DNA from: Veronia nyctiphanis
GTDB lineage: Bacteria > Pseudomonadota > Gammaproteobacteria > Enterobacterales > Vibrionaceae
Direction of reading: 5' to 3'
DNA length: 64,000 nucleotides
Assembly (NCBI RefSeq): GCF_004116385.1
Contig: NZ_PEIB01000011.1
Span: 1 to 64,000, forward strand
Under the pieces are notes generated by a model that did no database searches, was not told the DNA's origin, and saw only the letters and a list, made by a program, of their open reading frames with translations. A program made the translations under genes and the position numbers. Shown here piece after piece: positions 1 through 64,000 of this stretch; the stretch's first letter is position 1; the number at the start of each line of letters is the position of its first letter.

Positions 1-189
1 CTTTGGTGGAGACTTTACCACCTTAAATGGTGTCCGGGTTCATTAAACCACTACAATTTCACGGAGATTTCGTGCGAATTTAATTTACAGAGTTCAGGCT
101 AGCTGAAAGTCGATTTAGTCAAATAAGCCTACGACAGCGCTGTGGCGCGATCGATCTTATGAAGAGACTCAATCAAAGGTTGAAGAGTT

Positions 190-267
190 ATGGGTGTCAA
201 AGGAAAGCACTTAGATGGTCGCGAGTCAGGCAGTTACCAAAACATTAAGCATTTGAGGAAAGTATGA
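190..267 (+). CDS. possible 25-aa leader ORF overlapping the GNAT start
   Basis: A 25-codon ORF begins with ATG behind a GAAGAG-like ribosome binding site. Its TGA overlaps the ATG of the next gene in an ATGA arrangement, which would couple the two translationally. The product is basic, has no recognisable domain and no hydrophobic segment. It may be a chance ORF. The rest of positions 1-189 shows no gene I can support. Confidence 0.22.
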   Translation: MGVKGKHLDGRESGSYQNIKHLRKV

Positions 268-779
268 TACCAACAATAGAAACGAAAAGGCTCAGATTAG
301 TACCACCGAAAATGGTGTGCTTTGATGCATATGTAAAATTTTATACCGACGAGGGAGCATCAAAGATGTATGGAGGCCCAATCGGAAAAGAGCAAGTGTG
401 GGCCAGATTAAAGGCTGATATAGGGTCTTGGCACTTACTGGGGTTCGGTGTTTGGGCAATCCAATTAAAGTCTGATGATAGTTACATCGGCACCTGTGGT
501 TTTTGGCAAGGGAGAGACTGGCCTAAAGAGCTTACTTGGTGGGTATTACCTGAAGCACGTGAAAAGGGAATAGCGGCTGAGGCGTCAATTGCTGCAGTGT
601 CACATGCTTTCAACGAATTCAAATGGGAAATTGTCGAAACCTATATGAATGACAAAAATACGGCAGCCAAAGCTCTAGTAGAAAAACTTGGCGGCAAAAA
701 ATCTAGACGAGAAACATTTAATGATGGCCTAAGTAGAGACATATACACAATACCTAAACCAGCGAAAAAGGCAGATTAA
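264..779 (+). CDS. GNAT family N-acetyltransferase (RimJ/RimL type)
   Basis: This 171-residue protein looks like an acetyl-CoA-dependent N-acetyltransferase of the RimJ/RimL-like GNAT group. The N-terminal ETKRLRL strand is the usual start of that group. The centre carries the G-[FW] beta strands, and WWVLPEAREKGIAAEA (about residues 92-107) is the acetyl-CoA pyrophosphate-binding motif A. The N-D-K-N-T-A-A-K-A-L-V-E-K-L-G segment towards the C-terminus is motif B. GAGGAAAGT lies at good spacing before the ATG. It stands alone on the strand, so the substrate cannot be inferred from neighbours. Confidence 0.88.
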   Translation: MIPTIETKRLRLVPPKMVCFDAYVKFYTDEGASKMYGGPIGKEQVWARLKADIGSWHLLGFGVWAIQLKSDDSYIGTCGFWQGRDWPKELTWWVLPEAREKGIAAEASIAAVSHAFNEFKWEIVETYMNDKNTAAKALVEKLGGKKSRRETFNDGLSRDIYTIPKPAKKAD

Positions 780-1028
780 TCGAGCTTCAAGACGTTACGT
801 ATTTTTAAGGCTGGTTGCCCAGTCTACGACCAGATGCAAAGTAATGTCAGCACTATTCCAAGTATCGGTATATTCAATAGATAGCATGGATTTGTCGCTT
901 CCAAGACGATGATATTTTCATGTTGCAAATTTGAGAATGCGCTTTGTTTAAGTAGTAATTCCTAATCTTAGAGTTTTATTTTTCCCACCCCTTCCATTAG
1001 AGTAATTGCACCAGCATAGTCATAAAAT

Positions 1029-1145
1029 ATGAAAGTTGGTGACAAAAATAAGATGTTTTATAGACAACAAAAACGGTGGGCCTCGCTTTTAATAACTAAC
1101 TGTAGCCTACTATTTCTCGCCTTTTGGGTGATTTTTACTTTTTAA
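1029..1145 (+). CDS. possible small single-pass membrane protein (38 aa)
   Basis: A 38-codon ORF with a basic N-terminal half (several K/R up to about residue 17) and a hydrophobic C-terminal half (about residues 19-38) ends 14 bases before the lipoprotein start at 1160. The layout suits a small inner-membrane protein. No clear Shine-Dalgarno precedes its ATG, and I recognise no family. The remaining intergenic sequence from 780 to 1028 holds nothing I can support. Confidence 0.28.
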   Translation: MKVGDKNKMFYRQQKRWASLLITNCSLLFLAFWVIFTF

Positions 1146-1159
1146 AAAGGGAATATACA

Positions 1160-1513
1160 ATGAGAACATATCAGCTACTGACATCAGTTTTAGCCATAAC
1201 ATTTTTAGCGGGCTGTGCAGCGAAACCGATAATACCGCAAGCACAATCAATTGAAATCGTTAATGAGCAACCAGATTTAGAGAAATGTAAATTCTTGGGC
1301 GAAATATTCGGTAGTCAAGGAAACTGGATTACGGGTGATTTCACCTCAAACAAAGACCTGATGCTGGGCGCTAGGAACGAGCTGAGAAATGAAGCATTTA
1401 AATTGGGTGGTAACGTTGTTTATATGCAAAGTTTGCAAAGTTCTGGTGGGTTTGAATCTCTTGGAACGACCAATACAACCGCTGTTGGAAAAGCATATAA
1501 CTGCTCAAAATAA
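1160..1513 (+). CDS. DUF4156-like outer membrane lipoprotein
   Basis: This 117-residue protein has a lipoprotein signal: a short basic start, a hydrophobic stretch, then the lipobox LAGC with Cys at about residue 19. The mature part contains the pattern seen in DUF4156 lipoproteins: C-K-[FY]-L-G-E-I, a G-S-Q-G-N-W block, N-E-L-R-N-E-A and G-G-N-V-V. A longer reading from 1124 exists, but AAAGGGA sits just before the ATG at 1160, so that start is preferred. The function of the family is unknown. The protein is probably lipid-anchored in the envelope. Confidence 0.75.
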   Translation: MRTYQLLTSVLAITFLAGCAAKPIIPQAQSIEIVNEQPDLEKCKFLGEIFGSQGNWITGDFTSNKDLMLGARNELRNEAFKLGGNVVYMQSLQSSGGFESLGTTNTTAVGKAYNCSK

Positions 1514-1530
1514 GAATCTATAAATATTCT

Positions 1531-1562
1531 GGATGTGCCTTTTTATTGAATTTGGCACATCC
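1531..1562. repeat. 9-bp perfect inverted repeat (hairpin) after lipoprotein gene
   Basis: GGATGTGCC and GGCACATCC pair perfectly around a 14-base T-rich loop, 18 bases after the lipoprotein stop. No U-tract follows the stem, so it is not a textbook terminator. It may still end or stabilise the transcript. The rest of the 1514-1821 gap is AT-rich and shows no gene. Confidence 0.45.
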
Positions 1563-1821
1563 TGTAGAAAATATAACGACGTAAAATAATAATTTTATCA
1601 ACAGCATCAATAATTCATTAATAACCCTTTAATATTCTATTCTCCCTATGTGAGTCTAAACATCACATATCTAGACCCAAAGATACTTTATCAAATTATA
1701 GATGTATTCCCTACGTGTAGAAGCTCGCAAATATTACTACTGTAATATAATAAAGGCTTACTAGAATTTATATTTGAAACTTTAGGAGTTATTGTCCACA
1801 TAGGGTTTCAAGGATATAGAT

Positions 1822-2743
1822 ATGTATATTACGGATCCATCATGGAAAGAATTACAACAGCATTTACCATTAGAAAATAGGTTTACCGATGGACTGAAGC
1901 CATCTGAAAAAAATATGAAATATTGAGTTATAAAATTTATGTTGATGAGTATTTACCTATTAAAGAGTCTGAGATCTGCGTCATTGTATTTCATGGTGTC
2001 GGTGGTAATGGCCGGTTACTCTCCTTCATGGCAGCTCCTCTCTTCAGAGCAGGATATGAAGTAATATGCCCAGATTTACCAGGCTACGGATTTAGTGAGT
2101 ACGACAGATACCCGTCATATAATGATTGGATTCGTATAGGCTGTGAGATAGTTCGGTCAAAAATTAATGATAACAAGAAGGTTGTGTTACTTGGCCTTAG
2201 TGCTGGTGGTATGCTGGCATACAATGTTGCTTGTCATTTTAAAGAAATTAAGGGATTAATAGTCACAAATATTTTAGATAATCGAATAGATATTATTCGT
2301 GAGTACTCAGCCAGAAATAAATTTCAAGCAAAGTATGGGCTAAATATACTGAAGTTTATGCCCTCAATTATTAAAAAATAAAAATACCTATCTCATTAGT
2401 CACAAATATGAATAGCCTTGTTAATGATAAAAGTATCCTTAAAGTGCTTTTAAAAGACCGACGATGTGCTGGAAATAACGTCGAAATTGGCTTTCTGTTG
2501 TCTATGATGGAAAGTATTCCAAAGAAGGAACCGGAGCAATTTACCGACATGCCTGTTTTATTAGTGCACCCTGGTGATGACAAATGGACACCTACATTTA
2601 TCAGTGAATTATTTTTCGATCGGATCGGTGCAAATAAATGCAAAGTCATCCTCGAGAATTGCGGTCATTTCCCTATTGAGAGCCCAGGGAAGGAAATGAT
2701 GGAAGAGGAAATCAAAAAGTTTATCAACTTGATAAATGTTTAA
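1822..2743 (+). pseudogene. alpha/beta hydrolase, two frameshifts
   Basis: Repaired, this encodes an alpha/beta-fold hydrolase of about 305 residues. The start at 1822 has AAGGAT upstream. Residues 1-34 run to a stop at 1926. The next frame, from 1923, carries the oxyanion-hole region HGVGGNG and the nucleophile elbow GLSAGG. After a stop at 2381, a third frame from about 2378 carries the acid region HPGDD and the catalytic His in NCGHFP. Both breaks are solved by adding one base. The second lies in a run of A. The hydrolase fold is clear and the substrate unknown. Confidence 0.75.
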
Positions 2744-2755
2744 ACAAACAACAAT

Positions 2756-2778
2756 GCGCGACGCACAGTCGCGCTTTC
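2756..2778 (+). terminator. probable intrinsic terminator after hydrolase
   Basis: GCGCGAC and GTCGCGC form a GC-rich 7-bp stem with a 5-base loop, 13 bases after the hydrolase stop, followed by TTTCT. The T-run is short, so efficiency is uncertain. Confidence 0.5.
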
Positions 2779-3014
2779 TCAGGTTGTCAGCAGATTCCTT
2801 ACTACGCTCGAACAAGACCATTTCGTAGGCCCAGAAAAGCAGCAATGCCGCCGAGTCCCTATTGTTTGTGTGATGTTTCCGAAATTTTTGATCACACATT
2901 TGAATTCACTACTAACTTGCTGTTTCTTAGCAAGTAAGAGTCAGGCCTTAGTCAAGAAAGTACTGTAATTTTTATCCTGCAAAAGCAGGCATCAGATGTG
3001 ATAAGGAAATATAG

Positions 3015-3365
3015 ATGGAGAGACTAGCTGAACGCCTAATCCAGCAAGGGTTCAATGTAAAAGTTAGAGGCGCGAAAGCCATTGTTAATCTTGGTGGACT
3101 AAGCAATCCGGTTGCAATTAAACAGGACCTTGCCAGTAATCAATATATTATGGATACCCACGACCTCCCGCTCGGTATTCTGTACACGCTTATATTGACC
3201 ACAAACTTATACGGTGGCCTTTCTTCATTTAACTTCTTTGCCGCCGTAATGATTGGGCTTTGCGTCTTAGGCTTTACTTCACTATTGATGACAGAGCTAA
3301 AGGCCAGAAGACTACGAGAATGCTTAGACACTGAGAATACTGAACGACTGGGAGAGCCAACTTGA
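3015..3365 (+). CDS. small two-helix membrane protein, coupled to P-loop kinase
   Basis: This 116-residue protein of unknown family has a soluble N-terminal part (residues 1-50) rich in charged and small residues. Two hydrophobic helices follow (about 54-72 and 76-93), then a charged C-terminal tail. AAGGAAATAT precedes the ATG. Its TGA overlaps the TTG start of the P-loop gene (TTGA), so the two are probably translated as a unit. A symmetric CTTGCT/AGCAAG element lies about 80 bp upstream. I do not recognise the family. The pairing suggests an envelope-located partner for the kinase, but no function can be assigned. Confidence 0.6.
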   Translation: MERLAERLIQQGFNVKVRGAKAIVNLGGLSNPVAIKQDLASNQYIMDTHDLPLGILYTLILTTNLYGGLSSFNFFAAVMIGLCVLGFTSLLMTELKARRLRECLDTENTERLGEPT

Positions 3366-3871
3366 AAACGCCAACACTGTATATATTTTCTGGCCTGCCA
3401 GCAGTCGGTAAATCAACGCTCGCACAATTGCTGTCGAAGCAGCTTTGCGTTCAGTACATTCGTATTGATACCGTTGAACAAGGGCTCAGGGATCTATGCG
3501 GTTTAAACGTAGAGTGCGAAGGCTATCAACTCAGCTATCGAATCATTCATGATAACCTCTCGCTGGGCCTGAGTGTGATTTCTGACTCTTGTAATACCGA
3601 AGAGTTTGTTCGGCGCGAGTGGGAACAGGTTGCGACAAAATCTGGAGCAAACTTCGTCAATATTGAAGTCATATGTTCTAACCCTCGAGAGCATGAGAGA
3701 AGAGCCAGAACGCGTAAAACATCTGTCGAGAACCTCCAACCCCCTAGTTGGGATAAAATTCAAAACCGGGTCTATGAACCTTGGAACTCTGACGTCATTA
3801 CTATTGATACCGCGAGTAGAAGTATTAATGAATGTCTGAATGAGCTAATGAAAAAGCTGTGTTTACAGTAA
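3362..3871 (+). CDS. P-loop ATPase/kinase (AAA_33, zeta-toxin-like fold)
   Basis: This 169-residue protein opens with a Walker A motif, GLPAVGKST (about residues 11-19). It also has the D-x-V-E/Q segment of small-molecule kinases in the AAA_33/zeta/gluconokinase-like group, a central DSC region and an R-R-A-R-T-R lid region. Known members phosphorylate small metabolites, RNA ends or UDP-sugars, and the substrate here is unknown. The TTG start overlaps the preceding stop, with GGGAGAG nearby. A toxin role is only a possibility; no classical epsilon antitoxin is adjacent. Confidence 0.7.
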   Translation: MKTPTLYIFSGLPAVGKSTLAQLLSKQLCVQYIRIDTVEQGLRDLCGLNVECEGYQLSYRIIHDNLSLGLSVISDSCNTEEFVRREWEQVATKSGANFVNIEVICSNPREHERRARTRKTSVENLQPPSWDKIQNRVYEPWNSDVITIDTASRSINECLNELMKKLCLQ

Positions 3872-3908
3872 AAAAACATGCAGCGTTGTTGTATTAGGTC
3901 CAGTAAAG

Positions 3909-3932
3909 ACTCACAAGGTTAGACTTGTGAGT
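3909..3932 (+). terminator. 9-bp perfect hairpin after kinase gene
   Basis: ACTCACAAG and CTTGTGAGT pair perfectly around GTTAGA, about 38 bases after the kinase stop. The bases after it are ATATC, not a U-tract. The structure could act as a weak terminator or as RNA 3'-end protection. Confidence 0.4.
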
Positions 3933-4018
3933 ATATCAACTATCAGCACGTAAAATACCAGCCCTGAGTTACTCATGTTAGGTTTTAGTTTTAATCATCA
4001 ATTTACCAAGAGGTTATT

Positions 4019-4762
4019 GTGCAAATAGCGGCAATCTCTGACATTCATACTAATGTCTATGCGCTTGAAGCGGTGTTGGCTGATATCAAAAAGCGTCAGG
4101 TTGATGTAATCGTTAATCTTGGAGATATCCTCTACGGCCCTATCGCTCCTCTAGCGACTTATAAGCTTCTCATGCAGCATGAAATAGTTACGATCAGGGG
4201 CAATCAAGATCGGCAGATTTATGAAGCAACCAGACAAGAAATAGACGCTAATCCAACGATGCAATTCATCATTGAAGAGTTAGGCAACGAGCCTCTGCAA
4301 TGGATGAGAGGTTTACCCGCCAGTTATCAACTTACTGACAACGTTTTCCTGTGTCATGGCACGCCGAATAATGACTTGGTTTATCTGCTGGAGGACGTTG
4401 ACAGTGGGTATGCCAAGGTTCGAACTGACAGAGAGATCGTTCAACTGCTCGAAGGCCAATCCTCGAATATTATTATATGTGGTCACACTCATACGCCAAG
4501 AGCAGTATCGCTAAGTACCGGACAGTTGATAATCAACCCCGGAAGTGTGGGTTTGCCTGTATACACAGATGATGAGCCAGTGCCACACTCGATGGAAACC
4601 TTTCGTCCCCATGCAAGTTATGCCGTAATTAATGATTTCGAGGGTGCGTGGGCAGTTGAACACATCAAAGTGCCATATGCATTCCAAGAAGCCGCCGCCG
4701 CTGCAAAATATAGAAATCGAGAAGACTGGGCGCATTTTTTAACAACGGGACGAGCCTTATAA
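4019..4762 (+). CDS. metallophosphoesterase (YfcE/calcineurin-like)
   Basis: This 247-residue protein carries the motifs of the calcineurin-like phosphoesterase superfamily in order: DIHTN (metal ligands near residues 8-10), GDILYGP (about 37-43), GNQD (about 66-69), a CHGTP segment (about 112-116) and GHTHTPR (about 159-165). These bind two divalent metals and hydrolyse phosphodiesters or phosphomonoesters. It begins with GTG preceded by AAGAGG. It stands alone between two unrelated genes, so the substrate is unknown. Confidence 0.85.
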   Translation: MQIAAISDIHTNVYALEAVLADIKKRQVDVIVNLGDILYGPIAPLATYKLLMQHEIVTIRGNQDRQIYEATRQEIDANPTMQFIIEELGNEPLQWMRGLPASYQLTDNVFLCHGTPNNDLVYLLEDVDSGYAKVRTDREIVQLLEGQSSNIIICGHTHTPRAVSLSTGQLIINPGSVGLPVYTDDEPVPHSMETFRPHASYAVINDFEGAWAVEHIKVPYAFQEAAAAAKYRNREDWAHFLTTGRAL

Positions 4763-4820
4763 TACCCCTATCAATCATATTCAGCGTTGAGTTGTAAAAA
4801 CCACATTAAACGGATTTTTC

Positions 4821-5291
4821 ATGATCAAAGTACAAAAGCTAAACAGCACCCATATTGATTCGGTAAAGGCCATTGCTTTGGGCGCAGAACAAGTAAAGTT
4901 CGCAGCATCAGCTGAAGAATTTGTGAATAATGATGAGGCTGGGGTTCACTTACATGTGATAACGTCTGATGGCAATGTCGTCGGTTTCTTCAAGCTGGAC
5001 ACGCTCTACCCGTCTCAATATTCCTTTAGCCCTGAGGGTAGCCTCGGTTTGAGATCGTTCGTCGTCGATAGAAATCAGCAAGGAAAAGGCATTGGTAAGC
5101 AAGCTGTTAAGGCGCTTTTCCCTTATCTAAAAGAAAACTACTCGCAATATCACGCCATTTATCTAACCGTAAACTGTAAAAATCCCGGGGCTTTCAACTG
5201 CTACCAAAAAGGTGGCTTTATTGATACTCACGAAAAGTATTTGGGTGGCCCACACGGCCCTCAGCACATTATGTACGGAAGCCTCAAATAG
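4821..5291 (+). CDS. GNAT family N-acetyltransferase
   Basis: This 156-residue acetyltransferase has motif A visible as LRSFVVDRNQQGKGIGKQA (about residues 79-97), including the Q-x-x-G-x-G/A acetyl-CoA loop. The C-terminal N-x-G-A-x-x-x-Y-x-K-x-G-F motif B is also present. The overall pattern resembles diamine/spermidine-type acetyltransferases, but the substrate is not proven. The gene starts 58 bp after the phosphoesterase stop and may share its transcript. Confidence 0.85.
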   Translation: MIKVQKLNSTHIDSVKAIALGAEQVKFAASAEEFVNNDEAGVHLHVITSDGNVVGFFKLDTLYPSQYSFSPEGSLGLRSFVVDRNQQGKGIGKQAVKALFPYLKENYSQYHAIYLTVNCKNPGAFNCYQKGGFIDTHEKYLGGPHGPQHIMYGSLK

Positions 5292-5506
5292 CACCCCGTT
5301 TAAAGGGCATATTGGCAAAGGACCAAAATGCCTTTAACAACACTTATCAGCAATCAAACTTCTGAGCATCTATTTCTGAGACCCAGCCTTTTTCTGCTCA
5401 ATCATCAAGTTTATTTGTGTACTTTGCCCGAATTTCTGTACAGTCATTTGAATTTCGATCTTTATTATTGTTTTTTAGTTTTTCAGGGTTGAGGAGCGCA
5501 GAAAAT

Positions 5507-5877
5507 ATGATGAGCAAATTTTCAAAAAACATTGCAGCTGATGTACAAGCAGAAATTGCACAGGCAGAGGCATCGGAAGCAAGTGGACATATTTCTGAGT
5601 CCTTCCAGCATCTAGAAAATGCACATGTCTTAGGGCAGGAGTCGACGTGGTGGCATGTCAAAGTGCATTTACTAATGTTTCTCTGGCTATCCGCCAGAGG
5701 GATATGAAAGAGTGCTTTGGGCAAATTTTACGTATTCTTGGCGCAGCAACGAAGACAGCAATGAACTTGGTGCCAGCAGGTAACACTGGCGGTTCCAACA
5801 TTAGTCCTTTCAAAAAGCTACCTGTTAAGCCTGAACTGCAGATGGCAATTGACAAGGCCAAAGCCAGCGCTAATTGA
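5507..5877 (+). pseudogene. DUF3703 protein, one frameshift
   Basis: Repaired, this is a ~122-residue DUF3703 protein of unknown function. Family landmarks are a helical N-terminus, L-E-x-A-H-V-L-G-Q (about residues 45-53), W-H-V-K-V-H, then in the second frame R-Q-R-D-M-K-E and PAGNTGGSN. The first frame ends at 5707 and the second is open up to 5877. Restoring a T in the TTT run near 5680 joins them as M-F-S-L-A-I. Two tandem ATGs lie behind GAGGAG; 5507 is taken as the start. Confidence 0.75.
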
Positions 5878-5936
5878 ACAAACGATACGAGAACAATCGC
5901 CGTTGATTTTTGTTTAATAGGAGCATGGGCACCGTA

Positions 5937-6263
5937 ATGAAAGGTTATCTTGTACTGGATTTCTCAATTACAGACTTCAATGTCTTCAAAGAGTACATCG
6001 AAAAAATACCCCAATTTATTCACCAGCACGGCGGCAAGTATATTGTTCAAGGTGTCGTGCCGGAAACCATGGAGGGAGACTGGAGCCCAGAAAGGCTTGT
6101 CATTTTAGAGTTTCCGTCCCCAGAAAAGGCGAAAGCGTTTCTCAAAGACCCAGATGCACAACCGCTATTTGCAATTCGGCATGACAGCACAAAGAGCCAA
6201 CTTATATTGCTGAAGGATGCGACTAGAGCCTTACAATACTATCGCGATCAGCCAGTTACATAA
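5937..6263 (+). CDS. DUF1330 domain protein
   Basis: This 108-residue ferredoxin-like-fold (dimeric alpha/beta barrel) protein belongs to the DUF1330 family. Typical features are the opening M-K-G-Y-L-V-L-D strand, Y-I-x-K-I-P-x-F-I, G-G-K-Y-I-V-x-G, and E-F-P-S-x-E-K-A-x-x-F near the middle. Upstream in-frame starts at 5910 (TTG) and 5925 (ATG) exist. The ATG at 5937 matches the family N-terminus, with GGAG a little upstream. The biochemical function of the family is unknown. Confidence 0.78.
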   Translation: MKGYLVLDFSITDFNVFKEYIEKIPQFIHQHGGKYIVQGVVPETMEGDWSPERLVILEFPSPEKAKAFLKDPDAQPLFAIRHDSTKSQLILLKDATRALQYYRDQPVT

Positions 6264-6380
6264 CTTTTTTACTCAATGTGATAATTATTCAAACACGGAA
6301 CTTAGCCAATCAATGATGGCTCTGAGGGGCATTATTTTTGTCACCCGTGGCATGACGAAGGGATACAACAAGGAAACAAT

Positions 6381-6776
6381 ATGAGAGGAAGTTGCCTCTG
6401 TGGCGAAATAGAATATGAGGTGAACAAGCTGGATTCACCCATTCAGCATTGCTCGTGTCATACATGTAGAAAGGCCCATGCAGCGGCGTTTAATTCCACA
6501 GCCGCTGTCTTAAAAAGTGATTTCCGCTGGTTAAAGGGCGATGCTTTGCTTTCACACTTTGAATCATCTCCAGGCAAAAAGCGGTTCTTTTGCTCAAAAT
6601 GTGGAACCCAATTAGTCAAAGAGAATGAGGGGCAACTATCGCTTCGTGTCGCAACGCTTAACGACGATCCGAATTTAAAACCTCAGTTTCGGATATGGTC
6701 CTCTCACGAAGTGCCTTGGTTAACTTATCCATCAGACATTCCGGCGTATGACGAGTGGGAATCCAGCAAAGGCTGA
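6381..6776 (+). CDS. GFA/CENP-V family zinc-binding protein
   Basis: This 131-residue protein has the glutathione-dependent formaldehyde-activating (Gfa)/CENP-V fold. The zinc ligands are visible: GSCLCGEIEY (Cys at about 4 and 6), C-S-C-H-T-C-R-K-A (about 24-30) and F-C-S-K-C-G-T-Q (about 72-78). Family members bind two zinc ions; most have no proven enzymatic role. AAGGAAACAAT precedes the ATG. The gene stands alone. Confidence 0.88.
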   Translation: MRGSCLCGEIEYEVNKLDSPIQHCSCHTCRKAHAAAFNSTAAVLKSDFRWLKGDALLSHFESSPGKKRFFCSKCGTQLVKENEGQLSLRVATLNDDPNLKPQFRIWSSHEVPWLTYPSDIPAYDEWESSKG

Positions 6777-7017
6777 CGGGTTGGTAGTCATTTTCCTGAA
6801 CTTGTTTGGAATATTAATAAAAGAGGTAGGTCGATTTACCCGTGAAAGTCTCTACCACTATCATAATAAGAATGAAAGAACAGTGGCTTTAGGCTGTTCC
6901 CGCCTTTCTCATTCTGAACGAGTTAAATATTCCCTCTTACCAATTAGTCGTTCATTTTTCGGTTGTTAGCCTTTGAGTAAATTGGAAAAATTCCCTTTTC
7001 AACTTGGAGGATACGTT

Positions 7018-7482
7018 ATGAAAAATGATTTTTTAATTTTGCCGCTTGATGGCAACCTTTTTGCTGAAGAACACCAAGCCACTTTGATGGCGGCTGGCGC
7101 GAGATGGGTTGAGGTCGATTCACGCCCCGCTTTTCCATGCCGCGTGACACTAGAAGAGGCAAAAGTCGGAGAGCGTGTTCTTCTTTTAACGTTCTGTCAT
7201 CACGAAACAGAATCACCTTACAAAGCAACGGGTCCAATATTCGTCAGAGAGCAGGCAAAAACAGTAACGCTTTCTGTCAATGAAGTTCCACCAGTGCTAC
7301 GCCATCGATTACTGTCGTTGCGCGGTTACGCTGCTAATGGTGAGATGCTTGATGCAGATGTCACCGAAGGTGCCGATGTTCAGTCTGTCATCGACTGCTT
7401 ATTTGATAATGCAGCGATTGAATATATACACATCCACAATGCCAAGCAGGGCTGCTTCAGTTGTAAGGTTGTTCGCGCCTGA
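7018..7482 (+). CDS. DUF1203 family protein
   Basis: This 154-residue protein matches DUF1203. The pattern includes a P-C-R-V-T-L-E-x-A-x-x-G-E-R-V-L-L-L-T-F block (about residues 38-57), a Y-K-A-T-G-P-I-F-V-R segment and the family C-terminus I-H-I-H-N-A-K-Q-G-C-F-S. The family is uncharacterised. GGAGG sits just upstream of the ATG at 7018, so the longer in-frame reading from 6973 is not used. The preceding gap contains an imperfect hairpin (about 6869-6915). Confidence 0.8.
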   Translation: MKNDFLILPLDGNLFAEEHQATLMAAGARWVEVDSRPAFPCRVTLEEAKVGERVLLLTFCHHETESPYKATGPIFVREQAKTVTLSVNEVPPVLRHRLLSLRGYAANGEMLDADVTEGADVQSVIDCLFDNAAIEYIHIHNAKQGCFSCKVVRA

Positions 7483-7664
7483 CGACTATAAAAAACACCT
7501 GATAATTCTGTTGTCAGAGCCAGACCAGAACATCGCTCGTTTTCTTCCCATGTGTTCTGTGTCTGAGTTTCTGATCAGGCAGTTGAATTCATCATCACGT
7601 TGTTGTTTCTTCAATAGTCATCGAGACGAATAGCAGGGTATCTGCTTTGTGAACGGGAGTAATC

Positions 7665-8294
7665 GTGGACGTTGATATTTGGATTTATTACGCACTGGCA
7701 GTGCTCGTGTTGACGGCTTCTCCGGGCCCAAGTTCGTTACTGTGTATGACGGTATCTGTGACCTCGGGTTTAAAGTCAGGCATCTTTACCGCGTTGGGGA
7801 GTCTAACGGCAATAACGGCCATACTCTCACTGTCGTTCACAGGCTTGGGAGTTATCATTGCGTCTTCAGAGTGGGTATTTAATATCATTAAATGGGTGGG
7901 CGCAGGTTATCTTATATACCTTGGTGTGAAAGCTTTCTTGTCCAAACAAGACAGTTATGACGTCGACCCTGCTTCTGGCCCTCATCGACAACGAACAACG
8001 CAATCATTTGTTTCTGGCTTTATCGTCGGTGCAAGTAACCCCAAAGCTATCTTGTTTTTTACCGCCCTATTCCCTCAGTTTATCGATTCAGCGTCTCCAC
8101 TTTTACCGCAATACGTCGTTTTTGCCACGACGTTCATTACGCTGGAATTAAGCTGGTTGTTAACCTACTCCTTCCTTGGCTCCAAATCATCAAAATGGTT
8201 AATGGCAAAAGGGCGGGCGAGGGTGTTCAACAAACTGACGGGCACTGTGTTTGTCAGCGCAGGCGCCGTGCTCTCAACCGCCAGCAGAGGCTAA
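7665..8294 (+). CDS. LysE/RhtB family amino-acid exporter
   Basis: This 209-residue integral membrane protein has the LysE/RhtB signature. The first helix ends in A-S-P-G-P-S near residues 18-23. The G-x-x-x-G-x-F-T-A-L-G-S loop follows, then G-A-G-Y-L-I-Y-L-G-V-K-A, and G-A-S-N-P-K-A-I-L-F-F in the second half. About six membrane helices are visible. Such proteins export amino acids or their derivatives. It begins with GTG after CGGGAG. A second, frameshifted LysE-type gene lies at 53,370-53,968. Confidence 0.87.
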   Translation: MDVDIWIYYALAVLVLTASPGPSSLLCMTVSVTSGLKSGIFTALGSLTAITAILSLSFTGLGVIIASSEWVFNIIKWVGAGYLIYLGVKAFLSKQDSYDVDPASGPHRQRTTQSFVSGFIVGASNPKAILFFTALFPQFIDSASPLLPQYVVFATTFITLELSWLLTYSFLGSKSSKWLMAKGRARVFNKLTGTVFVSAGAVLSTASRG

Positions 8295-8372
8295 CTCTGC
8301 ATTCAGTTTACCAAAGCGCCACAATACATCATTTATTCATCAGCTGATTGCCAGACACTCAATGGAAATAAG

Positions 8373-8823
8373 ATGAAAATTGACGACATCATTAATGAAA
8401 TCGAGAGTAAATTTTACGGCGTTGTCCCCAAGGCGAGTTGGGGAGAAACTTCGTTATTCTATAATCCCGGCAAACAACTCCCCAACGGGTATATTTTTGC
8501 ACGCTGAAAGAGAAGAACGGAGACAACGACAAGTCGTTATATCTTGATCGTGATGGCGTTTTCAGGCTGAGTATTGGTATTTCGAAAGAGACTTACGAAG
8601 CTCATTTCGGTTGCCGCCCTAAAAGGCCACCCAAAGGCGGCATTATTGACACTCATCATGATTTCACCGCACTCGATGAGCTCATGCCCACCCGATTTAT
8701 GGATGGATGTCTTGGGTACAAATATTAAACCCAAGCAACTCTTCATTTGAACGCCTGTTACCACTTCTTACGGAAGCACACTCAAATGCTGTTACTAAAT
8801 TCGACAAGAAACTTGCCCGCTGA
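8373..8823 (+). pseudogene. DUF6194 protein, two frameshifts
   Basis: Repaired, this gives a ~150-residue DUF6194 protein. Frame one runs M-K-I-D-D-I to N-G-Y-I-F-A, with the family block G-V-V-P-K-A-S-W-G-E. Frame two carries L-D-R-D-G-V-F-R-L-S-I-G and the R-P-P-K-G-G segment up to L-M-P. Frame three carries Y-G-W-M-S-W-V-Q-I-L-N-P and ends at 8823. Adding an A near 8502 and a C in the CCC run near 8690 restores one frame. The family has no known activity. Confidence 0.75.
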
Positions 8824-8891
8824 GCAAAGTTAGACACATCAGCTCAGCAGAGACAATACTTTCGTTTAAAAACACTCAGGGGAAAAAATTC

Positions 8892-9215
8892 GTGTACAAG
8901 TTGGAGATATTCTGCAAACCCGAGCAGCAAGAGTTAGTCCTTAGCACCTTGCATGAATCCGGCGTAGACCGGGTCGGCAACTATGATCATTGCTGGGCTA
9001 TTGGTTCAGTGACAGGTTCTCATCGAGCACTCGAAGGCTCGAACCCAGTGTTTGGTTCAAAAGGAGGTGTTGAACGCTACTCGCTCCTCAAAATTGAAAT
9101 CAACGTAGCAGGAAGCCAGGTCAAGCCACTTATAGAAAAACTGAAGGTATGTCTTGGCTGGGAAGAACCTATGGTCAATGTATTCAAAATTCACAATGAC
9201 GAATTTGGCCTCTGA
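8892..9215 (+). CDS. NIF3/YqfO C-terminal-like (CutA-fold) protein
   Basis: This 107-residue protein opens with a V-P/K-x-x-x-E-x-V-x-x-x-L-x-x-x-G pattern and has the D-x-C-W and L-E-G-S-N-P motifs of the small domain inserted in NIF3/YqfO proteins. Stand-alone copies of this domain occur in many Vibrio and are often called NGG1p-interacting factor NIF3. The fold is CutA/PII-like. Function is unknown. It starts with GTG after AGGGGAA. Confidence 0.7.
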   Translation: MYKLEIFCKPEQQELVLSTLHESGVDRVGNYDHCWAIGSVTGSHRALEGSNPVFGSKGGVERYSLLKIEINVAGSQVKPLIEKLKVCLGWEEPMVNVFKIHNDEFGL

Positions 9216-9399
9216 CTATACATTCGTAACTTACAGCGCGACACCACATTCATCAGGTTGATATACACCGAAAAGCTACTGACCAGCCTATGGCGCAACA
9301 GTTCTTCCCTTTATGATATTTATAGGCTTAGACAGAGCAGCGGCACAATATAGCCTTGTTTTCTCTTCACATGCGAAAGAAACTATTAATGGAAATACC

Positions 9400-9777
9400 A
9401 TGACCTATGATGAGTTCAACCATTTTTGCCAGTCTCTGCCTGCTACAACCTGCGTTGTGCAATGGGGAAATGCATTCGTATGGAAGGTAGGAGGAAAAGT
9501 CTTTGCTATCGGAGGTTGGGAGAAGTTAGAAGAACCCGCTTTTACTTTCAAGACATCCGATTTGAACTACCACATACTGCAAGAGGAAGAGGGTTTTAGA
9601 CCCGCACCTTACATGGCCTCGCGCGGTATGAAATGGATACAGCAGTACAAAACCATTAACGACGAAAACGAGGAATTAGAATATTACATCACGGAATCAC
9701 ACCGCTTGGTTTCACTTGGCTTGACCAAGAAATTACAAAAAGAACTGGGGCTAAACCAGAGTACAACCAAGCGCTAA
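9400..9777 (+). CDS. MmcQ/YjbR family DNA-binding protein
   Basis: This 125-residue protein has the MmcQ/YjbR layout: N-terminal F-x-x-F-C-x-S-L-P, V-V-Q-W-G-x-A-x-V-W-K-V-G-G-K-V-F-A (about 19-36), F-K-x-S, a P-A-P-Y-M-A-S segment, and the C-terminal S-H-R-L-V. E. coli YjbR has a CyaY-like fold with a double-wing DNA-binding motif. ATG at 9400 is chosen because the family begins with M-x-Y-x-x-F. The in-frame extension to 9313 does not look like it. A paralogue-type gene lies at 22,251-22,628. Confidence 0.8.
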   Translation: MTYDEFNHFCQSLPATTCVVQWGNAFVWKVGGKVFAIGGWEKLEEPAFTFKTSDLNYHILQEEEGFRPAPYMASRGMKWIQQYKTINDENEELEYYITESHRLVSLGLTKKLQKELGLNQSTTKR

Positions 9778-9934
9778 AAATCAACGAAAAAGTCACTGTT
9801 TCACCACAAACCTATTTCCAAAGACGAGCAAAATAAACCTAATAGACCCGAAGATTGACGTAATGTTACCTCTTCATCGCTGTGGCCACCCCGCAACAAT
9901 ATTTTCTGACGATATACAGGACGACGAAAATTAC

Positions 9935-10432
9935 ATGAAACGGATAGCAATTATTGGCTCTGGCGGCTCAGGGAAATCCACATTCTCGGTTGAGCTGGGC
10001 AAAGCGCTGAACTTGCCAGTTCATCATCTCGATAGGCTCTATTGGAAGCCTAATTGGGTGAAACCGAAAAAAGACGACTGGATTGCACTGCAAAAAAGCC
10101 TTTGTAACGAAGAATGTTGGATCATCGACGGTAATTACCACAGCACACCAGATATTAGGTTAGCAGCGTGTGATACCGTGATTTTCCTCGATGTAAATCG
10201 TTACACCTGTATTTATCGCGCCGTTAAACGATCGCTATTAAGCCGGGAACGAAAAGATATGGCCGAAGGCTGTGATGAAAAGCTGGATTTTGAGTTCATT
10301 AAGTTCCTCTGAGACTATCCAAATAAATTCAAACCAGAACTGCTCGAAAAGCTCAATGCAGTGAAAAGCGATAAGTCGGTCATTATTACAAAAACCGGAG
10401 AACAAGCTCTTCGACATTGCTTGTCGAGCTAG
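9935..10432 (+). pseudogene. P-loop DNA topology modulation (FlaR-like) kinase with in-frame TGA
   Basis: This is an adenylate-kinase-like P-loop protein of the FlaR/DNA topology modulation group. It has Walker A GSGGSGKST (about residues 8-16), HHLDRLYWKPNW and W-I-I-D-G-N-Y. Codon 126 is TGA (10,310-10,312), yet the same frame continues for 39 more codons with the family-like tail D-Y-P-N-K-F-K-P-E-L-L-E-K-L and K-S-V-I-I-T-K. Family members usually have W just before the D/N-Y/F-P segment, so TGG to TGA is the simplest explanation. An in-frame start at 9863 is possible but lacks support. Confidence 0.7.
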
Positions 10433-10514
10433 ATACCATACCCACCAAGATACTCGTGCCGTCTATTCATAAAAAAAACGATGAAGATTGACGCTATACC
10501 GGACAATAAGCAAC

Positions 10515-10844
10515 ATGAGAAAAACCGATAAGAAAAGAGAAAATGCACTGCGAACAGTGTTAACGGATGTGTGTGATACTGCTCAAGCGATGCATCAGGG
10601 CTTTGAGTGGATAACTCATCTCGTTAACTACGACGACTTTCCTCGCTCTTTGTCGATCATTTGTGTATTCGATACAAATGAAAACTGCGCTAACGCGGAT
10701 TGCGATGCCATTCGTTCACTCATTCAGCGTTCTTTGGGCACTATCGACATTCAAGTCAAAGACATTAACCGCCATGTTCGTTTTGATACCGAGGAAAACT
10801 GCCTTAACCAGCATGATGGCAAATGGAATGCTCGCTTGAAGTAG
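10515..10844 (+). CDS. conserved hypothetical protein (often mislabelled Fis family)
   Basis: This 109-residue soluble protein contains the block N-A-L-R-T-V-L-T-D-V-C-D near the N-terminus and F-E-W-I-T-H-L-V-N-Y at about residues 32-41. A hydrophobic S-L-S-I-I-C-V-F-D strand follows. I recall similar Vibrionaceae proteins annotated loosely as Fis family regulators, but I see no helix-turn-helix I would defend. The SD is weak, so the start is uncertain (TTG at 10,488 is the in-frame alternative). Confidence 0.55.
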   Translation: MRKTDKKRENALRTVLTDVCDTAQAMHQGFEWITHLVNYDDFPRSLSIICVFDTNENCANADCDAIRSLIQRSLGTIDIQVKDINRHVRFDTEENCLNQHDGKWNARLK

Positions 10845-10866
10845 GAGTATTTTGGGCAAATAGTTC

Positions 10867-10912
10867 AGGCGACCTTCCATTTAGGATAATCCTTTTAGAT
10901 TGGGGGTCGCCT
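10867..10912. repeat. 8-bp inverted repeat in intergenic region
   Basis: AGGCGACC and GGTCGCCT flank 30 bases, starting 23 bases after the preceding stop. It could be a transcript-end structure. There is no U-tract, so it is not called a terminator. The rest of 10,913-11,110 shows only the ribosome binding site of the next gene. Confidence 0.35.
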
Positions 10913-11110
10913 CGCAAAAATCATCACTCATCTCTTAACGTCATCTGACGATTGAACCAAGCTCACTGAGGCAAATTACGTTTTGTTTGGCTGATTTGAT
11001 AAGCTCGCTCGCCATGTCTACCTGGCATTTTATCCATTGCACATCAAGTACACGTTGAGTGAAATCGGAATAAGTATAATGCTGTTCATTCCTCGAAGGT
11101 TTTAGTTTTG

Positions 11111-11464
11111 ATGTTCAAGTATGACTGCACCGAGTGCGGCCACAAATTCGACTCACAATCACTCTATTGTGAAGACTGGAGCAATCCAGAGCGCAAGCTG
11201 GGTTGCCCAAATTGCAAAACTTTCTTCAGAGAAAAGGTGGCCGTACGAGTTCGCTCAAATCTGGCCATTGTATCGGGTGTTCTCGCGTGCACTGTCATGT
11301 TGTATTTTTTTATGACTGACCAAGATAGCAATACGAGTTTGGCTTTCACTTCACTGGCAGCGGGCTATGCCGTATACAGAGCAATCAATCGCATCATTTG
11401 CGGCTCGCAGAATAGACTAATTCTTGAACCGATAAAAGCCAATAAAGGCAGTGACGAGTCGTAA
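11111..11464 (+). CDS. zinc-ribbon membrane protein
   Basis: This 117-residue protein has an N-terminal zinc ribbon: C-T-E-C-G (about residues 6-10) and C-P-N-C-K (about 32-36). Two hydrophobic segments follow (about 50-68 and 74-90), then a polar tail. GAAGG lies upstream of the ATG. The function is unknown. It is the last of the co-directional small-gene run and faces fhs tail to tail, with only 20 bases between the stops. Confidence 0.6.
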   Translation: MFKYDCTECGHKFDSQSLYCEDWSNPERKLGCPNCKTFFREKVAVRVRSNLAIVSGVLACTVMLYFFMTDQDSNTSLAFTSLAAGYAVYRAINRIICGSQNRLILEPIKANKGSDES

Positions 11465-11484
11465 CACTCTGTCGACGTGCTCAA

Positions 11485-13212
11485 TCAAAACAAGCCTTTG
11501 ATATTACCATTGTTGTCGATACTAAAATTCATCGCAGCGGGCCGTCGGGGTAAACCTGGCATCGTCATGACGTCGCCACAAATCACCACAATAAAGCCTG
11601 CGCCAGCGAGCAAGCGGAGTTCTCTGACAGTCAGTACGTGCCCTATTGGCGCACCTAATTGTTTAGGGTCGACGGAGAAACTATAGGGCGTTTTGGCAAT
11701 ACACACCGGCAATGTCGTAAAGCCCGCTCTCTGAATTTCAGCCAGCTGCTTCTTGGCCTGAATGCTGAATTCAACCGCCTTAGCACCGTAGAGTTTCGTC
11801 GCTAAAGTGTGAATTTTGTTCTCGACAGCAATGTCATCGTGATACAGCATTTCCACGTCAGGCGCTTTGCCATCTACTGCCGTTTTGACCGACAACGCAA
11901 GCGCTTCGGCTCCCTCTCCACCATCTCGCCAATTGTCGGCAATAACCGCATGCGTATTATGTTTGCTGACAAAGGTTTTGACGGTCTCAAGTTCGGTTTC
12001 CAAATCACCTGGGTGCCTATTGATCGCAACGATGGGGGTAATGCCAAATTGCTGAATATTAGTGATATGTTTGGCAAGGTTTGCCAATCCCTTTTTCAGG
12101 TGCTTGCTGTCAGGCAGAGCCACTGACTCTTTCACCACCCCACCCTGCATTTTTAACGCTCTCAACGTACAAACCAACACTATCGCATGCGGGCGAAGCC
12201 CAGATTGACGACACTTGATGTCAATGAACTTCTCAGCGCCCAAGTCTGCGCCGAATCCTGCCTCAGTGACCACAACATCGCTAAATGTAAGCGCAAGTTG
12301 AGTCGCGATAACTGAATTACAACCATGCGCAATGTGCCCGAATGGTCCGCCATGCACCCAGACAGGATTATGTTCAAGGCTCTGAATCAGATTGGGCATA
12401 ACTGCGTCTTTAAGCACCACGGTCATCGCACCATCAGCACCAAGATCGCGAACTGTTACTGGCAAACCGTCGTAGTTCACACCAATAATAATGTCACCCA
12501 ACCGTTGTTGAAGCTCATCGATAGATGTGACCAAACACAGCACTGCCATCACCTCAGAGGCCATAGTAATGTCAAAGCCTGATTCCCTCGGAATGCCATG
12601 AGCAGCGCCACCCAAGCCTATAATAAGGTTTCTCAGTGCTCTGTCGTTGAGGTCGACTACTCTCCGCCAACTGATACGTCTCGGGTCAAGCCCTACTTTA
12701 TTTCCCCAATGGAGATGGTTATCCACCAGCGAAGCCAGCAAGTTGTGGGCCGCAGTCACAGCATGGAAGTCACCGGTGAAATGTAAGTTCAAATCCGCCA
12801 TCGGGATCGCCTGTGAACGTCCCCCACCAGCAGCCCCTCCTTTCATGCCAAAACAAGGACCCAATGAAGGTTCGCGGATACACGCACTGGCATTGATACC
12901 CAGCCGATTAAGTCCATCTGAAAGGCCGATGCAGGTGGTTGTTTTCCCCTCTCCGGCTGGCGTGGGCGTCATCGCTGTGACGAGTACCAACTTCCCTTTG
13001 AGCTCTGTTACTGGGTTGTCGAATGCTCTGATATTTAGCTTTGCAATATGATGCCCGTAGGGAATAAGAACATCCGGCGTTAGACCCAAACGTTTCTCCG
13101 CAACATCAAGGATAGATTCAGGTCTAACAGAGGTGGCTATCTCAATATCTGAGAGTATTTCTGGCGATGGCTCCATTTCAGACTGCGGCGGTTGTTCACC
13201 CTTTTTCGGCAT
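11485..13212 (-). CDS. fhs: formate--tetrahydrofolate ligase
   Basis: This 575-residue enzyme (family length about 555-580) joins formate to tetrahydrofolate with ATP, giving 10-formyl-THF for one-carbon metabolism in the cytoplasm. The P-loop PTPAGEGKTTT (near residues 80-90 of the product) is diagnostic. The REPSLGPCFGMKGGAAGGG block, the L-H-F-T-G-D-F-H-A motif and the C-terminal V-I-C-G-D-V-M-T-M-P-G-L-P are also present. An upstream ATG at 13,236 is in frame, but GGAG with good spacing precedes the ATG at 13,212. The frame is intact. It is transcribed alone. Confidence 0.95.
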   Translation of the reverse strand: MPKKGEQPPQSEMEPSPEILSDIEIATSVRPESILDVAEKRLGLTPDVLIPYGHHIAKLNIRAFDNPVTELKGKLVLVTAMTPTPAGEGKTTTCIGLSDGLNRLGINASACIREPSLGPCFGMKGGAAGGGRSQAIPMADLNLHFTGDFHAVTAAHNLLASLVDNHLHWGNKVGLDPRRISWRRVVDLNDRALRNLIIGLGGAAHGIPRESGFDITMASEVMAVLCLVTSIDELQQRLGDIIIGVNYDGLPVTVRDLGADGAMTVVLKDAVMPNLIQSLEHNPVWVHGGPFGHIAHGCNSVIATQLALTFSDVVVTEAGFGADLGAEKFIDIKCRQSGLRPHAIVLVCTLRALKMQGGVVKESVALPDSKHLKKGLANLAKHITNIQQFGITPIVAINRHPGDLETELETVKTFVSKHNTHAVIADNWRDGGEGAEALALSVKTAVDGKAPDVEMLYHDDIAVENKIHTLATKLYGAKAVEFSIQAKKQLAEIQRAGFTTLPVCIAKTPYSFSVDPKQLGAPIGHVLTVRELRLLAGAGFIVVICGDVMTMPGLPRRPAAMNFSIDNNGNIKGLF

Positions 13213-13652
13213 AGTTAGCTCCAAACTGTTGGACATGCCAAAACTGACTGTTTTCTTGGCATCCGTTCTTTCGCTGATTTAACACGACTTTTGTCGCCTT
13301 GAAGACGTAAAGAAGAGGAGTCAGTGCATTGACGTTTTCCCTTCAAGCATAGCGTACCGCTCAAAAGCATCTAATTATGAGCAACCTGCCTTTAGTTGAC
13401 GAGAACAACCCTCGTCTCACTCAGAATGCGCATTCTCAAAAGGCTAACACCCGCCCAGCAAAGCATCAGCCGTAACCAATACTCGAAATCACAGAGATCG
13501 AACCAACACAGCCTTGTTTTTCGACCTAAAATCTATATCAAGTATCAGTCTGTTAACTGGCGACTCAGGGTTTTTTCAGGATTCTGTTCGGAATATTTGT
13601 TTAAGCCACCAGTAATTCACATTAACCCAATAATTTAAGGATTCTGGCGACT
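13213..13652. other. intergenic region between fhs and moxR
   Basis: This is a divergent promoter region for fhs (-) and the moxR-bat operon (+). An 80-codon reading on the + strand (13,396-13,638) has no SD and no family resemblance and is not called. I see no riboswitch or clear operator. Confidence 0.5.
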
Positions 13653-14608
13653 ATGTTGGTGTCTCTTTTCCAGCGTCTCAGCGAATACATGAACAGTCAA
13701 ATTGTCGGACAACCCGAACTGGTGAAAGAGTTGCTTGTCGCTTTGCTTGCAGACGGACACATTCTGGTGGAAGGCCCACCGGGACTGGCAAAAACGCGCG
13801 CCGTTAAAGCGCTTTCTGCTGTATAGAAGGCAGTTTTCACCGCATTCAATTTACACCTGATCTCTTGCCCGCAGACCTGACGGGCACTGATATTTATCGC
13901 CCAGAAACGGGTGAATTTGTTTTCCAGCCCGGTCCAATTTTCAATTCACTCATACTGGCTGATGAAATCAACCGTGCCCCAGCGAAGGTGCAGGCTGCCA
14001 TGCTTGAAGCAATGGCGGAAAAGCAGGTCACCGCGGGCAGAAAAACATACCAGCTTCCCACTCTGTTTTTGGTGATGGCAACGCAAAACCCGCTAGAGCA
14101 AGAAGGCACTTATCCGCTACCGGAAGCCCAACTCGACCGTTTTCTGCTCAAGCTCAACGTGGATTACCCCGAGGCCGACAGCGAGCTGAACATTTTGAAA
14201 ATTAATCGCGGTGAAGCACGTGGTACGGCGGTCAGTGATCCTGTGAAGGTGACTCAACAAGAGACTTTCGACGCTCGAAATGAAGTCCTTGATATCCACA
14301 TGGCCGACAAAATTGAGCAGTACATTATTCGCCTAACCATGGCGACACGAAAACCGGGCGTATATGGCGATAAGCTTGGTAAGTGGCTGCAATTAGGTGT
14401 TAGCCCGCGAGCCACATTGGCACTTGATCGCTGTGCTCGTGCACACGCTTGGTTGGCAGGTCGAGAGTTTGTGACTCCGAAAGACGTACAGAAAATGGCG
14501 CGATCCGTGTTGCGTCATCGTCTGATTTTGACCTATGAAGCAACCGCCAGCGGCATTTCGCCCGACCATGTCGTTGATGAACTACTACAGCGGGTTGCTG
14601 CGGCATGA
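13653..14608 (+). pseudogene. MoxR-family AAA+ ATPase, one frameshift
   Basis: Repaired, this is a ~318-residue MoxR AAA+ ATPase, a chaperone-like partner of von Willebrand A proteins. Walker A GPPGLAKT lies in the first frame (about residues 41-48). The second frame carries L-P-A-D-L-T-G-T-D-I-Y, Walker B L-I-L-A-D-E-I-N-R and the sensor A-T-Q-N-P-L-E. The first frame stops at about 13,827; adding one base near 13,825 gives S-A-V-I-E-G-S-F. Its TGA overlaps the ATG of the DUF58 gene, so it heads the moxR-bat operon. Confidence 0.85.
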
Positions 14609-15548
14609 CAGCGTCTCTTTCTCTCCCTTTGCACGCCGACGGTGTAAACCTCTCGATGGAGGAATTGCTAGCCTACAAGAATCAGGCTGTGTTTTGGTCA
14701 ACCCCCACCAAAAGCCTGTGGTCAGCACTCGCAGGGCAACACAAAAGCGCACACATAGGCAGAGGAATGGATTTCAATGAAGTACGCCTCTACCAGCCCG
14801 GTGATGACATTCGCGCTATCGACTGGCGGGTCACGGCCAGAACAGGCAAACCTCACACCAAGCTGTTTTCAGAAGAGCGAGAGCGTCCGGTGATGCTGTT
14901 GCTTGATAACAGCGGCAGCATGCATTTCGGGTCAACCTTATTACTGAAATCGGTGCAGGCAGCCCACTTTGCCAGCCTTGTCTCATGGATAGCGGCGAGA
15001 GAGAAAGATCGCATAGGTATGGTCGTTTATAACGGTCACCGTTTGCGCGACTGCAGGCCAACGGCACGGCAGGAAGGTCCGCTTCGAGCCATTCACACCA
15101 TGATTGAGTCTCACTATGAGAGCCTTCATCAAAAGCCGGGCAAGCTCATCATGTCAGCAGCTATCAAACAGCTTTGCTATCTGTGTCCCAAAGGTAGCGA
15201 CATTGTCATCATAAGTGACTTTTATGCTTTAAAGCAGTCGAGCCATAGCTTGCTCGATGACTTGAGAAAACATAATCAGTCTTTTTTGTTCATGTTTCTG
15301 ACCCCCTAGAAAAGGGCTACACCTCATTTCGCGGAAAAGAAAACATTACCGATGACAAAGCGACAGTTCAGGTGGACTTCTCAAAACCGGAGCCACGCCA
15401 TGCTCTCCATAAACAGCATGCGGATCACGTGAATTATCTAACAGAGTTTACGCGCTCTCTTTCCATTCCCCTTTACGAAATCTCAGCCAGTAAGACGCTG
15501 CAAAGTCACCTCGATCAGCTTGAACCCATTTCTGTTGGGAGAAAGTGA
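14605..15548 (+). pseudogene. DUF58 domain protein (Bat operon), one frameshift
   Basis: Repaired, this is a ~314-residue DUF58 protein with a VWA-like C-terminal part. RGMDFNEVRLYQPGDD (about residues 53-68), D-W-R-V-T-A-R and the MIDAS-like L-L-D-N-S-G-S-M (about 97-104) are visible. The first frame ends at 15,309 inside M-F-L-T-P. The next frame continues D-P-L-E-K-G-Y-T-S-F-R-G to a TGA at 15,548. One missing base near 15,298 explains the break. Start and stop overlap both neighbours, as expected in a coupled moxR-DUF58-DUF4381 operon. Confidence 0.85.
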
Positions 15549-16108
15549 TGGATAAGATCACTCAACTACCGCTTGCGGGCATTCAGCTACAAGACCCACC
15601 AGGTTTCTGGCCTCTGGCGATGGGGTGGTGGTTGATCATTTTCTCAGTGATCGCTTTGTTAGTGCTGTGGTTAGTCTTCGTCAGGAAAGTCTCCTTCAAA
15701 CTATCACTCGCACCTGCCAGAAAATCACCCAGCGCAAGAAAGGAAGCAATCAAGAAGCTAAAACGCATGACAGCAAAAGACGGTGTAGGCGAGATCACTG
15801 AGTTGCTCCGCCAGGCAGCCATGACCTACTACCCCAGAGAAAAAGTCGCCGGGTTAGTCGAAGAGCAATGGCTACGATTTCTCGATCTGGGGCTACCGAC
15901 AGAGCACAGGAACTTTATCAACCTCGCCGACTACTGGATGACCGCTAACTACAGTGGTACGGGCGTTGACGAAAAAGTTTTCACAGTCTGCCAATCACAG
16001 GCATTGCTGTGGTTGGAGCATGCCCTGCCGCCCAGTAAACACTCAGTGAACGCGTTAATAAAAGGTGATAAACCCACACAGAATAAGCCGGAGACGGGTA
16101 ATGCTTGA
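15548..16108 (+). CDS. DUF4381 membrane protein (Bat operon)
   Basis: This 186-residue protein has one membrane helix (about residues 24-46) after the P-P-G-F-W-P-L-A-M-G-W-W motif that marks DUF4381. A cytoplasmic helical domain follows, with L-R-Q-A-A-M-T-Y-Y-P-R-E and a W-L-R-F-L-D. It sits in the standard place between the DUF58 gene and the BatA-type gene. Its ATG shares one base with the preceding TGA, and its end overlaps batA by 8 bases. The family is thought to be part of the MoxR/VWA envelope complex; its own role is not established. Confidence 0.85.
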   Translation: MDKITQLPLAGIQLQDPPGFWPLAMGWWLIIFSVIALLVLWLVFVRKVSFKLSLAPARKSPSARKEAIKKLKRMTAKDGVGEITELLRQAAMTYYPREKVAGLVEEQWLRFLDLGLPTEHRNFINLADYWMTANYSGTGVDEKVFTVCQSQALLWLEHALPPSKHSVNALIKGDKPTQNKPETGNA

Positions 16109-17067
16109 ATTCGTCTGGCCCGTTTTGTTTGTTCTTTTGCCGCTTCCATGGCTGTTATATCAGCTTTGGCCAGAAGTGCCGCCTCCGCCCCGTATTCGCA
16201 TTCCCAGATTTCCAGCCAGCGTGGGGACCGCCTATACCGCCAGCCGCCTGATTTATGTGGTGATGGGTGCAATATGGTTATTCCTCATTCTTGCAATAAC
16301 TCGCCCTGTTTGGTAGGTGAACCAGTCAGGTTGGATGTCGAACACAGAGACATTCTGATTGCCGTTGACCTTAGCCGGTCAATGGAGACCGAAGACATGA
16401 AGGATGCCGACGACAATACGGTGAACAGGCTGAACGCCGTCAAAACAGTGCTTAAGAACTTTATCAGCCGCAGACAAGGGGATCGGCTTGGACTAGTCAT
16501 ATTTGCAAACCATGCCTATCTGCAAACGCCGCTGACATTTGACTTAAAGACGGTGGAACAACAACTCGACCGGGCAGTACTCGGTCTGATTGGCGACAGA
16601 ACCGCGATCGGCGAAGCACTTGGCATCGCCACAAAAACGTTTATCGATACTGAAGCCAAACAACGGGTGATCATTTTACTCAGCGATGGCGCCAACACCT
16701 CTGGTGTACTCACACCTATGGAAGCCGCGAAGCACGCGAAGCAAAACGACGTCACTATCTATACTATCGGTGTTGGTTCTGATGAAGGCCCTAAAGACAC
16801 CGTGTTCCGTCAACGTGCTGGAAATCCCGCGCTTGAAATCGATGAGAAAACGCTGACCGCTGTCGCGAAGGATACTGGCGGCCAGTATTTCAGAGCGCGT
16901 GATCCCGAAGAGCTGGACACCATCTATCAATTAATAGAAAAACTTGAGCCTGTTTCCGATGCGACGCAGACATGGCGCCCCAGAGACGAGCTATTTCGCT
17001 TTCCACTTGCTGTTGCTCTGGCCTTATCAGTGGCTTGATGATATTTGCGAGGGAAAGCCATGGGTGA
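16101..17067 (+). pseudogene. BatA-type VWA membrane protein, two frameshifts
   Basis: Repaired, this is a ~322-residue BatA-like protein. The first frame has two N-terminal membrane helices, ending in T-R-P-V-W at 16,316. The second frame begins G-E-P-V-R-L-D and holds the VWA domain with the MIDAS A-V-D-L-S-R-S-M-E and L-L-S-D-G-A-N-T. It stops at 17,038. One G added near 17,032 gives S-V-G-L-M-I-F and a stop at 17,067, overlapping the next ATG exactly as operon logic predicts. BatA proteins are linked to oxidative-stress tolerance in other bacteria. Confidence 0.85.
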
Positions 17068-18872
17068 TTTTCAGTTTCTTTATCCGGCATGGTTTCTCGC
17101 ATTGATACCCATGGCTTATCTGCTTCGGAATAGAAAACCCAAATCCGTGGTCACGTCACTTATTGCTCCCCACTTACTCCGTCAAATGCAAACAGGTGCA
17201 GCCTCACGGCCCTCATGGCCGCGCTGGGTACTGGCAGTTTGCTGGGTTTTGTCAGTGATTGCACTGGCAGGGCCGAGCTGGGAAAAAAACAGCATTCCGG
17301 GGTTCCAGCTCGCAGGTGCACGTGTGTTAGTCATGGATATGTCACACTCAATGTACACCACAGACATCAAGCCAAACAGACTGAGTCAAGCACACTTCAA
17401 AGCACTCGATCTGTTGCCGGGGTGGACAGACGGCAGCACAGGCTTGGTCGCCTACTCGCGTGATGGCTATCTCATCAGCCCATTGACAGATGACAGCAGT
17501 ACGCTGACTTCCCTGATCCCGGCATTATCACCGGGGATAATGCCGTTTGCTGGTAGCAACGCGGCTAAAGGCATAGAAGAAGCCATATCGCTGATTAAAC
17601 AAGCTGGCTATCGACAGGCTGATATCATTTTGATCACAGACGGTATAAACGACAAAGAACTCGCTGAGTCGCTGTCTTTACTTTCCGATAACCCGTTCAG
17701 AGTCTCATCGCTGGCAATCGGCACCACAGAAGGTGGACCCGTGCGACACTCTGACGGCTCAATATTTTTGCAGGACGACAAAACCGTCATTTCACGACTG
17801 AGCCTGAAAAACCTCAAAACGCTGGCTGCGAAGACAGAGGCATTGTTGAAACACTCAGACCTGATGACAGTGACGTAAGAGCTCTGATTAATCTCACCAA
17901 AACGCCTATTGCGGCCTATAAAAGCCAGCGACAGAAGACCCTAGACCAACAAATCAATGCCGGGTTTTGGTTACTGCTCCCCTTGCTTGTTGTAGCAACG
18001 TTGGGTTATCGAAAAGGCCTCACCCTGTTTGCATTTCCTTTCTTTGTGCTCACTGTGTTACCTGAGAACGTATCTGCAGCATCAACTTCGCTCGTGCCGA
18101 CTTCTATCTCGGCGCATTTTACCAACGATGATCAGCGTGCTTATCAGCTCTATGTAAACGGGCAATATGACGAGGCAGCACTTTTGTTTTCAGACCCTGA
18201 CTGGCGCGGCATCGCACTCTACAAACTCGGGTTATTTGATGCGGCCATAAAAACACTCGAAGGCCGCAGCAATGTTATCTCGCAATACAACTTGGGTAAC
18301 GCGTACGTAAGAGCGGGTGAATTTGAAAAAGCGATTTCATCTTATCAGGCAGTGTTAGAAAAAGAGCCGTCTCATCCTTCTGCTATATACAATCTCAATA
18401 TGTTACTGGATGCGCTGGGCCGAAGTGATGAAAAGGTGGCAGCCCATTCAGGCAACGATCGCGACAAACAAACTGAGCAAAACAGCAAGCAAACCAAAGC
18501 ATCGCAAAGCGCTGACAGAGAAAATCGCTCAGGTGGTGGCAAAAAAGGGAATGGTGAAGAACGCGCATCGAGTTCAACAAAGTCTCAATCTGCTCCCGAC
18601 GAAACAGCAGACAATCGACAACAGAACCAACGTGGTGAAAACAATATCTTGCAAAAAGATCAGCAAGCAAAAACAACTCAGGGCAGCGCAAGTAAACGCA
18701 TCACTGCATCAGAGAAGGGTAAAACCGGTCAGGCATACGCAAAGGCCAACAACGACATAGTGATCAAGAAGCTGGAACAAATACCTGACGACCCCTCGCG
18801 ACTTTTAAGAGCCAGATGCTTTTGCAATCCCAAAAACGCGACCTGCCAGAGGTGACTGAAAATACATGGTGA
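17060..18872 (+). pseudogene. BatB VWA protein fused to TPR domain, two frameshifts
   Basis: Repaired, this is a ~600-residue BatB/BatC-type fusion. The N-terminal part has membrane helices and a VWA domain with MIDAS V-M-D-M-S-H-S-M (about residues 92-99) and I-T-D-G. After the first break near 17,845, another membrane helix leads to TPR repeats (A-Y-Q-L-Y-x-x-G-x-Y-x-x-A and Y-N-L-G-N-A-Y). A long polar Q/K/N/S-rich linker follows (about 18,440-18,750). A second break near 18,810, repaired by one A, gives the ending P-E-V-T-E-N-T-W. Vibrio homologues also carry both domains in one protein. Confidence 0.82.
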
Positions 18873-18876
18873 ACCA

Positions 18877-20511
18877 ATGAATAAATGGCGCATGAGACGC
18901 AGCATGCATTCTGTTATTTCTGTATTACTGCTTTGCCTGATATCGGTGGGCAAAGTATTCGCTGCTGACGCCATTGTCACCGACAACGTCGTTTCTGAAG
19001 ACCAGACCATACGACTGACCGTTCAGGCAGAGGGGACGTATAAACGCCATATCCTCAACTTATCGCCTTTAAAAAAGGATTTTTACGTTGGAAAAGTGAA
19101 CTCAAATGTCACATCGAGAACAGTAGCAGGCAAGGAGACTCTCGAAACGGTATGGCGCGTCACGATCGGGCCGAAAAGAACGGGAAAACTGAGAATACCT
19201 GCTCTTAAAATCGGATCGCAAAGAACAGAAAGCATTACCATTGAGGTGCTACCGAGAAACAGTCCGGCCCTGAAGAAAAAACAGTCTCCGGCCACCGTTC
19301 AGACTTCTATCAGCCGCAAGCGTGCCTATATTGGCGAGGTTCTCACCTACAAAATTAAGGTGTTTATTCGCACCAATCTGACGCAAACCGAAATTCTGCC
19401 TCCATCGGGAAATAAGGTAGACGTCACCCAACAAAATGGTGACGTGAAGTCTGAGGAGCTGGTAAACGGCATTCCGCAAATCACCGTCACACGCACTTAT
19501 CTCATCACACCAAAAGATACGGGAAATGTGAGGCTGACAGGCGCGTCATTTAAAGGCTTCGTGGTGAAAAATGGCGGGGTGACGAATGTGCCGCTTCGTC
19601 GTAAAGGCAATGACATTTTATTATCGATTAAACCGCCTGCTCGTAAGGGAGTCTGGCTACCCGCAAGCTCATTGTCATTGAGCCAGTCATGGCAATCCGA
19701 CGGCAACGATAAAGTCAAAGTAGGTGATGCCATCACAAGAGTCATTGAGCTGAAAGCCAAAGGGTTAGCACAAAGTCAATTACCTGAGTTTGAGTTTGAT
19801 TACCCATCATCGGTCAGGGTCTATGACGAGAAGCCGACGTATAAATTACACAATGGCTATACCGTGATGAGCTTTAAACAAGTACTTATACCCAGAGCAG
19901 GGGGAACCATTACCCTGCCCGGCTTGTCACTTCGTTGGTGGAACACTAATCAAGACACCGTAAAAACCACCAAAATTCCGGCGAAAAAAATCGTGGTTAA
20001 CGGGGCGTCTGGGGCACTACCTGAGGATACCTCTGGAGAGAGCAACAATGACCAAGCGAATACCCTGTTTGCCGGTTTATCTGATGTTCTTCCCACCATA
20101 CCAAAAAATATCGGCCTTTCACTATGGCAGTTCCTGACAGTGATATTTGCCATACTTTGGGTACTCTCGACCATTCTTTGGCTACGCAGCCGGAAACAGT
20201 CTCACACACCCTATTCTCCCTCACCCATTGCTGCTGAACAGGAAGACAGACTGACATCTTTGTATCAAGCTGCAGTAGAGAAAGACGCGGTGAAAATAGG
20301 CACGCTCTACCCATTGTGGGCTCGCAGCCATTTACCGGTTGCGCTTCAGAAATCTCTCGATGCAGAGATAGACAAGATTCAAGATGCCGCATTTTGCCCA
20401 GAGAAAAAATCATGGTCTAACAAGGCGCTGCTCAAGCTTCTCAAGAAAGCACAAAGCAGTAAGAACTTGAAAAAAATGGCGTCGTCACTCGCACCACTCG
20501 AGCCCGGCTAG
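18877..20511 (+). CDS. batD: BatD-type oxygen tolerance protein
   Basis: This 544-residue protein has an N-terminal signal (about residues 1-30), a large periplasmic region of beta-sandwich-like modules (DUF7939/BatD) with R-T-Y-L-I-T-P-K-D-T-G and I-P-R-A-G-G-T-I-T-L-P, and one membrane helix (about 418-438). A cytoplasmic C-terminal helical tail ends the protein. It is the last gene of the moxR-bat operon, starts 4 bases after the preceding stop and has an intact frame. BatD proteins are thought to scaffold the BatA/BatB complex on the periplasmic side. Confidence 0.88.
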   Translation: MNKWRMRRSMHSVISVLLLCLISVGKVFAADAIVTDNVVSEDQTIRLTVQAEGTYKRHILNLSPLKKDFYVGKVNSNVTSRTVAGKETLETVWRVTIGPKRTGKLRIPALKIGSQRTESITIEVLPRNSPALKKKQSPATVQTSISRKRAYIGEVLTYKIKVFIRTNLTQTEILPPSGNKVDVTQQNGDVKSEELVNGIPQITVTRTYLITPKDTGNVRLTGASFKGFVVKNGGVTNVPLRRKGNDILLSIKPPARKGVWLPASSLSLSQSWQSDGNDKVKVGDAITRVIELKAKGLAQSQLPEFEFDYPSSVRVYDEKPTYKLHNGYTVMSFKQVLIPRAGGTITLPGLSLRWWNTNQDTVKTTKIPAKKIVVNGASGALPEDTSGESNNDQANTLFAGLSDVLPTIPKNIGLSLWQFLTVIFAILWVLSTILWLRSRKQSHTPYSPSPIAAEQEDRLTSLYQAAVEKDAVKIGTLYPLWARSHLPVALQKSLDAEIDKIQDAAFCPEKKSWSNKALLKLLKKAQSSKNLKKMASSLAPLEPG

Positions 20512-20575
20512 GCAATATCGATGCGCTTACGGCTTTCTATCTTTGGGCAAGTAACTTTGACTCACCCACATAAAT

Positions 20576-20608
20576 AATGCCAGCCAGAGACGGCTGACTG
20601 GCATTTTT
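20576..20608 (+). terminator. intrinsic terminator of the bat operon
   Basis: AATGCCAG and CTGGCATT pair around an inner hairpin and are followed by a T-run (20,604-20,608), 64 bases after batD. In the opposite direction the same stem lies beyond the permease stop at 20,620, so it may serve both converging genes. Confidence 0.8.
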
Positions 20609-20619
20609 CGCGTAAACGG

Positions 20620-21904
20620 TCAGTGAGTTTCGACCTCATCTCTTTTTCTAATGAAGATGTTCAGTGCAATAGCTAGAATTGCTGCAGGAATGATTCCTGA
20701 TGTAAGCAATTGAGCAATCAATTCCATTATCTTTGTTGAAAACTTTACTGAGAAACTCTGGTACTGAGTTCAACCCGATAGCGAAACTTAATGACAAGGC
20801 TGCAATAGCAAGTTCTCTGGACGAAAAGCCCTCCTGCGTCATCAGTTTCAAACCTGCCGTTGCGACCATACCGAACATGAAAATAGCTGCGCCACCAAGC
20901 ACGCAAGCCGGCATTGCAGCAACAATAGCGGCGAGTTTAGGAATCAAACCGCCAAGAATTAGGAATATAGAACCAACGACAACGACCCATCGGCTTATGA
21001 CACCAGTCAAAGCAACAAGCCCTACATTCTGGGTGTATGACGTATTGGGTAGAGCGTTGAGACAGGAACCAATAATTGTACCCACCGCATCACCCAAGAT
21101 TGACCCTTTTAGCTCTTTAGGTGTTGCATCCCTACCTACCCCGCCACTGGTGATACCATTAGTATCACCTACCGTCTCGACCGTGGTAACTAACGCCATC
21201 ACGACCATACCAACAATCGCAATTGCAGGTAGCTCTAGACCGTAGAAAAAGGGCTGAGGTACTGATACCCAGTTTGCATCCATAATGATTTGGCCATTTA
21301 CCATACCTATCATTGCGGCAACAAGATAACCAACAGCCATCCCTACTAAGACAGAAGCCTGCCGTAAAATACCCGATGACAGCTCTCTGACAACAAGTGT
21401 CACGACCAAGACAAGCATGGCAATAGCAACCTGATCTGGCGTAGCCCAAGCTTCTGGGTTATTAACCCTTAAACCATTACCGCCACCCGCATACCAAAAA
21501 GCGACTTTTATCTGTGTGAGTCTAATGGCGGCGACAACGATCCCTGTGACAAGAGGAGGGAGCCATTTTTTCAGATGGCCAATATAGCAACCCAAAATTA
21601 TCTGCACCACGCCACCAAAAATAGACGCGCCAATGACAGCATCCATTCCGTAGTTTTTCGCTAAGGGGATCAAGTATGGGTAAAAACGCAAAACTTGTTC
21701 CTTGCACTACAGGCAGCCTTGCGCCTGAATGAGGAATGTTTTTTCTGCTGCATCAGCGCCGATGATGCCAGCAATAATTATCGGAACGGTAACATTTCCT
21801 ACAAACATAGCGAGAATATGTTGCAGGCCAAGCGGAACTAACTTGCCCAAAGGCATCATTTCGTTGACGGGATCTATATGGGTACTTCCTTGAGAGTCAG
21901 ACAT
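20620..21904 (-). pseudogene. NCS2 nucleobase:cation symporter, deleted and frameshifted
   Basis: This encodes a xanthine/uracil permease-type (NCS2) inner-membrane transporter. The N-terminus from 21,904 (AAGGAG upstream) carries M-F-V-G-N-V-T-V-P, then jumps from F-L-I-Q-A to G-A-R-L-P-V-V-Q-G-T-S-F-A-F. About 18 residues of a helix normally found between them are missing, with a frame change. A further shift sits near 21,675. The body carries V-E-T-V-G-D-T-N-G-I (about 21,170) and N-T-S-Y-T-Q-N-V-G. A last shift near 20,738 restores the tail ending at 20,620. The deletion argues for real decay. Confidence 0.8.
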
Positions 21905-22250
21905 CCATATTTCTCCTTTACGCACTCATTGTGAACAAAACGAACCAAATATAGTAAATAAAAAATATGGAACAGTATAATAAAAAAACAGAGTAACGCA
22001 TAATGAAAACTAAAATAAAATATATAAATCATAATGATAAACCAAATGACTAAGTATTTTTTCTCAATTAGAGCTACATTACTCGATTGAATACAAATAC
22101 ATATTGCACACAATAATTAGACGTTTAAATTATGCAATAGAGTGCATATTGGTTGTGAAAAATATGGGTAATAGATTAACAATGCAGGGTGGAAATTAAT
22201 GGGGCTTTGATTCATCCACACCTGCCAATTAACATTATCAACAAAAAATC
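21905..22250. other. AT-rich intergenic region between permease and YjbR gene
   Basis: This divergent promoter region is very AT-rich from 21,940 to 22,080. No purine riboswitch fold or conserved operator is evident on either strand. Confidence 0.5.
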
Positions 22251-22628
22251 TTGAGTGATGCTTTGACGAACACAGAAGTTGAAAGATTGTTGAATGCGAC
22301 GAAAGGCACACGGCTCGATTATCCTTTTGGTCCCGAACCCATGGTATTTAAAGTACTTAATAAAATGTTTGCCATTCTAGGCACACGTGAAGGCGAAGAC
22401 TACTTGAGTGTAAAAGGTAAACCAGAAGATTTAGAAGTGCTCACCAGCCAATTTGTGGGTATTTCGCCGGGATATCACCTCAACAAAAGACATTGGGTAA
22501 CGATTAAACTCCGAAGCAACGTACAAGATGCTTTGGTAGAGGATCTGATTAATTACTCCTACGATTTAGTCGTGAAGAATATGACAAAAGCTAAACGTGG
22601 TGAACTGCAAGCCGCATCTGACAAATAA
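22251..22628 (+). CDS. MmcQ/YjbR family DNA-binding protein
   Basis: This 125-residue protein is the second YjbR-type protein of the window. Family blocks are G-T-R-L-D-Y-P-F-G-P-E-P-M-V-F-K-V (about residues 19-35), K-M-F-A-I-L-G, L-S-V-K-G-x-P-E-D-L, the S-P-G-Y-H-L-N-K-R-H-W-V-T-I segment (about 73-86) and the terminal S-Y-D-L-V-V-K. The likely start is TTG at 22,251 with a poor SD; TTG at 22,263 is an alternative. The N-terminal part is therefore uncertain, but the family call is firm. Confidence 0.8.
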   Translation: MSDALTNTEVERLLNATKGTRLDYPFGPEPMVFKVLNKMFAILGTREGEDYLSVKGKPEDLEVLTSQFVGISPGYHLNKRHWVTIKLRSNVQDALVEDLINYSYDLVVKNMTKAKRGELQAASDK

Positions 22629-22653
22629 GCAGGGTAATAGTATAAATTCGAAG

Positions 22654-22685
22654 AAGAAAAAGAAAAGCCGGAGGAAACCTCCGGC
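22654..22685 (-). terminator. strong intrinsic terminator on the minus strand
   Basis: GCCGGAGG-AAA-CCTCCGGC (22,667-22,685) is a perfect 8-bp GC-rich stem. Read on the minus strand, it is followed by TTTTCTTTTTCTTC. Read on the plus strand, there is no U-tract. It therefore ends a transcript coming from higher coordinates on the minus strand, where the only candidate gene is the small ORF at 22,709-22,894. Confidence 0.8.
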
Positions 22686-22708
22686 AAACTAGAGTAGTAA
22701 TATATTTT

Positions 22709-22894
22709 TTACTGGTAACAATCAGATGCCTGATCGTCATTTCGGCAGCAAGCGAAAGTGCCCTTCCAGCGTTTTTTCTTTGGCCATTTTTGGCTTTTAC
22801 ATAGGGGTATTGGATTTATGGTATTGCACCACTGACTGTGTCAGCTTTTTTGCTTTCCACTTTCTAAGTCATCAGACCAGTCAGCAAAAAGCAT
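22709..22894 (-). pseudogene. candidate small cysteine-rich protein with in-frame TGA
   Basis: A 61-codon frame begins with ATG behind AGGGAAATCA. It reads 17 codons (M-L-F-A-D-W-S-D-D-L-E-S), meets TGA at codon 18 (22,841-22,843), then stays open for 43 codons. The second part has Cys residues spaced like a metal site: H-S-Q-W-C, I-P-L-C-K, K-G-T-F-A-C-C-R-N-D and D-C-Y. A strong terminator follows 24 bases later. The protein-like composition, SD and terminator suggest a real gene. The TGA could be a mutated TGG or, less likely, a selenocysteine codon. I recognise no family. Confidence 0.45.
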
Positions 22895-23070
22895 TGATTT
22901 CCCTACACTTATTGTCGAAGCATCCTTATTCGAATGAGTAATACTATATCCCTAAATCGTCTTTAAATTGATACTTTCTCTGCATATAGTGATACGATAT
23001 CTCAAACATTGGACGGCCTATGTATATTTTACTGGCCCTCATATTGATGACGATCAAATAAATGTGAAAT

Positions 23071-23949
23071 ATGGAAAAACTAATACATAAACCTTCTCTC
23101 GAAGTGACCCCAAAACGTAGGGGGTTTTCGTGGCGTTATCGCTACATGAAAGGCCCGCAATCTTTTTGTACCTGGCACTGCCACGATGAATATGAACTGG
23201 TTCTTCACCGCGATCTTTTGGCGACGGCCAGAATAGGAAATGTCGAAGAAACGATAAGCCATAACCATATTATGCTCATCGGTCCAAACATCCCTCACTC
23301 TATTGACCCGTCACTTCAAAACGATGACAGCGAGAGGCACATGTTTTGGTTCAGCCATAAATGGATCAACGACATGATGTACAACTGTGAGGAGTTTCGA
23401 CGGTTAACGTCATTACTTAAACGCGCACAGAAGTGCGTGGTATTTTCGGAAACCGTTGCCGAGAAGGTTTTCACTCTGGTCAATGATGAGCAAAACAGCA
23501 CTCCCCTCGAACAATTAGCAACGCTAATACGGGTTCTTTCCCTAATCACCAATGACAATGAAAGCAGCACATTACTCACTCATATACATACCAGTGAAGG
23601 CACTGATTCAACGGGCAGGGCAAAAATAGAAAAAGTCTGTGATTATATTGCTAAACACTATCACCATCCGATCACATTGAGTGATATAGCAAAGGCGATG
23701 CACTGCAGCGAAAGCAGTATTCATCGCCTTTTTAGTACCCATTTCAGTGAGTCATTTTCCTGCTATCTGCGAAAGTTCAGATTAGGCGTAGCCTGCGATA
23801 AGCTCATATCAACACACCACTCTGTTTCCATCATTTCTGAAGCAGTTGGTTACAACAACCTTTCTAACTTCAATCGGCAGTTCAAGCAATACAAAGGGAT
23901 GTCACCTCGCGAGTTTAGAAAACAATATCAACCCAAACCCGTCGTTTAA
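23071..23949 (+). CDS. AraC family transcriptional regulator
   Basis: This 292-residue regulator has an N-terminal cupin-like sensor domain, with W-H-C-H-D-E-Y-E-L-V-L-H (about residues 35-46) and G-P-N-I-P-H (about 75-80). The C-terminal AraC DNA-binding domain has two helix-turn-helix units: I-T-L-S-D-I-A-K-A-M-H-C-S-E-S-S and a V-S-I-I-S-E-A-V-G-Y-N-N-L-S-N-F-N-R-Q-F-K motif. It converges on the molybdopterin oxidoreductase gene. The ligand is unknown, and control of neighbours is only a possibility. Confidence 0.9.
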   Translation: MEKLIHKPSLEVTPKRRGFSWRYRYMKGPQSFCTWHCHDEYELVLHRDLLATARIGNVEETISHNHIMLIGPNIPHSIDPSLQNDDSERHMFWFSHKWINDMMYNCEEFRRLTSLLKRAQKCVVFSETVAEKVFTLVNDEQNSTPLEQLATLIRVLSLITNDNESSTLLTHIHTSEGTDSTGRAKIEKVCDYIAKHYHHPITLSDIAKAMHCSESSIHRLFSTHFSESFSCYLRKFRLGVACDKLISTHHSVSIISEAVGYNNLSNFNRQFKQYKGMSPREFRKQYQPKPVV

Positions 23950-23969
23950 GGTCCGAACCGCCGTCATTG

Positions 23970-26306
23970 TTACCCTAAAGCAACTTGACTTGGCTGCTTA
24001 TCATTCACAGGGATAACTTGTGCTGGCACTGACTTATAATTTGGCGTACCCGCCAGTGAATCGCGGTCTATATTGCCTGTAAGCTCATTGATAGACGGAC
24101 CATAACGGTTAATCTCGCCGTTCTCGTCAAGGTAATCTAACCCACTTCCGTTCGGCAAAGAGATATTTCCCTTCGCCATCATAGGTGAAACACTGACACT
24201 GGCTTCAACCTCCCCAAAACGGGTTTTGACGACCACTCTGTCATCCGAACTAACCCCAAGCTCTTCCGCATCAGCGCGAGACATTCTCAGTACACCAATT
24301 TGACTTTTTCTGTCCCATCCTGGGTTACGAATAATCGTATTCGATGTTTCGGCACGTCTCTCTCCCGCAGCTAAGAAGAACGGGTATTTATCGTTTATCC
24401 TTGGCTCCATCTTGGCGAGAGGAGCAATTTTCTCCAACAGTTCAGGGAGGTGGAGATTGATTTTTTTGCCCTCAGTTCCCATGAGATTAAAACTCTCGGA
24501 ATAACTCCCTGCATCACAAAATTCGACAGCGGTATCTTTCGTCATCAAATCAGAAAAGAGTCGCTCAGCACCTTTAAGACCTGTATACCCAGCATTTGCC
24601 GCATACTCTTTCTGATTCATCCTGTAGACATGAGAAAATGCCCAGATCACTGCCGCTGTCTCACTACCTTTAGGGAGCGTTTGCCCAAAAGTTCGGTATA
24701 ACATAATGGGGAGAGAGTCCATTAAATGTTTCTCTCGGGCAATCATCGCCGCCAGTACCGCAGCAAAGACAGCTCGGTTGAGCTTTAACGCACGTCTTAA
24801 CCATTTATAGTGACGATCTTCAGAAAGGCTTCCTGCTTTCTCCACCAGCCTCGCAAAGATTTCAGCCTCTGACAGTGTCCCCTCAAGCGGAGAAAAAAGT
24901 GGCTGCCGAACATGAAAGGCGTTACGCGGGTACTCTACGTTAAAGAAGGTCGATTCCGCTTTTTCGAACTGGTTACTCGCGGGCAATACATAGTCAGCCT
25001 GACGTGCTGTTTCTGTCATCGCAACATCAACAACCACCGAGAATTCAAGCGCTCTCATTGCTTGTCGCATTCTCTCACTGTTAGCCAGAGAGTGAACCGG
25101 GTTTGAACTGACGATCAACATACTGCGAAATCTATCCGGATGATCAGTCAATATTTCATCAGGGATGACAACGGCTGGAATAGAGCCCATTACGATTCTT
25201 GAGTCCGTGACAGGAGATGTCGCCTTTTTCTTTCGCTTTCCCCCACCTTTACCTGAAACACTCCCACGGCTTCCCGCAGAGAGGCTGAAGAAAGGTATCG
25301 GCGTATTCATTCCGCCTTTTTTGGCAAAGTTACCTGTCAGTACAAACAACAGATTTTTAAGATAACTGTTGAGAGTTGAATTAACATTCTGTTGCAGCCC
25401 GAGATCTTCCATAGCCGCAAAACTGTTCGCTTTCGCAATGACCGACGCGACTTCGCGCAGTACTTGAGGGTCCACACCAGAGAATGTGGCGTATTCATCG
25501 ATGTTTAATGATTCAAAAAAGGGCCGAATGTCTTCAAGGCCGCGAGAATGGGATGCAAGCCAATCTTTAGCGATCAATTCTTGTTCAAAAAGTACCCCTA
25601 CCAACGCGAGTAAACACCAAGCATCGCGCCCCGGCTTAACTTGAAGATGATAATCAGCCATTGCAGCAGTCTCTGACCTTCGGGGGTCGAATGACAATCA
25701 GTTTCCGGTTTGGGTCCTTTTTCATCTCGGTGAGCAGAAGTCTCGAACGTGGAATGCCATGTGATTGCCATGGGTTTTTTCCGACAAAAAGTGCAACATC
25801 ACAGTGCTCAAAATCACCATGGATAAAGGTGCCAAACATTTTGCCGTTCACCCAGAACTCACCAGACTTTTCCTGTGCCAAAGCATTTGAGCGGTACTTC
25901 ACGCCCAACGTCTTCAAGAAACCTTGCGCGTAAGCGCCAGCAAGGTGATTACCTTGCCACCTCCGCCGTAATAGAAAATAGATTCCCCACCGAATTTTTT
26001 CTTCACTGCAAGGAACCGTTCCGTCACTTCTCGGATTGCAGTATCCCAGTCAACAGGCTCATAGGTACCATCGGGTTTCCTTCTCATTGGCGAGGTTAAT
26101 CTATCAGCCGTTGATTGATAATAACTCAGGCGTTTCGCCTTTTCACAGTAATAGCCTTGGGAAATAGGGTGCGCTTTGTCACCTCTCACACCAATGATCT
26201 CTCTGTTCTCGACAGGCCCAGTTTTTACTTCCAGACCACAATTCAAGCTACACAAAATACACGCTGTTTTTTTCCACTCATTCTGAGATTCAGTTTTGCA
26301 ATCCAT
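23970..26306 (-). pseudogene. molybdopterin-dependent oxidoreductase, two frameshifts
   Basis: Repaired, this is a ~775-residue bis-MGD oxidoreductase of the FdhF/BisC superfamily. The N-terminus has the [4Fe-4S] ligands C-I-L-C-S-L-N-C with a fourth Cys in Y-Y-C-E-K (about residue 54). The second frame (from about 25,960) carries Y-R-S-N-A-L-A-Q-E-K-S-G-E-F-W-V and G-K-N-P-W-Q-S-H-G. The third (from about 25,695) carries the MGD-binding C-terminal half, including S-S-N-P-V-H-S and R-Y-G-P-S-I-N. The breaks are one missing and one extra base. No TAT signal is seen, so it is probably cytoplasmic. Substrate unknown. Confidence 0.82.
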
Positions 26307-26641
26307 GAAAAGACCTCAAGAAATAATCATTACTTGCGCTTTCAAGTTTTAACAATCTCGCACAAGCCGTTAACAAGACACCTAGCCACGCTAAGGGAAT
26401 TATTGGACATTATCAACTCATCCGACCAGTTTAAAATGAAAAATAAGCAGAGATTTATTGGATTGATGGTTTATTAAAAAACGCTTAACTGATTGAATTT
26501 AATCGAATATTGAAGGTCGATAAAAAACTCGTTGCTTATATAATCTCAATTTCAAGATTGACGGAATTTAAGAAAAAATATGTGTTTGAACCCGACAATT
26601 TCGGGTTCAATGGGGTAGACATTGCAATGAAAGCTTACGTG
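26307..26641. other. intergenic region between oxidoreductase and S66 peptidase
   Basis: This holds the promoter region of the oxidoreductase (-) and, at 26,586-26,610, the hairpin that follows the peptidase gene. Nothing else is recognisable. Confidence 0.5.
26586..26610 (-). terminator. 10-bp perfect hairpin downstream of S66 peptidase
   Basis: TTGAACCCGA and TCGGGTTCAA pair perfectly around CAATT, 31 bases after the peptidase stop on the minus strand. It is followed on that strand by ACACATATTTTTTC. The T-run is offset, so it is a probable rather than certain terminator. Confidence 0.6.
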
Positions 26642-27681
26642 TCAGAGGAACGCGGACTCGCGTAATCTAATCGATTGGTTATCGCAATCAATTTCAGTAT
26701 CGATACCAAAAGGCAACACAAGCTGTGGGTCGGTATGCCCAAAACTCAAATTTGTTACCACAGGTAACTCCGATAAACCAAATTCGTCATTAAGAACAGA
26801 CAGAATCGTATCTTCCAATTGTCTTTTTTCTGTCTCCGAGTAACCTGTCGGCCTGCCCAAAAATATAGCCGACAATCGTTCGAGCGCTCCCATCACACCG
26901 AAATTCCGCAAGCTATACCGAACATAATCAATGCTAGGTTTTTCCTCTGAGGTCTCAAGGACCAAGATTTTCCCCTGCCAAAAATCGGCCTGAGGCCAAA
27001 AAGGTATCCCTTTCATCATCTCGAGTACTTCAATACACCCCCCAAATAGCTTACCGTTTACTTTTCCCGAGCCCTGAATAAAACGCGGTCTCCCTGCATC
27101 CTTCCACGTGTTGAATTTGCCAGTATAAGTTTCGTCATCCCAGTCGGGGTAACCGCCATGACCATCGGAGTAGACGGGAAACACTGGCCAGTTCTCGAGA
27201 TGGTTTTCTCCTGCCAGGAAAGCAGAAAAATACGCTTGATACTCACTGGGGGCGTTGTGAAATTGGGCGAGACCCGCCATTACCGAAGGTCCTAAAAAGG
27301 TGACGACACCGAGTTGATTAAGGTAGGTAGCAATCGTTGTGAAATCTGAGTAGCCCATAATGAACTTAGGGTTCGCTGCGATTATTTCGGCATCTAAGTA
27401 TTTGAGGATGCGTACTGAATCAGAGCCGCCGATAGACGAAACAATGCCTTTGATATCTGGGTCGGCAAATGCCTTATTAATGTCTTCTGCACGCGCTGCA
27501 GGATTTTTAAATACTTCTTCCGCTGTCATTTTTGTAGTTGGAAATTTAACAACCCGAAACCCCAGCTTTTCCAGATTCTGAATGCCAGACCGGAAAACAT
27601 CGGGGAACGCTGTTGCCCCACCCATGACTGGGAAATTATTGCAATCGCATCGCCTTTCTTCAGCGCAGAAGGTTTTTTCAT
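26642..27681 (-). pseudogene. S66 peptidase (LD-carboxypeptidase/MccF-like), N-terminal frameshift
   Basis: Repaired, this is a ~345-residue S66 family serine peptidase. The true start is ATG at 27,681 (AGAGGCGAAAT upstream), reading M-K-K-P-S-A-L-K-K-G-D-A-I-A. Adding one G to a GGG run near 27,625 leads into G-G-A-T-A-F-P. The nucleophile motif G-Y-S-D-F-T (Ser near residue 110 of the product) and the C-terminal F-G-H-T-D-P (His) fit the Ser-Glu-His triad of LD-carboxypeptidases and of MccF, which confers microcin C7 resistance. Proteins of this length class are closer to MccF. Confidence 0.82.
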
Positions 27682-28213
27682 ATTTCGCCTCTTTCGTCAT
27701 AAAACACTGGCTAAACAGCCAAAATTCACACTAACATTGGCGTATAACGGTGAGTAGGCCTAAACAAACCCTTTGTGCGCTGAAAATATAGCTTTTTAGA
27801 TCGTATTCAAATCTCTGGTTATCGTGAACAAAGAGCAGGGCTGGCTTGGCGCTACTACATCCATATGCTCCCTCTTACTTTAAAATCCCTGACTTAATTG
27901 ATTTTTTTGGATCAAACGCTCATTGATAGCTCTCATAATAATTTTCTGCTTTGCTATCATCGAAATGGACTTTCACTATACATTACCCTCTTTAGTGAGA
28001 GATAGCTTCTGGCAAAGTAGTATCATTCAGGAGATTGCACCATGCCCCTGCATCAAGTCGTTAATATTCCCTCTTTACCCTATGCCCTATGTGATGCAAT
28101 TACACTCGTAAATTCCAAACAGTATAAGTATTTGACGAATCGTTGAGAGGGGGATGTTCCCATCAATATAACGACCCTCTCAATCGACACCTGAAAAATA
28201 TCCGAGAAGTTCA
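27682..28213. other. intergenic region upstream of diguanylate cyclase
   Basis: This is a divergent promoter region. The one clear structure is a 9-bp perfect inverted repeat, TTGAGAGGG (28,143-28,151) and CCCTCTCAA (28,175-28,183), ending 30 bases before the cyclase ATG. A 62-codon reading at 27,923-28,111 has no SD and is not called. Confidence 0.5.
28143..28183. promoter_or_regulatory. inverted repeat before the diguanylate cyclase gene
   Basis: Two 9-base arms pair perfectly across 23 bases, in what is probably the 5' untranslated region or an operator of the diguanylate cyclase gene. There is no downstream U-tract, so a regulatory or RNA-structural role is more likely than termination. 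Confidence 0.35.
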
Positions 28214-30046
28214 ATGCCGAAGAAAACAGCTTTAAGAATACTCTTATTATTTGTATATGCGTTACCTCTGATGAGCGTAATTAATGCCGCTCAGGCAAGC
28301 ACGGTTATTGATTTATCTCACTGGAAAAGCGGCGATTCGACCATTGATAAATTCCAATTTATTGAGGATCACACATATAAACTAGCGATTGATTCGATTG
28401 CAGAGTCCTCAGACTGGATATCACCCGAGTCCGGCGTGACCAATCGCGGGTTTTCAGATTATCCTTCTTGGATAACATTCGATTTGAACAATCCGACCGA
28501 CACCGACAAGAAAATTGTCGTTGAGTACGTCGACGCTTCTGCAGAAACCATCGATCTTTACTACCGATTAAAAGGGAGTAGAGAAGATTTCAACCATGAG
28601 CACTTTTCATACAACGCAGCATCTGAGGGCCGGAGCGTCTCATTTTATCGACCAGCCTTCTCAATTACGGTGCCTGCTAATTCAAATATTGAAGTGTTCT
28701 ACCGACTCTTTCAGGGGAATGTGTTTCCAATGCATCGTTTTGACACGATGCGAATTTGGGAAGAAAAGGCATTCTACCGCACAGGAAATATCGAACTATC
28801 GCTGTTGATGATCTTGCTGTGTACCGAGCTTTCAATGGGTTTAGCCACCTTAATCGCTTACTTCTCAACACGCGATAGATTATTTCTGTATTACACCGCC
28901 TTTGCGTTTTCAGCCGCGTCTCTCTTTGCATCCTTGAGCGGTATCTGGGGCTACTTTGTCATGACTGAGCATTACCAACTGTGCATGGTCGTTTTACAAA
29001 TCAATATCTGTCAAATCACAGCGATTTTGTTTGTCAGAAAGTTCCTCAATATCGCAGAGCATTTGCCTAAGGTGAATACGTTTTTGCTGCTTGTTGTTGC
29101 GATAGACGTTATCGGTGTGCTACTAAACCTATTTGGTAAACCTTATCTGTCTCGAATCATTATCGACTACACAGCGATTGGTTATTTCATTCTTATTCCC
29201 CTTGGGCTCTATGCGCATAAAAAACGTGTTCCCCACGCGTTATTGTTTTCATGTAGTTGGCTGATATTTATTGTCGGAATGGTTTTGGCCTCTCTTCGTT
29301 ACCGTGGTTACATAGCCAATACACCATTATCAGAGTGGCTGATTTACTTCGGTGGTTTTGTTGAAATCTTCCTTCTGACGACAGTGCTAGTGCTGCGCTT
29401 CCGACACATGCAACATGAGAAACTGGTGATTGAACGCGAACACCGTCAGCACCTTGTAAACGCAGCGCGTGTATTAGAAGAAAAAGTTAATGAACAAACT
29501 CAACAATTACGCATTGCCAAAACGCGTGCCGAAAGAGAAGCAAGAACCGACCCTCTCACTGGCCTGCCTAATAGGCGATCTTTCTTCGAAAACGCACAGG
29601 CATTTCTGTTGCGATCAAGGCGTAAGAATGATCCCTCGGTGTACTTACTGATGATCGATATCGACCATTTCAAAAGGATTAACGATACATACGGACACGC
29701 CGCTGGCGATGCAATATTGCATGACGTTGCGAAGATCTTAAAAGGCGTGGTGCGGTGTACCGATTTAATATCACGACTTGGCGGCGAAGAGTTCGCTATC
29801 GTCATGGAGGGGGTGACGGACTCTGAGGCACAAAAGCTCACTGAACGCTTACATTTCGCTATAGAAAACAATGAATTCACCCATAACCAGCAGGTAATGA
29901 GTGTAACCATCTCAATCGGTTCAGCGAGTTGGGATCAAAACCTGACACTCGATCAATTGATGAGGAAGGCAGATAACGCGCTTTATGACGCCAAAAGTCA
30001 GGGGCGTAATCAAATCGTTTATGCAAACCCGATTGCGCTGGCCTGA
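28214..30046 (+). CDS. 7TMR-DISM diguanylate cyclase (GGDEF)
   Basis: This 610-residue membrane receptor makes cyclic di-GMP from GTP. A signal peptide (about 1-29) is followed by a periplasmic 7TMR-DISMED2-like domain (about 40-170). Seven membrane helices (about 190-400), a coiled coil (about 410-440) and a GGDEF domain come next. The active-site motif is GGEEF (523-527), a functional variant, preceded by an intact inhibitory I-site RCTD (514-517), five residues before it. GAGAAG precedes the ATG. The frame is intact. The periplasmic ligand is unknown; family relatives bind carbohydrates or similar small molecules. Confidence 0.92.
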   Translation: MPKKTALRILLLFVYALPLMSVINAAQASTVIDLSHWKSGDSTIDKFQFIEDHTYKLAIDSIAESSDWISPESGVTNRGFSDYPSWITFDLNNPTDTDKKIVVEYVDASAETIDLYYRLKGSREDFNHEHFSYNAASEGRSVSFYRPAFSITVPANSNIEVFYRLFQGNVFPMHRFDTMRIWEEKAFYRTGNIELSLLMILLCTELSMGLATLIAYFSTRDRLFLYYTAFAFSAASLFASLSGIWGYFVMTEHYQLCMVVLQINICQITAILFVRKFLNIAEHLPKVNTFLLLVVAIDVIGVLLNLFGKPYLSRIIIDYTAIGYFILIPLGLYAHKKRVPHALLFSCSWLIFIVGMVLASLRYRGYIANTPLSEWLIYFGGFVEIFLLTTVLVLRFRHMQHEKLVIEREHRQHLVNAARVLEEKVNEQTQQLRIAKTRAEREARTDPLTGLPNRRSFFENAQAFLLRSRRKNDPSVYLLMIDIDHFKRINDTYGHAAGDAILHDVAKILKGVVRCTDLISRLGGEEFAIVMEGVTDSEAQKLTERLHFAIENNEFTHNQQVMSVTISIGSASWDQNLTLDQLMRKADNALYDAKSQGRNQIVYANPIALA

Positions 30047-30244
30047 TGGTAAAGATCTTACGGAACAAACCAACCCTAAAAAACACTCTATAAAGTGTGG
30101 ATAGAATAATCGCTCTAAGAGAAAGCCAAGAGCGAGATTCGTTATCTATACTAAAAACATCGCTATATCAGTCATTTGGTTATTCACCTAACAACACCGT
30201 CGATGTTTAGCGGACCAAGCTTACTTATAAGGGGCAGGTTAGAG

Positions 30245-30733
30245 ATGAAAAATGTAAAGCGATATCAGTACCTTGGTATTTTCCATGGTGCATTTACAGT
30301 TCTAATAGGGCTCATCGGCGGGATTTTTCTGACATTCTCAGTGATTGGTGAAATACAAATTTGGCCGCTCGCAACATGGCAAGTCGTCTTGCCCGGAGAT
30401 ACAGCCCTTTGGCGAAGCGCACACACAGGGCCAATTATTAATGGCGCATTGTGTATTGCGGTTATGCTGTGCTTGTCAATTCTCGCTCCAACAGACAGGC
30501 AGGCGCGTCATATCAGCTATGCCATGATACTCATGTGCTGGGGTAATACCTTATTTTACTTTTTCCGCATTGCCAGTGTTAACCGCGGACTAGCGTTAAA
30601 CACAGAAAGATTCGGTGAAGGGACATTCATTGACTATCTGGCATTCCTGCCCCCTTACCTCATCATTCCGGTCACTGTCTACGCGGTGTTATATCTGATG
30701 TTGATTGCCTACCAAAACTACCGCCTCAGTTAA
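30245..30733 (+). CDS. styrene-oxide-isomerase-like membrane protein
   Basis: This 162-residue protein with four predicted membrane helices matches my recollection of styrene oxide isomerase (StyC). Shared blocks are R-S-A-H-T-G-P-I-I-N-G (His60, Asn66), W-G-N-T-L-F-Y (Tyr105), N-R-G-L and F-G-E-G-T-F-I-D-Y-L-A-F-L-P-P-Y. In StyC, His58, Asn64, Asp95 and Tyr103 are important haem-site residues. Here the first, second and fourth are conserved, but the Asp position is Met97. The gene starts behind AAGGGGCAGG and stands alone, with no styrene pathway genes near. Its substrate is unknown. Confidence 0.65.
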   Translation: MKNVKRYQYLGIFHGAFTVLIGLIGGIFLTFSVIGEIQIWPLATWQVVLPGDTALWRSAHTGPIINGALCIAVMLCLSILAPTDRQARHISYAMILMCWGNTLFYFFRIASVNRGLALNTERFGEGTFIDYLAFLPPYLIIPVTVYAVLYLMLIAYQNYRLS

Positions 30734-30751
30734 TCCACGCGCACTGAAATG

Positions 30752-31606
30752 TTATTTTTCGTTGCCTGTTTTTGGTGGGGCGATGACGGCATGTAACCTT
30801 TCTCTCAGCGACGCATTGCTCGCTGAGACCTCTCGCCACATAGATTGCCATTCAGTAAACGTTGACGTCAGCGGGTTACCACTGTCTATCGGTGTTGTTA
30901 TGCCGTAATCCACTGTCTCAACCTCAGGCTCAAAAGTTCCGAAGAGACGATCCCAGATGATCAGTACTCCGCCATAGTTCTTATCGATGTATTGCGGATT
31001 ACGGCCATGATGAACACGGTGATGGCTCGGTGAATTAAATACCCAATCAAAAATGCCAAAACTTCTAATCCACTGTGTGTGGATAATAAACTGCAGTCCA
31101 AGGCTGAGAAGTACCGCAAAAATCACCCAGTTTGGTGGGAAGCCCACGATAACAAGCGGTAACCAAAACAGCCACATCCCCGCCACTGGGTACATAAGAC
31201 TTTGACGGAATGCAGTGCTGAAATTCATGCTTTCAGAACTATGATGCGTTGAATGTGCTGCCCAGAACCAGCGGATACGGTGACTTGCGCGATGGAACCA
31301 GTAGTAACAAAAGTCTTGTGCGAGAAGCAGGACCAGAAACATACTTACTGACATCTTGATATCAAATAGTCGCCAGTCAAACAGCCAAATGTACACGTTG
31401 ATAACCATCAAACCGAACAGGACTTCCGAGGCTTGATGCATGCCTGCAAGAATGAAGTTACACAACGTTTCTCTTGGCTGGTACGTCGCTGTCGCTGGCA
31501 GTTTTCCGGCTCTCACACCGAGTAGCCACTCAAGCACCATACAGGTGACAAACAGAGGGCCAAGTAACAGCAAAAGATAATCTGGGTGTTCAACAATAAA
31601 ATCCAT
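30752..31606 (-). CDS. sterol desaturase/fatty acid hydroxylase family protein
   Basis: This 284-residue integral membrane di-iron oxygenase has the histidine boxes in order: H-R-A-S-H, H-S-T-H-H and H-R-V-H-H, with additional His between. Hydrophobic segments sit at the N-terminus and centre. Members hydroxylate or desaturate sterols, carotenoids or fatty acids. The second ATG (31,606) is preferred because GAGGA lies 6 bases before it, whereas it abuts the ATG at 31,612. It follows the DUF2804 gene by 32 bases and is probably co-transcribed with it. Confidence 0.85.
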   Translation of the reverse strand: MDFIVEHPDYLLLLLGPLFVTCMVLEWLLGVRAGKLPATATYQPRETLCNFILAGMHQASEVLFGLMVINVYIWLFDWRLFDIKMSVSMFLVLLLAQDFCYYWFHRASHRIRWFWAAHSTHHSSESMNFSTAFRQSLMYPVAGMWLFWLPLVIVGFPPNWVIFAVLLSLGLQFIIHTQWIRSFGIFDWVFNSPSHHRVHHGRNPQYIDKNYGGVLIIWDRLFGTFEPEVETVDYGITTPIDSGNPLTSTFTEWQSMWREVSASNASLRERLHAVIAPPKTGNEK

Positions 31607-31638
31607 TTTCATTCCTCATATGCGACAACAACTTACTG

Positions 31639-32682
31639 TCACCAACGCGCGTAGTGATCTTCGGTCAGTCCTACCATGTCGTCCAGAACATACTTATTCC
31701 CATCACTGTCATGAATATAGCCGGAAAATACTCCAACAAACTGACGGAAATTACTGCGTAATAGCCATAAATTGAGCTTTTCTTTACGGAAGTTAGCTGG
31801 CTGAAAAGACAAGTCCAGTCGCCCATCAAAACTGTATATTCGCCAAGGTGACGATACATCTCCACGATCAAAATCGAACACGACCGGACCCAATAGGTGT
31901 CTTTCGCCATTAATCCAAAGCGCATTCTCGTTTAAGCCAGTTTCATTGACGCCGTTAGCAAGGTTAAAGCCCACTGTGCCAGTTTCCGTGCGCCCATTGA
32001 GCGACGCCCATCGCCAACTGGTATCTCGCCGCATATAGCCAGCAGAGAAGTCATAGTTTGCCAACGCGTTATCGAGACAGATGGGATTTCCATGCACAAT
32101 CATTTCACCTAAGACAGTGAGCGTGTTGTGCTTTTGCGTGTAGGTCCATCCGTTATAGCCCGTTTGGTTACACAGCGCTAAAGGCTTTGAGCCTTCCGGT
32201 CTCTGTAAACAAATTGAACATTTTATAAAAGGCAGGTTGATGTTGGCTGACCATTGTCCTCGGACAATAGAGAATTCCAAATACTTGCTTGTATTACCCA
32301 AGAATGCCCGCCCTTCTGAAGGAGACGGCTCAGTAGAATATCCCACGCCTTTTGGTTTCACCCATTCATACTTTTCATAACTATCCTTCTCTCGGTCATA
32401 AACGTAAGCGAAGCCACTTGCTAGATAGCGAATATCGGCAATCGCAAACCCAATTATGTAGTCAGGCGTCACGATAGAAACAAACTGAAACTGCTTATAG
32501 TGGAAATGTTTCGCCCAACGTGATGCAGGCTTGTCCATGACATTTTGGTATTGGAAGGCATCGAGACTGAGATGGCCGACTTCAGTGTCAAAATAGCCTA
32601 ACTTCGGCTTCCCATCACTATCCATAAGGCTGACTGGCGCGGGAAAAGGCACGCGAACGAATGACATATCGGCTTTCGACAT
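31639..32682 (-). CDS. DUF2804 family protein
   Basis: This 347-residue protein matches DUF2804, a family of lipocalin/CrtC-like beta-barrel proteins of unknown activity. Recognisable stretches are G-Y-F-D-T near residue 30, W-x-x-K-H-F-H-Y-K-Q-F-Q-F (about 56-68), G-F-A-I-A-D-I-R-Y, L-C-N-Q-T-G-Y-N-G-W-T-Y-T-Q-K and F-D-F-D-R-G-D. It is first in a probable two-gene unit with the desaturase-like gene, suggesting a shared lipid substrate. This is inference from position only. Confidence 0.8.
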   Translation of the reverse strand: MSKADMSFVRVPFPAPVSLMDSDGKPKLGYFDTEVGHLSLDAFQYQNVMDKPASRWAKHFHYKQFQFVSIVTPDYIIGFAIADIRYLASGFAYVYDREKDSYEKYEWVKPKGVGYSTEPSPSEGRAFLGNTSKYLEFSIVRGQWSANINLPFIKCSICLQRPEGSKPLALCNQTGYNGWTYTQKHNTLTVLGEMIVHGNPICLDNALANYDFSAGYMRRDTSWRWASLNGRTETGTVGFNLANGVNETGLNENALWINGERHLLGPVVFDFDRGDVSSPWRIYSFDGRLDLSFQPANFRKEKLNLWLLRSNFRQFVGVFSGYIHDSDGNKYVLDDMVGLTEDHYARW

Positions 32683-32846
32683 TGAGAGTATCCTTACTCA
32701 TCGGGCTACGTATGAAATATAGACCATATACTCTAGATGAGAAATTAAGTATGTCAAAGAACAGTGATTTAGGATTACAAATAGAAGCTGTTTGTTGGGA
32801 GCACGAAAGCAGGTTTTAGGCAGGGAGAAACAAAAACGTTGAGAAA

Positions 32847-32876
32847 GGCAGCGCTGTTCACTCTAACAGCGCTGCC
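32847..32876 (-). terminator. 12-bp perfect hairpin terminator after glutathione peroxidase
   Basis: GGCAGCGCTGTT and AACAGCGCTGCC pair perfectly around CACTCT. It lies 17 bases after the peroxidase stop on the minus strand, followed there by TTTCTC. The long GC-rich stem makes termination likely despite the short T-run. Confidence 0.75.
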
Positions 32877-32893
32877 TAGGAATTAGGTATTAA

Positions 32894-33375
32894 TCAGCCA
32901 ATCAACGCTTCAATATCAGCCGCGATTTGCTCAGGTTTGGTGGTTGGAGAGTAACGTTTAACTGATTTCGCTCCCGGCATAACCAAAAACTTCGTGAAGT
33001 TCCACTTAATACGTTTTGTTCCCAACGCACCTGGCGCAAGCGTCTTAAGTGCTTGATACACAGGGTGAGCCTCATCCCCATTTACATCTACAATCTCAGT
33101 CAAATCAAACGTCACACCAAAGTTTATCTGACATGCGCCTGCCATGCTTTCATCACTTTCTGGCTCTTGATTGGCAAATTGATTACAAGGGAAACCAATC
33201 ACCTTTAGCCTTTGTCTTTATACTTCTGATGAATTTTCTCCAAGCCGTCGAATTGCGGTGCCAAACCACACTTAGTCGCAGTATTGATGATAAGGATAGG
33301 CTTATCTTGCCAATCTGACAGGCTGTGTTGTTTACCGGCAATTTTAAAGGTCGAATTCAATAATTGGTCTTTCAT
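32894..33375 (-). pseudogene. glutathione peroxidase, one frameshift
   Basis: Repaired, this is a ~160-residue thioredoxin-fold peroxidase. The start at 33,375 leads through I-N-T-A-T-K-C-G-L-A-P-Q (catalytic Cys near residue 36, not selenocysteine) and ends at a stop after Y-K-D-K-G. The next frame begins L-K-V-I-G-F-P-C-N-Q-F (second Cys and Gln motif) and has K-W-N-F-T-K-F (Trp-Asn of the tetrad). One missing base near 33,205 explains the break. It diverges from the ohrR-like regulator, which probably controls it. Thioredoxin is the usual reductant for bacterial Cys forms. Confidence 0.85.
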
Positions 33376-33474
33376 GGTGACTCCGATTCAATTAAGTTGC
33401 ATTATTTATATCGTGCACGATTTAATATCGCAAGACTTAGTTTTCAGGTTTTAGATAAGATCACAAATTCGATA

Positions 33475-33510
33475 CTTGCTAACAGAATTAGCAAGCATAT
33501 GTGATATAAT
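33475..33510 (+). promoter_or_regulatory. probable OhrR operator and -10 box between gpx and ohrR
   Basis: The palindrome CTTGCTAA-CAGAA-TTAGCAAG (33,475-33,495) lies in the 161-bp divergent region, 10 bases before a perfect TATAAT (33,505-33,510). The regulator ATG is at 33,537. A MarR/OhrR dimer bound here would cover the -35 region of its own promoter. The assignment is by position and symmetry only. Confidence 0.55.
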
Positions 33511-33536
33511 CGCGCGCGATAATCTTGGAGAAGTAC

Positions 33537-33962
33537 ATGGCAAAAATAAATTTAGAAGATCAGCTTTGCTTTCCGCTTTATGCTGCATCACGGTTGATGA
33601 CAAGAAAATACCAGCCAATGCTAGAAAAGCTTGGCATAACGTATCCACAATATTTGGTGATGATGGTGCTTTGGGGAGAAAACCGCCAAACGGTCACTGC
33701 AATTGGTGAAAAGCTTTTTCTTAACAGCAATACACTGACTCCGCTGTTAAAAAGACTGCAACAACTCGACTTAGTAAGCAGAGAGCGGAACCCAGAAGAT
33801 GAACGCCAAGTGCTGATATCACTGACTGACAAAGGGAACAAATTACAAGATGACGCCTTTTGCTTGCTCGAACCTTTAGCAAGTGCAGCAGACAACAAAG
33901 AAGCGGCGGAGCTTCGATTGACACTGCATAACTTGATACGTCTGCTGGAAGACACGGAATAA
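33537..33962 (+). CDS. MarR family regulator, OhrR-like
   Basis: This 141-residue winged-helix repressor has the OhrR signature L-E-D-Q-L-C-F-P-L-Y-A-A-S-R (reactive Cys at residue 11). The two Tyr of the peroxide-sensing site (Y-P-Q-Y) follow, then N-T-L-T-P-L-L-K-R-L (recognition helix) and the wing E-R-N-P-E-D-E-R-Q-V. OhrR derepresses organic hydroperoxide defence genes when its Cys is oxidised. The adjacent divergent glutathione peroxidase is a logical target. ATG at 33,537 has GGAG at good spacing. Confidence 0.87.
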   Translation: MAKINLEDQLCFPLYAASRLMTRKYQPMLEKLGITYPQYLVMMVLWGENRQTVTAIGEKLFLNSNTLTPLLKRLQQLDLVSRERNPEDERQVLISLTDKGNKLQDDAFCLLEPLASAADNKEAAELRLTLHNLIRLLEDTE

Positions 33963-34023
33963 AACAAAGCGCCACTGATTAATATTAATTTCTCAGTGAC
34001 GCAGATTAGATGTCAACGTGGCG

Positions 34024-34841
34024 CTATTTCTTCTGGCTTGCTAAAAATTTAGGAAGGGCTGCCATCGCTGCGGTAGCACCAGATTGGCTCCAACCACCAT
34101 CCACAGGCAAGATTGCGCCAGAAATGTAAGACGCTGAGTCACAAGACAGCATGCCTGCAGCATTGGCAACATCATCTACCGAGCCAAGTCTGCCCAGCGG
34201 AACACTTTCCGTGACCAATTGCGCAACCTGTGGTGTTGGAGCCAGACGTTCCATTCCCTCTGTTTTGTCAATTGGGCCAGGGACAATAGAGTTAACTCTC
34301 ACACCAGACGCTCCCCACTCAATAGCGAGGGTTCTTGTCGCCATGTCTACACCCGCTTTCGCAGAACACACATGTGCCTGGTGGCTCATTGGCAAGAAGG
34401 CTTGTGGTGCTGAAATGTTGATAACACTTGCACCCGGTTTTCTAAGATGCTCGAAAGATGCCTTCATGACGTGGTAAGTGCCCAGCAGGTCGATTTCAAC
34501 AACCGAGCGAATTGCGTTGGCTGACATGTCATTCACTGTTGCAGGGAAGTTGCCTGCTGCACCCGAAATTAGCACATCAATTTGACCGCCGAAAAAATTC
34601 ACTGCGGCTTCAAAGCCTTTCTCGACGTCCTCAGAATCTCTAACATCAAACGTGATCCCGAATGCCTCAGCACCCAACTCTTTGAGTGTGTGGACGGCAG
34701 TATCTACTTTCTCTTGTTTGCGTGATGCAACAGCAACCTTTGCACCCCAACGTGCAAAACCGCAGGCAATACCAAAGTTAATTCCGCTGGTACCACCGAC
34801 AACAAAAACGTTTTCCCTGAAAAATCAAATGTATTACTCAT
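34024..34841 (-). pseudogene. SDR oxidoreductase (2,4-dienoyl-CoA reductase-like), one frameshift
   Basis: Repaired, this is a ~272-residue short-chain dehydrogenase. Start 34,841 gives M-S-N-T-F-D-F-S-G-K; restoring an A in the AAAA run near 34,818 opens N-V-F-V-V-G-G-T-S-G-I. The usual Y-x-x-x-K is replaced: the segment reads Q-A-H-V-C-S-A-K-A-G-V-D, so Tyr is not at its normal place but Lys is kept. 2,4-dienoyl-CoA reductase-type SDRs also lack that Tyr. With an enoyl-CoA hydratase/isomerase gene 34 bases upstream, an auxiliary role in unsaturated fatty acid oxidation is likely. Confidence 0.8.
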
Positions 34842-34875
34842 AGATTTATTCCTCTATGTTCCTTGTATTGGGCTA

Positions 34876-35592
34876 CTAAACAGTTAATTGCATTGTGTTG
34901 ATGAGTGGAGGGTTCTCCGACTCAATGGTCTCGATGATTTCCTTATGGAGGCGTTTTTTATGTTCACCGAAAATTGTGCGCTTCTTATCAAATGTCTCAG
35001 CAAAAGAGATCGCACCATCTCGCAACGATGCTGCATCTTCGAACGCCCGCTCAATGACGTGATCCTTTTCCAGCTCATCGGCGGTAACACGGCGGCCAGT
35101 GAGTTTCATCTCATTGAAACGGTAGTACGGCACTGCTTTTTTAACGAAGGCAATCATGCCCGGTAAAAACGGAATGGAGAGATCAACCTCAGGGAAGCAG
35201 AAGAAGCCTCGGTCAGCGCGCATCAATCTGAAATCACAAGCGCACGCTAAAATCGCGCCATTACCGAAAGCGTGTCCATTAATCGCCGCGATTACCGGAA
35301 TAGGTGCAAGCAACAATGTTTTAAAGACTCCATCCATTGCATGCATAAATGCCATGATCTCTTCGAATTTCTTTTGCTTCATTGCAGGTAACAACCACTC
35401 GATATCAATACCTTGGCTGAAACTTTTTTCATCGTCGGACGTCAAAACAATAGACTTGTGGTTTTCATCTGCAATCGCTTCATCTAATGTTGACTGCAAG
35501 CTCTTTGCAAATTCAGGATTATGCCTGTTCTCGCCATTCGTCATTGTTATTACTGCGACGTTACCGATTGTTTCTAATTTACAAATACTCAT
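34876..35592 (-). CDS. enoyl-CoA hydratase/isomerase family protein
   Basis: This 238-residue crotonase-fold protein has the oxyanion-hole segments S-F-S-Q-G-I-D-I-E-W (about residues 56-65) and I-N-G-H-A-F-G-N-G-A (about 104-113). It also has C-D-F-R-L-M and F-P-E-V-D-L-S-I-P-F. The lack of both typical hydratase Glu residues and the overall pattern fit delta3-delta2 enoyl-CoA isomerases, but the exact reaction is unproven. It lies directly upstream of the SDR on the same strand and is probably co-transcribed. Confidence 0.85.
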   Translation of the reverse strand: MSICKLETIGNVAVITMTNGENRHNPEFAKSLQSTLDEAIADENHKSIVLTSDDEKSFSQGIDIEWLLPAMKQKKFEEIMAFMHAMDGVFKTLLLAPIPVIAAINGHAFGNGAILACACDFRLMRADRGFFCFPEVDLSIPFLPGMIAFVKKAVPYYRFNEMKLTGRRVTADELEKDHVIERAFEDAASLRDGAISFAETFDKKRTIFGEHKKRLHKEIIETIESENPPLINTMQLTV

Positions 35593-35774
35593 GACTAACT
35601 CTTAATTACCTGTGTGAAAAAGGGCCCACTATTCAAATTAACTCTTTGAATCACCCCGATTTATTTAGACTTATTTATGTTTTGTCTTTAAAAAGACTTC
35701 GCCTTATATTCATATTAGACACAAAAAGGCTCAGAAAGGAGGTTGGTTCTCGATGCATGTAATACAACAAGCGC

Positions 35775-36206
35775 TCAGCTTTCTAAAAGATCATGGCGAT
35801 TGCCGCGTGTATACGAAATAAAGTCAAACACGTCGAAGACCAAAGATAGAAAAGTCACCGTAGTGCTGGCCAGCAGCCATAAATAAAGCAGACCATCAAT
35901 ACTCGATGAATCACTAACCAGTGTGATCATTTGGAATGCCAAGAGAGGAATCCAAGAGCCATGCATTATCGATAACAGTTTTGTAAAGCCATGGATCTCA
36001 GCGATCATAAAGCCAATATACATTCCACTAACAAACGCAACCAAAGTAACAATGGCGATTGGGTGCGGAAGGAAATACAGAGGAATGATACCGTTTACTA
36101 ATACTAATACTGCCACCCACCCTTGCCAATGTAACGGCATTTTGAGCAAGCCCCTAATAAAGTTGATGCCAAAAAGTACTCTCACTTCTATCCCTTGAAA
36201 TGTCAT
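35775..36206 (-). CDS. small integral membrane protein, unknown family
   Basis: This 143-residue, strongly hydrophobic protein has four likely membrane helices (about residues 28-46, 49-70, 80-97 and 104-124), an F-I-R-G-L-L segment before the first and a charged C-terminal tail. Homologous-looking proteins are common in marine bacteria without assigned function. It has no close neighbour on the same strand. Confidence 0.6.
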   Translation of the reverse strand: MTFQGIEVRVLFGINFIRGLLKMPLHWQGWVAVLVLVNGIIPLYFLPHPIAIVTLVAFVSGMYIGFMIAEIHGFTKLLSIMHGSWIPLLAFQMITLVSDSSSIDGLLYLWLLASTTVTFLSLVFDVFDFISYTRGNRHDLLES

Positions 36207-36459
36207 CGATTCATATCAACTCGATATGAAAAAATTGCAGACACACTATGAGTGCTCGTTTACACTCGATGTAAAGTTGCTAATATACGTTTGATATTAC
36301 GAGATTAGACTGCAGAGCATTTGACTCAAAACTAAGACTGGCAATTAGAATATTTACACTAGGAACGGTTTAAAACATTAAAGGAGATAGGAGTACTAGA
36401 TATTATTAACTTATATCTAAGTCATTAAACAGAAGCACCAATAAATTACACCCGCTTGT

Positions 36460-37233
36460 TTACGATGTTTCTTTTGGTGAAAGATACGAATAAACACTAT
36501 CAGCCACTTTTTTTCCGTAATTAGCCAATATATTCTTTGCCATTTCAGCGTCACAGCATTTTCCGGCCGCAATCTTATGTGCCTGCTGTATCACATCTTT
36601 GTCTCTGTCCTCATTGAGCAGGACGCCCACGATCTCCTCGAGCTCAGTAAAATAACTGTTGTCTTCTTCCGCAACAAGACCATAGTCTGTGCGAAGAATT
36701 TTCTTGGCCAGAGATTTAAAGTCTGCATCAATGGGATTGACTTGAAACGCTTTATCTAAACGTTGTTGAATATCTTTATTCATTTCGCAGAAAACAGCGG
36801 TTTTGGGTTTACAGGGTAAGATAACTTTCGTCAGATCATCACCCCAAATACACGTGCAAAAATGTTTGAGCCAACATTGCCATTCAAAGTCATTTTTGAT
36901 CATGACTTCTTCGTAATGACCGATATCGAACTCTAACTTACTAATAATGTTAAAGGTATTGTTCAACTCATAGGCTACCTCTTCAAGTTCTGAACTAAGG
37001 CTTTCTGACAATGGCTCATGAGTTACGATGCAAATATCCAAATCAGATTGATAAGGCGTCGCGTTGCCACGCCCTACACTGCCATATAAGTAGACAGAAT
37101 GAATATAGCTTTGAAATTCGGATTTCAATGCATTTACAGTGGCTTCAAGCACAGGTTTAAATTCGCGCTGGACGTTATCCAATGAAACATAATTTTTTAT
37201 GTAGCCGTCTTCCGTCAGTCCTCTGTCAGTCAT
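36460..37233 (-). CDS. nucleotidyltransferase domain protein
   Basis: This 257-residue protein has the minimal nucleotidyltransferase motif G-S-V-G-R-G-N-A and S-D-L-D-I-C-I-V (about residues 47-66). These supply the G-S and D-x-D metal-binding elements seen in aminoglycoside adenylyltransferases and DNA polymerase beta relatives. The helical C-terminal half resembles substrate-binding domains of that group. The ATG at 37,233 follows AGAGGAAAAGC, so the longer in-frame reading from 37,305 is not used. It lies 16 bases after the GNAT gene. Antibiotic modification is possible but not shown. Confidence 0.78.
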   Translation of the reverse strand: MTDRGLTEDGYIKNYVSLDNVQREFKPVLEATVNALKSEFQSYIHSVYLYGSVGRGNATPYQSDLDICIVTHEPLSESLSSELEEVAYELNNTFNIISKLEFDIGHYEEVMIKNDFEWQCWLKHFCTCIWGDDLTKVILPCKPKTAVFCEMNKDIQQRLDKAFQVNPIDADFKSLAKKILRTDYGLVAEEDNSYFTELEEIVGVLLNEDRDKDVIQQAHKIAAGKCCDAEMAKNILANYGKKVADSVYSYLSPKETS

Positions 37234-37249
37234 AGCTTTTCCTCTTGGG

Positions 37250-37684
37250 TTACGTTCTTTCCATGTATACAAACTGTGCATCTTCGGAACAACGTGAAAA
37301 GCCAAACTTGTGATAGAGTTTGCCTACATGGTGTCCCTGAAGATAACAAAGACGAACAGGCTTCCTTTCATCATCGGCTTGCCTTAAACAATCATTAAGA
37401 ACACGACTACCCAGACCTTTACCCTGCAGTTTCGGCATCAAGAAGAATCGGCAGAAGTAAAAATGGTCGCCTTTGTCGAGAAGAAGAAAACTCCCGACCC
37501 TATTACCGTCAACTTCAATAATATTTGGTCTCGCCTCTTCCCATTCATCAGCGTGTATTTCACGTTGAATATTTTCATCCCAACCAAAAACCGCTTTTAC
37601 TGCATCGTATTCGGCGGCTTTTTTCAGTTCGAAAAGGAAATCATAATCGCCGTCTAGAGCTTGTCTGGTGAGGTACTCAAGCAT
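37250..37684 (-). CDS. GNAT family N-acetyltransferase
   Basis: This 144-residue acetyltransferase has R-F-F-L-M-P-K-L-Q-G-K-G-L-G-S-R-V (about residues 84-100), which is motif A with the Q-x-x-G-x-G acetyl-CoA loop, and G-K-L-Y-H-K-F-G-F motif B near the C-terminus. The gene is first in a two-gene unit with the nucleotidyltransferase; together they look like a small modifying-enzyme pair. The start could be 37,690 (GTG) or 37,684 (ATG). Confidence 0.85.
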   Translation of the reverse strand: MLEYLTRQALDGDYDFLFELKKAAEYDAVKAVFGWDENIQREIHADEWEEARPNIIEVDGNRVGSFLLLDKGDHFYFCRFFLMPKLQGKGLGSRVLNDCLRQADDERKPVRLCYLQGHHVGKLYHKFGFSRCSEDAQFVYMERT

Positions 37685-37696
37685 GGTCACTTACAT

Positions 37697-37807
37697 TCGG
37701 TTTGATTACCCAAACATACAAAAGAGGCCTTCCTAAAGGAAGGCCTCTTTTCGTGAGATCAGTCTAACTGATGGGGTATCAAGCAAAGGTATTATTTGGC
37801 TGGAAGC
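37697..37807. repeat. direct repeat copy A, terminator plus fah-like 3' end
   Basis: About 110 bases align with 40,327-40,437 at roughly three-quarters identity. The match runs from TTCGGTTTG, through the AAAAGAGGCCTTCC hairpin and the AGATCAGTCT block, to TATTATTT-GCTGGAAG. In copy B the last part is the coding end of fah. Here it is attached to no intact gene. The two copies bracket the M3 peptidase gene. Confidence 0.7.
37720..37751 (-). terminator. intrinsic terminator (copy A) downstream of M3 peptidase
   Basis: AAAAGAGGCCTTCC and GGAAGGCCTCTTTT form a perfect 14-bp stem with a 4-base loop. T-runs occur in both directions, so it can stop the M3 peptidase transcript (-), and anything coming the other way. 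Confidence 0.85.
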
Positions 37808-37901
37808 ATTAACCACTGTTCCAAGGAAACAGCAGAGCCAAGTGACCCCCTCTTTCAATCATCAGCAAACAGCGACATTCGCAGAAACTCCCTGAAATGA
37901 A

Positions 37902-39956
37902 CTAAGCGTCCCAACCCAATCGGCGCGTCAGTGCTTTGGGGTCGGGCTTGCGCTTGGCAAAGCGCTCGTACAAATCCATCGGTGCTTCACTGCCACCTTT
38001 ACTTAAAATATGCATGCGGAACTCCGAAGCGGTTTGCTTATCAAAAATACCCGCTTGCTCAAAGCACTCAAAGGCGTCGGCATCTAGCACATTAGCCCAT
38101 AGATAGCAGTAATACGACACGGCATAATCACTCCCGCCAAAACTGTGGGTAAATTGACACGACTCAGACCAATATGTGGGGACATGAGTCACTGTAAATG
38201 GTGCTAAAACCTTTTGCTCAAAGGCCGCAACATCGTCAATATTTGAAGGGTTCTGCGTATGCCAAAGGAAATCGAGTTGACAGTACATCAACTGGCCCAA
38301 TATGTATGACCCTGATTGAAATTGCTCTGCCGCTTTCGCTTTGGCTATCAGCTCCTCGGGGAGGGTTTCACCGGTTTGGTAATGCTTGGCATAAAGGGCA
38401 AGTGACTCGGGTTTAAGTAACCAGTTTTCGAGAATTTGCGAGGGCAGCTCGGCAAAATCCCATTTTACATTGGCACAGCTCAACGAAGGATAGTGCACAT
38501 TTGACAACAGCATATGCAATGCATGGCCAAATTCATGCAGCAACATTCTTGTGTCATGTAAGGTCAACAGTGATATCCCGTCTTCATCTGGTGGGGTGCA
38601 GTTGCACACTATCGATACATGCGGGCGCATTTGGCTGCCATCTGGACGAATGCCTTGATATTGATAACCCCTACACCAGGCGCCGGGAGCTTTACTGTCA
38701 CGGGTGAAACTGTCGACGTATAACAAGCCCAAGTGACTGCCATCGGCATCAAAAACTTCAAAAACCTCAGTATCGACATGACACGTGGGCAAATCAGTGC
38801 GATTTTCAAACTGCAACCCAAATAATTGGGTCGCATGAGCAAACACCCCTTTTAGAGTTTGCCGATATTCGAAATACGGCTGGAGCGCTTGCTCATCAAA
38901 ATCAAACATCGCCTGACGCTGCTTTTCACTGAAATAGAAAATATCCCATATCGCGATATCGCCGTTTTCCAATTCATAAGGGATCTGTTCACGATCTAAA
39001 AAATCTTGAAGCTCAATGATCTCCTCTTTGGCTTTGGGGAAGGCTATTTCTTGCAAGGCTTCAATGAAACTGCCCACTTGCTCAGGCGTCTGCGCCATGC
39101 GATCGGCCAGTTGGTAGTGGGCAAAACTGTCATAACCCAAAAGCTGCGCACGTTGATGGCGCAACACGGCGGTACGCTTGACCACCTCTTGGTTACAATA
39201 CTCATCACCATTGGCAACTTTACCGAAAGCTTGGATTATCGCTTTACGAAGTGGACGGTAATCGGCGTAATTCAGCACAGGTCCCATCGAGTGACCCCTT
39301 AAGGTAAACAGCCATTTATCGTCTTCGCCTGCTTGCTCGGCGTCGCGTTTGGCTGCTTTTATGACCGCTTCAGGCAACCCAGAAAGATGCTCTTCATCTG
39401 TGACCCACTCCTGATGGGCATTGGTTGCGGCTAGGATGTTTTTAGAAAAGGTGGTGCAAAGTGTTGATAATTTTTGGTCAATTTCGCGCAGCTGTGCTTG
39501 AGCTGACTCATCCAACTGGGCCCCTTGGCGGACAAAACTATCATAGGCATTTAGTAGCAAAGTTTTCTGCTCAGGGGATAAATCTAATTCTTCGGCCTGC
39601 TGGTATACCGCTTCGATGCGCTTAAACAGACCGGTATTTAAATACAGATCGCTTTTAAAATTGCTCATCAGCGAACTGATTTGCGGAGCCAAAGCTTGCA
39701 TGTCATCGCTGGAATTTGAGTCAGTTAGCTTTCTGAAGGTTTGCTCAGAGCGACCCAAGGCGTTTTGTGACCACTCCAGCGCTTCGATGGTGTTCTCAAA
39801 AGTTGGCGCTTGCGTATTTTGCACAATTGCGCTGATGGCGGATTGCGCTTGTTCAATGCCTTTTTCAATAGCAGGTAAAAAGTGCTCGCAAGACAGCGCG
39901 GCAAAATCAATCGCGCCATGGGGCAAATTAGATTGGGATACTAGGGGGTTGCTCAT
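37902..39956 (-). CDS. M3 family metallopeptidase (oligopeptidase A/Dcp type)
   Basis: This 684-residue zinc oligopeptidase has the catalytic H-E-F-G-H-A-L-H motif (about residues 469-476), with the distal Glu in E-L-P-S-Q-I-L-E-N-W (about 497-506). The C-terminal substrate-binding segment S-F-G-G-S-D-Y-A-V-S-Y-Y-C-Y-L-W is also present. The length equals that of E. coli PrlC and Dcp. Such enzymes cut short cytoplasmic peptides. AGGAGCTTGA precedes the ATG, and the frame is intact. The gene is bracketed by the ~110-bp direct repeat, suggesting it was inserted here, or that sequence between the copies was exchanged. Confidence 0.92.
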   Translation of the reverse strand: MSNPLVSQSNLPHGAIDFAALSCEHFLPAIEKGIEQAQSAISAIVQNTQAPTFENTIEALEWSQNALGRSEQTFRKLTDSNSSDDMQALAPQISSLMSNFKSDLYLNTGLFKRIEAVYQQAEELDLSPEQKTLLLNAYDSFVRQGAQLDESAQAQLREIDQKLSTLCTTFSKNILAATNAHQEWVTDEEHLSGLPEAVIKAAKRDAEQAGEDDKWLFTLRGHSMGPVLNYADYRPLRKAIIQAFGKVANGDEYCNQEVVKRTAVLRHQRAQLLGYDSFAHYQLADRMAQTPEQVGSFIEALQEIAFPKAKEEIIELQDFLDREQIPYELENGDIAIWDIFYFSEKQRQAMFDFDEQALQPYFEYRQTLKGVFAHATQLFGLQFENRTDLPTCHVDTEVFEVFDADGSHLGLLYVDSFTRDSKAPGAWCRGYQYQGIRPDGSQMRPHVSIVCNCTPPDEDGISLLTLHDTRMLLHEFGHALHMLLSNVHYPSLSCANVKWDFAELPSQILENWLLKPESLALYAKHYQTGETLPEELIAKAKAAEQFQSGSYILGQLMYCQLDFLWHTQNPSNIDDVAAFEQKVLAPFTVTHVPTYWSESCQFTHSFGGSDYAVSYYCYLWANVLDADAFECFEQAGIFDKQTASEFRMHILSKGGSEAPMDLYERFAKRKPDPKALTRRLGWDA

Positions 39957-40350
39957 TCAAGCTCCTGTAGGTTCGGTAGGGGCATAACATCGACCTTAAA
40001 TGACACTAACAGGTGCCGCTGAAACCAGCCGATTATACATGGTGTTCACATCAGTGGTGGCTATGCCAGTACATCATAAAACAGCTGTTAGTTTTTTGTA
40101 TTACTTACAAATTTTTAACTAATAAATTTGAGAGGCACTCAACGCATCAGCAACTTCTGCTCTGGCTGACGCGTGACAAGGCTCGGATATAAGCCAAACG
40201 TCACTTCGCCGCCGGAAGTAATTTAAACAGTATGTAAAGGCACGACTTGAACCTTTCCCTTCGGTTTCAAGCATCAAAGAATATTCGGCAGCTTATGGGT
40301 AAGAGACTGAAGCTGAATAATTTGCTTTCGGTTTGTTTAATTGCACTTAC
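39957..40350. other. intergenic region between M3 peptidase and fah terminator
   Basis: This region contains the peptidase promoter and a 10-bp inverted repeat with one mismatch (ACGCATCAGC 40,142-40,151 and GCTGACGCGT 40,165-40,174). It also holds the possible small ORF at 40,119-40,274. I see no other feature. Confidence 0.5.
40119..40274 (-). CDS. possible 51-aa ORF, may be a repeat-derived sequence
   Basis: A 51-codon frame starts with ATG and contains F-T-Y-C-L-N-Y-F-R-R-R-S-D-V-W-L-I-S-E-P-C. It overlaps the imperfect inverted repeat at 40,142-40,174. There is no good SD. The translated text looks protein-like, but such short frames are also produced by conserved intergenic repeats, so coding status is doubtful. 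Confidence 0.25.
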   Translation of the reverse strand: MLETEGKGSSRAFTYCLNYFRRRSDVWLISEPCHASARAEVADALSASQIY

Positions 40351-40437
40351 AAAAGAGGCCTTCCCAAAGGAAGGCCTCTTTTCGTCAGATCAGTCTCACT
40401 GATCAGGCATTAAGCGACGATATTATTTTGCTGGAAG
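40327..40437. repeat. direct repeat copy B, terminator plus fah 3' end
   Basis: This is the partner of 37,697-37,807. This copy is in its native context, because its last 15 bases are the final codons and stop of fah. Confidence 0.7.
40351..40382 (-). terminator. intrinsic terminator (copy B) downstream of fah
   Basis: AAAAGAGGCCTTCC-CAAA-GGAAGGCCTCTTTT is a perfect 14-bp stem 41 bases after the fah stop, with T-runs both ways. It differs from copy A by one base in the loop. Confidence 0.88.
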
Positions 40438-41736
40438 AACAGTGCCTTCAACAGAACCAAAACCAATACGGTTATAGCCTTCAGCCTCACACCATCCGTT
40501 CATGATGACTTTATCGCCATCTTCAAGGAACTTACGCTCTTCGCCATTAGCGAGAGTAATTGTTTCTTTTCCGCCACGAGACAGTTCTAGCAACGAACCT
40601 GCCTCTTCGTGCTCAGGACCAGACTGTGTGCCTGAACCCAACATATCACCCGGCTGGAAGTTACAACCATTAACAGTGTGGTGAGTAACCATCTGAGCCA
40701 CTGTCCAGTAGCTATGTCTGAAACTAGACTCAGACAGTTTGGCCGCTGGTTGATTATCAGCACGCATTTTTTCCGACTCCAGAAGTACTGACATCTGGAT
40801 ATCGAATGCACCTGCTTCACGGTTGTGAGCAGACTCTAGATATTCAAGTGGTTGCGGCTCTTCAGCATCACGATGCCACTGAGCACGGTACGGTGCCAGT
40901 GCTTCAGTAGTCACAATCCAAGGTGATACGGTCGATGCAAAATTCTTGGCAAGGAATGGGCCCAGTGGCTGATATTCCCACGCTTGCAGATCACGTGCTG
41001 ACCAGTCATTGAACAAACAGAAACCGAATACATGGCCTTCTGCATCTTCGATAGAAATCGTGTCGCCCAGTGCATTACCATTCCCTAGGTAAATACCTAG
41101 CTCAAGTTCATAATCAAGACGTTTACACGGACCAAAAGACGGCGCAGTCGCGTCAGGTGCTTTTGTCTGACCTTTTGGACGCGGGAATGATTGGCCTGAA
41201 ACACCAATTGACGATGAACGGCCATGGTAACCAATCGGAACCCACTTGTAGTTAGGCAACAACGGGTTATCAGGACGGAACAAACGACCTACAGCTGTCG
41301 CATGGTAGATAGAGGTGTAAAAGTCTGTGTAGTCACCAATGTGACACGGCACAGAGTACTCAACGTCATCTTGAGCCACTAATGCTGATTCAAGCACTGA
41401 CTGATGCTCAGAACCTTCACGTAGTGCCTTGGACACAGCCAGACGCAGTGCTGACCAGTAAGCATTACCAAGACCCATCAGAGTATTGAGTTTTTCTTCT
41501 GCACCCGCTTCAGCAGCATGCTGAGCGTCGCCAGAGAAAATGTTTGCTTCAGCAACAACTTTCAGGTCAACAACCTGATCACCAATGGCCACACCACCTC
41601 GGAAAGCATCTGCACTGTTTTTGCGGCGGAAGGCAGCAAATGGCAGATTTTGAATAGGGAAATCGGTGCCTGCAACGTTGGCGCTCGCGACCCAACTTTT
41701 CAGGTTTACATCATGGGTTTCGTTAATCAGAGACAT
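40423..41736 (-). CDS. fahA: fumarylacetoacetase
   Basis: This 437-residue enzyme is the last of tyrosine/homogentisate catabolism, hydrolysing fumarylacetoacetate to fumarate and acetoacetate. An N-terminal SH3-like domain leads to the catalytic FAH fold. D-F-Y-T-S-I-Y-H-A-T (Asp metal ligand and the catalytic His), L-D-Y-E-L-E-L-G (two metal-binding Glu), F-N-D-W-S-A-R-D and G-T-Q-S-G-P-E-H-E are all visible. Its frame is intact, with GAAGGAAGG before the ATG. It lies downstream of hpd but is separated from it by a terminator, so it may have its own promoter. Confidence 0.95.
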   Translation of the reverse strand: MSLINETHDVNLKSWVASANVAGTDFPIQNLPFAAFRRKNSADAFRGGVAIGDQVVDLKVVAEANIFSGDAQHAAEAGAEEKLNTLMGLGNAYWSALRLAVSKALREGSEHQSVLESALVAQDDVEYSVPCHIGDYTDFYTSIYHATAVGRLFRPDNPLLPNYKWVPIGYHGRSSSIGVSGQSFPRPKGQTKAPDATAPSFGPCKRLDYELELGIYLGNGNALGDTISIEDAEGHVFGFCLFNDWSARDLQAWEYQPLGPFLAKNFASTVSPWIVTTEALAPYRAQWHRDAEEPQPLEYLESAHNREAGAFDIQMSVLLESEKMRADNQPAAKLSESSFRHSYWTVAQMVTHHTVNGCNFQPGDMLGSGTQSGPEHEEAGSLLELSRGGKETITLANGEERKFLEDGDKVIMNGWCEAEGYNRIGFGSVEGTVLPAK

Positions 41737-41787
41737 GGTCCTTCCTTCTTGACCTAAATGAACGCTACATTGTTCTTACTAGAAGTG

Positions 41788-41817
41788 AAAAAGCAGCTCA
41801 AAAATAAGCTGCTTTTT
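41788..41817 (-). terminator. bidirectional intrinsic terminator between hpd and fah
   Basis: AAAAAGCAGCT and AGCTGCTTTTT form a perfect 11-bp stem (loop CAAAAATA), with the T-rich arm on either strand. On the minus strand it stands 22 bases after the hpd stop and 51 bases before the fah start. It would separate, or partly attenuate, their transcription. Confidence 0.8.
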
Positions 41818-41839
41818 AATTTTTTTGGCTTAATCGATG

Positions 41840-42892
41840 TTAAATCACACCGCGACGTTCTTGGTCGCGCTCAATTGATTCGAACAGTGCTTGGAAGTTA
41901 CCCTCACCGAAGCCACCATCATCAACACGTTGGATCATTTCGATGAAGATTGGGCCAAACAGGTTTTTCGAGAAAATCTGTAGCAAGTAACAATCTTCAG
42001 ATTGGCTATCCACTAAGATTTGGTGCTCACGGATCTTCTCACGGTCTTCTTTAACCCAAGGAACGCGGTCGAAAATCGTTTCGTAGTACTCAGGAATAAT
42101 ATCCAGCGTCGCGATAGTAGACTTGTCCAGCTTGTCCAAAGAACCGACAAGGTCGTCTGTAAGGAAAGCAAGGTGCTGAACGCCCGGGCCATTGTACTCG
42201 TTCAGATACTCATCGATTTGGTTATTGTTGTCGTCTTTACCTTCGTTGATTGGAATCGAGAAGGTACCGCAAGGAGATTTCAGTGCATAAGACAGCAGTG
42301 CAGTTTTCTGACCTTTGATGTCGAAGTAGCGAACTTCAGTGAAACCGAAGACATCTTTGTAGAAGTTAGCCCAAGTGTCCATCGTACCTTTGTAGACGTT
42401 GTTCGTCAGGTGGTCGATACGGATAAAGCCTTTATTCTCGACAACATTTTGGTCGTCTGCAGCCAAATCTTCAAAGTCAGATTTGTAGATATTGTTTTCT
42501 TCACCAAAGTTTTCGATGAAATAAATCAGGCTGTCGCCAATACCGTAAATGGCTGGGTAAGGTAAATCTTTGTGCGTTGAATCGGTTGCAGGTTTAGCAC
42601 CGCGGTCTACAGCAACTTCGAATGCTTTCTGTGCATTCTCAACACGCCAGCCCATTGAACAAATAGCTGGACCATGGCTACGTGCAAACTCAGCAGAAAA
42701 ACCATCGCGCTCATTGTTTAGTAGGAAATGGATGTCATTCTGGTTGTAGTAAACAATGTCTTTGCCTTTGAATTTCTTGAGCTTCGAGAAACCGAAATCA
42801 GAAAATACTTTATGCATGTAGTCAGCATCTGGTGAAGCATACTCTGTAAATTCAATACCAACCAGACCAAGTGGGTTATTTACTTCGCTCAT
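41840..42892 (-). CDS. hpd: 4-hydroxyphenylpyruvate dioxygenase
   Basis: This 350-residue iron(II) dioxygenase converts 4-hydroxyphenylpyruvate to homogentisate. The metal triad is visible: His in R-I-D-H-L-T-N-N-V (about residue 161), His in G-V-Q-H-L-A-F-L-T-D (about 241) and Glu in G-P-I-F-I-E-M-I-Q-R (about 321). The frame is intact and the length is standard. A weak TyrR-box-like TGTAAA-N6-TGGACA lies about 115 bp upstream (43,007-43,024). No homogentisate dioxygenase or maleylacetoacetate isomerase gene lies beside it. Confidence 0.95.
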   Translation of the reverse strand: MSEVNNPLGLVGIEFTEYASPDADYMHKVFSDFGFSKLKKFKGKDIVYYNQNDIHFLLNNERDGFSAEFARSHGPAICSMGWRVENAQKAFEVAVDRGAKPATDSTHKDLPYPAIYGIGDSLIYFIENFGEENNIYKSDFEDLAADDQNVVENKGFIRIDHLTNNVYKGTMDTWANFYKDVFGFTEVRYFDIKGQKTALLSYALKSPCGTFSIPINEGKDDNNNQIDEYLNEYNGPGVQHLAFLTDDLVGSLDKLDKSTIATLDIIPEYYETIFDRVPWVKEDREKIREHQILVDSQSEDCYLLQIFSKNLFGPIFIEMIQRVDDGGFGEGNFQALFESIERDQERRGVI

Positions 42893-44574
42893 TGTCTTTA
42901 TTCCTTCAGTAACAAGTGCGGCTTACTTTGCCTTTGTGTTGCGAAGATAATTAATCAAAAAACCTATGAGGGGAAGGTATCGGAAGTAATTGGAAATACC
43001 CAGTAATGTAAAGGTGCTTGGACAAAAACAGTGGTATATGAGTAGGTATTTACAATTTCACAACATGGCTGCATTAAACATTTAGTGACAAAGAGCACAA
43101 GAATAAACAAGATGTCACCTAACAGAATCCAATCAATATAATCTTTTGTTTTTTATGAAATAATTTGCGAAATCAGGACCTTTAATATCGTTTTATCCGC
43201 TGTAGAAAACAGTACTACATGCAGCCAAATTAAATTTCTGTAACGATATATTTACAACCCTCCAGAAAGCCTCTAACAATAGGATAAGCTCCGCAAAATT
43301 CGCCCCGCTCTCTGTCTGATAGTGAAACTGACAAAAGCCATAATGGCGCAGAAGATCACATTGGCGATTCTGTTTTGATAACTAGTACATACCACTTGGC
43401 TTGATTAAGCAGAAAAGTTCTTGTGGTATCGATATGACAACACTCTTTTGGTCTTGTGTATTCAATGCTTCATTATGAAGTTAATCGCAGGATGGTCAGG
43501 TTATTTCCTAGTCTACGCTGTCCTGAATAGTAATCGTTAACGACTACATCAGACGTTATCTGATAAAACAAACATGGTTTAACATAACCGTCCGTTAAGA
43601 GATTTATTTAGGGGAAGCGTAATATAATCACTTGACAATAAAAGATTGGAAATTATATCCAAGATAGGCAGGGTAACCAACATAGGCCTGGTGTTTAATA
43701 TAAAGACGAAAATAGGGTTATTAGAAGGTTAAAGAATGTTTGCGACTATATTACCAGCATTGATAACTAGCCATCAAAAGCAATTATCTATCTTTACGTT
43801 TTATACATAAAGCCACCAAATGCCTTATGAAATTCAACTCAAAAGTATCATTTTTAAGGCGGCAGTTATTTATGTTTAAAAGAAGACTATTTTCTTTGAT
43901 ATATCAAGTAACACTCAATAGTGTTTAAGCGTAAATTTTTAGATGGAATGTATTATTTTCTAGCTAACCGTTAGCTGCCAGCATGCTCCGTATTTGATTT
44001 CGTCGCCTGATGATGATAAGACCGAGGAACAAGCCTTGCATTCACAATAAATTATTGATATTAAAGGCTTAAATTGAAAAAGCTTTAAGTGTACTCATCG
44101 CTATCAATCTTGTGGAATGTCTTCAAATAGTACTGCCACCATAGTAATGAACCTTCTTGAAACGCGTAGCCTTTGAAAATGTAACTTCGGTTCATTTTTT
44201 ATGAAACTCTTCAAACTTTAGGCATACTGATATTAAAGCACGCTTTAAAGACATACAGAAAAGATCAATAATGGGAAGTGCTACGTAGTAGCTACTGAGA
44301 AATCGACCTACCAATCATTATTTGGTAACAAAAGGTAATCGCAAGATTTACACAACTTTTTGTGTGCGTCTAAAATGTGTGCAATTTCCATCCACTTATT
44401 CGTAGAAGGAACGTCGTCACTTTTGAATTTCTAACAATATAACTTAAATTAACAAAAATAGAGTTAAATGATAATTTATTTAACATTCGTTTAACAAATA
44501 TTTTTCTTTTTGGAAAAGTCTTCTGATTTTTATTACTGGAATCAATGAAAGTAATTCGGAATCAGGGAGGAAAA
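42893..44574. other. 1.7-kb AT-rich region with no confident gene
   Basis: This long stretch between hpd (-) and cyoA (+) has no ORF above 60 codons and is rich in A and T. A promoter-like pair, TTGACA (43,632-43,637) and TATATC (43,654-43,659), precedes a 24-codon ORF with AGAAGG upstream (43,736-43,810). An 18-codon basic ORF with AAGGCGG follows (43,872-43,928). These, or a noncoding RNA, may explain the length. No terminator hairpin or known RNA family was recognised. Confidence 0.45.
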
Positions 44575-45462
44575 ATGAAAATAAAACGTAGCAAGAAAGT
44601 TGCATTTACTCTTCTTGCAGTGCTTCCCATAGCACTTTTAGTGATTCTGTTTACCAGTAGCAATATGGTTCTGTTCGACTCAAAAGGACCGATCGGTGAG
44701 GCTCAATCTTCACTGATCATTACGTCTGTTCTTTTGATGGCCATTATCATCGTCCCTGTTTTGCTGATGTCCGTGTACTTTCCTTATAAGTATCGCCATA
44801 GCAACAAAGATGCCGAGTATAAGCCAAATTGGGAACACTCCACCAAAATCGAAGTGATCGTGTGGACAGTTCCGTGCTTGATTATTCTTGCATTGGGTTG
44901 GATAACTTATGAAACCTCATACTCTCTAGACCCGCGCAAAGAAATCGCATCTGAGCAAAAGCCGTTGACTATTCAGGTTGTTGCAATGAACTGGAAGTGG
45001 CTTTTCATTTATCCAGAACAACAAATAGCGACAGTTAATGAGGTGACTCTCCCAGTAAACCGTCCGGTTGAATTCCTCGTCACTTCAGACACCACCATGA
45101 ACTCTTTCTTCATTCCGCAGCTTGGTAGCCAGGTCTATGCAATGGCTGGAATGGAAAACAGACTTTATCTAATGGCTGAAGAGCAAGGCGAATACCGTGG
45201 CATCTCTGCCAACTACAGCGGTTTCGGCTTCACTAACATGAAGTTTAAAGCTCACGCAGTTGATGACGCTGGATTCGACCAGTGGGTTCAGAAAGTGAAG
45301 GCATCAGATAAGGTGTTGAACGACGGCAGTTATGACGTTCTAGAGGCAAATGCCAAAGAACAGATCAAAACACCTCACCCTGTGACTTACTTTGCTTCCG
45401 TCGATCCACTCCGATTCAAAGATATTATTGAGAAACACGCGGGAGTCCAAAATGGCCTATAA
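44575..45462 (+). CDS. cyoA: cytochrome bo3-type quinol oxidase subunit II
   Basis: This 295-residue subunit II of a haem-copper quinol oxidase has two membrane helices (about residues 10-28 and 45-68). A periplasmic cupredoxin domain follows, with [34 protein letters not shown] and [11 protein letters not shown]. The CuA ligands of cytochrome c oxidases are absent, which fits a quinol oxidase. The lipobox Cys of E. coli CyoA is not present; that position reads F-T-S-S. AGGGAGG precedes the ATG. Confidence 0.93.
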
Positions 45463-47530
45463 AGGTGACGTGTACGCCGATCCTGATCCGATTTTCGGCA
45501 AATTAAACTGGGATGTAATTCCTTACACCGACCCAGTAATTCTGCCAGTTATGCTGGCAGCAATCCTCGGAGGCCTGGGCCTCGTTGGTGCCATCACTTA
45601 CCATGGTAAGTGGAAGTACCTTTGGGATAATTGGTTCACGTCTGTTGACCACAAGAAAATCGGTATCATGTACATTATCGTTGCGGCGGTAATGCTTTTC
45701 CGTGGCTTCGCTGACGCATTTATGATGCGTACACAACAAGCTGCTGCAACGATTGATGGGGTCGGTTATCTACCACCGGAACACTATGACCAGGTATTCT
45801 CTGCGCATGGTGTGATCATGATTTTCTTCGTCGCCATGCCATTTGTGGTTGGCTTGATGAACGTGATTGTCCCACTTCAAATCGGTGCCCGCGACGTAGC
45901 CTTCCCCTTCTTGAACTCGTTGAGTTTCTGGCTGTTCGTTGTTGGTGCAATCCTGATCAACATGTCACTGTTCATTGGCGAATTCGCTGCGACAGGTTGG
46001 TTAGCGTATCCGCCGCTTTCAGGCATGGAATACAGCCCATGGGTCGGCGTCGATTATTGGCTCTGGGCACTTCAGATTTCAGGTATCGGTACCTTGCTGA
46101 CGGGTGTTAACTTCGTGGTTACCATCATTCGCATGCGTGCACCTGGCATGACACTGATGCAAATGCCTGTATTCACTTGGACATCACTGTGTGCGAACGC
46201 CCTGATTGTTCTGGCATTCCCAATCTTAACAGTGACGTTAACGCTTCTGACGCTTGACCGTTACATCGGCACCCATTTCTTTACCTCAGACATGGGTGGC
46301 AACATGATGATGTACGTCAACCTGATCTGGGCGTGGGGCCACCCTGAGGTATATATCCTCATCCTGCCAGCGTTTGGTATTTTCTCTGAAATCACAGCAA
46401 CCTTCTCGCGCAAGCGACTGTTTGGTTATACCTCTTTGGTATGGGCAACAGCGGTTATCATGGTTCTGTCGTTCATTGTATGGCTACACCACTTCTTCAC
46501 TATGGGTGCAGGAGCGAGTGTGAATGCCTTCTTTGGTATTGCCACGATGATCATCTCGATACCGACCGGCGTTAAGATTTTCAACTGGCTGTTCACCATG
46601 TACAAAGGCCGCGTTGAATTTACTTCAAGCATGTGGTGGACCATCGCGTTCCTCATCACCTTCACTATTGGTGGTATGACGGGCGTGATGTTGGCGATAC
46701 CTGCAGCAAACTTCGTACTTCACAACAGTCTGTTTGTTATTGCGCACTTCCACAACGTTATCATCGGTGGTGCACTGTTTGGTTACTTCGCTGGTTTCAC
46801 CTACTGGTTCCCGAAAGCAACTGGCTTCAAGTTAAACGAGAAGTACGGCAAGATTGCATGTGTGCTGTGGACCGTAGGTTTCTTCGTTACCTTCATGCCA
46901 ATTTACGTGCTTGGCTTTAACGGTATGACCCGTCGCCTGAACGTTGCTGATAACCCAGAGTGGGCACCACTGCTGTGGATTGCTGCTGTAGGTGTAATGA
47001 TCATTGCAGCAGGTATTGCGACTCAGTTCTATCAAGTTTACGTCAGTATCCGTGACCGTAAGCTGAACGAAGATGTTACTGGTGACCCATGGGATGGCCG
47101 TACTCTTGAGTGGTCTACCTCTTCACCACCAGCTTTCTATAACTTCGCTACTTTGCCGAAAATTCATGACCGTGATGAACACCACTACATGAAAGAAAAA
47201 GGTGAAGCATACAAAGCGCCTGAGCGTTACAAGCGTATTCACATGCCTAAAAACACGTGGGCTGGCGTTGTAATCAGTGCATTCTCACTGTCTCTAGGCT
47301 TTGGTTTTGTTTGGCATATCTGGTGGATGGTTATCGTCAGTGCTGTCGCTATGCTGGCATCTTGGATTGCTTACAGCTTCGAACGCAGCAAAGACTACTA
47401 CGTTGAAGTGTCTGAGGTTGAAGCCATTGAACGTGCACACCTTGCACGTGTCCATGGCAAGCAGCCGATTACCAGCGAAGAAGACGATTCTAAACCTTCT
47501 GACCTGAAACCTGCAGATTCAATGGCATAA
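45452..47530 (+). CDS. cyoB: cytochrome bo3-type quinol oxidase subunit I
   Basis: This 692-residue catalytic subunit has about 15 membrane helices. It carries the binuclear centre ligands: [11 protein letters not shown] (low-spin haem His), [11 protein letters not shown] (CuB His and cross-linked Tyr), H-H-F-F-T (two CuB His) and [10 protein letters not shown] (haem o His pair). The first 11 bases overlap cyoA; GGGAG precedes the ATG at 45,452. It reduces oxygen to water and pumps protons using quinol. The frame is intact. Confidence 0.96.
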
Positions 47531-47546
47531 GGGACTGAGAGCAGTT

Positions 47547-48190
47547 ATGACTACAGAAGTAAAAAATACATTTGACCCGAATGTTGCTGCTCAGTCACAC
47601 GGCGGTCATGATCACGATGATCATGACCATCATGACTACGCTGGCGATACTATCTTCGGATTCTGGATTTACATCCTGAGTGACTGTTTGTTGTTTGGTA
47701 CACTGTTCGCAGTATATGCCGTTTACTCAAACAGCTTTGCAGGCCTTATTGAGCCGAAAGAACTCTTTAACCTGACCTTCGTGGCAGGTGAAACTGCCCT
47801 GCTTCTTCTGAGTAGTTTCACCTTCGGCATGGCAATGCTGAAAGCGAACAAAGAAGACATGCAAGGTATGTTTAAGTGGCTGGGCATTACCTTTGCCCTG
47901 GGCTTCTCGTTCCTTGTGATGGAGCTTTACGAGTTCTGGCACTTTAGCATGAAGGCGCAACGTTCCACAGCAGCGCATACTGGTCGTCGTTCTACGCATT
48001 GGTTGCGACACACGGCTTGCACGTTTTTGCCGGTCTGATTTGGATGATCGTATTGTTCGTTCACTTCAAGCGTGATGGTTTTTCTGAAGACAACAAAACA
48101 CGTCTGGCTTGCCTGAGCTTATTCTGGCACTTCCTTGACGTTATCTGGATCTGTGTATTCAGTGTTGTCTACTTGATGGGAGTAATGTAA
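47547..48190 (+). pseudogene. cyoC: cytochrome bo3 quinol oxidase subunit III, one frameshift
   Basis: Repaired, this is a ~214-residue subunit III with five membrane helices and a His/Asp-rich N-terminal tail (H-D-H-D-D-H-D-H-H-D), a feature also present in E. coli CyoC. The first frame runs to E-L-Y-E-F-W-H-F, then falls out of frame. The correct frame gives [25 protein letters not shown]. One base is missing near 47,955. Its TAA overlaps the cyoD ATG. An essential subunit of an otherwise intact operon broken in this way suggests a sequence error. Confidence 0.9.
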
Positions 48191-48528
48191 TGGCTAATTC
48201 ATCAGAACACGGCCAAGGCGGACAGGCTCACGGCAGCGTAAAAGAGTACGTTCAGGGTCTTATTTTCTCAATCGTTCTTACCATGGTGCCATTTGCCATG
48301 GTAATGGCTGAGATTGGCTCTAAACAGCTTATCGTCGGTGTGATTATGATTTTCGCAGTCGCACAGATTCTGGTTCAGCTTGTGTACTTCCTGCACATGA
48401 ACACCTCATCAGAGCAAATGTGGAATACCTCTTCCGCAGTCTTTGTGGTGGTTATTGTGGCTATTATTCTCGTCGGCTCCCTGTGGATTATGGACCACCT
48501 AAACCACAACATGCTGATGGGGCACTGA
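48190..48528 (+). CDS. cyoD: cytochrome bo3 quinol oxidase subunit IV
   Basis: This 112-residue protein has three membrane helices and the CyoD pattern: K-E-Y-V-Q-G-L-I-F-S-I-V-L-T (about 19-32), A-Q-I-L-V-Q-L-V-Y-F-L-H-M-N (about 59-72) and a C-terminal helix ending W-I-M-D-H-L-N. It is the small assembly and stability subunit. Its ATG overlaps the cyoC stop (TAATG). Confidence 0.93.
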   Translation: MANSSEHGQGGQAHGSVKEYVQGLIFSIVLTMVPFAMVMAEIGSKQLIVGVIMIFAVAQILVQLVYFLHMNTSSEQMWNTSSAVFVVVIVAIILVGSLWIMDHLNHNMLMGH

Positions 48529-48540
48529 TTGGGTTATTAG

Positions 48541-49455
48541 ATGTTTAAACCTTATCTTAAACTCACCAAACCCGGTATTATCGGCGGCAACTTAGTTGCC
48601 GCCATCGGTGGTGTGCTTCTGGCTTCACAAGGCAACATTGACTGGCTGTTACTTCTTGCTGTTTGCGCAGGTACTAGTCTTATCGTTGCCTCTGGGTGCG
48701 TTTTCAACAATGTCATCGATAGAGATATCGACCGTCTAATGAAGCGTACTTGTGAACGGGAGCTGGTGAAAAATGTTATCCCTGTCTCGAACGCTCTTAT
48801 TTGGGCTTCGTTGTTGGGTCTTACAGGCTTTTACCTACTTAGCCAATTTACCTCAACTATTGCATTCCAATTTGGCGTGCTGGGTTTTGTTGTCTACGTT
48901 GGCCTATATAGCCTCCACTATAAACGTAAGTCAGTGTACGGTACCCTGATCGGTGGTCTGTCTGGTGCATGCCCTCCGGTCATTGGTTATTGCGCTGTAA
49001 CCGGTCAGTTTGATGCTGGCGCTGCAATTCTGTTTATCACCTTCTGTATCTGGCAGCTTCCGCATTCCTATGCCATCGCCATTTATCGATTTGATGATTA
49101 TAAGGCGGCATCTATCCCCGTACTGCCGGTCGAAATCGGTGTAGCACGTGCCCGTTTACATATCATTGCTTACATCATTGCGTTTGCGGTTGCAGCACTC
49201 GCCCTTAATTATCTAGGCTATGCAGGTAGCTGGTATGCACTGGGCATTGGCCTTGTCAGCCTTCACTGGTTATACATTGCTAAAGTCGGCTATCAAAAAG
49301 TGCCAGATGCGCAATGGGGCAAGCAAATGTTGCTTTGCTCAATCGCTAACATCATGGTGTTCTGCTTACTTATTTCTCTCGACTTTTCATCTGGAAACAT
49401 GACAGACAGCTATCAGGCGAATGCGATTATGGCAGCCCTGATGGAGCAAAGTTAA
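48541..49455 (+). CDS. cyoE: protohaem IX farnesyltransferase (haem O synthase)
   Basis: This 304-residue, multi-helix UbiA-family prenyltransferase converts haem b to haem o for the oxidase. The aspartate-rich motif N-N-V-I-D-R-D-I-D-R-L-M-K-R-T (about residues 57-71) and the second motif Y-R-F-D-D-Y-K-A-A (about 181-189) are present. L-T-K-P-G-I at the N-terminus is typical. It starts 12 bases after cyoD, and its end overlaps the next gene. Confidence 0.95.
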   Translation: MFKPYLKLTKPGIIGGNLVAAIGGVLLASQGNIDWLLLLAVCAGTSLIVASGCVFNNVIDRDIDRLMKRTCERELVKNVIPVSNALIWASLLGLTGFYLLSQFTSTIAFQFGVLGFVVYVGLYSLHYKRKSVYGTLIGGLSGACPPVIGYCAVTGQFDAGAAILFITFCIWQLPHSYAIAIYRFDDYKAASIPVLPVEIGVARARLHIIAYIIAFAVAALALNYLGYAGSWYALGIGLVSLHWLYIAKVGYQKVPDAQWGKQMLLCSIANIMVFCLLISLDFSSGNMTDSYQANAIMAALMEQS

Positions 49456-50075
49456 TGACTAAAAATCCTGTTAAAATCGTGCTCCTTATTGGAGCACTCG
49501 CCCTCGTAGGCATCCTCGCTCTCTATGTGTACAACACCACTACCCCAATCGGCGAAAAGCAAAAGCAGCTTAAAGACCTTGGCGGTGAATTTCAGTTAAA
49601 TAGCCTTAACGGTACTGTGAGCCTTGAGCAATACAAGGGCCAAACCGTTGTTTTGTACTTCGGTTTCCTCAACTGCGCCGAGGTTTGTCCTTCTTCAATG
49701 AGCGTTATGTCTGCTGCTTTCTCACTATTGCCAGCAGAAGAATATGAAAACGTTCAAGGCTTCTTCATCAGTGTTGATCCGGGTCGTGACGACTTAGAAT
49801 CATTGAATAAATTTGCCAAATATTTCGACAAACGCATTCAAGGTCTCACAGGCACAGAAGAAGAAATTAAAGCGCTGACAGACCAGTATGGTGTCTATTT
49901 TGATCTCGTGGACATGGAGTCTTCCGAGCTCAGCTATACCGTTGACCATGCTTCTCGCTTCTACATCATCAACCCAGAAGGAAAGTTGGTTGATGCGATG
50001 AGCCACACCACAACACCAATCGAGCTTGCAGCAGGGATAGAGCGAGTTCTGGGTAACAGACTCGCCAAGAAGTAA
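49455..50075 (+). CDS. SCO1/SenC family copper-binding assembly protein
   Basis: This 206-residue thioredoxin-fold protein is anchored by an N-terminal membrane helix (about residues 7-26). The copper site is visible: C-A-E-V-C (about 75-79) and D-H-A-S-R (His about 166). F-F-I-S-V-D-P-G-R-D also fits the family. SCO proteins deliver or redox-tune copper for haem-copper oxidases. The start codon overlaps the cyoE stop (TTAATG), so it belongs to the cyo operon. Confidence 0.92.
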   Translation: MTKNPVKIVLLIGALALVGILALYVYNTTTPIGEKQKQLKDLGGEFQLNSLNGTVSLEQYKGQTVVLYFGFLNCAEVCPSSMSVMSAAFSLLPAEEYENVQGFFISVDPGRDDLESLNKFAKYFDKRIQGLTGTEEEIKALTDQYGVYFDLVDMESSELSYTVDHASRFYIINPEGKLVDAMSHTTTPIELAAGIERVLGNRLAKK

Positions 50076-50094
50076 ACACTCTGGAAATAGATTT

Positions 50095-50591
50095 ATGAAA
50101 AAGACCGCATTAATTCTCGCGTTAGCACTGGCCGCTTTTCAACCTGTTGCGAATGCATGTAGTGACCATGAATCAGCGCCTGCCGAAGCACAAACCTATC
50201 AGGAAGTGCAGACCTTCAATAATGCTCTGACCGTTGAAGGTGCAAGGGCGAAAGCACGATTCCCGGTGTAAAAGTCAGCGCTGGCTACATGAAGATCACG
50301 AATGACTCGGACGAAACCATTCGATTGGTCAACGCTAAATCTTCCGTCGCTAAGCACACTGAAATTCATCGTATGTTCATGCGCGACAGCAAAATGGCCA
50401 TGCGAAAAATTGATGCCTTGGAAATCGCACCGAAAGAAACCGTTGAGCTGAAGCAGCACAGCTATCACCTGATGTTTATGGGCATTAAGGACGCGTTTGA
50501 ACCGGGTCAGGTTATCAAAGTCACTCTAATTGCTGACAACGGCAAAGAGTTTGATACTCTGCTTACCGTTATGCCAATGAACAAACATTGA
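50095..50591 (+). pseudogene. PCuAC periplasmic copper chaperone, one frameshift
   Basis: Repaired, this is a ~165-residue periplasmic copper(I) chaperone. A signal peptide (about 1-21) starts at ATG 50,095. After a stop near 50,270, the next frame gives T-I-P-G-V-K-V-S-A-G-Y-M-K-I-T-N. The copper motif H-(M)-x10-M-x21-H-x-M is seen as H-R-M-F-M, M-A-M-R-K and H-S-Y-H-L-M-F-M. One base is missing near 50,257. It follows sco in the operon; the two families act together in copper loading of oxidases. Confidence 0.87.
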
Positions 50592-50605
50592 TTAGAGGTG
50601 CAACG

Positions 50606-51102
50606 ATGAAATCATCAGCTTTTCTGTTAGGTTGTTTATTTGCCGCGCCCGTGTTGGTTACTCCAGCGCAAGCTAAGACATCCATGGACAGCATTCTTGA
50701 GAGTCAGGATGTGCCTGCTCTGCAGAGCTCAGGGATCTCGCCTCAGCGACACTGAAAAAAAACCCGCACCGAATGCTGCCTTACGTCGACAAATCTGATG
50801 ATATTCATTTGTTCAACGCACTGGCTGTGACCAGCTACAGAGACCGAGACAGCCACGTCACCTTCCATGGCGTGAAAAACATTAACGGCGGATGTGACAC
50901 CTCTGTCACGGAGAGTTATGTGTTACAAACCGCCTGTGCCGACGCACGCCACGAAGCCTTCAGTAAGTGGGATTTTCAGGGCAAGCTGAACGACCATACG
51001 TACGTGCTAAAAAGTAAGCGTATTGAAGGGAAGCAAGCCTTTCTCACCGATCAATTTAAAAAGTACTGTTTGGTCACGACAAGGCAGGTTATCAGTAACT
51101 GA
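50606..51102 (+). pseudogene. unknown secreted protein ending the cyo operon, one frameshift
   Basis: Repaired, this is a ~165-residue exported protein. The signal peptide (about residues 1-24, ending A-Q-A) starts at ATG 50,606 behind AGAGG. The first frame stops at 50,755. The next frame gives E-L-R-D-L-A-S-A-T-L-K-K-N-P-H-R-M-L-P-Y, then N-I-N-G-G-C-D-T-S and Q-T-A-C-A-D-A and K-K-Y-C-L-V. Three Cys remain in the mature part. One base near 50,727 is missing. I recognise no family. The position after sco and pcuAC suggests a role in oxidase or copper biology. Confidence 0.65.
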
Positions 51103-51123
51103 TGGCAGTATGACTTTTACGTT

Positions 51124-51150
51124 AAAAGCACTCTTTAGAGTGCTTTTTTT
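51124..51150 (+). terminator. intrinsic terminator of the cyo-sco-pcuAC operon
   Basis: AAAAGCACTC and GAGTGCTTTT form a perfect stem with a short loop, followed by further T residues (to 51,150). It lies 21 bases after the last operon gene. Confidence 0.88.
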
Positions 51151-51292
51151 ATATTAGGACTCCAGCGTTTTGGATGGAGGATTTCGTAAAACGGTTCCCA
51201 AATCAACCACTCTAAACCTGTTGCCTCGCGAAAGAATGGTACAGTAAAAATCTCCAGAACCATGCAAGTAAGACAATAGAAGTACCCTCTTT

Positions 51293-52102
51293 ATGATGCC
51301 AACACCCAACTATGCCAATTACTCCCTCGATGAGTTGCTCGACGCCAAAAATAACATTGATGGCGAGGAATACCCAGACCGCCTTAAGGCACTTGAGCAA
51401 GCCATTGAGGCACGCCTTGAAAATACAGAGGTCGTAGAAAAGGAATTGGCAGAGCTAGATAGAGCGAAATTTAAAAATTTCTGGCGACGATTTTTTGCTC
51501 TAATATTGGACGTTATTCTACTTTCGCTCGTTACGTGGGTAATAAGTGCAATTATGTTGCCTGGTGCTCTTTCATCTCAACCTGACATAAGCCCACCAGC
51601 CACACTTTCACAGGAGTCTGTCCTCGAATTTCAGCAGAAAGTTGAGGCCGCGTCGCTAAGTCAACAAAAATTAATGTCAGAATATTGGATTGTACTTAGC
51701 GTTCAGTATTTGATTAATGCCCTCATTCCCTTGCTTTACTTCATTTTAATGCATCACAAGTTCGGACAAACACTGGGAAAAATGGCCCTTAACGTCATCG
51801 TTGTTGACTTAAAAACCGAAAAGAAAATTTCTATGACCCAGTCAATTCGACGCTCAAGCATAGATATATTTTCAGGATTTATTTTCGTCACAACATCATT
51901 GGTTGCGCTTGTTAATATAGATGTTCAGAGGCCAATGGATTCACTCTTACTCGACTCTCCCGTATGGCAGTCATTCCACATAGGAATATCAATTCTATTG
52001 CTTGGTTTGTATATAGCCAAATATCTGCTTCCACTTTTCAACAGAAAGCGACGAGGCCTGCATGATTACATAGCGGGGACTGTGGTTGTCAGAGCAGAAT
52101 AA
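51293..52102 (+). CDS. RDD family membrane protein
   Basis: This 269-residue protein has a soluble acidic N-terminal segment (about 1-60). The RDD domain follows: F-W-R-R-F-F-A-L-I-L-D-V (about 63-74) gives the R-x-x-A-x-x-x-D signature. Four or so membrane helices come next, with G-Q-T-L-G-K-M-A-L-N-V-I-V-V (about 160-173) and a C-terminal R-G-L-H-D-Y-I-A-G-T. The family is widespread and mostly of unknown function. The start is one of two tandem ATGs. Confidence 0.85.
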   Translation: MMPTPNYANYSLDELLDAKNNIDGEEYPDRLKALEQAIEARLENTEVVEKELAELDRAKFKNFWRRFFALILDVILLSLVTWVISAIMLPGALSSQPDISPPATLSQESVLEFQQKVEAASLSQQKLMSEYWIVLSVQYLINALIPLLYFILMHHKFGQTLGKMALNVIVVDLKTEKKISMTQSIRRSSIDIFSGFIFVTTSLVALVNIDVQRPMDSLLLDSPVWQSFHIGISILLLGLYIAKYLLPLFNRKRRGLHDYIAGTVVVRAE

Positions 52103-52153
52103 GAATATTAAGCGGAGGGAAAGCCTTCTCTCCGCTACCGAACGCGCATCCAC

Positions 52154-52888
52154 TTACCAAGACAGACTTCTACCGCCATCAACAGCAATGATCTGGCCTG
52201 TGATATAACGGCTGGATTGTAAATCAAGTATCGCACTTGCAATGTCCTCAGCTGTACCCTTTCTTGCTAGTGGTACTGTATTGAGGATGTTCTCTTTTTC
52301 TGCCTGATCCATGCCATTCTCTGGCCACAAGATCGCACCGGGGGCAATACCATTCACTCTAATTTCAGGCCCAAGCTCGACGGCCAGTGATTTCGTCATC
52401 ATCACATTAGCAGCTTTTGCCATGCAATACAGGCTATGTTCGTTTAACGGACGATCAGCATAAATATCAGCAATGTTAATGATGCTGCCGCCTGAGTCGC
52501 GCAATGCAGCAACACAAGCCTGAATGAGGAAATAAGGTGCTTTAAGGTTACTGTCAAACAGTACATCCCAATCTTCTGAGGTCGCAGAGTCGACAGGGGT
52601 TGGATAGAACATCGACGCGCTATTTACAAGGCAGTCTAGACGGCCCCAGTTGCTGATACTTTCAACGGCTAAGCGCTTTACATCGTCATCTATGTTCAAA
52701 TTTGCCTGAACAACAACCGCAGAGTTTTCGCGTTGAGCATTCAATGCAGCTGCTAAGCTCTTGCCTTCCTCTAATGAGCTACGGCAATGAATAACAACCT
52801 TAAATCCGGCCTGATGAAATGTCTCAGTAATCACTTTTCCGAGGCGACGAGCAGCACCCGTGACCAATACAACTTTATCTTGATTCAT
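52154..52888 (-). CDS. pteridine reductase (SDR family)
   Basis: This 244-residue SDR has the cofactor motif T-G-A-A-R-R-L-G (about residues 10-17), whose Arg residues favour NADPH and are typical of pteridine reductase. It also has N-S-A-S-M-F-Y-P-T-P (about 88-97) and the catalytic Y-C-M-A-K (about 157-161). Pteridine reductases reduce dihydropterins/dihydrofolate or dihydromonapterin (FolM-like). The frame is intact. The gene is oriented with the downstream lprI-like gene but 26 bases apart. Confidence 0.83.
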   Translation of the reverse strand: MNQDKVVLVTGAARRLGKVITETFHQAGFKVVIHCRSSLEEGKSLAAALNAQRENSAVVVQANLNIDDDVKRLAVESISNWGRLDCLVNSASMFYPTPVDSATSEDWDVLFDSNLKAPYFLIQACVAALRDSGGSIINIADIYADRPLNEHSLYCMAKAANVMMTKSLAVELGPEIRVNGIAPGAILWPENGMDQAEKENILNTVPLARKGTAEDIASAILDLQSSRYITGQIIAVDGGRSLSW

Positions 52889-52914
52889 CCTTGAATCGTC
52901 CTTGAATAATTTGG

Positions 52915-53334
52915 TTACTTTGGCTCAGGCAAAACAGGAGGTGAACTATCCATATAAGTGAGGAAATTAGACCAAATATCATGAGTTCTTCGCTTAATCA
53001 GCATTTTCTTGCAATCTAATGCCATCATTCCGCGAATAGAGCCTTGTCGATATTGGGTGTATACAGAATCACAATGAGATTTCGCATACACCTGCCATTT
53101 TTCCTGCGCGACTTTAATACTTGCGACTAACTCTTTATCCTCTTGGTTGAAGACCAGAGCTTCAGCCAAATACTTCTCAAGTTGTTGCTCTGCTTGCTCC
53201 ACTTCCTTGAGTGCGCATTGACCCAAGTCATAAGTCGAGATCGCCTTGTCACAATCAATAGAAGTTTCACCCGCGTACACGTGAAAACAAATAAAAAACG
53301 AGAACAACGCAACGTAATTATTTTTCAAGCTCAC
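52915..53334 (-). CDS. LprI/DUF1311 family secreted protein
   Basis: This 139-residue exported protein has a signal peptide (about 1-21, ending V-Y-A-G). The DUF1311/LprI pattern C-D-K-A-x-S-T-Y-D-L-G-Q-C-A, a Q-E-K-W-Q-x-Y-A-K-S-H-C-D and S-x-R-G-M-M-A-L-D-C then follow. Four Cys are positioned for disulfides. Some relatives inhibit lysozyme; that role is not proven here. The start is uncertain (GTG at 53,334 or TTG at 53,328), because an upstream ATG at 53,373 would prevent a normal signal peptide. Confidence 0.72.
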   Translation of the reverse strand: MSLKNNYVALFSFFICFHVYAGETSIDCDKAISTYDLGQCALKEVEQAEQQLEKYLAEALVFNQEDKELVASIKVAQEKWQVYAKSHCDSVYTQYRQGSIRGMMALDCKKMLIKRRTHDIWSNFLTYMDSSPPVLPEPK

Positions 53335-53369
53335 TTCCCCACACCATTTGCAATAAAATCGACGTTGAC

Positions 53370-53968
53370 TCACCGATTGACCATGGCCAATGCACCAGCC
53401 GCTGAGGCATAAATAGATGCAACGACACTATTCGCTGCCTTCGATTTCAACCGAGTAATAAACTTAGACGCAAAGAAAGCATAGCTGGCGTAGACACTAA
53501 ATGAGATAAAAGCGCCCGTACAGAGTATCGTTACCGCCTGTGTCGCCAGGGGTTTGTCGGCAGAAATATAAACGGGAAGCAGCATCATATTTACCAGTAT
53601 CACCTTAGGGTTAGATAGCGACACCAGAATGGCAGTAAAGAAGATCCTTGCACGACTAATCGATTCAGCCTGCTGCTCAGTTGAAGGTTTCGCACTCCAT
53701 GCCTTGTAGCTAAGACAAGCATGTAAGCCACACCGGCCCATTTAAGGTAAATCAAAATATCCATATGGCTGGATAATAGTAATCCGAGGCCTGCCAGCAC
53801 AATTCCCTGATTTAAGGCTGTTGCCAGCGCAAACCCGGAGGCTGCCATCAGTCCTCCACGCACGCCGTTTGTCATTCCCTGAGCAATCGCATATGCCGCA
53901 TTAGCGCCAGGCAATGCGATTGCTGCGCCAAATGTGATCACATAGAGAAACCATAGGCTAAGTGTCAC
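53370..53968 (-). pseudogene. LysE family translocator, one frameshift
   Basis: Repaired, this is a ~200-residue LysE/RhtB exporter. The first frame (53,968 to about 53,711) carries I-A-L-P-G-A-N-A-A-Y-A-I-A-Q-G (the P-G-P region variant) and Y-L-K-W-A-G-V-A-Y-M-L. The second carries Y-K-A-W-S-A-K, then F-F-T-A-I-L-V-S-L-S-N-P-K-V-I-L-V, and ends at 53,370. One base is missing near 53,711. The transported compound is unknown. Confidence 0.8.
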
Positions 53969-54012
53969 TTTTCACTCCTTGTTGATGTCGTGTTGGAAGA
54001 AAGAATGTCTTT

Positions 54013-54726
54013 CTACCTGTTTGATAGTTCTTTACCGATGATCTCACCGACTGCGGCTCCCCAAGCTTGGTAACCTTTTCCATTAGGGTGGTATCCGTCA
54101 ATCGCCATCCAATCTGTTGTGATAGGCGTATTTGAGCTGATAAAGTACCAGCCTTTCTGTTGACATAGATCCTTAAGTACAAGGTTCAACATCTTAGCTC
54201 TCACCCCGAGGAACCAACTTAATGGTGCAGGCAAAGCAGGGAATTTCGTCATGTCCGGTACTTCAGTGATAAAAATACGCGCGGGAGACCTGCCAAATTT
54301 TTCTACACATTGGTCAATCCGGAATCGCCATTTTTTCTCGGGTGTCAAACCAACGGTGTCGTTCACACCCAAGGTGATGACCAACACATCTATCCGTTCA
54401 TCAACCATCGGCAATCGCAGTATGTCAGAAATCTTCGAACCGTTCTGTCCGACAATGTACGCTTTTGCCTCAATATTCCCCTCAGTCTCAAGAGATTTAA
54501 CAATATTGGCAGTCAATCCATCATTAATATCTTCAACACCTACACCAGCGACAGTACTTTCGCCAATATGAAGTATTGAAACGTCACCTCTATTTCCAAT
54601 CGTCCTGCTGCCAGACGCTTCCGGCAAACGGATCGTGTCCTTCTTTACTCGTTTACCCTGATGAATGATCACTGGCAGTAGCGGCAATAAACAAAGCTGC
54701 AGTGTATTTAACAAAAATGCGCGCAT
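54013..54726 (-). CDS. SGNH/GDSL hydrolase family protein
   Basis: This 237-residue protein has an N-terminal hydrophobic segment (about 1-20) that may anchor or export it. The SGNH blocks are I-L-H-I-G-E-S-T-V-A-G (block I with the nucleophile Ser, GEST instead of GDS), V-G-Q-N-G-S (Gly/Asn), T-L-G-V-N-D (block III) and M-A-I-D-G-Y-H-P-N (block V, Asp-His). It is predicted to be an esterase or lipase of unknown substrate. The frame is intact. Confidence 0.85.
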   Translation of the reverse strand: MRAFLLNTLQLCLLPLLPVIIHQGKRVKKDTIRLPEASGSRTIGNRGDVSILHIGESTVAGVGVEDINDGLTANIVKSLETEGNIEAKAYIVGQNGSKISDILRLPMVDERIDVLVITLGVNDTVGLTPEKKWRFRIDQCVEKFGRSPARIFITEVPDMTKFPALPAPLSWFLGVRAKMLNLVLKDLCQQKGWYFISSNTPITTDWMAIDGYHPNGKGYQAWGAAVGEIIGKELSNR

Positions 54727-54872
54727 GGTGTTCCCTTTTAAAAAAAAGTAAATTCATTCAATTTGATATTGAACCGTTCATCGAAACATATGCCCGTTCA
54801 TCGCAACATAACATTCAGTGACGTATGAGCCGATAGCATAGCTATTAAATCAACCAACGCTGAGTTAGAGAA

Positions 54873-56106
54873 ATGACGCAATCAAACAAAAAACTACTCA
54901 CGGCAATCTTTCTCGATTCCCCGGGACTATTCTTCGCTAACTTCATCATTCCCGTTGTCATGCATCAACAGTTCAATTTATCCGGTTGGCAACTTGGCCT
55001 TGTTTTTTGTCTTCAAGCAGTCGGCGCAGCTCCGCATCTGCTGGCTTTGTCTTGATATTCAGTAAAATCCTCAGCCGAAAAAATATTATATCAATAGCAT
55101 CTGCTATTAAATGTCTTGCTTATGTGACCTTGTTTTTCGGTATTTTAAGTAAGGAGTTGATGCCCATCGCAATTGCATTGATTGTGCTTGGCGCCAGCTC
55201 AGCACTTTTTACTCTTTGCTGGGAAACTGAGATTACGGATAATGCGAGAGACAGTGATAAAGGTCGGTTGATTGGTCGATGCTTTAAATGGATTGGTATA
55301 AGCCAAATGGCAGGATCTACCATGGCGTTTACCCTGATGGGTGCCGGTCATGATCTGGCTCTTCCTCAAAGCGCTCAAGTTGCGGGGCTTATTCTGTTTG
55401 CTGTATCAAGCGGCCTGGCGGCAGTATTCGGCCGATTAGCTATGTCACCATCAGTGCCACTCGCTGGCAAAACCAAACAGTTAACTACACCAGTTCAGGG
55501 CAAACAGAAAAACGTTGGTAATCTTTTGCTCACAGGTTTGCTGGCGCTCGTACTATTGGGCCACACCTCCGGCTCAATGGTCGCTCCTTTCCTCGAAATG
55601 CACTTATTAGAAAAGCTAAACATTACTGATATTTCACAATTGTCCCTTGCATACGTACCGGGAGCGATGTTGTCACTCTTATTCGCAGAAAAACTGGGCA
55701 AACTGGTTGATAACATGCAACCTGCCCGTTTCTTCGCGGTCTTCGGCGGTTTGGGAGCAGCCTCCAGCTGGCTTTTGGTTCAGACCGATTCACTTTGGCA
55801 AGTCAGCTACTGTTCATGATTGATTCGACCATCATTGTCTCAGTCGGAATCTTGCTGATTAAGTTAGTTTCTGAACTCTCACCAAACCGTGTTGAGAATG
55901 GACTTGGGGCATTATCTGTAGTGAGCAGCATGGGCGCAATTCTTGGCCCTGTATTAGGAGGCGTATTTTGGAGTACCCAAACAACAGAGGGACCAATTCT
56001 TGTATCCGTGGGTATTGATACTACCGTTGCTATTCTCGGCTTTTCTCTTTTCACTGTCCTTTATCAAAGAGAGCCGGAACTCAAGCCAAGCCCAACAACG
56101 CCCTAA
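54873..56106 (+). pseudogene. MFS transporter, two frameshifts
   Basis: Repaired, this is a ~410-residue major facilitator with about 12 membrane helices. The first frame starts M-T-Q-S-N-K-K and stops at 55,055. The second, from about 55,053, gives L-I-F-S-K-I-L-S-R-K-N and stops at 55,819. The third gives S-Q-L-L-F-M-I-D-S-T and ends at 56,106. Both breaks are repaired by one added base. The substrate is unknown. It diverges from the SGNH hydrolase gene. Confidence 0.78.
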
Positions 56107-56148
56107 CCCGAAGTAAAATAACCCTCAATTAAGTAACCCGGAAACGAC

Positions 56149-56171
56149 AAGCCCACGATTCTCGCGGGCTT
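56149..56171. terminator. probable terminator between MFS gene and cyd operon
   Basis: AAGCCCACG and CGCGGGCTT pair with one mismatch around ATTCT, between two convergent transcription units. The U-tract is weak on both strands. Confidence 0.5.
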
Positions 56172-56200
56172 ATTGATTGTTACAGAGGACAGCAACTTCG

Positions 56201-56326
56201 CTAGCTTATCTGCATCAAAGAAAAGAAAAACCAACGGAAGGCGTAACCTAAGCTGCTAAAGGCGACAACCCCACCAACCCAAAGAAGAACAAACCACATC
56301 CAAGGTTTCATTTTCATCGTTGTCAT
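56201..56326 (-). CDS. DUF2474 small subunit of the bd oxidase operon
   Basis: This 41-residue single-helix membrane protein begins M-T-T-M-K-M-K-P-W-M-W-F and has the L-W-V-G-G-V and A-F-R-W pattern of DUF2474, the small protein that follows cyanide-insensitive cydAB pairs. It plays a place equivalent to E. coli CydX. Its ATG overlaps the cydB stop (ATGA), so translation is coupled. It is easily missed because of its size. Confidence 0.75.
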   Translation of the reverse strand: MTTMKMKPWMWFVLLWVGGVVAFSSLGYAFRWFFFSLMQIS

Positions 56327-57321
56327 TCGTGGTACCCTTCATCTGAGCTGACTTTGCCCCGGAACACCCAGTACGAATATGCGGTATAGGCGATGATCAT
56401 CGGTAACAGAATGACTGCACCAGCGAGAAGGAATTTCAGGCTGTTATCGGGCGCAGCTGCTTCCCATAAGGTGATTTCTCTGGGTACCAAATACGGAAAA
56501 ACACTGATAGCGAAACCAGCAAAAGCCATTAGGTATAACCCCAGCGTACAACAGTACGCTCGAAGAGGTTTTTGCTTGTTTAACGAATGCCATAGTTGGT
56601 AAGCGCAAGCGGCAGAAACCGCCGGTATGACGAAAAAGAGCAACGAATTTGGGAAGGCAAACCAGCGCTGAGCAATAGGTTCTGACATGATGGGAAGCCA
56701 GACACTCACCACACCAATAGTGCCCAAGAACCAAAGAGTCAGCCTCTTACATTTCGCATAAAGCATTTGTTCAAGTTGCCCGGTTGTTTTCACTAACAGC
56801 CAACAACCGCCCAGCAAAGTGTACCCGAATGTTACCGCAATCCCGCAAAAAACGGTAAAAGGTGACAGCCAGTCAAACCATCCCCCCGCATATTGTCTAC
56901 CGTCTACTTCGATACCCTGAAGCAACGTGCCAAGGATTAATCCCTGCGAGAAGGTGGCCATCAGTGAACCACCAAAGAAGGACCAATCCCAAAGAAACCG
57001 ACCTTGCTTTGTCCGGTAGCGATATTCAAACGCGACACCACGGAATATAAGACCAAGCAGCATCGCAATAATGGGCGCATAAACGGCCGGCATCACTATG
57101 GCGTAGGCCAAAGGGAATACCGCAAAAAGGCCACCACCACCCAAAACCAGCCATGTTTCGTTGCCATCCCAAATAGGCGCGATGGAGTTCATTGCCGAAT
57201 CTTTATCGTGATCGTTCAATGTCGGGAAAAGTATCCCTACACCTAAATCAAACCCATCAAGAATCACATAAGCCAAAACAGCAAAAGCGATCAGCCCGGC
57301 CCAAATTAGCGCGTAGTCCAT
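56323..57321 (-). CDS. cydB: cytochrome bd (CIO-type) quinol oxidase subunit II
   Basis: This 332-residue subunit II has about eight membrane helices. The N-terminal Y-V-I-L-D-G-F-D-L-G-V-G-I-L (about residues 18-31) and W-D-G-N-E-T-W-L-V-L-G-G-G (about 51-63) are diagnostic. It follows cydA by 3 bases and is coupled to the DUF2474 gene downstream. The length is that of CIO-type subunits, shorter than E. coli CydB. The frame is intact. Confidence 0.94.
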   Translation of the reverse strand: MDYALIWAGLIAFAVLAYVILDGFDLGVGILFPTLNDHDKDSAMNSIAPIWDGNETWLVLGGGGLFAVFPLAYAIVMPAVYAPIIAMLLGLIFRGVAFEYRYRTKQGRFLWDWSFFGGSLMATFSQGLILGTLLQGIEVDGRQYAGGWFDWLSPFTVFCGIAVTFGYTLLGGCWLLVKTTGQLEQMLYAKCKRLTLWFLGTIGVVSVWLPIMSEPIAQRWFAFPNSLLFFVIPAVSAACAYQLWHSLNKQKPLRAYCCTLGLYLMAFAGFAISVFPYLVPREITLWEAAAPDNSLKFLLAGAVILLPMIIAYTAYSYWVFRGKVSSDEGYHE

Positions 57322-57324
57322 AAT

Positions 57325-58743
57325 TTACCCCTCACCTTTCGTAGGAGATGGTTTCAGTGGATTTGCTGTCAGTGTTGATGCCTCGCTGGGAGAGACGCGA
57401 GTTATGATTCGGCCTTCAAAGTCTTGTTCATACTTGGACGGCGATTTTTTCATTAGTTTTAGGATGTAATAAATGCCGGCACCGAATATCAAGACATACA
57501 CCACGACGAAGGCAGTTAATGAAGCCGCAACGGCTGGTGCTTCGATAGGCGACACGGACTCCGATGTCTTCAAAAGTCCATATACGGTGTAGGGCTGTCG
57601 ACCCACTTCCGTAGTGACCCATCCCGAGAGCAATGCAATAAAACCGATAGGAGAGCAAAGCGTACATAGCTTCAAAAACCATCGAGTTTCGTATAACGTT
57701 TTTTTCCGCCTGAGCCACAGACTTACCAACCCCATAAACAGCATCAGAAACCCAATGGCAACCATAATCCGAAAGCTCCAAAATACGATGGCAACCGGGG
57801 GCCGTTCTTCTTTGGGTACTGCGTCTAACCCTTTTATTTCACCGTCGATGTCATGAGTCAAAATTATGCTGCCCAACTTCGGAATAGCCACTTTGTAGTC
57901 GACCGTTTCGGTCTCTTCATTTGGAATTCCAAATAGGATCAGAGGGGCACCTTTCTGAGTCTCAAAATGCCCTTCCATTGCAGCGACTTTAACTGGTTGA
58001 TGTTCGAGGGTATTCAAACCATGTACGTCACCTGCGATGATTTGCAATGGAGTGACAAGTACTGCCATCCACATCGCCATCGACAGGCTCACTTTTGCAA
58101 GCGAGTTGTGAGGAGCTTTGAGAAGGTGGTAAGCACCGACACCGCCGACTACAAAAGCCGTTGTCAGGTAAGCCGCAAGCACCATGTGAACAAGCCGATA
58201 TGGGAAGGACGGGTTAAACACAACCTCGAACCAGTCAACGACGATAAACCTGCCCATTTCATCGATTTCAAAACCCGCAGGCGTCTGCATCCAACTGTTG
58301 ACTGACAATATCCACGTTGCAGAAAGCAAAGTACCGAATGCAACAACAGCTGTGGCGAAGAAGTGGAGCCTTTCACCGACTCTCTGTCGCCCGAACAGCA
58401 TGATGCCCAAAAATCCGGCCTCAAGGAAAAACGCTGTCAGCACCTCGTAGCCCATGAGGGGCCCGAGCACAGGGCCTGTTTTGTCAGAAAAGACGCCCCA
58501 GTTTGTGCCGAACTGATAGCTCATTACGATGCCGCTCACCACGCCCATACCGAACGCGACGGCGAAAATTTTTGTCCAATATTTAGACAGCTCCAAATAC
58601 TTGTGATCACGGGTTTTTAAATGAAGCGCTTCGAGAACAGTGATATAGCTGGCGAGCCCGATAGAAAACGCCGGAAAGATAATGTGAAAAGATACCGTGA
58701 ATGCAAATTGGATCCTGGCTAGGTCTACAGCGAGTTCGCTCAT
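57325..58743 (-). CDS. cydA: cytochrome bd (CIO-type) quinol oxidase subunit I
   Basis: This 472-residue catalytic subunit opens with A-R-I-Q-F-A-F-T-V-S-F-H-I-I-F-P (haem b595 His about residue 19). It also has G-Y-E-V-L-T-A-F-F-L-E-A, R-L-V-H-M-V-L-A-A-Y (haem b558 His) and G-W-V-T-T-E-V-G-R-Q-P-Y. The Q-loop is short, as in the cyanide-insensitive CIO group. It reduces oxygen with quinol without proton pumping and usually with high oxygen affinity. ATG at 58,743 has ACGAGG upstream. Its length and frame are intact. Confidence 0.94.
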   Translation of the reverse strand: MSELAVDLARIQFAFTVSFHIIFPAFSIGLASYITVLEALHLKTRDHKYLELSKYWTKIFAVAFGMGVVSGIVMSYQFGTNWGVFSDKTGPVLGPLMGYEVLTAFFLEAGFLGIMLFGRQRVGERLHFFATAVVAFGTLLSATWILSVNSWMQTPAGFEIDEMGRFIVVDWFEVVFNPSFPYRLVHMVLAAYLTTAFVVGGVGAYHLLKAPHNSLAKVSLSMAMWMAVLVTPLQIIAGDVHGLNTLEHQPVKVAAMEGHFETQKGAPLILFGIPNEETETVDYKVAIPKLGSIILTHDIDGEIKGLDAVPKEERPPVAIVFWSFRIMVAIGFLMLFMGLVSLWLRRKKTLYETRWFLKLCTLCSPIGFIALLSGWVTTEVGRQPYTVYGLLKTSESVSPIEAPAVAASLTAFVVVYVLIFGAGIYYILKLMKKSPSKYEQDFEGRIITRVSPSEASTLTANPLKPSPTKGEG

Positions 58744-59259
58744 ACCTCGTCCCACCCTTGTATCGATAACCTTGTTATTAACGTTAAAGGATAGTCACAC
58801 GATCACCAAAATGTCGTACTTTCTGCTTAGTTTTGGCGGTTTTATGCTGCTATCATCAAAAGCATCACAAAGAACACCGCTAATTTGCAGGATAATATAC
58901 TGCAACGAAGAGTTAGCGTAGGGATCTTGGTCGATACACCATGCTGACACCCAGTCGCACATTTAAATGGAAAGATATAAGTGGCAACAATCCACCACAT
59001 CCTCCCGTACCCTTACTGCTTATCTCCCCGCAGTATAGAGCTCTATCTCAAAAAAAGGCCGACAATGAATATCGGCATTGAATCTTCTCCTCAAGCCATA
59101 GATGCTGCCAGTTATTACCGTATTTAACTGTCTCACGGGCGGCAGCAATAGCTTTTCACATCATTCCCAGCATCTTAATCTACTGATAAATTTGCTATTA
59201 ACGCAACTTGCATCTTTTATGAATGTAGAAGATAAAATATTGGAAACGCTCAACCACCT
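58744..59259. other. intergenic region between cydA and pxpB
   Basis: This is a divergent promoter region of the cyd operon (-) and pxpBC (+). A small hairpin (GCCGA/TCGGC near 59,060) is visible. No operator, riboswitch or gene is supported. Confidence 0.5.
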
Positions 59260-59956
59260 ATGTCAACCATTAAGATTGAACCCGTAAATGAGAGTGCTTT
59301 AATCATTTACTTTGGCATTACGCATAGTGCAGAAGTAAGCGACGAAGTCAGGAACGCGACGTTATCAATCACACACTATCTCGCTCCTCACTTGCTTGAT
59401 ATCGTGCCAGCATATCATTCTATACTCGTCACTTTTGACGCAGGAATGGTCTCTGGCAAACACCTGACGGAACAATTACAAATACTGCTTCAAGACCAAC
59501 CGCCAGAAACCACCAAGACACACAACAAGCACATCTCGATACCCGTTTATTATGGCAACGATGTTGCTGGGACATTGATACAGTTGGGTCTGAGTGCGGT
59601 TTGTCTGTTGCTGAGGTTATTCAATTACATTCGGGTCGTCCATACCGCGTATTCGCGGTCGGTTTTTCTCCGGGCTTTGGCTATTTAGGCGAGACGCATG
59701 AGGCTTATCGCTGCCAAGAATGTCCACACCAAGGTTACAAGTGCCTGCAGGCAGCGTCGCTATTTCAGAGAGACAGACTGCTGTTTATCCGACCTCTTCA
59801 CCAGGTGGCTGGCACATTATCGGCCGCACCCCAATGAGCATGCTTGACTGGGATAAGACACCACCAGCAAGATTATCAGTGGGTGATGAGGTGACATTCG
59901 AGCAAATCTCGCGCAGTGAGTATGTTGCGTTGGGAGGTCAGTTCAATGATGCTTGA
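59260..59956 (+). pseudogene. pxpB: 5-oxoprolinase subunit B, two frameshifts
   Basis: Repaired, this is a ~233-residue PxpB (KipI-type cyclophilin-like) subunit of ATP-dependent 5-oxoprolinase. The first frame carries I-K-I-E-P-V-N-E-S-A-L-I-I-Y-F-G and I-P-V-Y-Y-G. The second gives S-V-A-E-V-I-Q-L-H and F-A-V-G-F-S-P-G-F-G-Y-L-G. The third gives P-R-L-Q-V-P-A-G-S-V-A-I and S-P-G-G-W-H-I-I-G-R-T. One base is missing near 59,570 (T of TTGG) and one near 59,700. The stop overlaps the pxpC start. Confidence 0.85.
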
Positions 59957-60869
59957 AGTGCTCCAATCTGGCCCTCTCTCATTGCTTCAGGATAAAGGGA
60001 GATTTGGTTATCAGAATCAAGGGGTCACAACCGGCGGGCCGATGGATGAACATGCTTATGGCTGGGGAAATTGGTTACTTGGCAATGACCTGAACTCAAC
60101 GCAAATTGAAGTCACGCTTGGGATGGCCTCATTCCGTTTTCATGCAACAACATATTTTGCTCTGACTGGTGCTGATCTTGGGGCATCACTCAATGGAAAA
60201 CCTCTCTCCTCATGGTTTTCTTACCACGCAGTGGAAGGTGATGAATTGAGGTTTACGCGGCCTGTCAGCGGTATGCGGGCCTATTTATCCGTTCATGGTG
60301 GGTTTCGTGTTTCTCCTATGCTTGGCAGCAGCTCGACCGTCTGCCGTGAAGGAATAGGCGGTTTGAATGGAGATGGCAAAAGACTCGAAGCTGGTGACAA
60401 CATCCCTTTCAGCTTGTCAGATTCTCGAATAAACACGAAGGTCCCCAACTGGGCGATTCCGGATTACGATTCACCTCTTGAGATCGGCATCATTCTCGGT
60501 AGCCAGCAAGCATTGTTCTCAGAAGATGCAAAAAAAACACTATTTTCTTCTTTTTTCACGATCTCTCAACACAGTGATCGCATGGGGTTTAGACTGGAAG
60601 GTCAGCCAATTATTGCTGAACGTTATGATGTGATCTCAGAGGGTATCGGGTTTGGGGCAGTACAAATCCCTCCTGATGGTCAACCGATTGTGTTAATGAA
60701 AGACCGGCAAACGATTGGTGGATATCCCAAAGTGGGAACACTCTCTGCTCTGGGGGCAAGCAGGTTATCGCAGTCCCGACCGGGTAGTGAAATCAAGTTT
60801 ACTCCTCTCTCCGTTTCTCACGCGGAAGCTGAACTTAGACTCTTTCAGGAAGTCATCTACCGACGTTAG
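59946..60869 (+). CDS. pxpC: 5-oxoprolinase subunit C (KipA/biotin-dependent carboxyltransferase-like)
   Basis: This 307-residue PxpC subunit has L-Q-D-K-G-R-F-G-Y-Q (about residues 15-24), G-x-M-D-E-H-A-Y-G-W-G-N, A-L-T-G-A-D, S-V-H-G-G-F and S-D-R-M-G-F-R-L-E-G (about 213-222), all typical of the family. With PxpA and PxpB it opens 5-oxoproline to glutamate using ATP. The start overlaps pxpB and has GGGAGG upstream. No pxpA lies next to it in this window. The frame is intact. Confidence 0.9.
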   Translation: MMLEVLQSGPLSLLQDKGRFGYQNQGVTTGGPMDEHAYGWGNWLLGNDLNSTQIEVTLGMASFRFHATTYFALTGADLGASLNGKPLSSWFSYHAVEGDELRFTRPVSGMRAYLSVHGGFRVSPMLGSSSTVCREGIGGLNGDGKRLEAGDNIPFSLSDSRINTKVPNWAIPDYDSPLEIGIILGSQQALFSEDAKKTLFSSFFTISQHSDRMGFRLEGQPIIAERYDVISEGIGFGAVQIPPDGQPIVLMKDRQTIGGYPKVGTLSALGASRLSQSRPGSEIKFTPLSVSHAEAELRLFQEVIYRR

Positions 60870-61077
60870 ACAAATACCCCCCTTCCACATTTTATATGCA
60901 GCGACAAACCAAACGTCCACCCATCACTTGGTTTGTCCTTCAGTCTCTCTTTCGCCATGTAGCTGTTCCCCTCTCAGCATCACAAATGAGAAATCGGTGT
61001 TTTAACAATCTCACCATGAATATTTGAACCATACTTACAACCGATAGAGCTTTTATTCAGTTTTTCAAGGGACCGAA

Positions 61078-62375
61078 ATGAACAGTCTAAACCAGCCTCT
61101 CACTCTGCCTTGTGGTGCAGTTATAAAAAACAGAATTTCCAAGTCAGCAACCACTGAAGGTATGGCGAACATCAAGGGTAAAGCCACGCAAAAGCACGTT
61201 GTCATATACAGCCGTTGGGCGCATGGAGGCGCCGGGCTGCTGATCACAGGCAACGTCATGGTCGATGCGCGTTTTTTGGAAAGGCCAGGAAATGTCGTCG
61301 TGAACCGAGCAAATGGGATTGCCGAACTCAAGAAGTGGCTGATGCAGGAAAAGTGAATGGTACACACATTTGGACGCAAATATCCCACCCCGGTCGTCAG
61401 TGTTCACGCTTAGTTTCATTGAAGCCCCACTCACCGTCAGACGTACAATTGAAAATCCTGAGTAATTTTGCCCCACCCAAAGCGATGACGGAATCTGAAA
61501 TTCAAACGGCGATTCAGCATTATGTTGATACAGCAGAACTTTCTATCGAGGCTGGGTTTACCGGGGTTCAGATTCATGCCGCACATGGCTATCTTATCAG
61601 TCAATTTTTGTCTCCCGTGACCAACAAACGCACGGACACCTGGGGCGGCTCACTGGAAAACAGAGCCAAGTTCTTGCTTGAGACCGTCAGACAAGTGCGA
61701 AAAGCCGTGGGTAAAGAAACGCCAGTTTCTGTTAAATTAAACTCGGCGGATTTCCAAAAAGGAGGGTTTACGCTTGAGGAAAGTGCTCAAGTCGCTGTGT
61801 GGCTCGCAGAGCAAGGTATCGATTTATTAGAGATCTCCGGCGGCACTTATGAACAATTGTCCCTATTCGGTCGCAAAGGTGACGACAGTACGCTTGAGAA
61901 ACCCAAATCAGAACAACGAGAGAGTACACGGTTGCGCGAGGCCTATTTCTTGGAATATGCCAGTATCATACAAAAAGCACTTGAAGAATCGAACCACAAG
62001 GTTCCTCTGCTTGTTACTGGTGGTTTCCGTTCAAGAACATCGATGAACACTGCAATCCAAGATTCAAACGTCGATATGATTGGGCTTGCAAGGCCACTGC
62101 TCATCGATCCAGATTGCGCCAACAAATTACTGGACGGCAGCATTGATGACATCGTGATTCGCTCTCTTGACATGGGAAAAGGGATTTGGGCCACTAGCAA
62201 ATACAATGATGTCCGAGCGCTCAATGCTCAAGCTGAGGTCAGCTGGTATTACAGGCAAATGCTGCGAATGGCCGAGGGCAATAGTCCAGATATGTCGATG
62301 TCACCATTACGAGCATTGGTCTCCCACCTAATACGTGAATACAAGATAGGAATTGGAAGACGATTGATGATGTAG
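61078..62375 (+). pseudogene. NADH:flavin oxidoreductase (Old Yellow Enzyme family), one frameshift
   Basis: Repaired, this is a ~430-residue FMN-dependent ene-reductase-like protein. The first frame has L-P-C-G-A-V-I-K-N-R-I-S-K-S-A and stops at 61,356. The second begins A-D-A-G-K-V-N-G-T and has Q-I-S-H-P-G-R-Q, G-V-Q-I-H-A-A-H-G-Y-L-I-S-Q-F-L-S and a W-G-G-S-L-E-N-R-A-K-F block, with the FMN phosphate region G-G-F-R-S and I-G-L-A-R-P. One G in a GG run near 61,340 restores the frame. The substrate is unknown. Confidence 0.85.
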
Positions 62376-62540
62376 AAGGGATAAAATCCCCCGTTGATCA
62401 GTCTGCAAAAAGTTCACGTATAATCCTGGGTGTTTCTGTTGCAATGGCCGCGAGACAAACCGCACAACACAGACGTGTACAAAATTGCAGTGAGAAACAT
62501 GCCAAACATAGATAGGTAGTGACAAATTCAGGAGTTTTTG

Positions 62541-62732
62541 ATGAACATTAATGAATTTGAGATAGGCATGTTGGTCGAATGCCAAAAAGGGGTTGGCAGG
62601 GTAACCAGTATTAACACAAGTGAGAGGACGGTGACCGTTAATCCACTCGATGACGATAACGCCTATGTCGTCGATTGTAATGAAATTCAGCATCAGCCTC
62701 AGCTTCATGAGGGTTGCGAGTCCTACTACTAG
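62541..62732 (+). CDS. small hypothetical protein (63 aa)
   Basis: A 63-residue acidic protein starts behind AGGAG at good spacing. It has a beta-rich G-M-L-V-E-C-Q-K-G-V-G-R-V-T-S-I pattern reminiscent of KOW/SH3-like barrels, and a C-terminal pair of Cys. It is followed by a good terminator, supporting a real single-gene unit. I cannot name a family. Confidence 0.65.
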   Translation: MNINEFEIGMLVECQKGVGRVTSINTSERTVTVNPLDDDNAYVVDCNEIQHQPQLHEGCESYY

Positions 62733-62749
62733 GATTTCACATAATACGC

Positions 62750-62772
62750 AAAGGCCCTATATGGGCCTTTTT
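62750..62772 (+). terminator. intrinsic terminator after the 63-aa gene
   Basis: AAAGGCCC and GGGCCTTT pair perfectly around TATAT and are followed by TT, 18 bases after the stop. Confidence 0.85.
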
Positions 62773-62853
62773 ACATTGTCTCTCGGGTTAGACACGAACT
62801 CTCCCGGTTGCTTGTTACCCTTGATATATTCAGAAATATGGATATTACTGACA

Positions 62854-63375
62854 ATGCATAAACGTGCTTTATCACTCTCCCTGATGCTTACATTGGCAGG
62901 ATGTGGCTCAATGCCGGGTTTTGATTGTAATGAGCCTTTTAATACCAAATTTACGTCTTATCGATTATTCAGTCATCCAAATACTGTGGGCAGCAACCAA
63001 ATTACAATCGGTGTAAACCGCATCATGACCAGCAAGGGTTACACGTTGCAGCCGCACAGTGCCGACCTTCTGGTAAAACCGGGCATAAGGAAACGCGTAC
63101 AAACGACCATCTACCTACCCCAATCTTTATACAGTTTCAGAAACCCAGATAGACCGACAAAGACGCCCTTCAGAACAAATGTGAAAGTTGTTAACGAAGT
63201 GCATGTAGAGCTTGTAGATACGAATAAAGGACAAACGGTTTGGAGGCATCATGCTGACAAGTTAACGCTTCATGACAAAAGCAAATTCTGGACAGGCGAA
63301 GATGACATCGCGATCATACTGACTCGAATGCTCTCTTCATTACCAGAAGAGAAGTTAGCAAAATCCGTTAAGTGA
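62854..63375 (+). CDS. DUF4136 family lipoprotein
   Basis: This 173-residue lipoprotein has a signal with the lipobox L-A-G-C (Cys about residue 17). The mature part has an N-terminal F-D/T-Y-R pattern, an I-x-x-x-M-x-x-K-G-Y-x-L segment (about 53-65) and the D-L-L-V strand found in DUF4136 proteins. A V-D-x-x-x-G-Q-x-V-W-R block completes the match. The protein is probably in the outer membrane. The ATG at 62,854 is chosen because only it yields a lipoprotein signal. Its stop overlaps the 3' end of the opposing gene by 8 bases. Confidence 0.75.
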   Translation: MHKRALSLSLMLTLAGCGSMPGFDCNEPFNTKFTSYRLFSHPNTVGSNQITIGVNRIMTSKGYTLQPHSADLLVKPGIRKRVQTTIYLPQSLYSFRNPDRPTKTPFRTNVKVVNEVHVELVDTNKGQTVWRHHADKLTLHDKSKFWTGEDDIAIILTRMLSSLPEEKLAKSVK

Positions 63376-64000
63376 CAATTCGCACTGTCACAGAGCTTCG
63401 TCGCCGGAAGAGCAACAAGAAAGATGCCAACAGGATGTATTTGATTGCGCCACCGGAAGAGCCTGAGGACTGGTCAGATGATGGATTCGGCCCACCAGCA
63501 GAGCGATTAACTTGCAGTGTCACGCCATTGAACGAGTTAGCGCCGTAAATCATGACATAATAATTACCATTCACTGAAGCATCTACGGTGCAGCTTTCAG
63601 CCGTCCCCAGGCCTATCGAACGGCAGTCATACTCGAACTGCGTCGGTGCTTTGTCTTTGCGAATGTACAAATCAGGGTCACCACTTCCCAGACTCAATGT
63701 CGCCTGTATAATTTGGCTTAAATTGTTCGAACGGAAGTCAGAGACGTTCAACACAAAATAGAATTTATCATCAATGTTGCCGCTCAAATTGCTGACAGGC
63801 TCTCCGGGCGCAACCGCTACAGCCGAACCCTCAGCATCACTCAGATCACCCTCCAAGAGTGACAGCGTCACGCCATCATAGGTGCTGTATGCATGGAGCA
63901 TGACAAAATACTCAGTGCCCTCGCCGTCATCGACCTCGCAGCTCTCCGTATTGCCGTACCGGAAAGGGCGACAGTCATAGTCAGTTTTAGAGGGTAAAGA
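63368..64000 (-). CDS. PPC-domain secreted protein, C-terminal part (partial)
   Basis: The gene runs off the window at 64,000, and 210 codons are visible. They encode two bacterial pre-peptidase C-terminal (PPC) domains, each with D-x-C-R and E-S-C-x-V-D plus the D-P-D-L-Y-I-R core. A Ser/Gly-rich linker follows. The tail has S-G-G, a hydrophobic helix and R-R-R, the layout of a GlyGly-CTERM sorting signal processed by rhombosortase. Such tails occur on exported Vibrio proteases and nucleases. The catalytic domain lies outside the window, so the activity is unknown. Confidence 0.75.
   Translation of the reverse strand, partial: SLPSKTDYDCRPFRYGNTESCEVDDGEGTEYFVMLHAYSTYDGVTLSLLEGDLSDAEGSAVAVAPGEPVSNLSGNIDDKFYFVLNVSDFRSNNLSQIIQATLSLGSGDPDLYIRKDKAPTQFEYDCRSIGLGTAESCTVDASVNGNYYVMIYGANSFNGVTLQVNRSAGGPNPSSDQSSGSSGGAIKYILLASFLLLFRRRSSVTVRIVT

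Follow-up and report, generated by a model that had tools for sequence, protein, structure and literature searches.

A gene of Veronia nyctiphanis encodes a membrane protein, P0001, that is genuinely homologous to styrene oxide isomerase (SOI, StyC) and a member of the SOI superfamily. It is not a StyC, since it scores below the family cut-off, lacks the family's Asp, lies outside the StyC clade and does not have a StyC gene context. P0001 falls in a lineage that is sister to StyC and lacks the Asp, and in which most genes adjoin a gene of the PF10118 family, a probable diiron oxygenase. The P0001 gene itself stands without such a neighbour in the 64,000-nucleotide stretch that we analysed (the window: positions 1 to 64,000 of contig NZ_PEIB01000011.1). 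To our knowledge SOI has been described from styrene breakdown only.

P0001 has the fold and most key residues of SOI

The gene and the codons that bear on its function, all on the + strand, are as follows.

30245-30733, +: P0001, SOI-like four-helix membrane protein of 162 residues (profile, PDB sequence and fold matches)
30422-30424, +: His60 codon, aligned with PtSOI H58, the axial haem ligand; invariant in the 40-row alignment
30440-30442, +: Asn66 codon, aligned with PtSOI N64; invariant in the 40-row alignment
30533-30535, +: Met97 codon, aligned with the position of PtSOI D95
30545-30547, +: Asn101 codon, aligned with PtSOI N99; not invariant, being Phe in one large clade
30557-30559, +: Tyr105 codon, aligned with PtSOI Y103, which hydrogen bonds to the substrate oxygen; invariant in the 40-row alignment
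30584-30586, +: Arg114 codon, aligned with RoSOI1 R111, proposed to lie near a haem propionate; invariant in the 40-row alignment

The 162 codons are translated with no internal stop. The frame is open further 5', as far as a TTG at 30176; the ATG at 30245 has a purine-rich stretch ahead of it and gives the N-terminus typical of the family. P0001 matches SOI chains in the PDB with E values of 6.6e-24 (30tw_A) and 2.7e-19 (8pnu_G), which excludes a likeness by chance, and its identity to the two sequences, over the aligned parts only, is 38% and 34%. A profile comparison with StyC, proposed in the sequence-only reading that had named P0001 StyC-like, found a homologue: residues 14-152 score 97.3 bits (E 8.3e-28) against the NCBIfam StyC model NF045734, yet this lies below the equivalog cut-off of 150. 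A Pfam search of P0001 gave no match.

An AlphaFold2 model, computed from a 40-row alignment (A7) of window and locus proteins, has a pLDDT of 95.1 and a pTM of 0.86. It contains four long helices (residues 2-34, 53-80, 84-110 and 128-161), in agreement with the four-helix topology read earlier from the sequence; a hydropathy scan alone gives just three clear regions. The likeness of this fold to StyC had been set beforehand as the point on which the assignment could fail, and the predicted fold is StyC-like. Of 492 Foldseek matches in the PDB to E 10, only SOI (8pnu_A, TM 0.86/0.90) has an E value of 0.001 or less, and with VIA-align the model superposes on 8pnu_A over 155 residues with a Z of 21.0 and an rmsd of 1.5 Å. 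The next-best VIA-align match, LTC4 synthase (MAPEG), has a Z of 10.4, a value that ordinary helical arrangements also reach.

A study of PtSOI (PMC11374702) describes ferric haem b bound through H58 at the trimer interface and an epoxide oxygen positioned by Y103 and N64; N99A and Y103A are inactive, N64A is impaired and D95A substantially impaired. For RoSOI1, PMC12502698 reports that H57A loses both haem and activity and that D94A, at the PtSOI D95 position, is active on indene oxide in whole cells; it also proposes R111 as the residue that holds a haem propionate. With PtSOI residues numbered by eye along the translated L019 sequence, the alignment bears out a constant offset of two, as the sequence-only reading had it, with H58, N64, D95 and Y103 falling on H60, N66, M97 and Y105. 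It adds N99, kept as N101, so that the key residues H58, N64, N99 and Y103 are all present, and R114, equivalent to RoSOI1 R111 and also to PtSOI R112. Compared with StyC/SOI (NF045734; 8pnu, 8pnv, 30tw), P0001 thus shares the fold, the length, the axial haem His and the equivalents of Asn64, Asn99, Tyr103 and Arg112; it differs in its place outside the StyC clade, in having no styAB in the window and in lacking Asp95, which, as had been read from the sequence, is Met97. Because RoSOI1 D94A is still active, Met97 need not kill P0001 as an enzyme; by analogy, Met at this place may weaken isomerase activity and does not exclude it.

P0001 belongs to a lineage without Asp95

As a lone query, P0001 yielded nothing of use from the genome contig and viral contig collections. 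A scan of the genome contig collection (84,980 species) with a three-row alignment gave 56 loci; since that alignment, from which the scan patterns were derived, held Met, Asp and Val at the Asp95 place, the set of relatives found is biased. Further loci came from searches at class level (7 of 369 genomes matching) and phylum level (4 of 398), counts that include the organism's own genome and weak false matches. Four annotated plasmid records were also added, in all of which the genes for StyA, a flavin reductase and SOI follow one another; in two of the four an OmpW-type gene stands between StyA and the reductase. Together these gave 79 profile matches, from which two copies of the window itself (L001, L006), two duplicates (L004 and L010, on the same contigs as L035 and L027) and two partial rows (L048_2143, L012) were dropped, leaving a tree of 73 proteins including P0001.

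P0001 had been a long, unplaced branch in an earlier 12-row tree. In the 73-protein tree, StyC forms a clade of 34 rows, all with Asp (support 100/100), and P0001 lies outside it. Its sister is a protein of Endozoicomonas arenosclerae (L023; support 100/99, 42% identity); the wider group that joins this pair to L024-L026 and to L007, L013 and L016 has a support of only 86/83. The deeper branching order and the direction of change are unsure because end branches are long, the composition of P0001 was flagged and the outgroup was chosen by hand.

The Asp95 place holds Met, Val, Ile, Ala, Thr, Cys or Phe in every one of the 38 proteins that, besides P0001, fall outside the StyC clade, and a single change on the tree suffices to separate Asp from not-Asp. 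The change from Asp to Met is therefore no private loss and tracks the lineage split. The lack of the Asp, taken at first as the telling feature of P0001, is real, but it says less of this protein in particular, being common to all 38 and tolerated in RoSOI1 D94A.

Other catalytic positions vary within the non-Asp lineage. The N99 place is Phe in 26 of 26 members of its largest clade, Asn is kept there in only 7 of 38, and outgroup members also lack Tyr103. Since N99A inactivates PtSOI, a large share of the non-Asp proteins may have a function other than isomerase. The nearest tree rows to P0001, L023 and the metagenome-assembled L024-L026, resemble it in having Met, Thr or Val for Asp and in keeping N99, Y103 and H58; they differ in that PF10118 is directly adjacent in all four and not at P0001. 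In L007, L013 and L016 the Asp is replaced by Ala, but N99, Y103 and H58 are retained.

Some members invite separate remark. A deeper branch (L008, L011, L014, L017 and L040 1375-1866) keeps the His, in an HxE motif, and lacks Tyr103 and Asn99; PF10118 adjoins four of these five, which are possibly haem proteins with another role. Among the Asp-type loci, a Rhodopirellula metagenome-assembled genome (L060) has a StyC almost identical to that of Marinobacter (L062), and L056 and L058 (Mycolicibacterium/Mycobacterium) each have styA/styB in the vicinity of two SOI genes of the Asp type. According to PMC13101518, Rhodococcus opacus 1CP likewise has more than one styC, the role of the second being unclear.

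The two lineages keep different gene company

Among the Asp members, styA/styB lie within 8 kb in 28 of 34 and PF10118 (“Metal_hydrol”) lies within 3 kb in 0 of 34; among the non-Asp members, PF10118 is within 3 kb in 31 of 38 and styA/styB accompany 0 of 38. The adjacency was not selected for, because loci were fetched by their SOI-like protein and not by PF10118. All 31 paired PF10118 genes are on the strand of the SOI-like gene, mostly directly upstream of it and with short or overlapping gaps; in the nearest relatives, PF10118 is upstream in L024, L025 and L026 and downstream, with an overlap of a few bases, in L023. L075, scored as having no PF10118, carries short PF10118 remnants directly upstream of its SOI-like gene, at about 7799-7964.

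Pairwise distances among the SOI-like proteins correlate with those among their PF10118 neighbours (r 0.838; 0 of 5000 permutations as high), a value that the permutation, which ignores kinship, does not separate from what shared species history and deep outgroup rows alone could give. It was computed on 23 of the 31 pairs, six near-duplicates and two PF10118 reading frames not in the cluster being left out. Counted in reverse, 30 PF10118 loci, taken singly from each genome with flanks of 1.5 kb, include just 4 with an SOI-like gene, so PF10118 is a wider family, most of which is without an SOI-like neighbour. No publication linking SOI-like proteins to PF10118 was among those listed in searches of the open-licence literature, a body that leaves most subscription journals outside; the titles and opening lines of abstracts listed there did not tie SOI to a diiron protein either, and for PF10118 itself a single paper, on a lanthipeptide, came up.

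Loci from the class and phylum searches were taken with 1.5 kb flanks; those of L007, L013 and L016 were extended, and PF10118 is absent from the extended stretches. An aldehyde dehydrogenase gene lies downstream on the same strand in L007 (50 bp) and L016 (594 bp), not in L013, and in L007 it is followed by a gene that reads like an acyl-CoA ligase. Such an arrangement is what an aldehyde-forming isomerase would be expected to show. Aldehyde dehydrogenase within 8 kb is rare among the non-Asp members (4 of 38).

Oxygenase genes of other kinds also occur at non-Asp loci. In L037, two PF02332 hydroxylase subunits and a 2Fe-2S/FAD/NAD reductase lie upstream of the PF10118/SOI-like pair, and genes of the same clusters are present in L027 and L038. 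Near the pairs of L044, L066 and L076 are flavin monooxygenases that belong to a single cluster, and a carotenoid-oxygenase-like (RPE65) gene is near the SOI-like gene in L050 (3129-4481, assigned by Pfam) and L075 (6386-7714, same cluster). L037, L038 and L076 are titled as Klebsiella pneumoniae metagenome-assembled genomes; their pairs resemble those of environmental Gammaproteobacteria and the titles are probably wrong.

The PF10118 neighbour resembles diiron oxygenases

Seven residues of the PF10118 protein (E66, E96, H99, E148, H180, E184 and H187 in L024) form an E, ExxH, E, HxxxExxH set that is invariant in a 21-row alignment and in 32 of 32 rows, the own-genome copy included. The order is that of the ligands of AzoC, an AurF-like N-oxygenase, listed in PMC6783550 as E102, E137, H140, E198, H225, E229 and H232. 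An AlphaFold model of the L024 protein (pLDDT 83.7) has as its top matches CmlI (Z 11.7) and AurF (Z 11.6), tied with ribonucleotide reductase R2 and R2-like oxidases; a Z near 11.7 may reflect a common helical arrangement, and the best Foldseek E value is 0.046, with none under 0.001. The PF10118 profile has no sequence match among PDB chains, which sets the family apart from the AurF/CmlI diiron N-oxygenases whose residue order it shares. The residue pattern is thus stronger evidence than the fold match, and the neighbour is a probable AurF-like, O2-using diiron oxygenase. The “hydrolase” of the family name is therefore doubtful.

P0001 is an accessory gene without a local partner

No styA, styB, styD-like aldehyde dehydrogenase or PF10118 was found by profile searches among the open reading frames of the window, which upholds the sequence-only reading that no styrene genes lie beside P0001. 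A search of the entire assembly, which is 95% complete, found no StyA, and the same query was positive in G190 (E 3.3e-186); PF02332 was not found in the assembly either, a search without positive control that carries little weight. One PF10118 gene is present on another contig (G000:C1:119235-119975); in locus L080 (6619-9084, G000 contig C1) it adjoins an FMO-like flavin monooxygenase directly. We rejected it as a dedicated partner of P0001 in view of that neighbour, its presence in the sister species, which lacks P0001, and its identity of at most about 30% (BLAST) to the paired PF10118 proteins; it could still serve P0001 in trans.

Comparison with the sister species (one same-genus genome searched) delimits a stretch that is missing there.

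27701-30751, strand not assigned: accessory two-gene stretch with a 7TMR-DISM/GGDEF protein (28214-30046) and P0001; absent at the syntenic place (L091)

The sister species has its FA_hydroxylase gene immediately before Peptidase_S66, and the window has the GGDEF gene and P0001 between these two. The FA_hydroxylase (30752-31612, - strand) and the DUF2804 gene (31639-32682, - strand) were also rejected as partners, P0001 being convergent to them and the pair occurring in genomes without P0001: both are in G001, G024, G065 and G069, and FA_hydroxylase alone is in G009, none with a P0001 match.

Among 99 other related genomes P0001 has one weak match (G063), and among 393 other genomes of the order two (G063, G1104), all with internal stops. 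Two further candidates were discarded, a weak match in G209 with internal stops and one in G593 (E 3.0e-4) whose reading frame is unlike the family. P0001 does not look foreign, its GC3 of 0.497 being close to the mean of 25 long window reading frames (0.473, sd 0.041). It is thus an accessory gene that either arrived without a partner, lost its partner or works alone.

Two other regions of the window are worth recording. At 23970-26306 (- strand), three overlapping reading frames in different frames (575, 87 and 130 aa) resemble fragments of a single molybdopterin oxidoreductase; the gene is probably disrupted, or else the assembly is at fault. About 10 kb from P0001, at 40423-42892 (- strand), two genes resemble fumarylacetoacetase and 4-hydroxyphenylpyruvate dioxygenase, suggestive of aromatic amino acid breakdown.

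Discussion

Our preferred reading, which we hold with even confidence, is that P0001 works like SOI, by haem Lewis-acid catalysis on an epoxide other than styrene oxide. Ferric haem b would be bound through His60 at a subunit interface, presumably that of a trimer, and as a Lewis acid would open the epoxide to an aldehyde or ketone in a Meinwald rearrangement, and Tyr105, Asn66 and Asn101 would keep the epoxide oxygen in place. In most of the non-Asp lineage the epoxide would be supplied by the neighbouring PF10118 protein, if that is indeed an oxygenase; in the genome of P0001 it would be made elsewhere or taken up. The place of P0001 in a sister lineage of StyC that lacks the Asp makes styrene oxide an improbable substrate. 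The earlier idea of an SOI-like haem protein is thus sustained in part, by the fold, by the His that would ligate the haem and by most of the catalytic residues, and a role outside styrene metabolism is in keeping with the lack of styAB.

This isomerase reading is favoured by the SOI fold (Z 21.0 against 10.4 for the next match) with equivalents of H58, N64, N99, Y103 and R112, by the aldehyde dehydrogenases downstream of L007 and L016 and by the hydroxylase and reductase genes of L037. Against it stand the impairment of PtSOI by D95A, the Phe at N99 in the 26-member clade and the absence of Tyr103 in outgroups. Aldehyde dehydrogenase is rare in the lineage (4 of 38), neither it nor any of the tested oxygenases accompanies P0001 in the window, and no further copy of P0001 was found in the relatives searched.

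We also entertain, as a possibility on the unlikely side, a history in which StyC is a specialised offshoot of an older two-gene module made up of a membrane haem-b SOI-like protein and the AurF-like diiron oxygenase PF10118. An alkene within a lipid, terpene or hydrocarbon would be converted to an epoxide by the oxygenase, and from this the haem protein would form a carbonyl compound; StyC would later have switched to the flavin enzyme StyAB and fixed Asp95, leaving P0001 as an orphaned member.

The chief rival of the isomerase reading, unlikely in our estimation, is that the non-Asp proteins, P0001 included, are haem-b membrane electron donors of the diiron PF10118 protein, StyC being a later recruit to Lewis-acid catalysis. 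Diiron oxygenases require electrons; 31 of the 38 non-Asp members, four of five outgroup members among them, have PF10118 no more than 3 kb away; and across 23 pairs the distances of the two proteins are correlated (r 0.838, a value reached in 0 of 5000 permutations), although the permutation test leaves shared species history in. The loss of N99, and in outgroups of Y103, while His58 stays would suit such a role. P0001 and its nearest relatives, however, retain N99 and Y103, two residues for which an electron carrier would have no use; no PF10118 lies beside P0001, and L007 and L016 adjoin an aldehyde dehydrogenase with no PF10118 in their extended stretches.

That P0001 is instead a recently acquired passenger gene, functionless in its host, seems to us rather improbable. 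The weak matches with internal stops in relatives (G063, G1104), the missing partner gene in the window and the absence of 27701-30751 from the sister species fit this account, but the reading frame is intact, all key residues except Asp95 are kept at about 42% identity to the nearest relative, and a GC3 of 0.497 is ordinary for the window and not foreign-looking. We regard as very improbable that P0001 is an ordinary StyC supplied with styrene oxide by a monooxygenase encoded elsewhere: homology, fold and the activity of RoSOI1 D94A on indene oxide, as given in PMC12502698, would allow it, whereas the score of 97.3 bits against a cut-off of 150, the position outside the 34-row all-Asp StyC clade (100/100) and the failure to find StyA in the assembly speak against it.

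A non-Asp lineage that keeps the haem site and is paired with a protein showing the diiron pattern points to a use of haem for rearranging epoxides beyond styrene breakdown, and it offers an idea of the chemistry of PF10118, whose family name reads “predicted metal-dependent hydrolase”. The members of the lineage are natural variants that test the need for Asp95 and Asn99; on the Asp, the PtSOI and RoSOI1 mutant studies differ (PMC11374702, PMC12502698).
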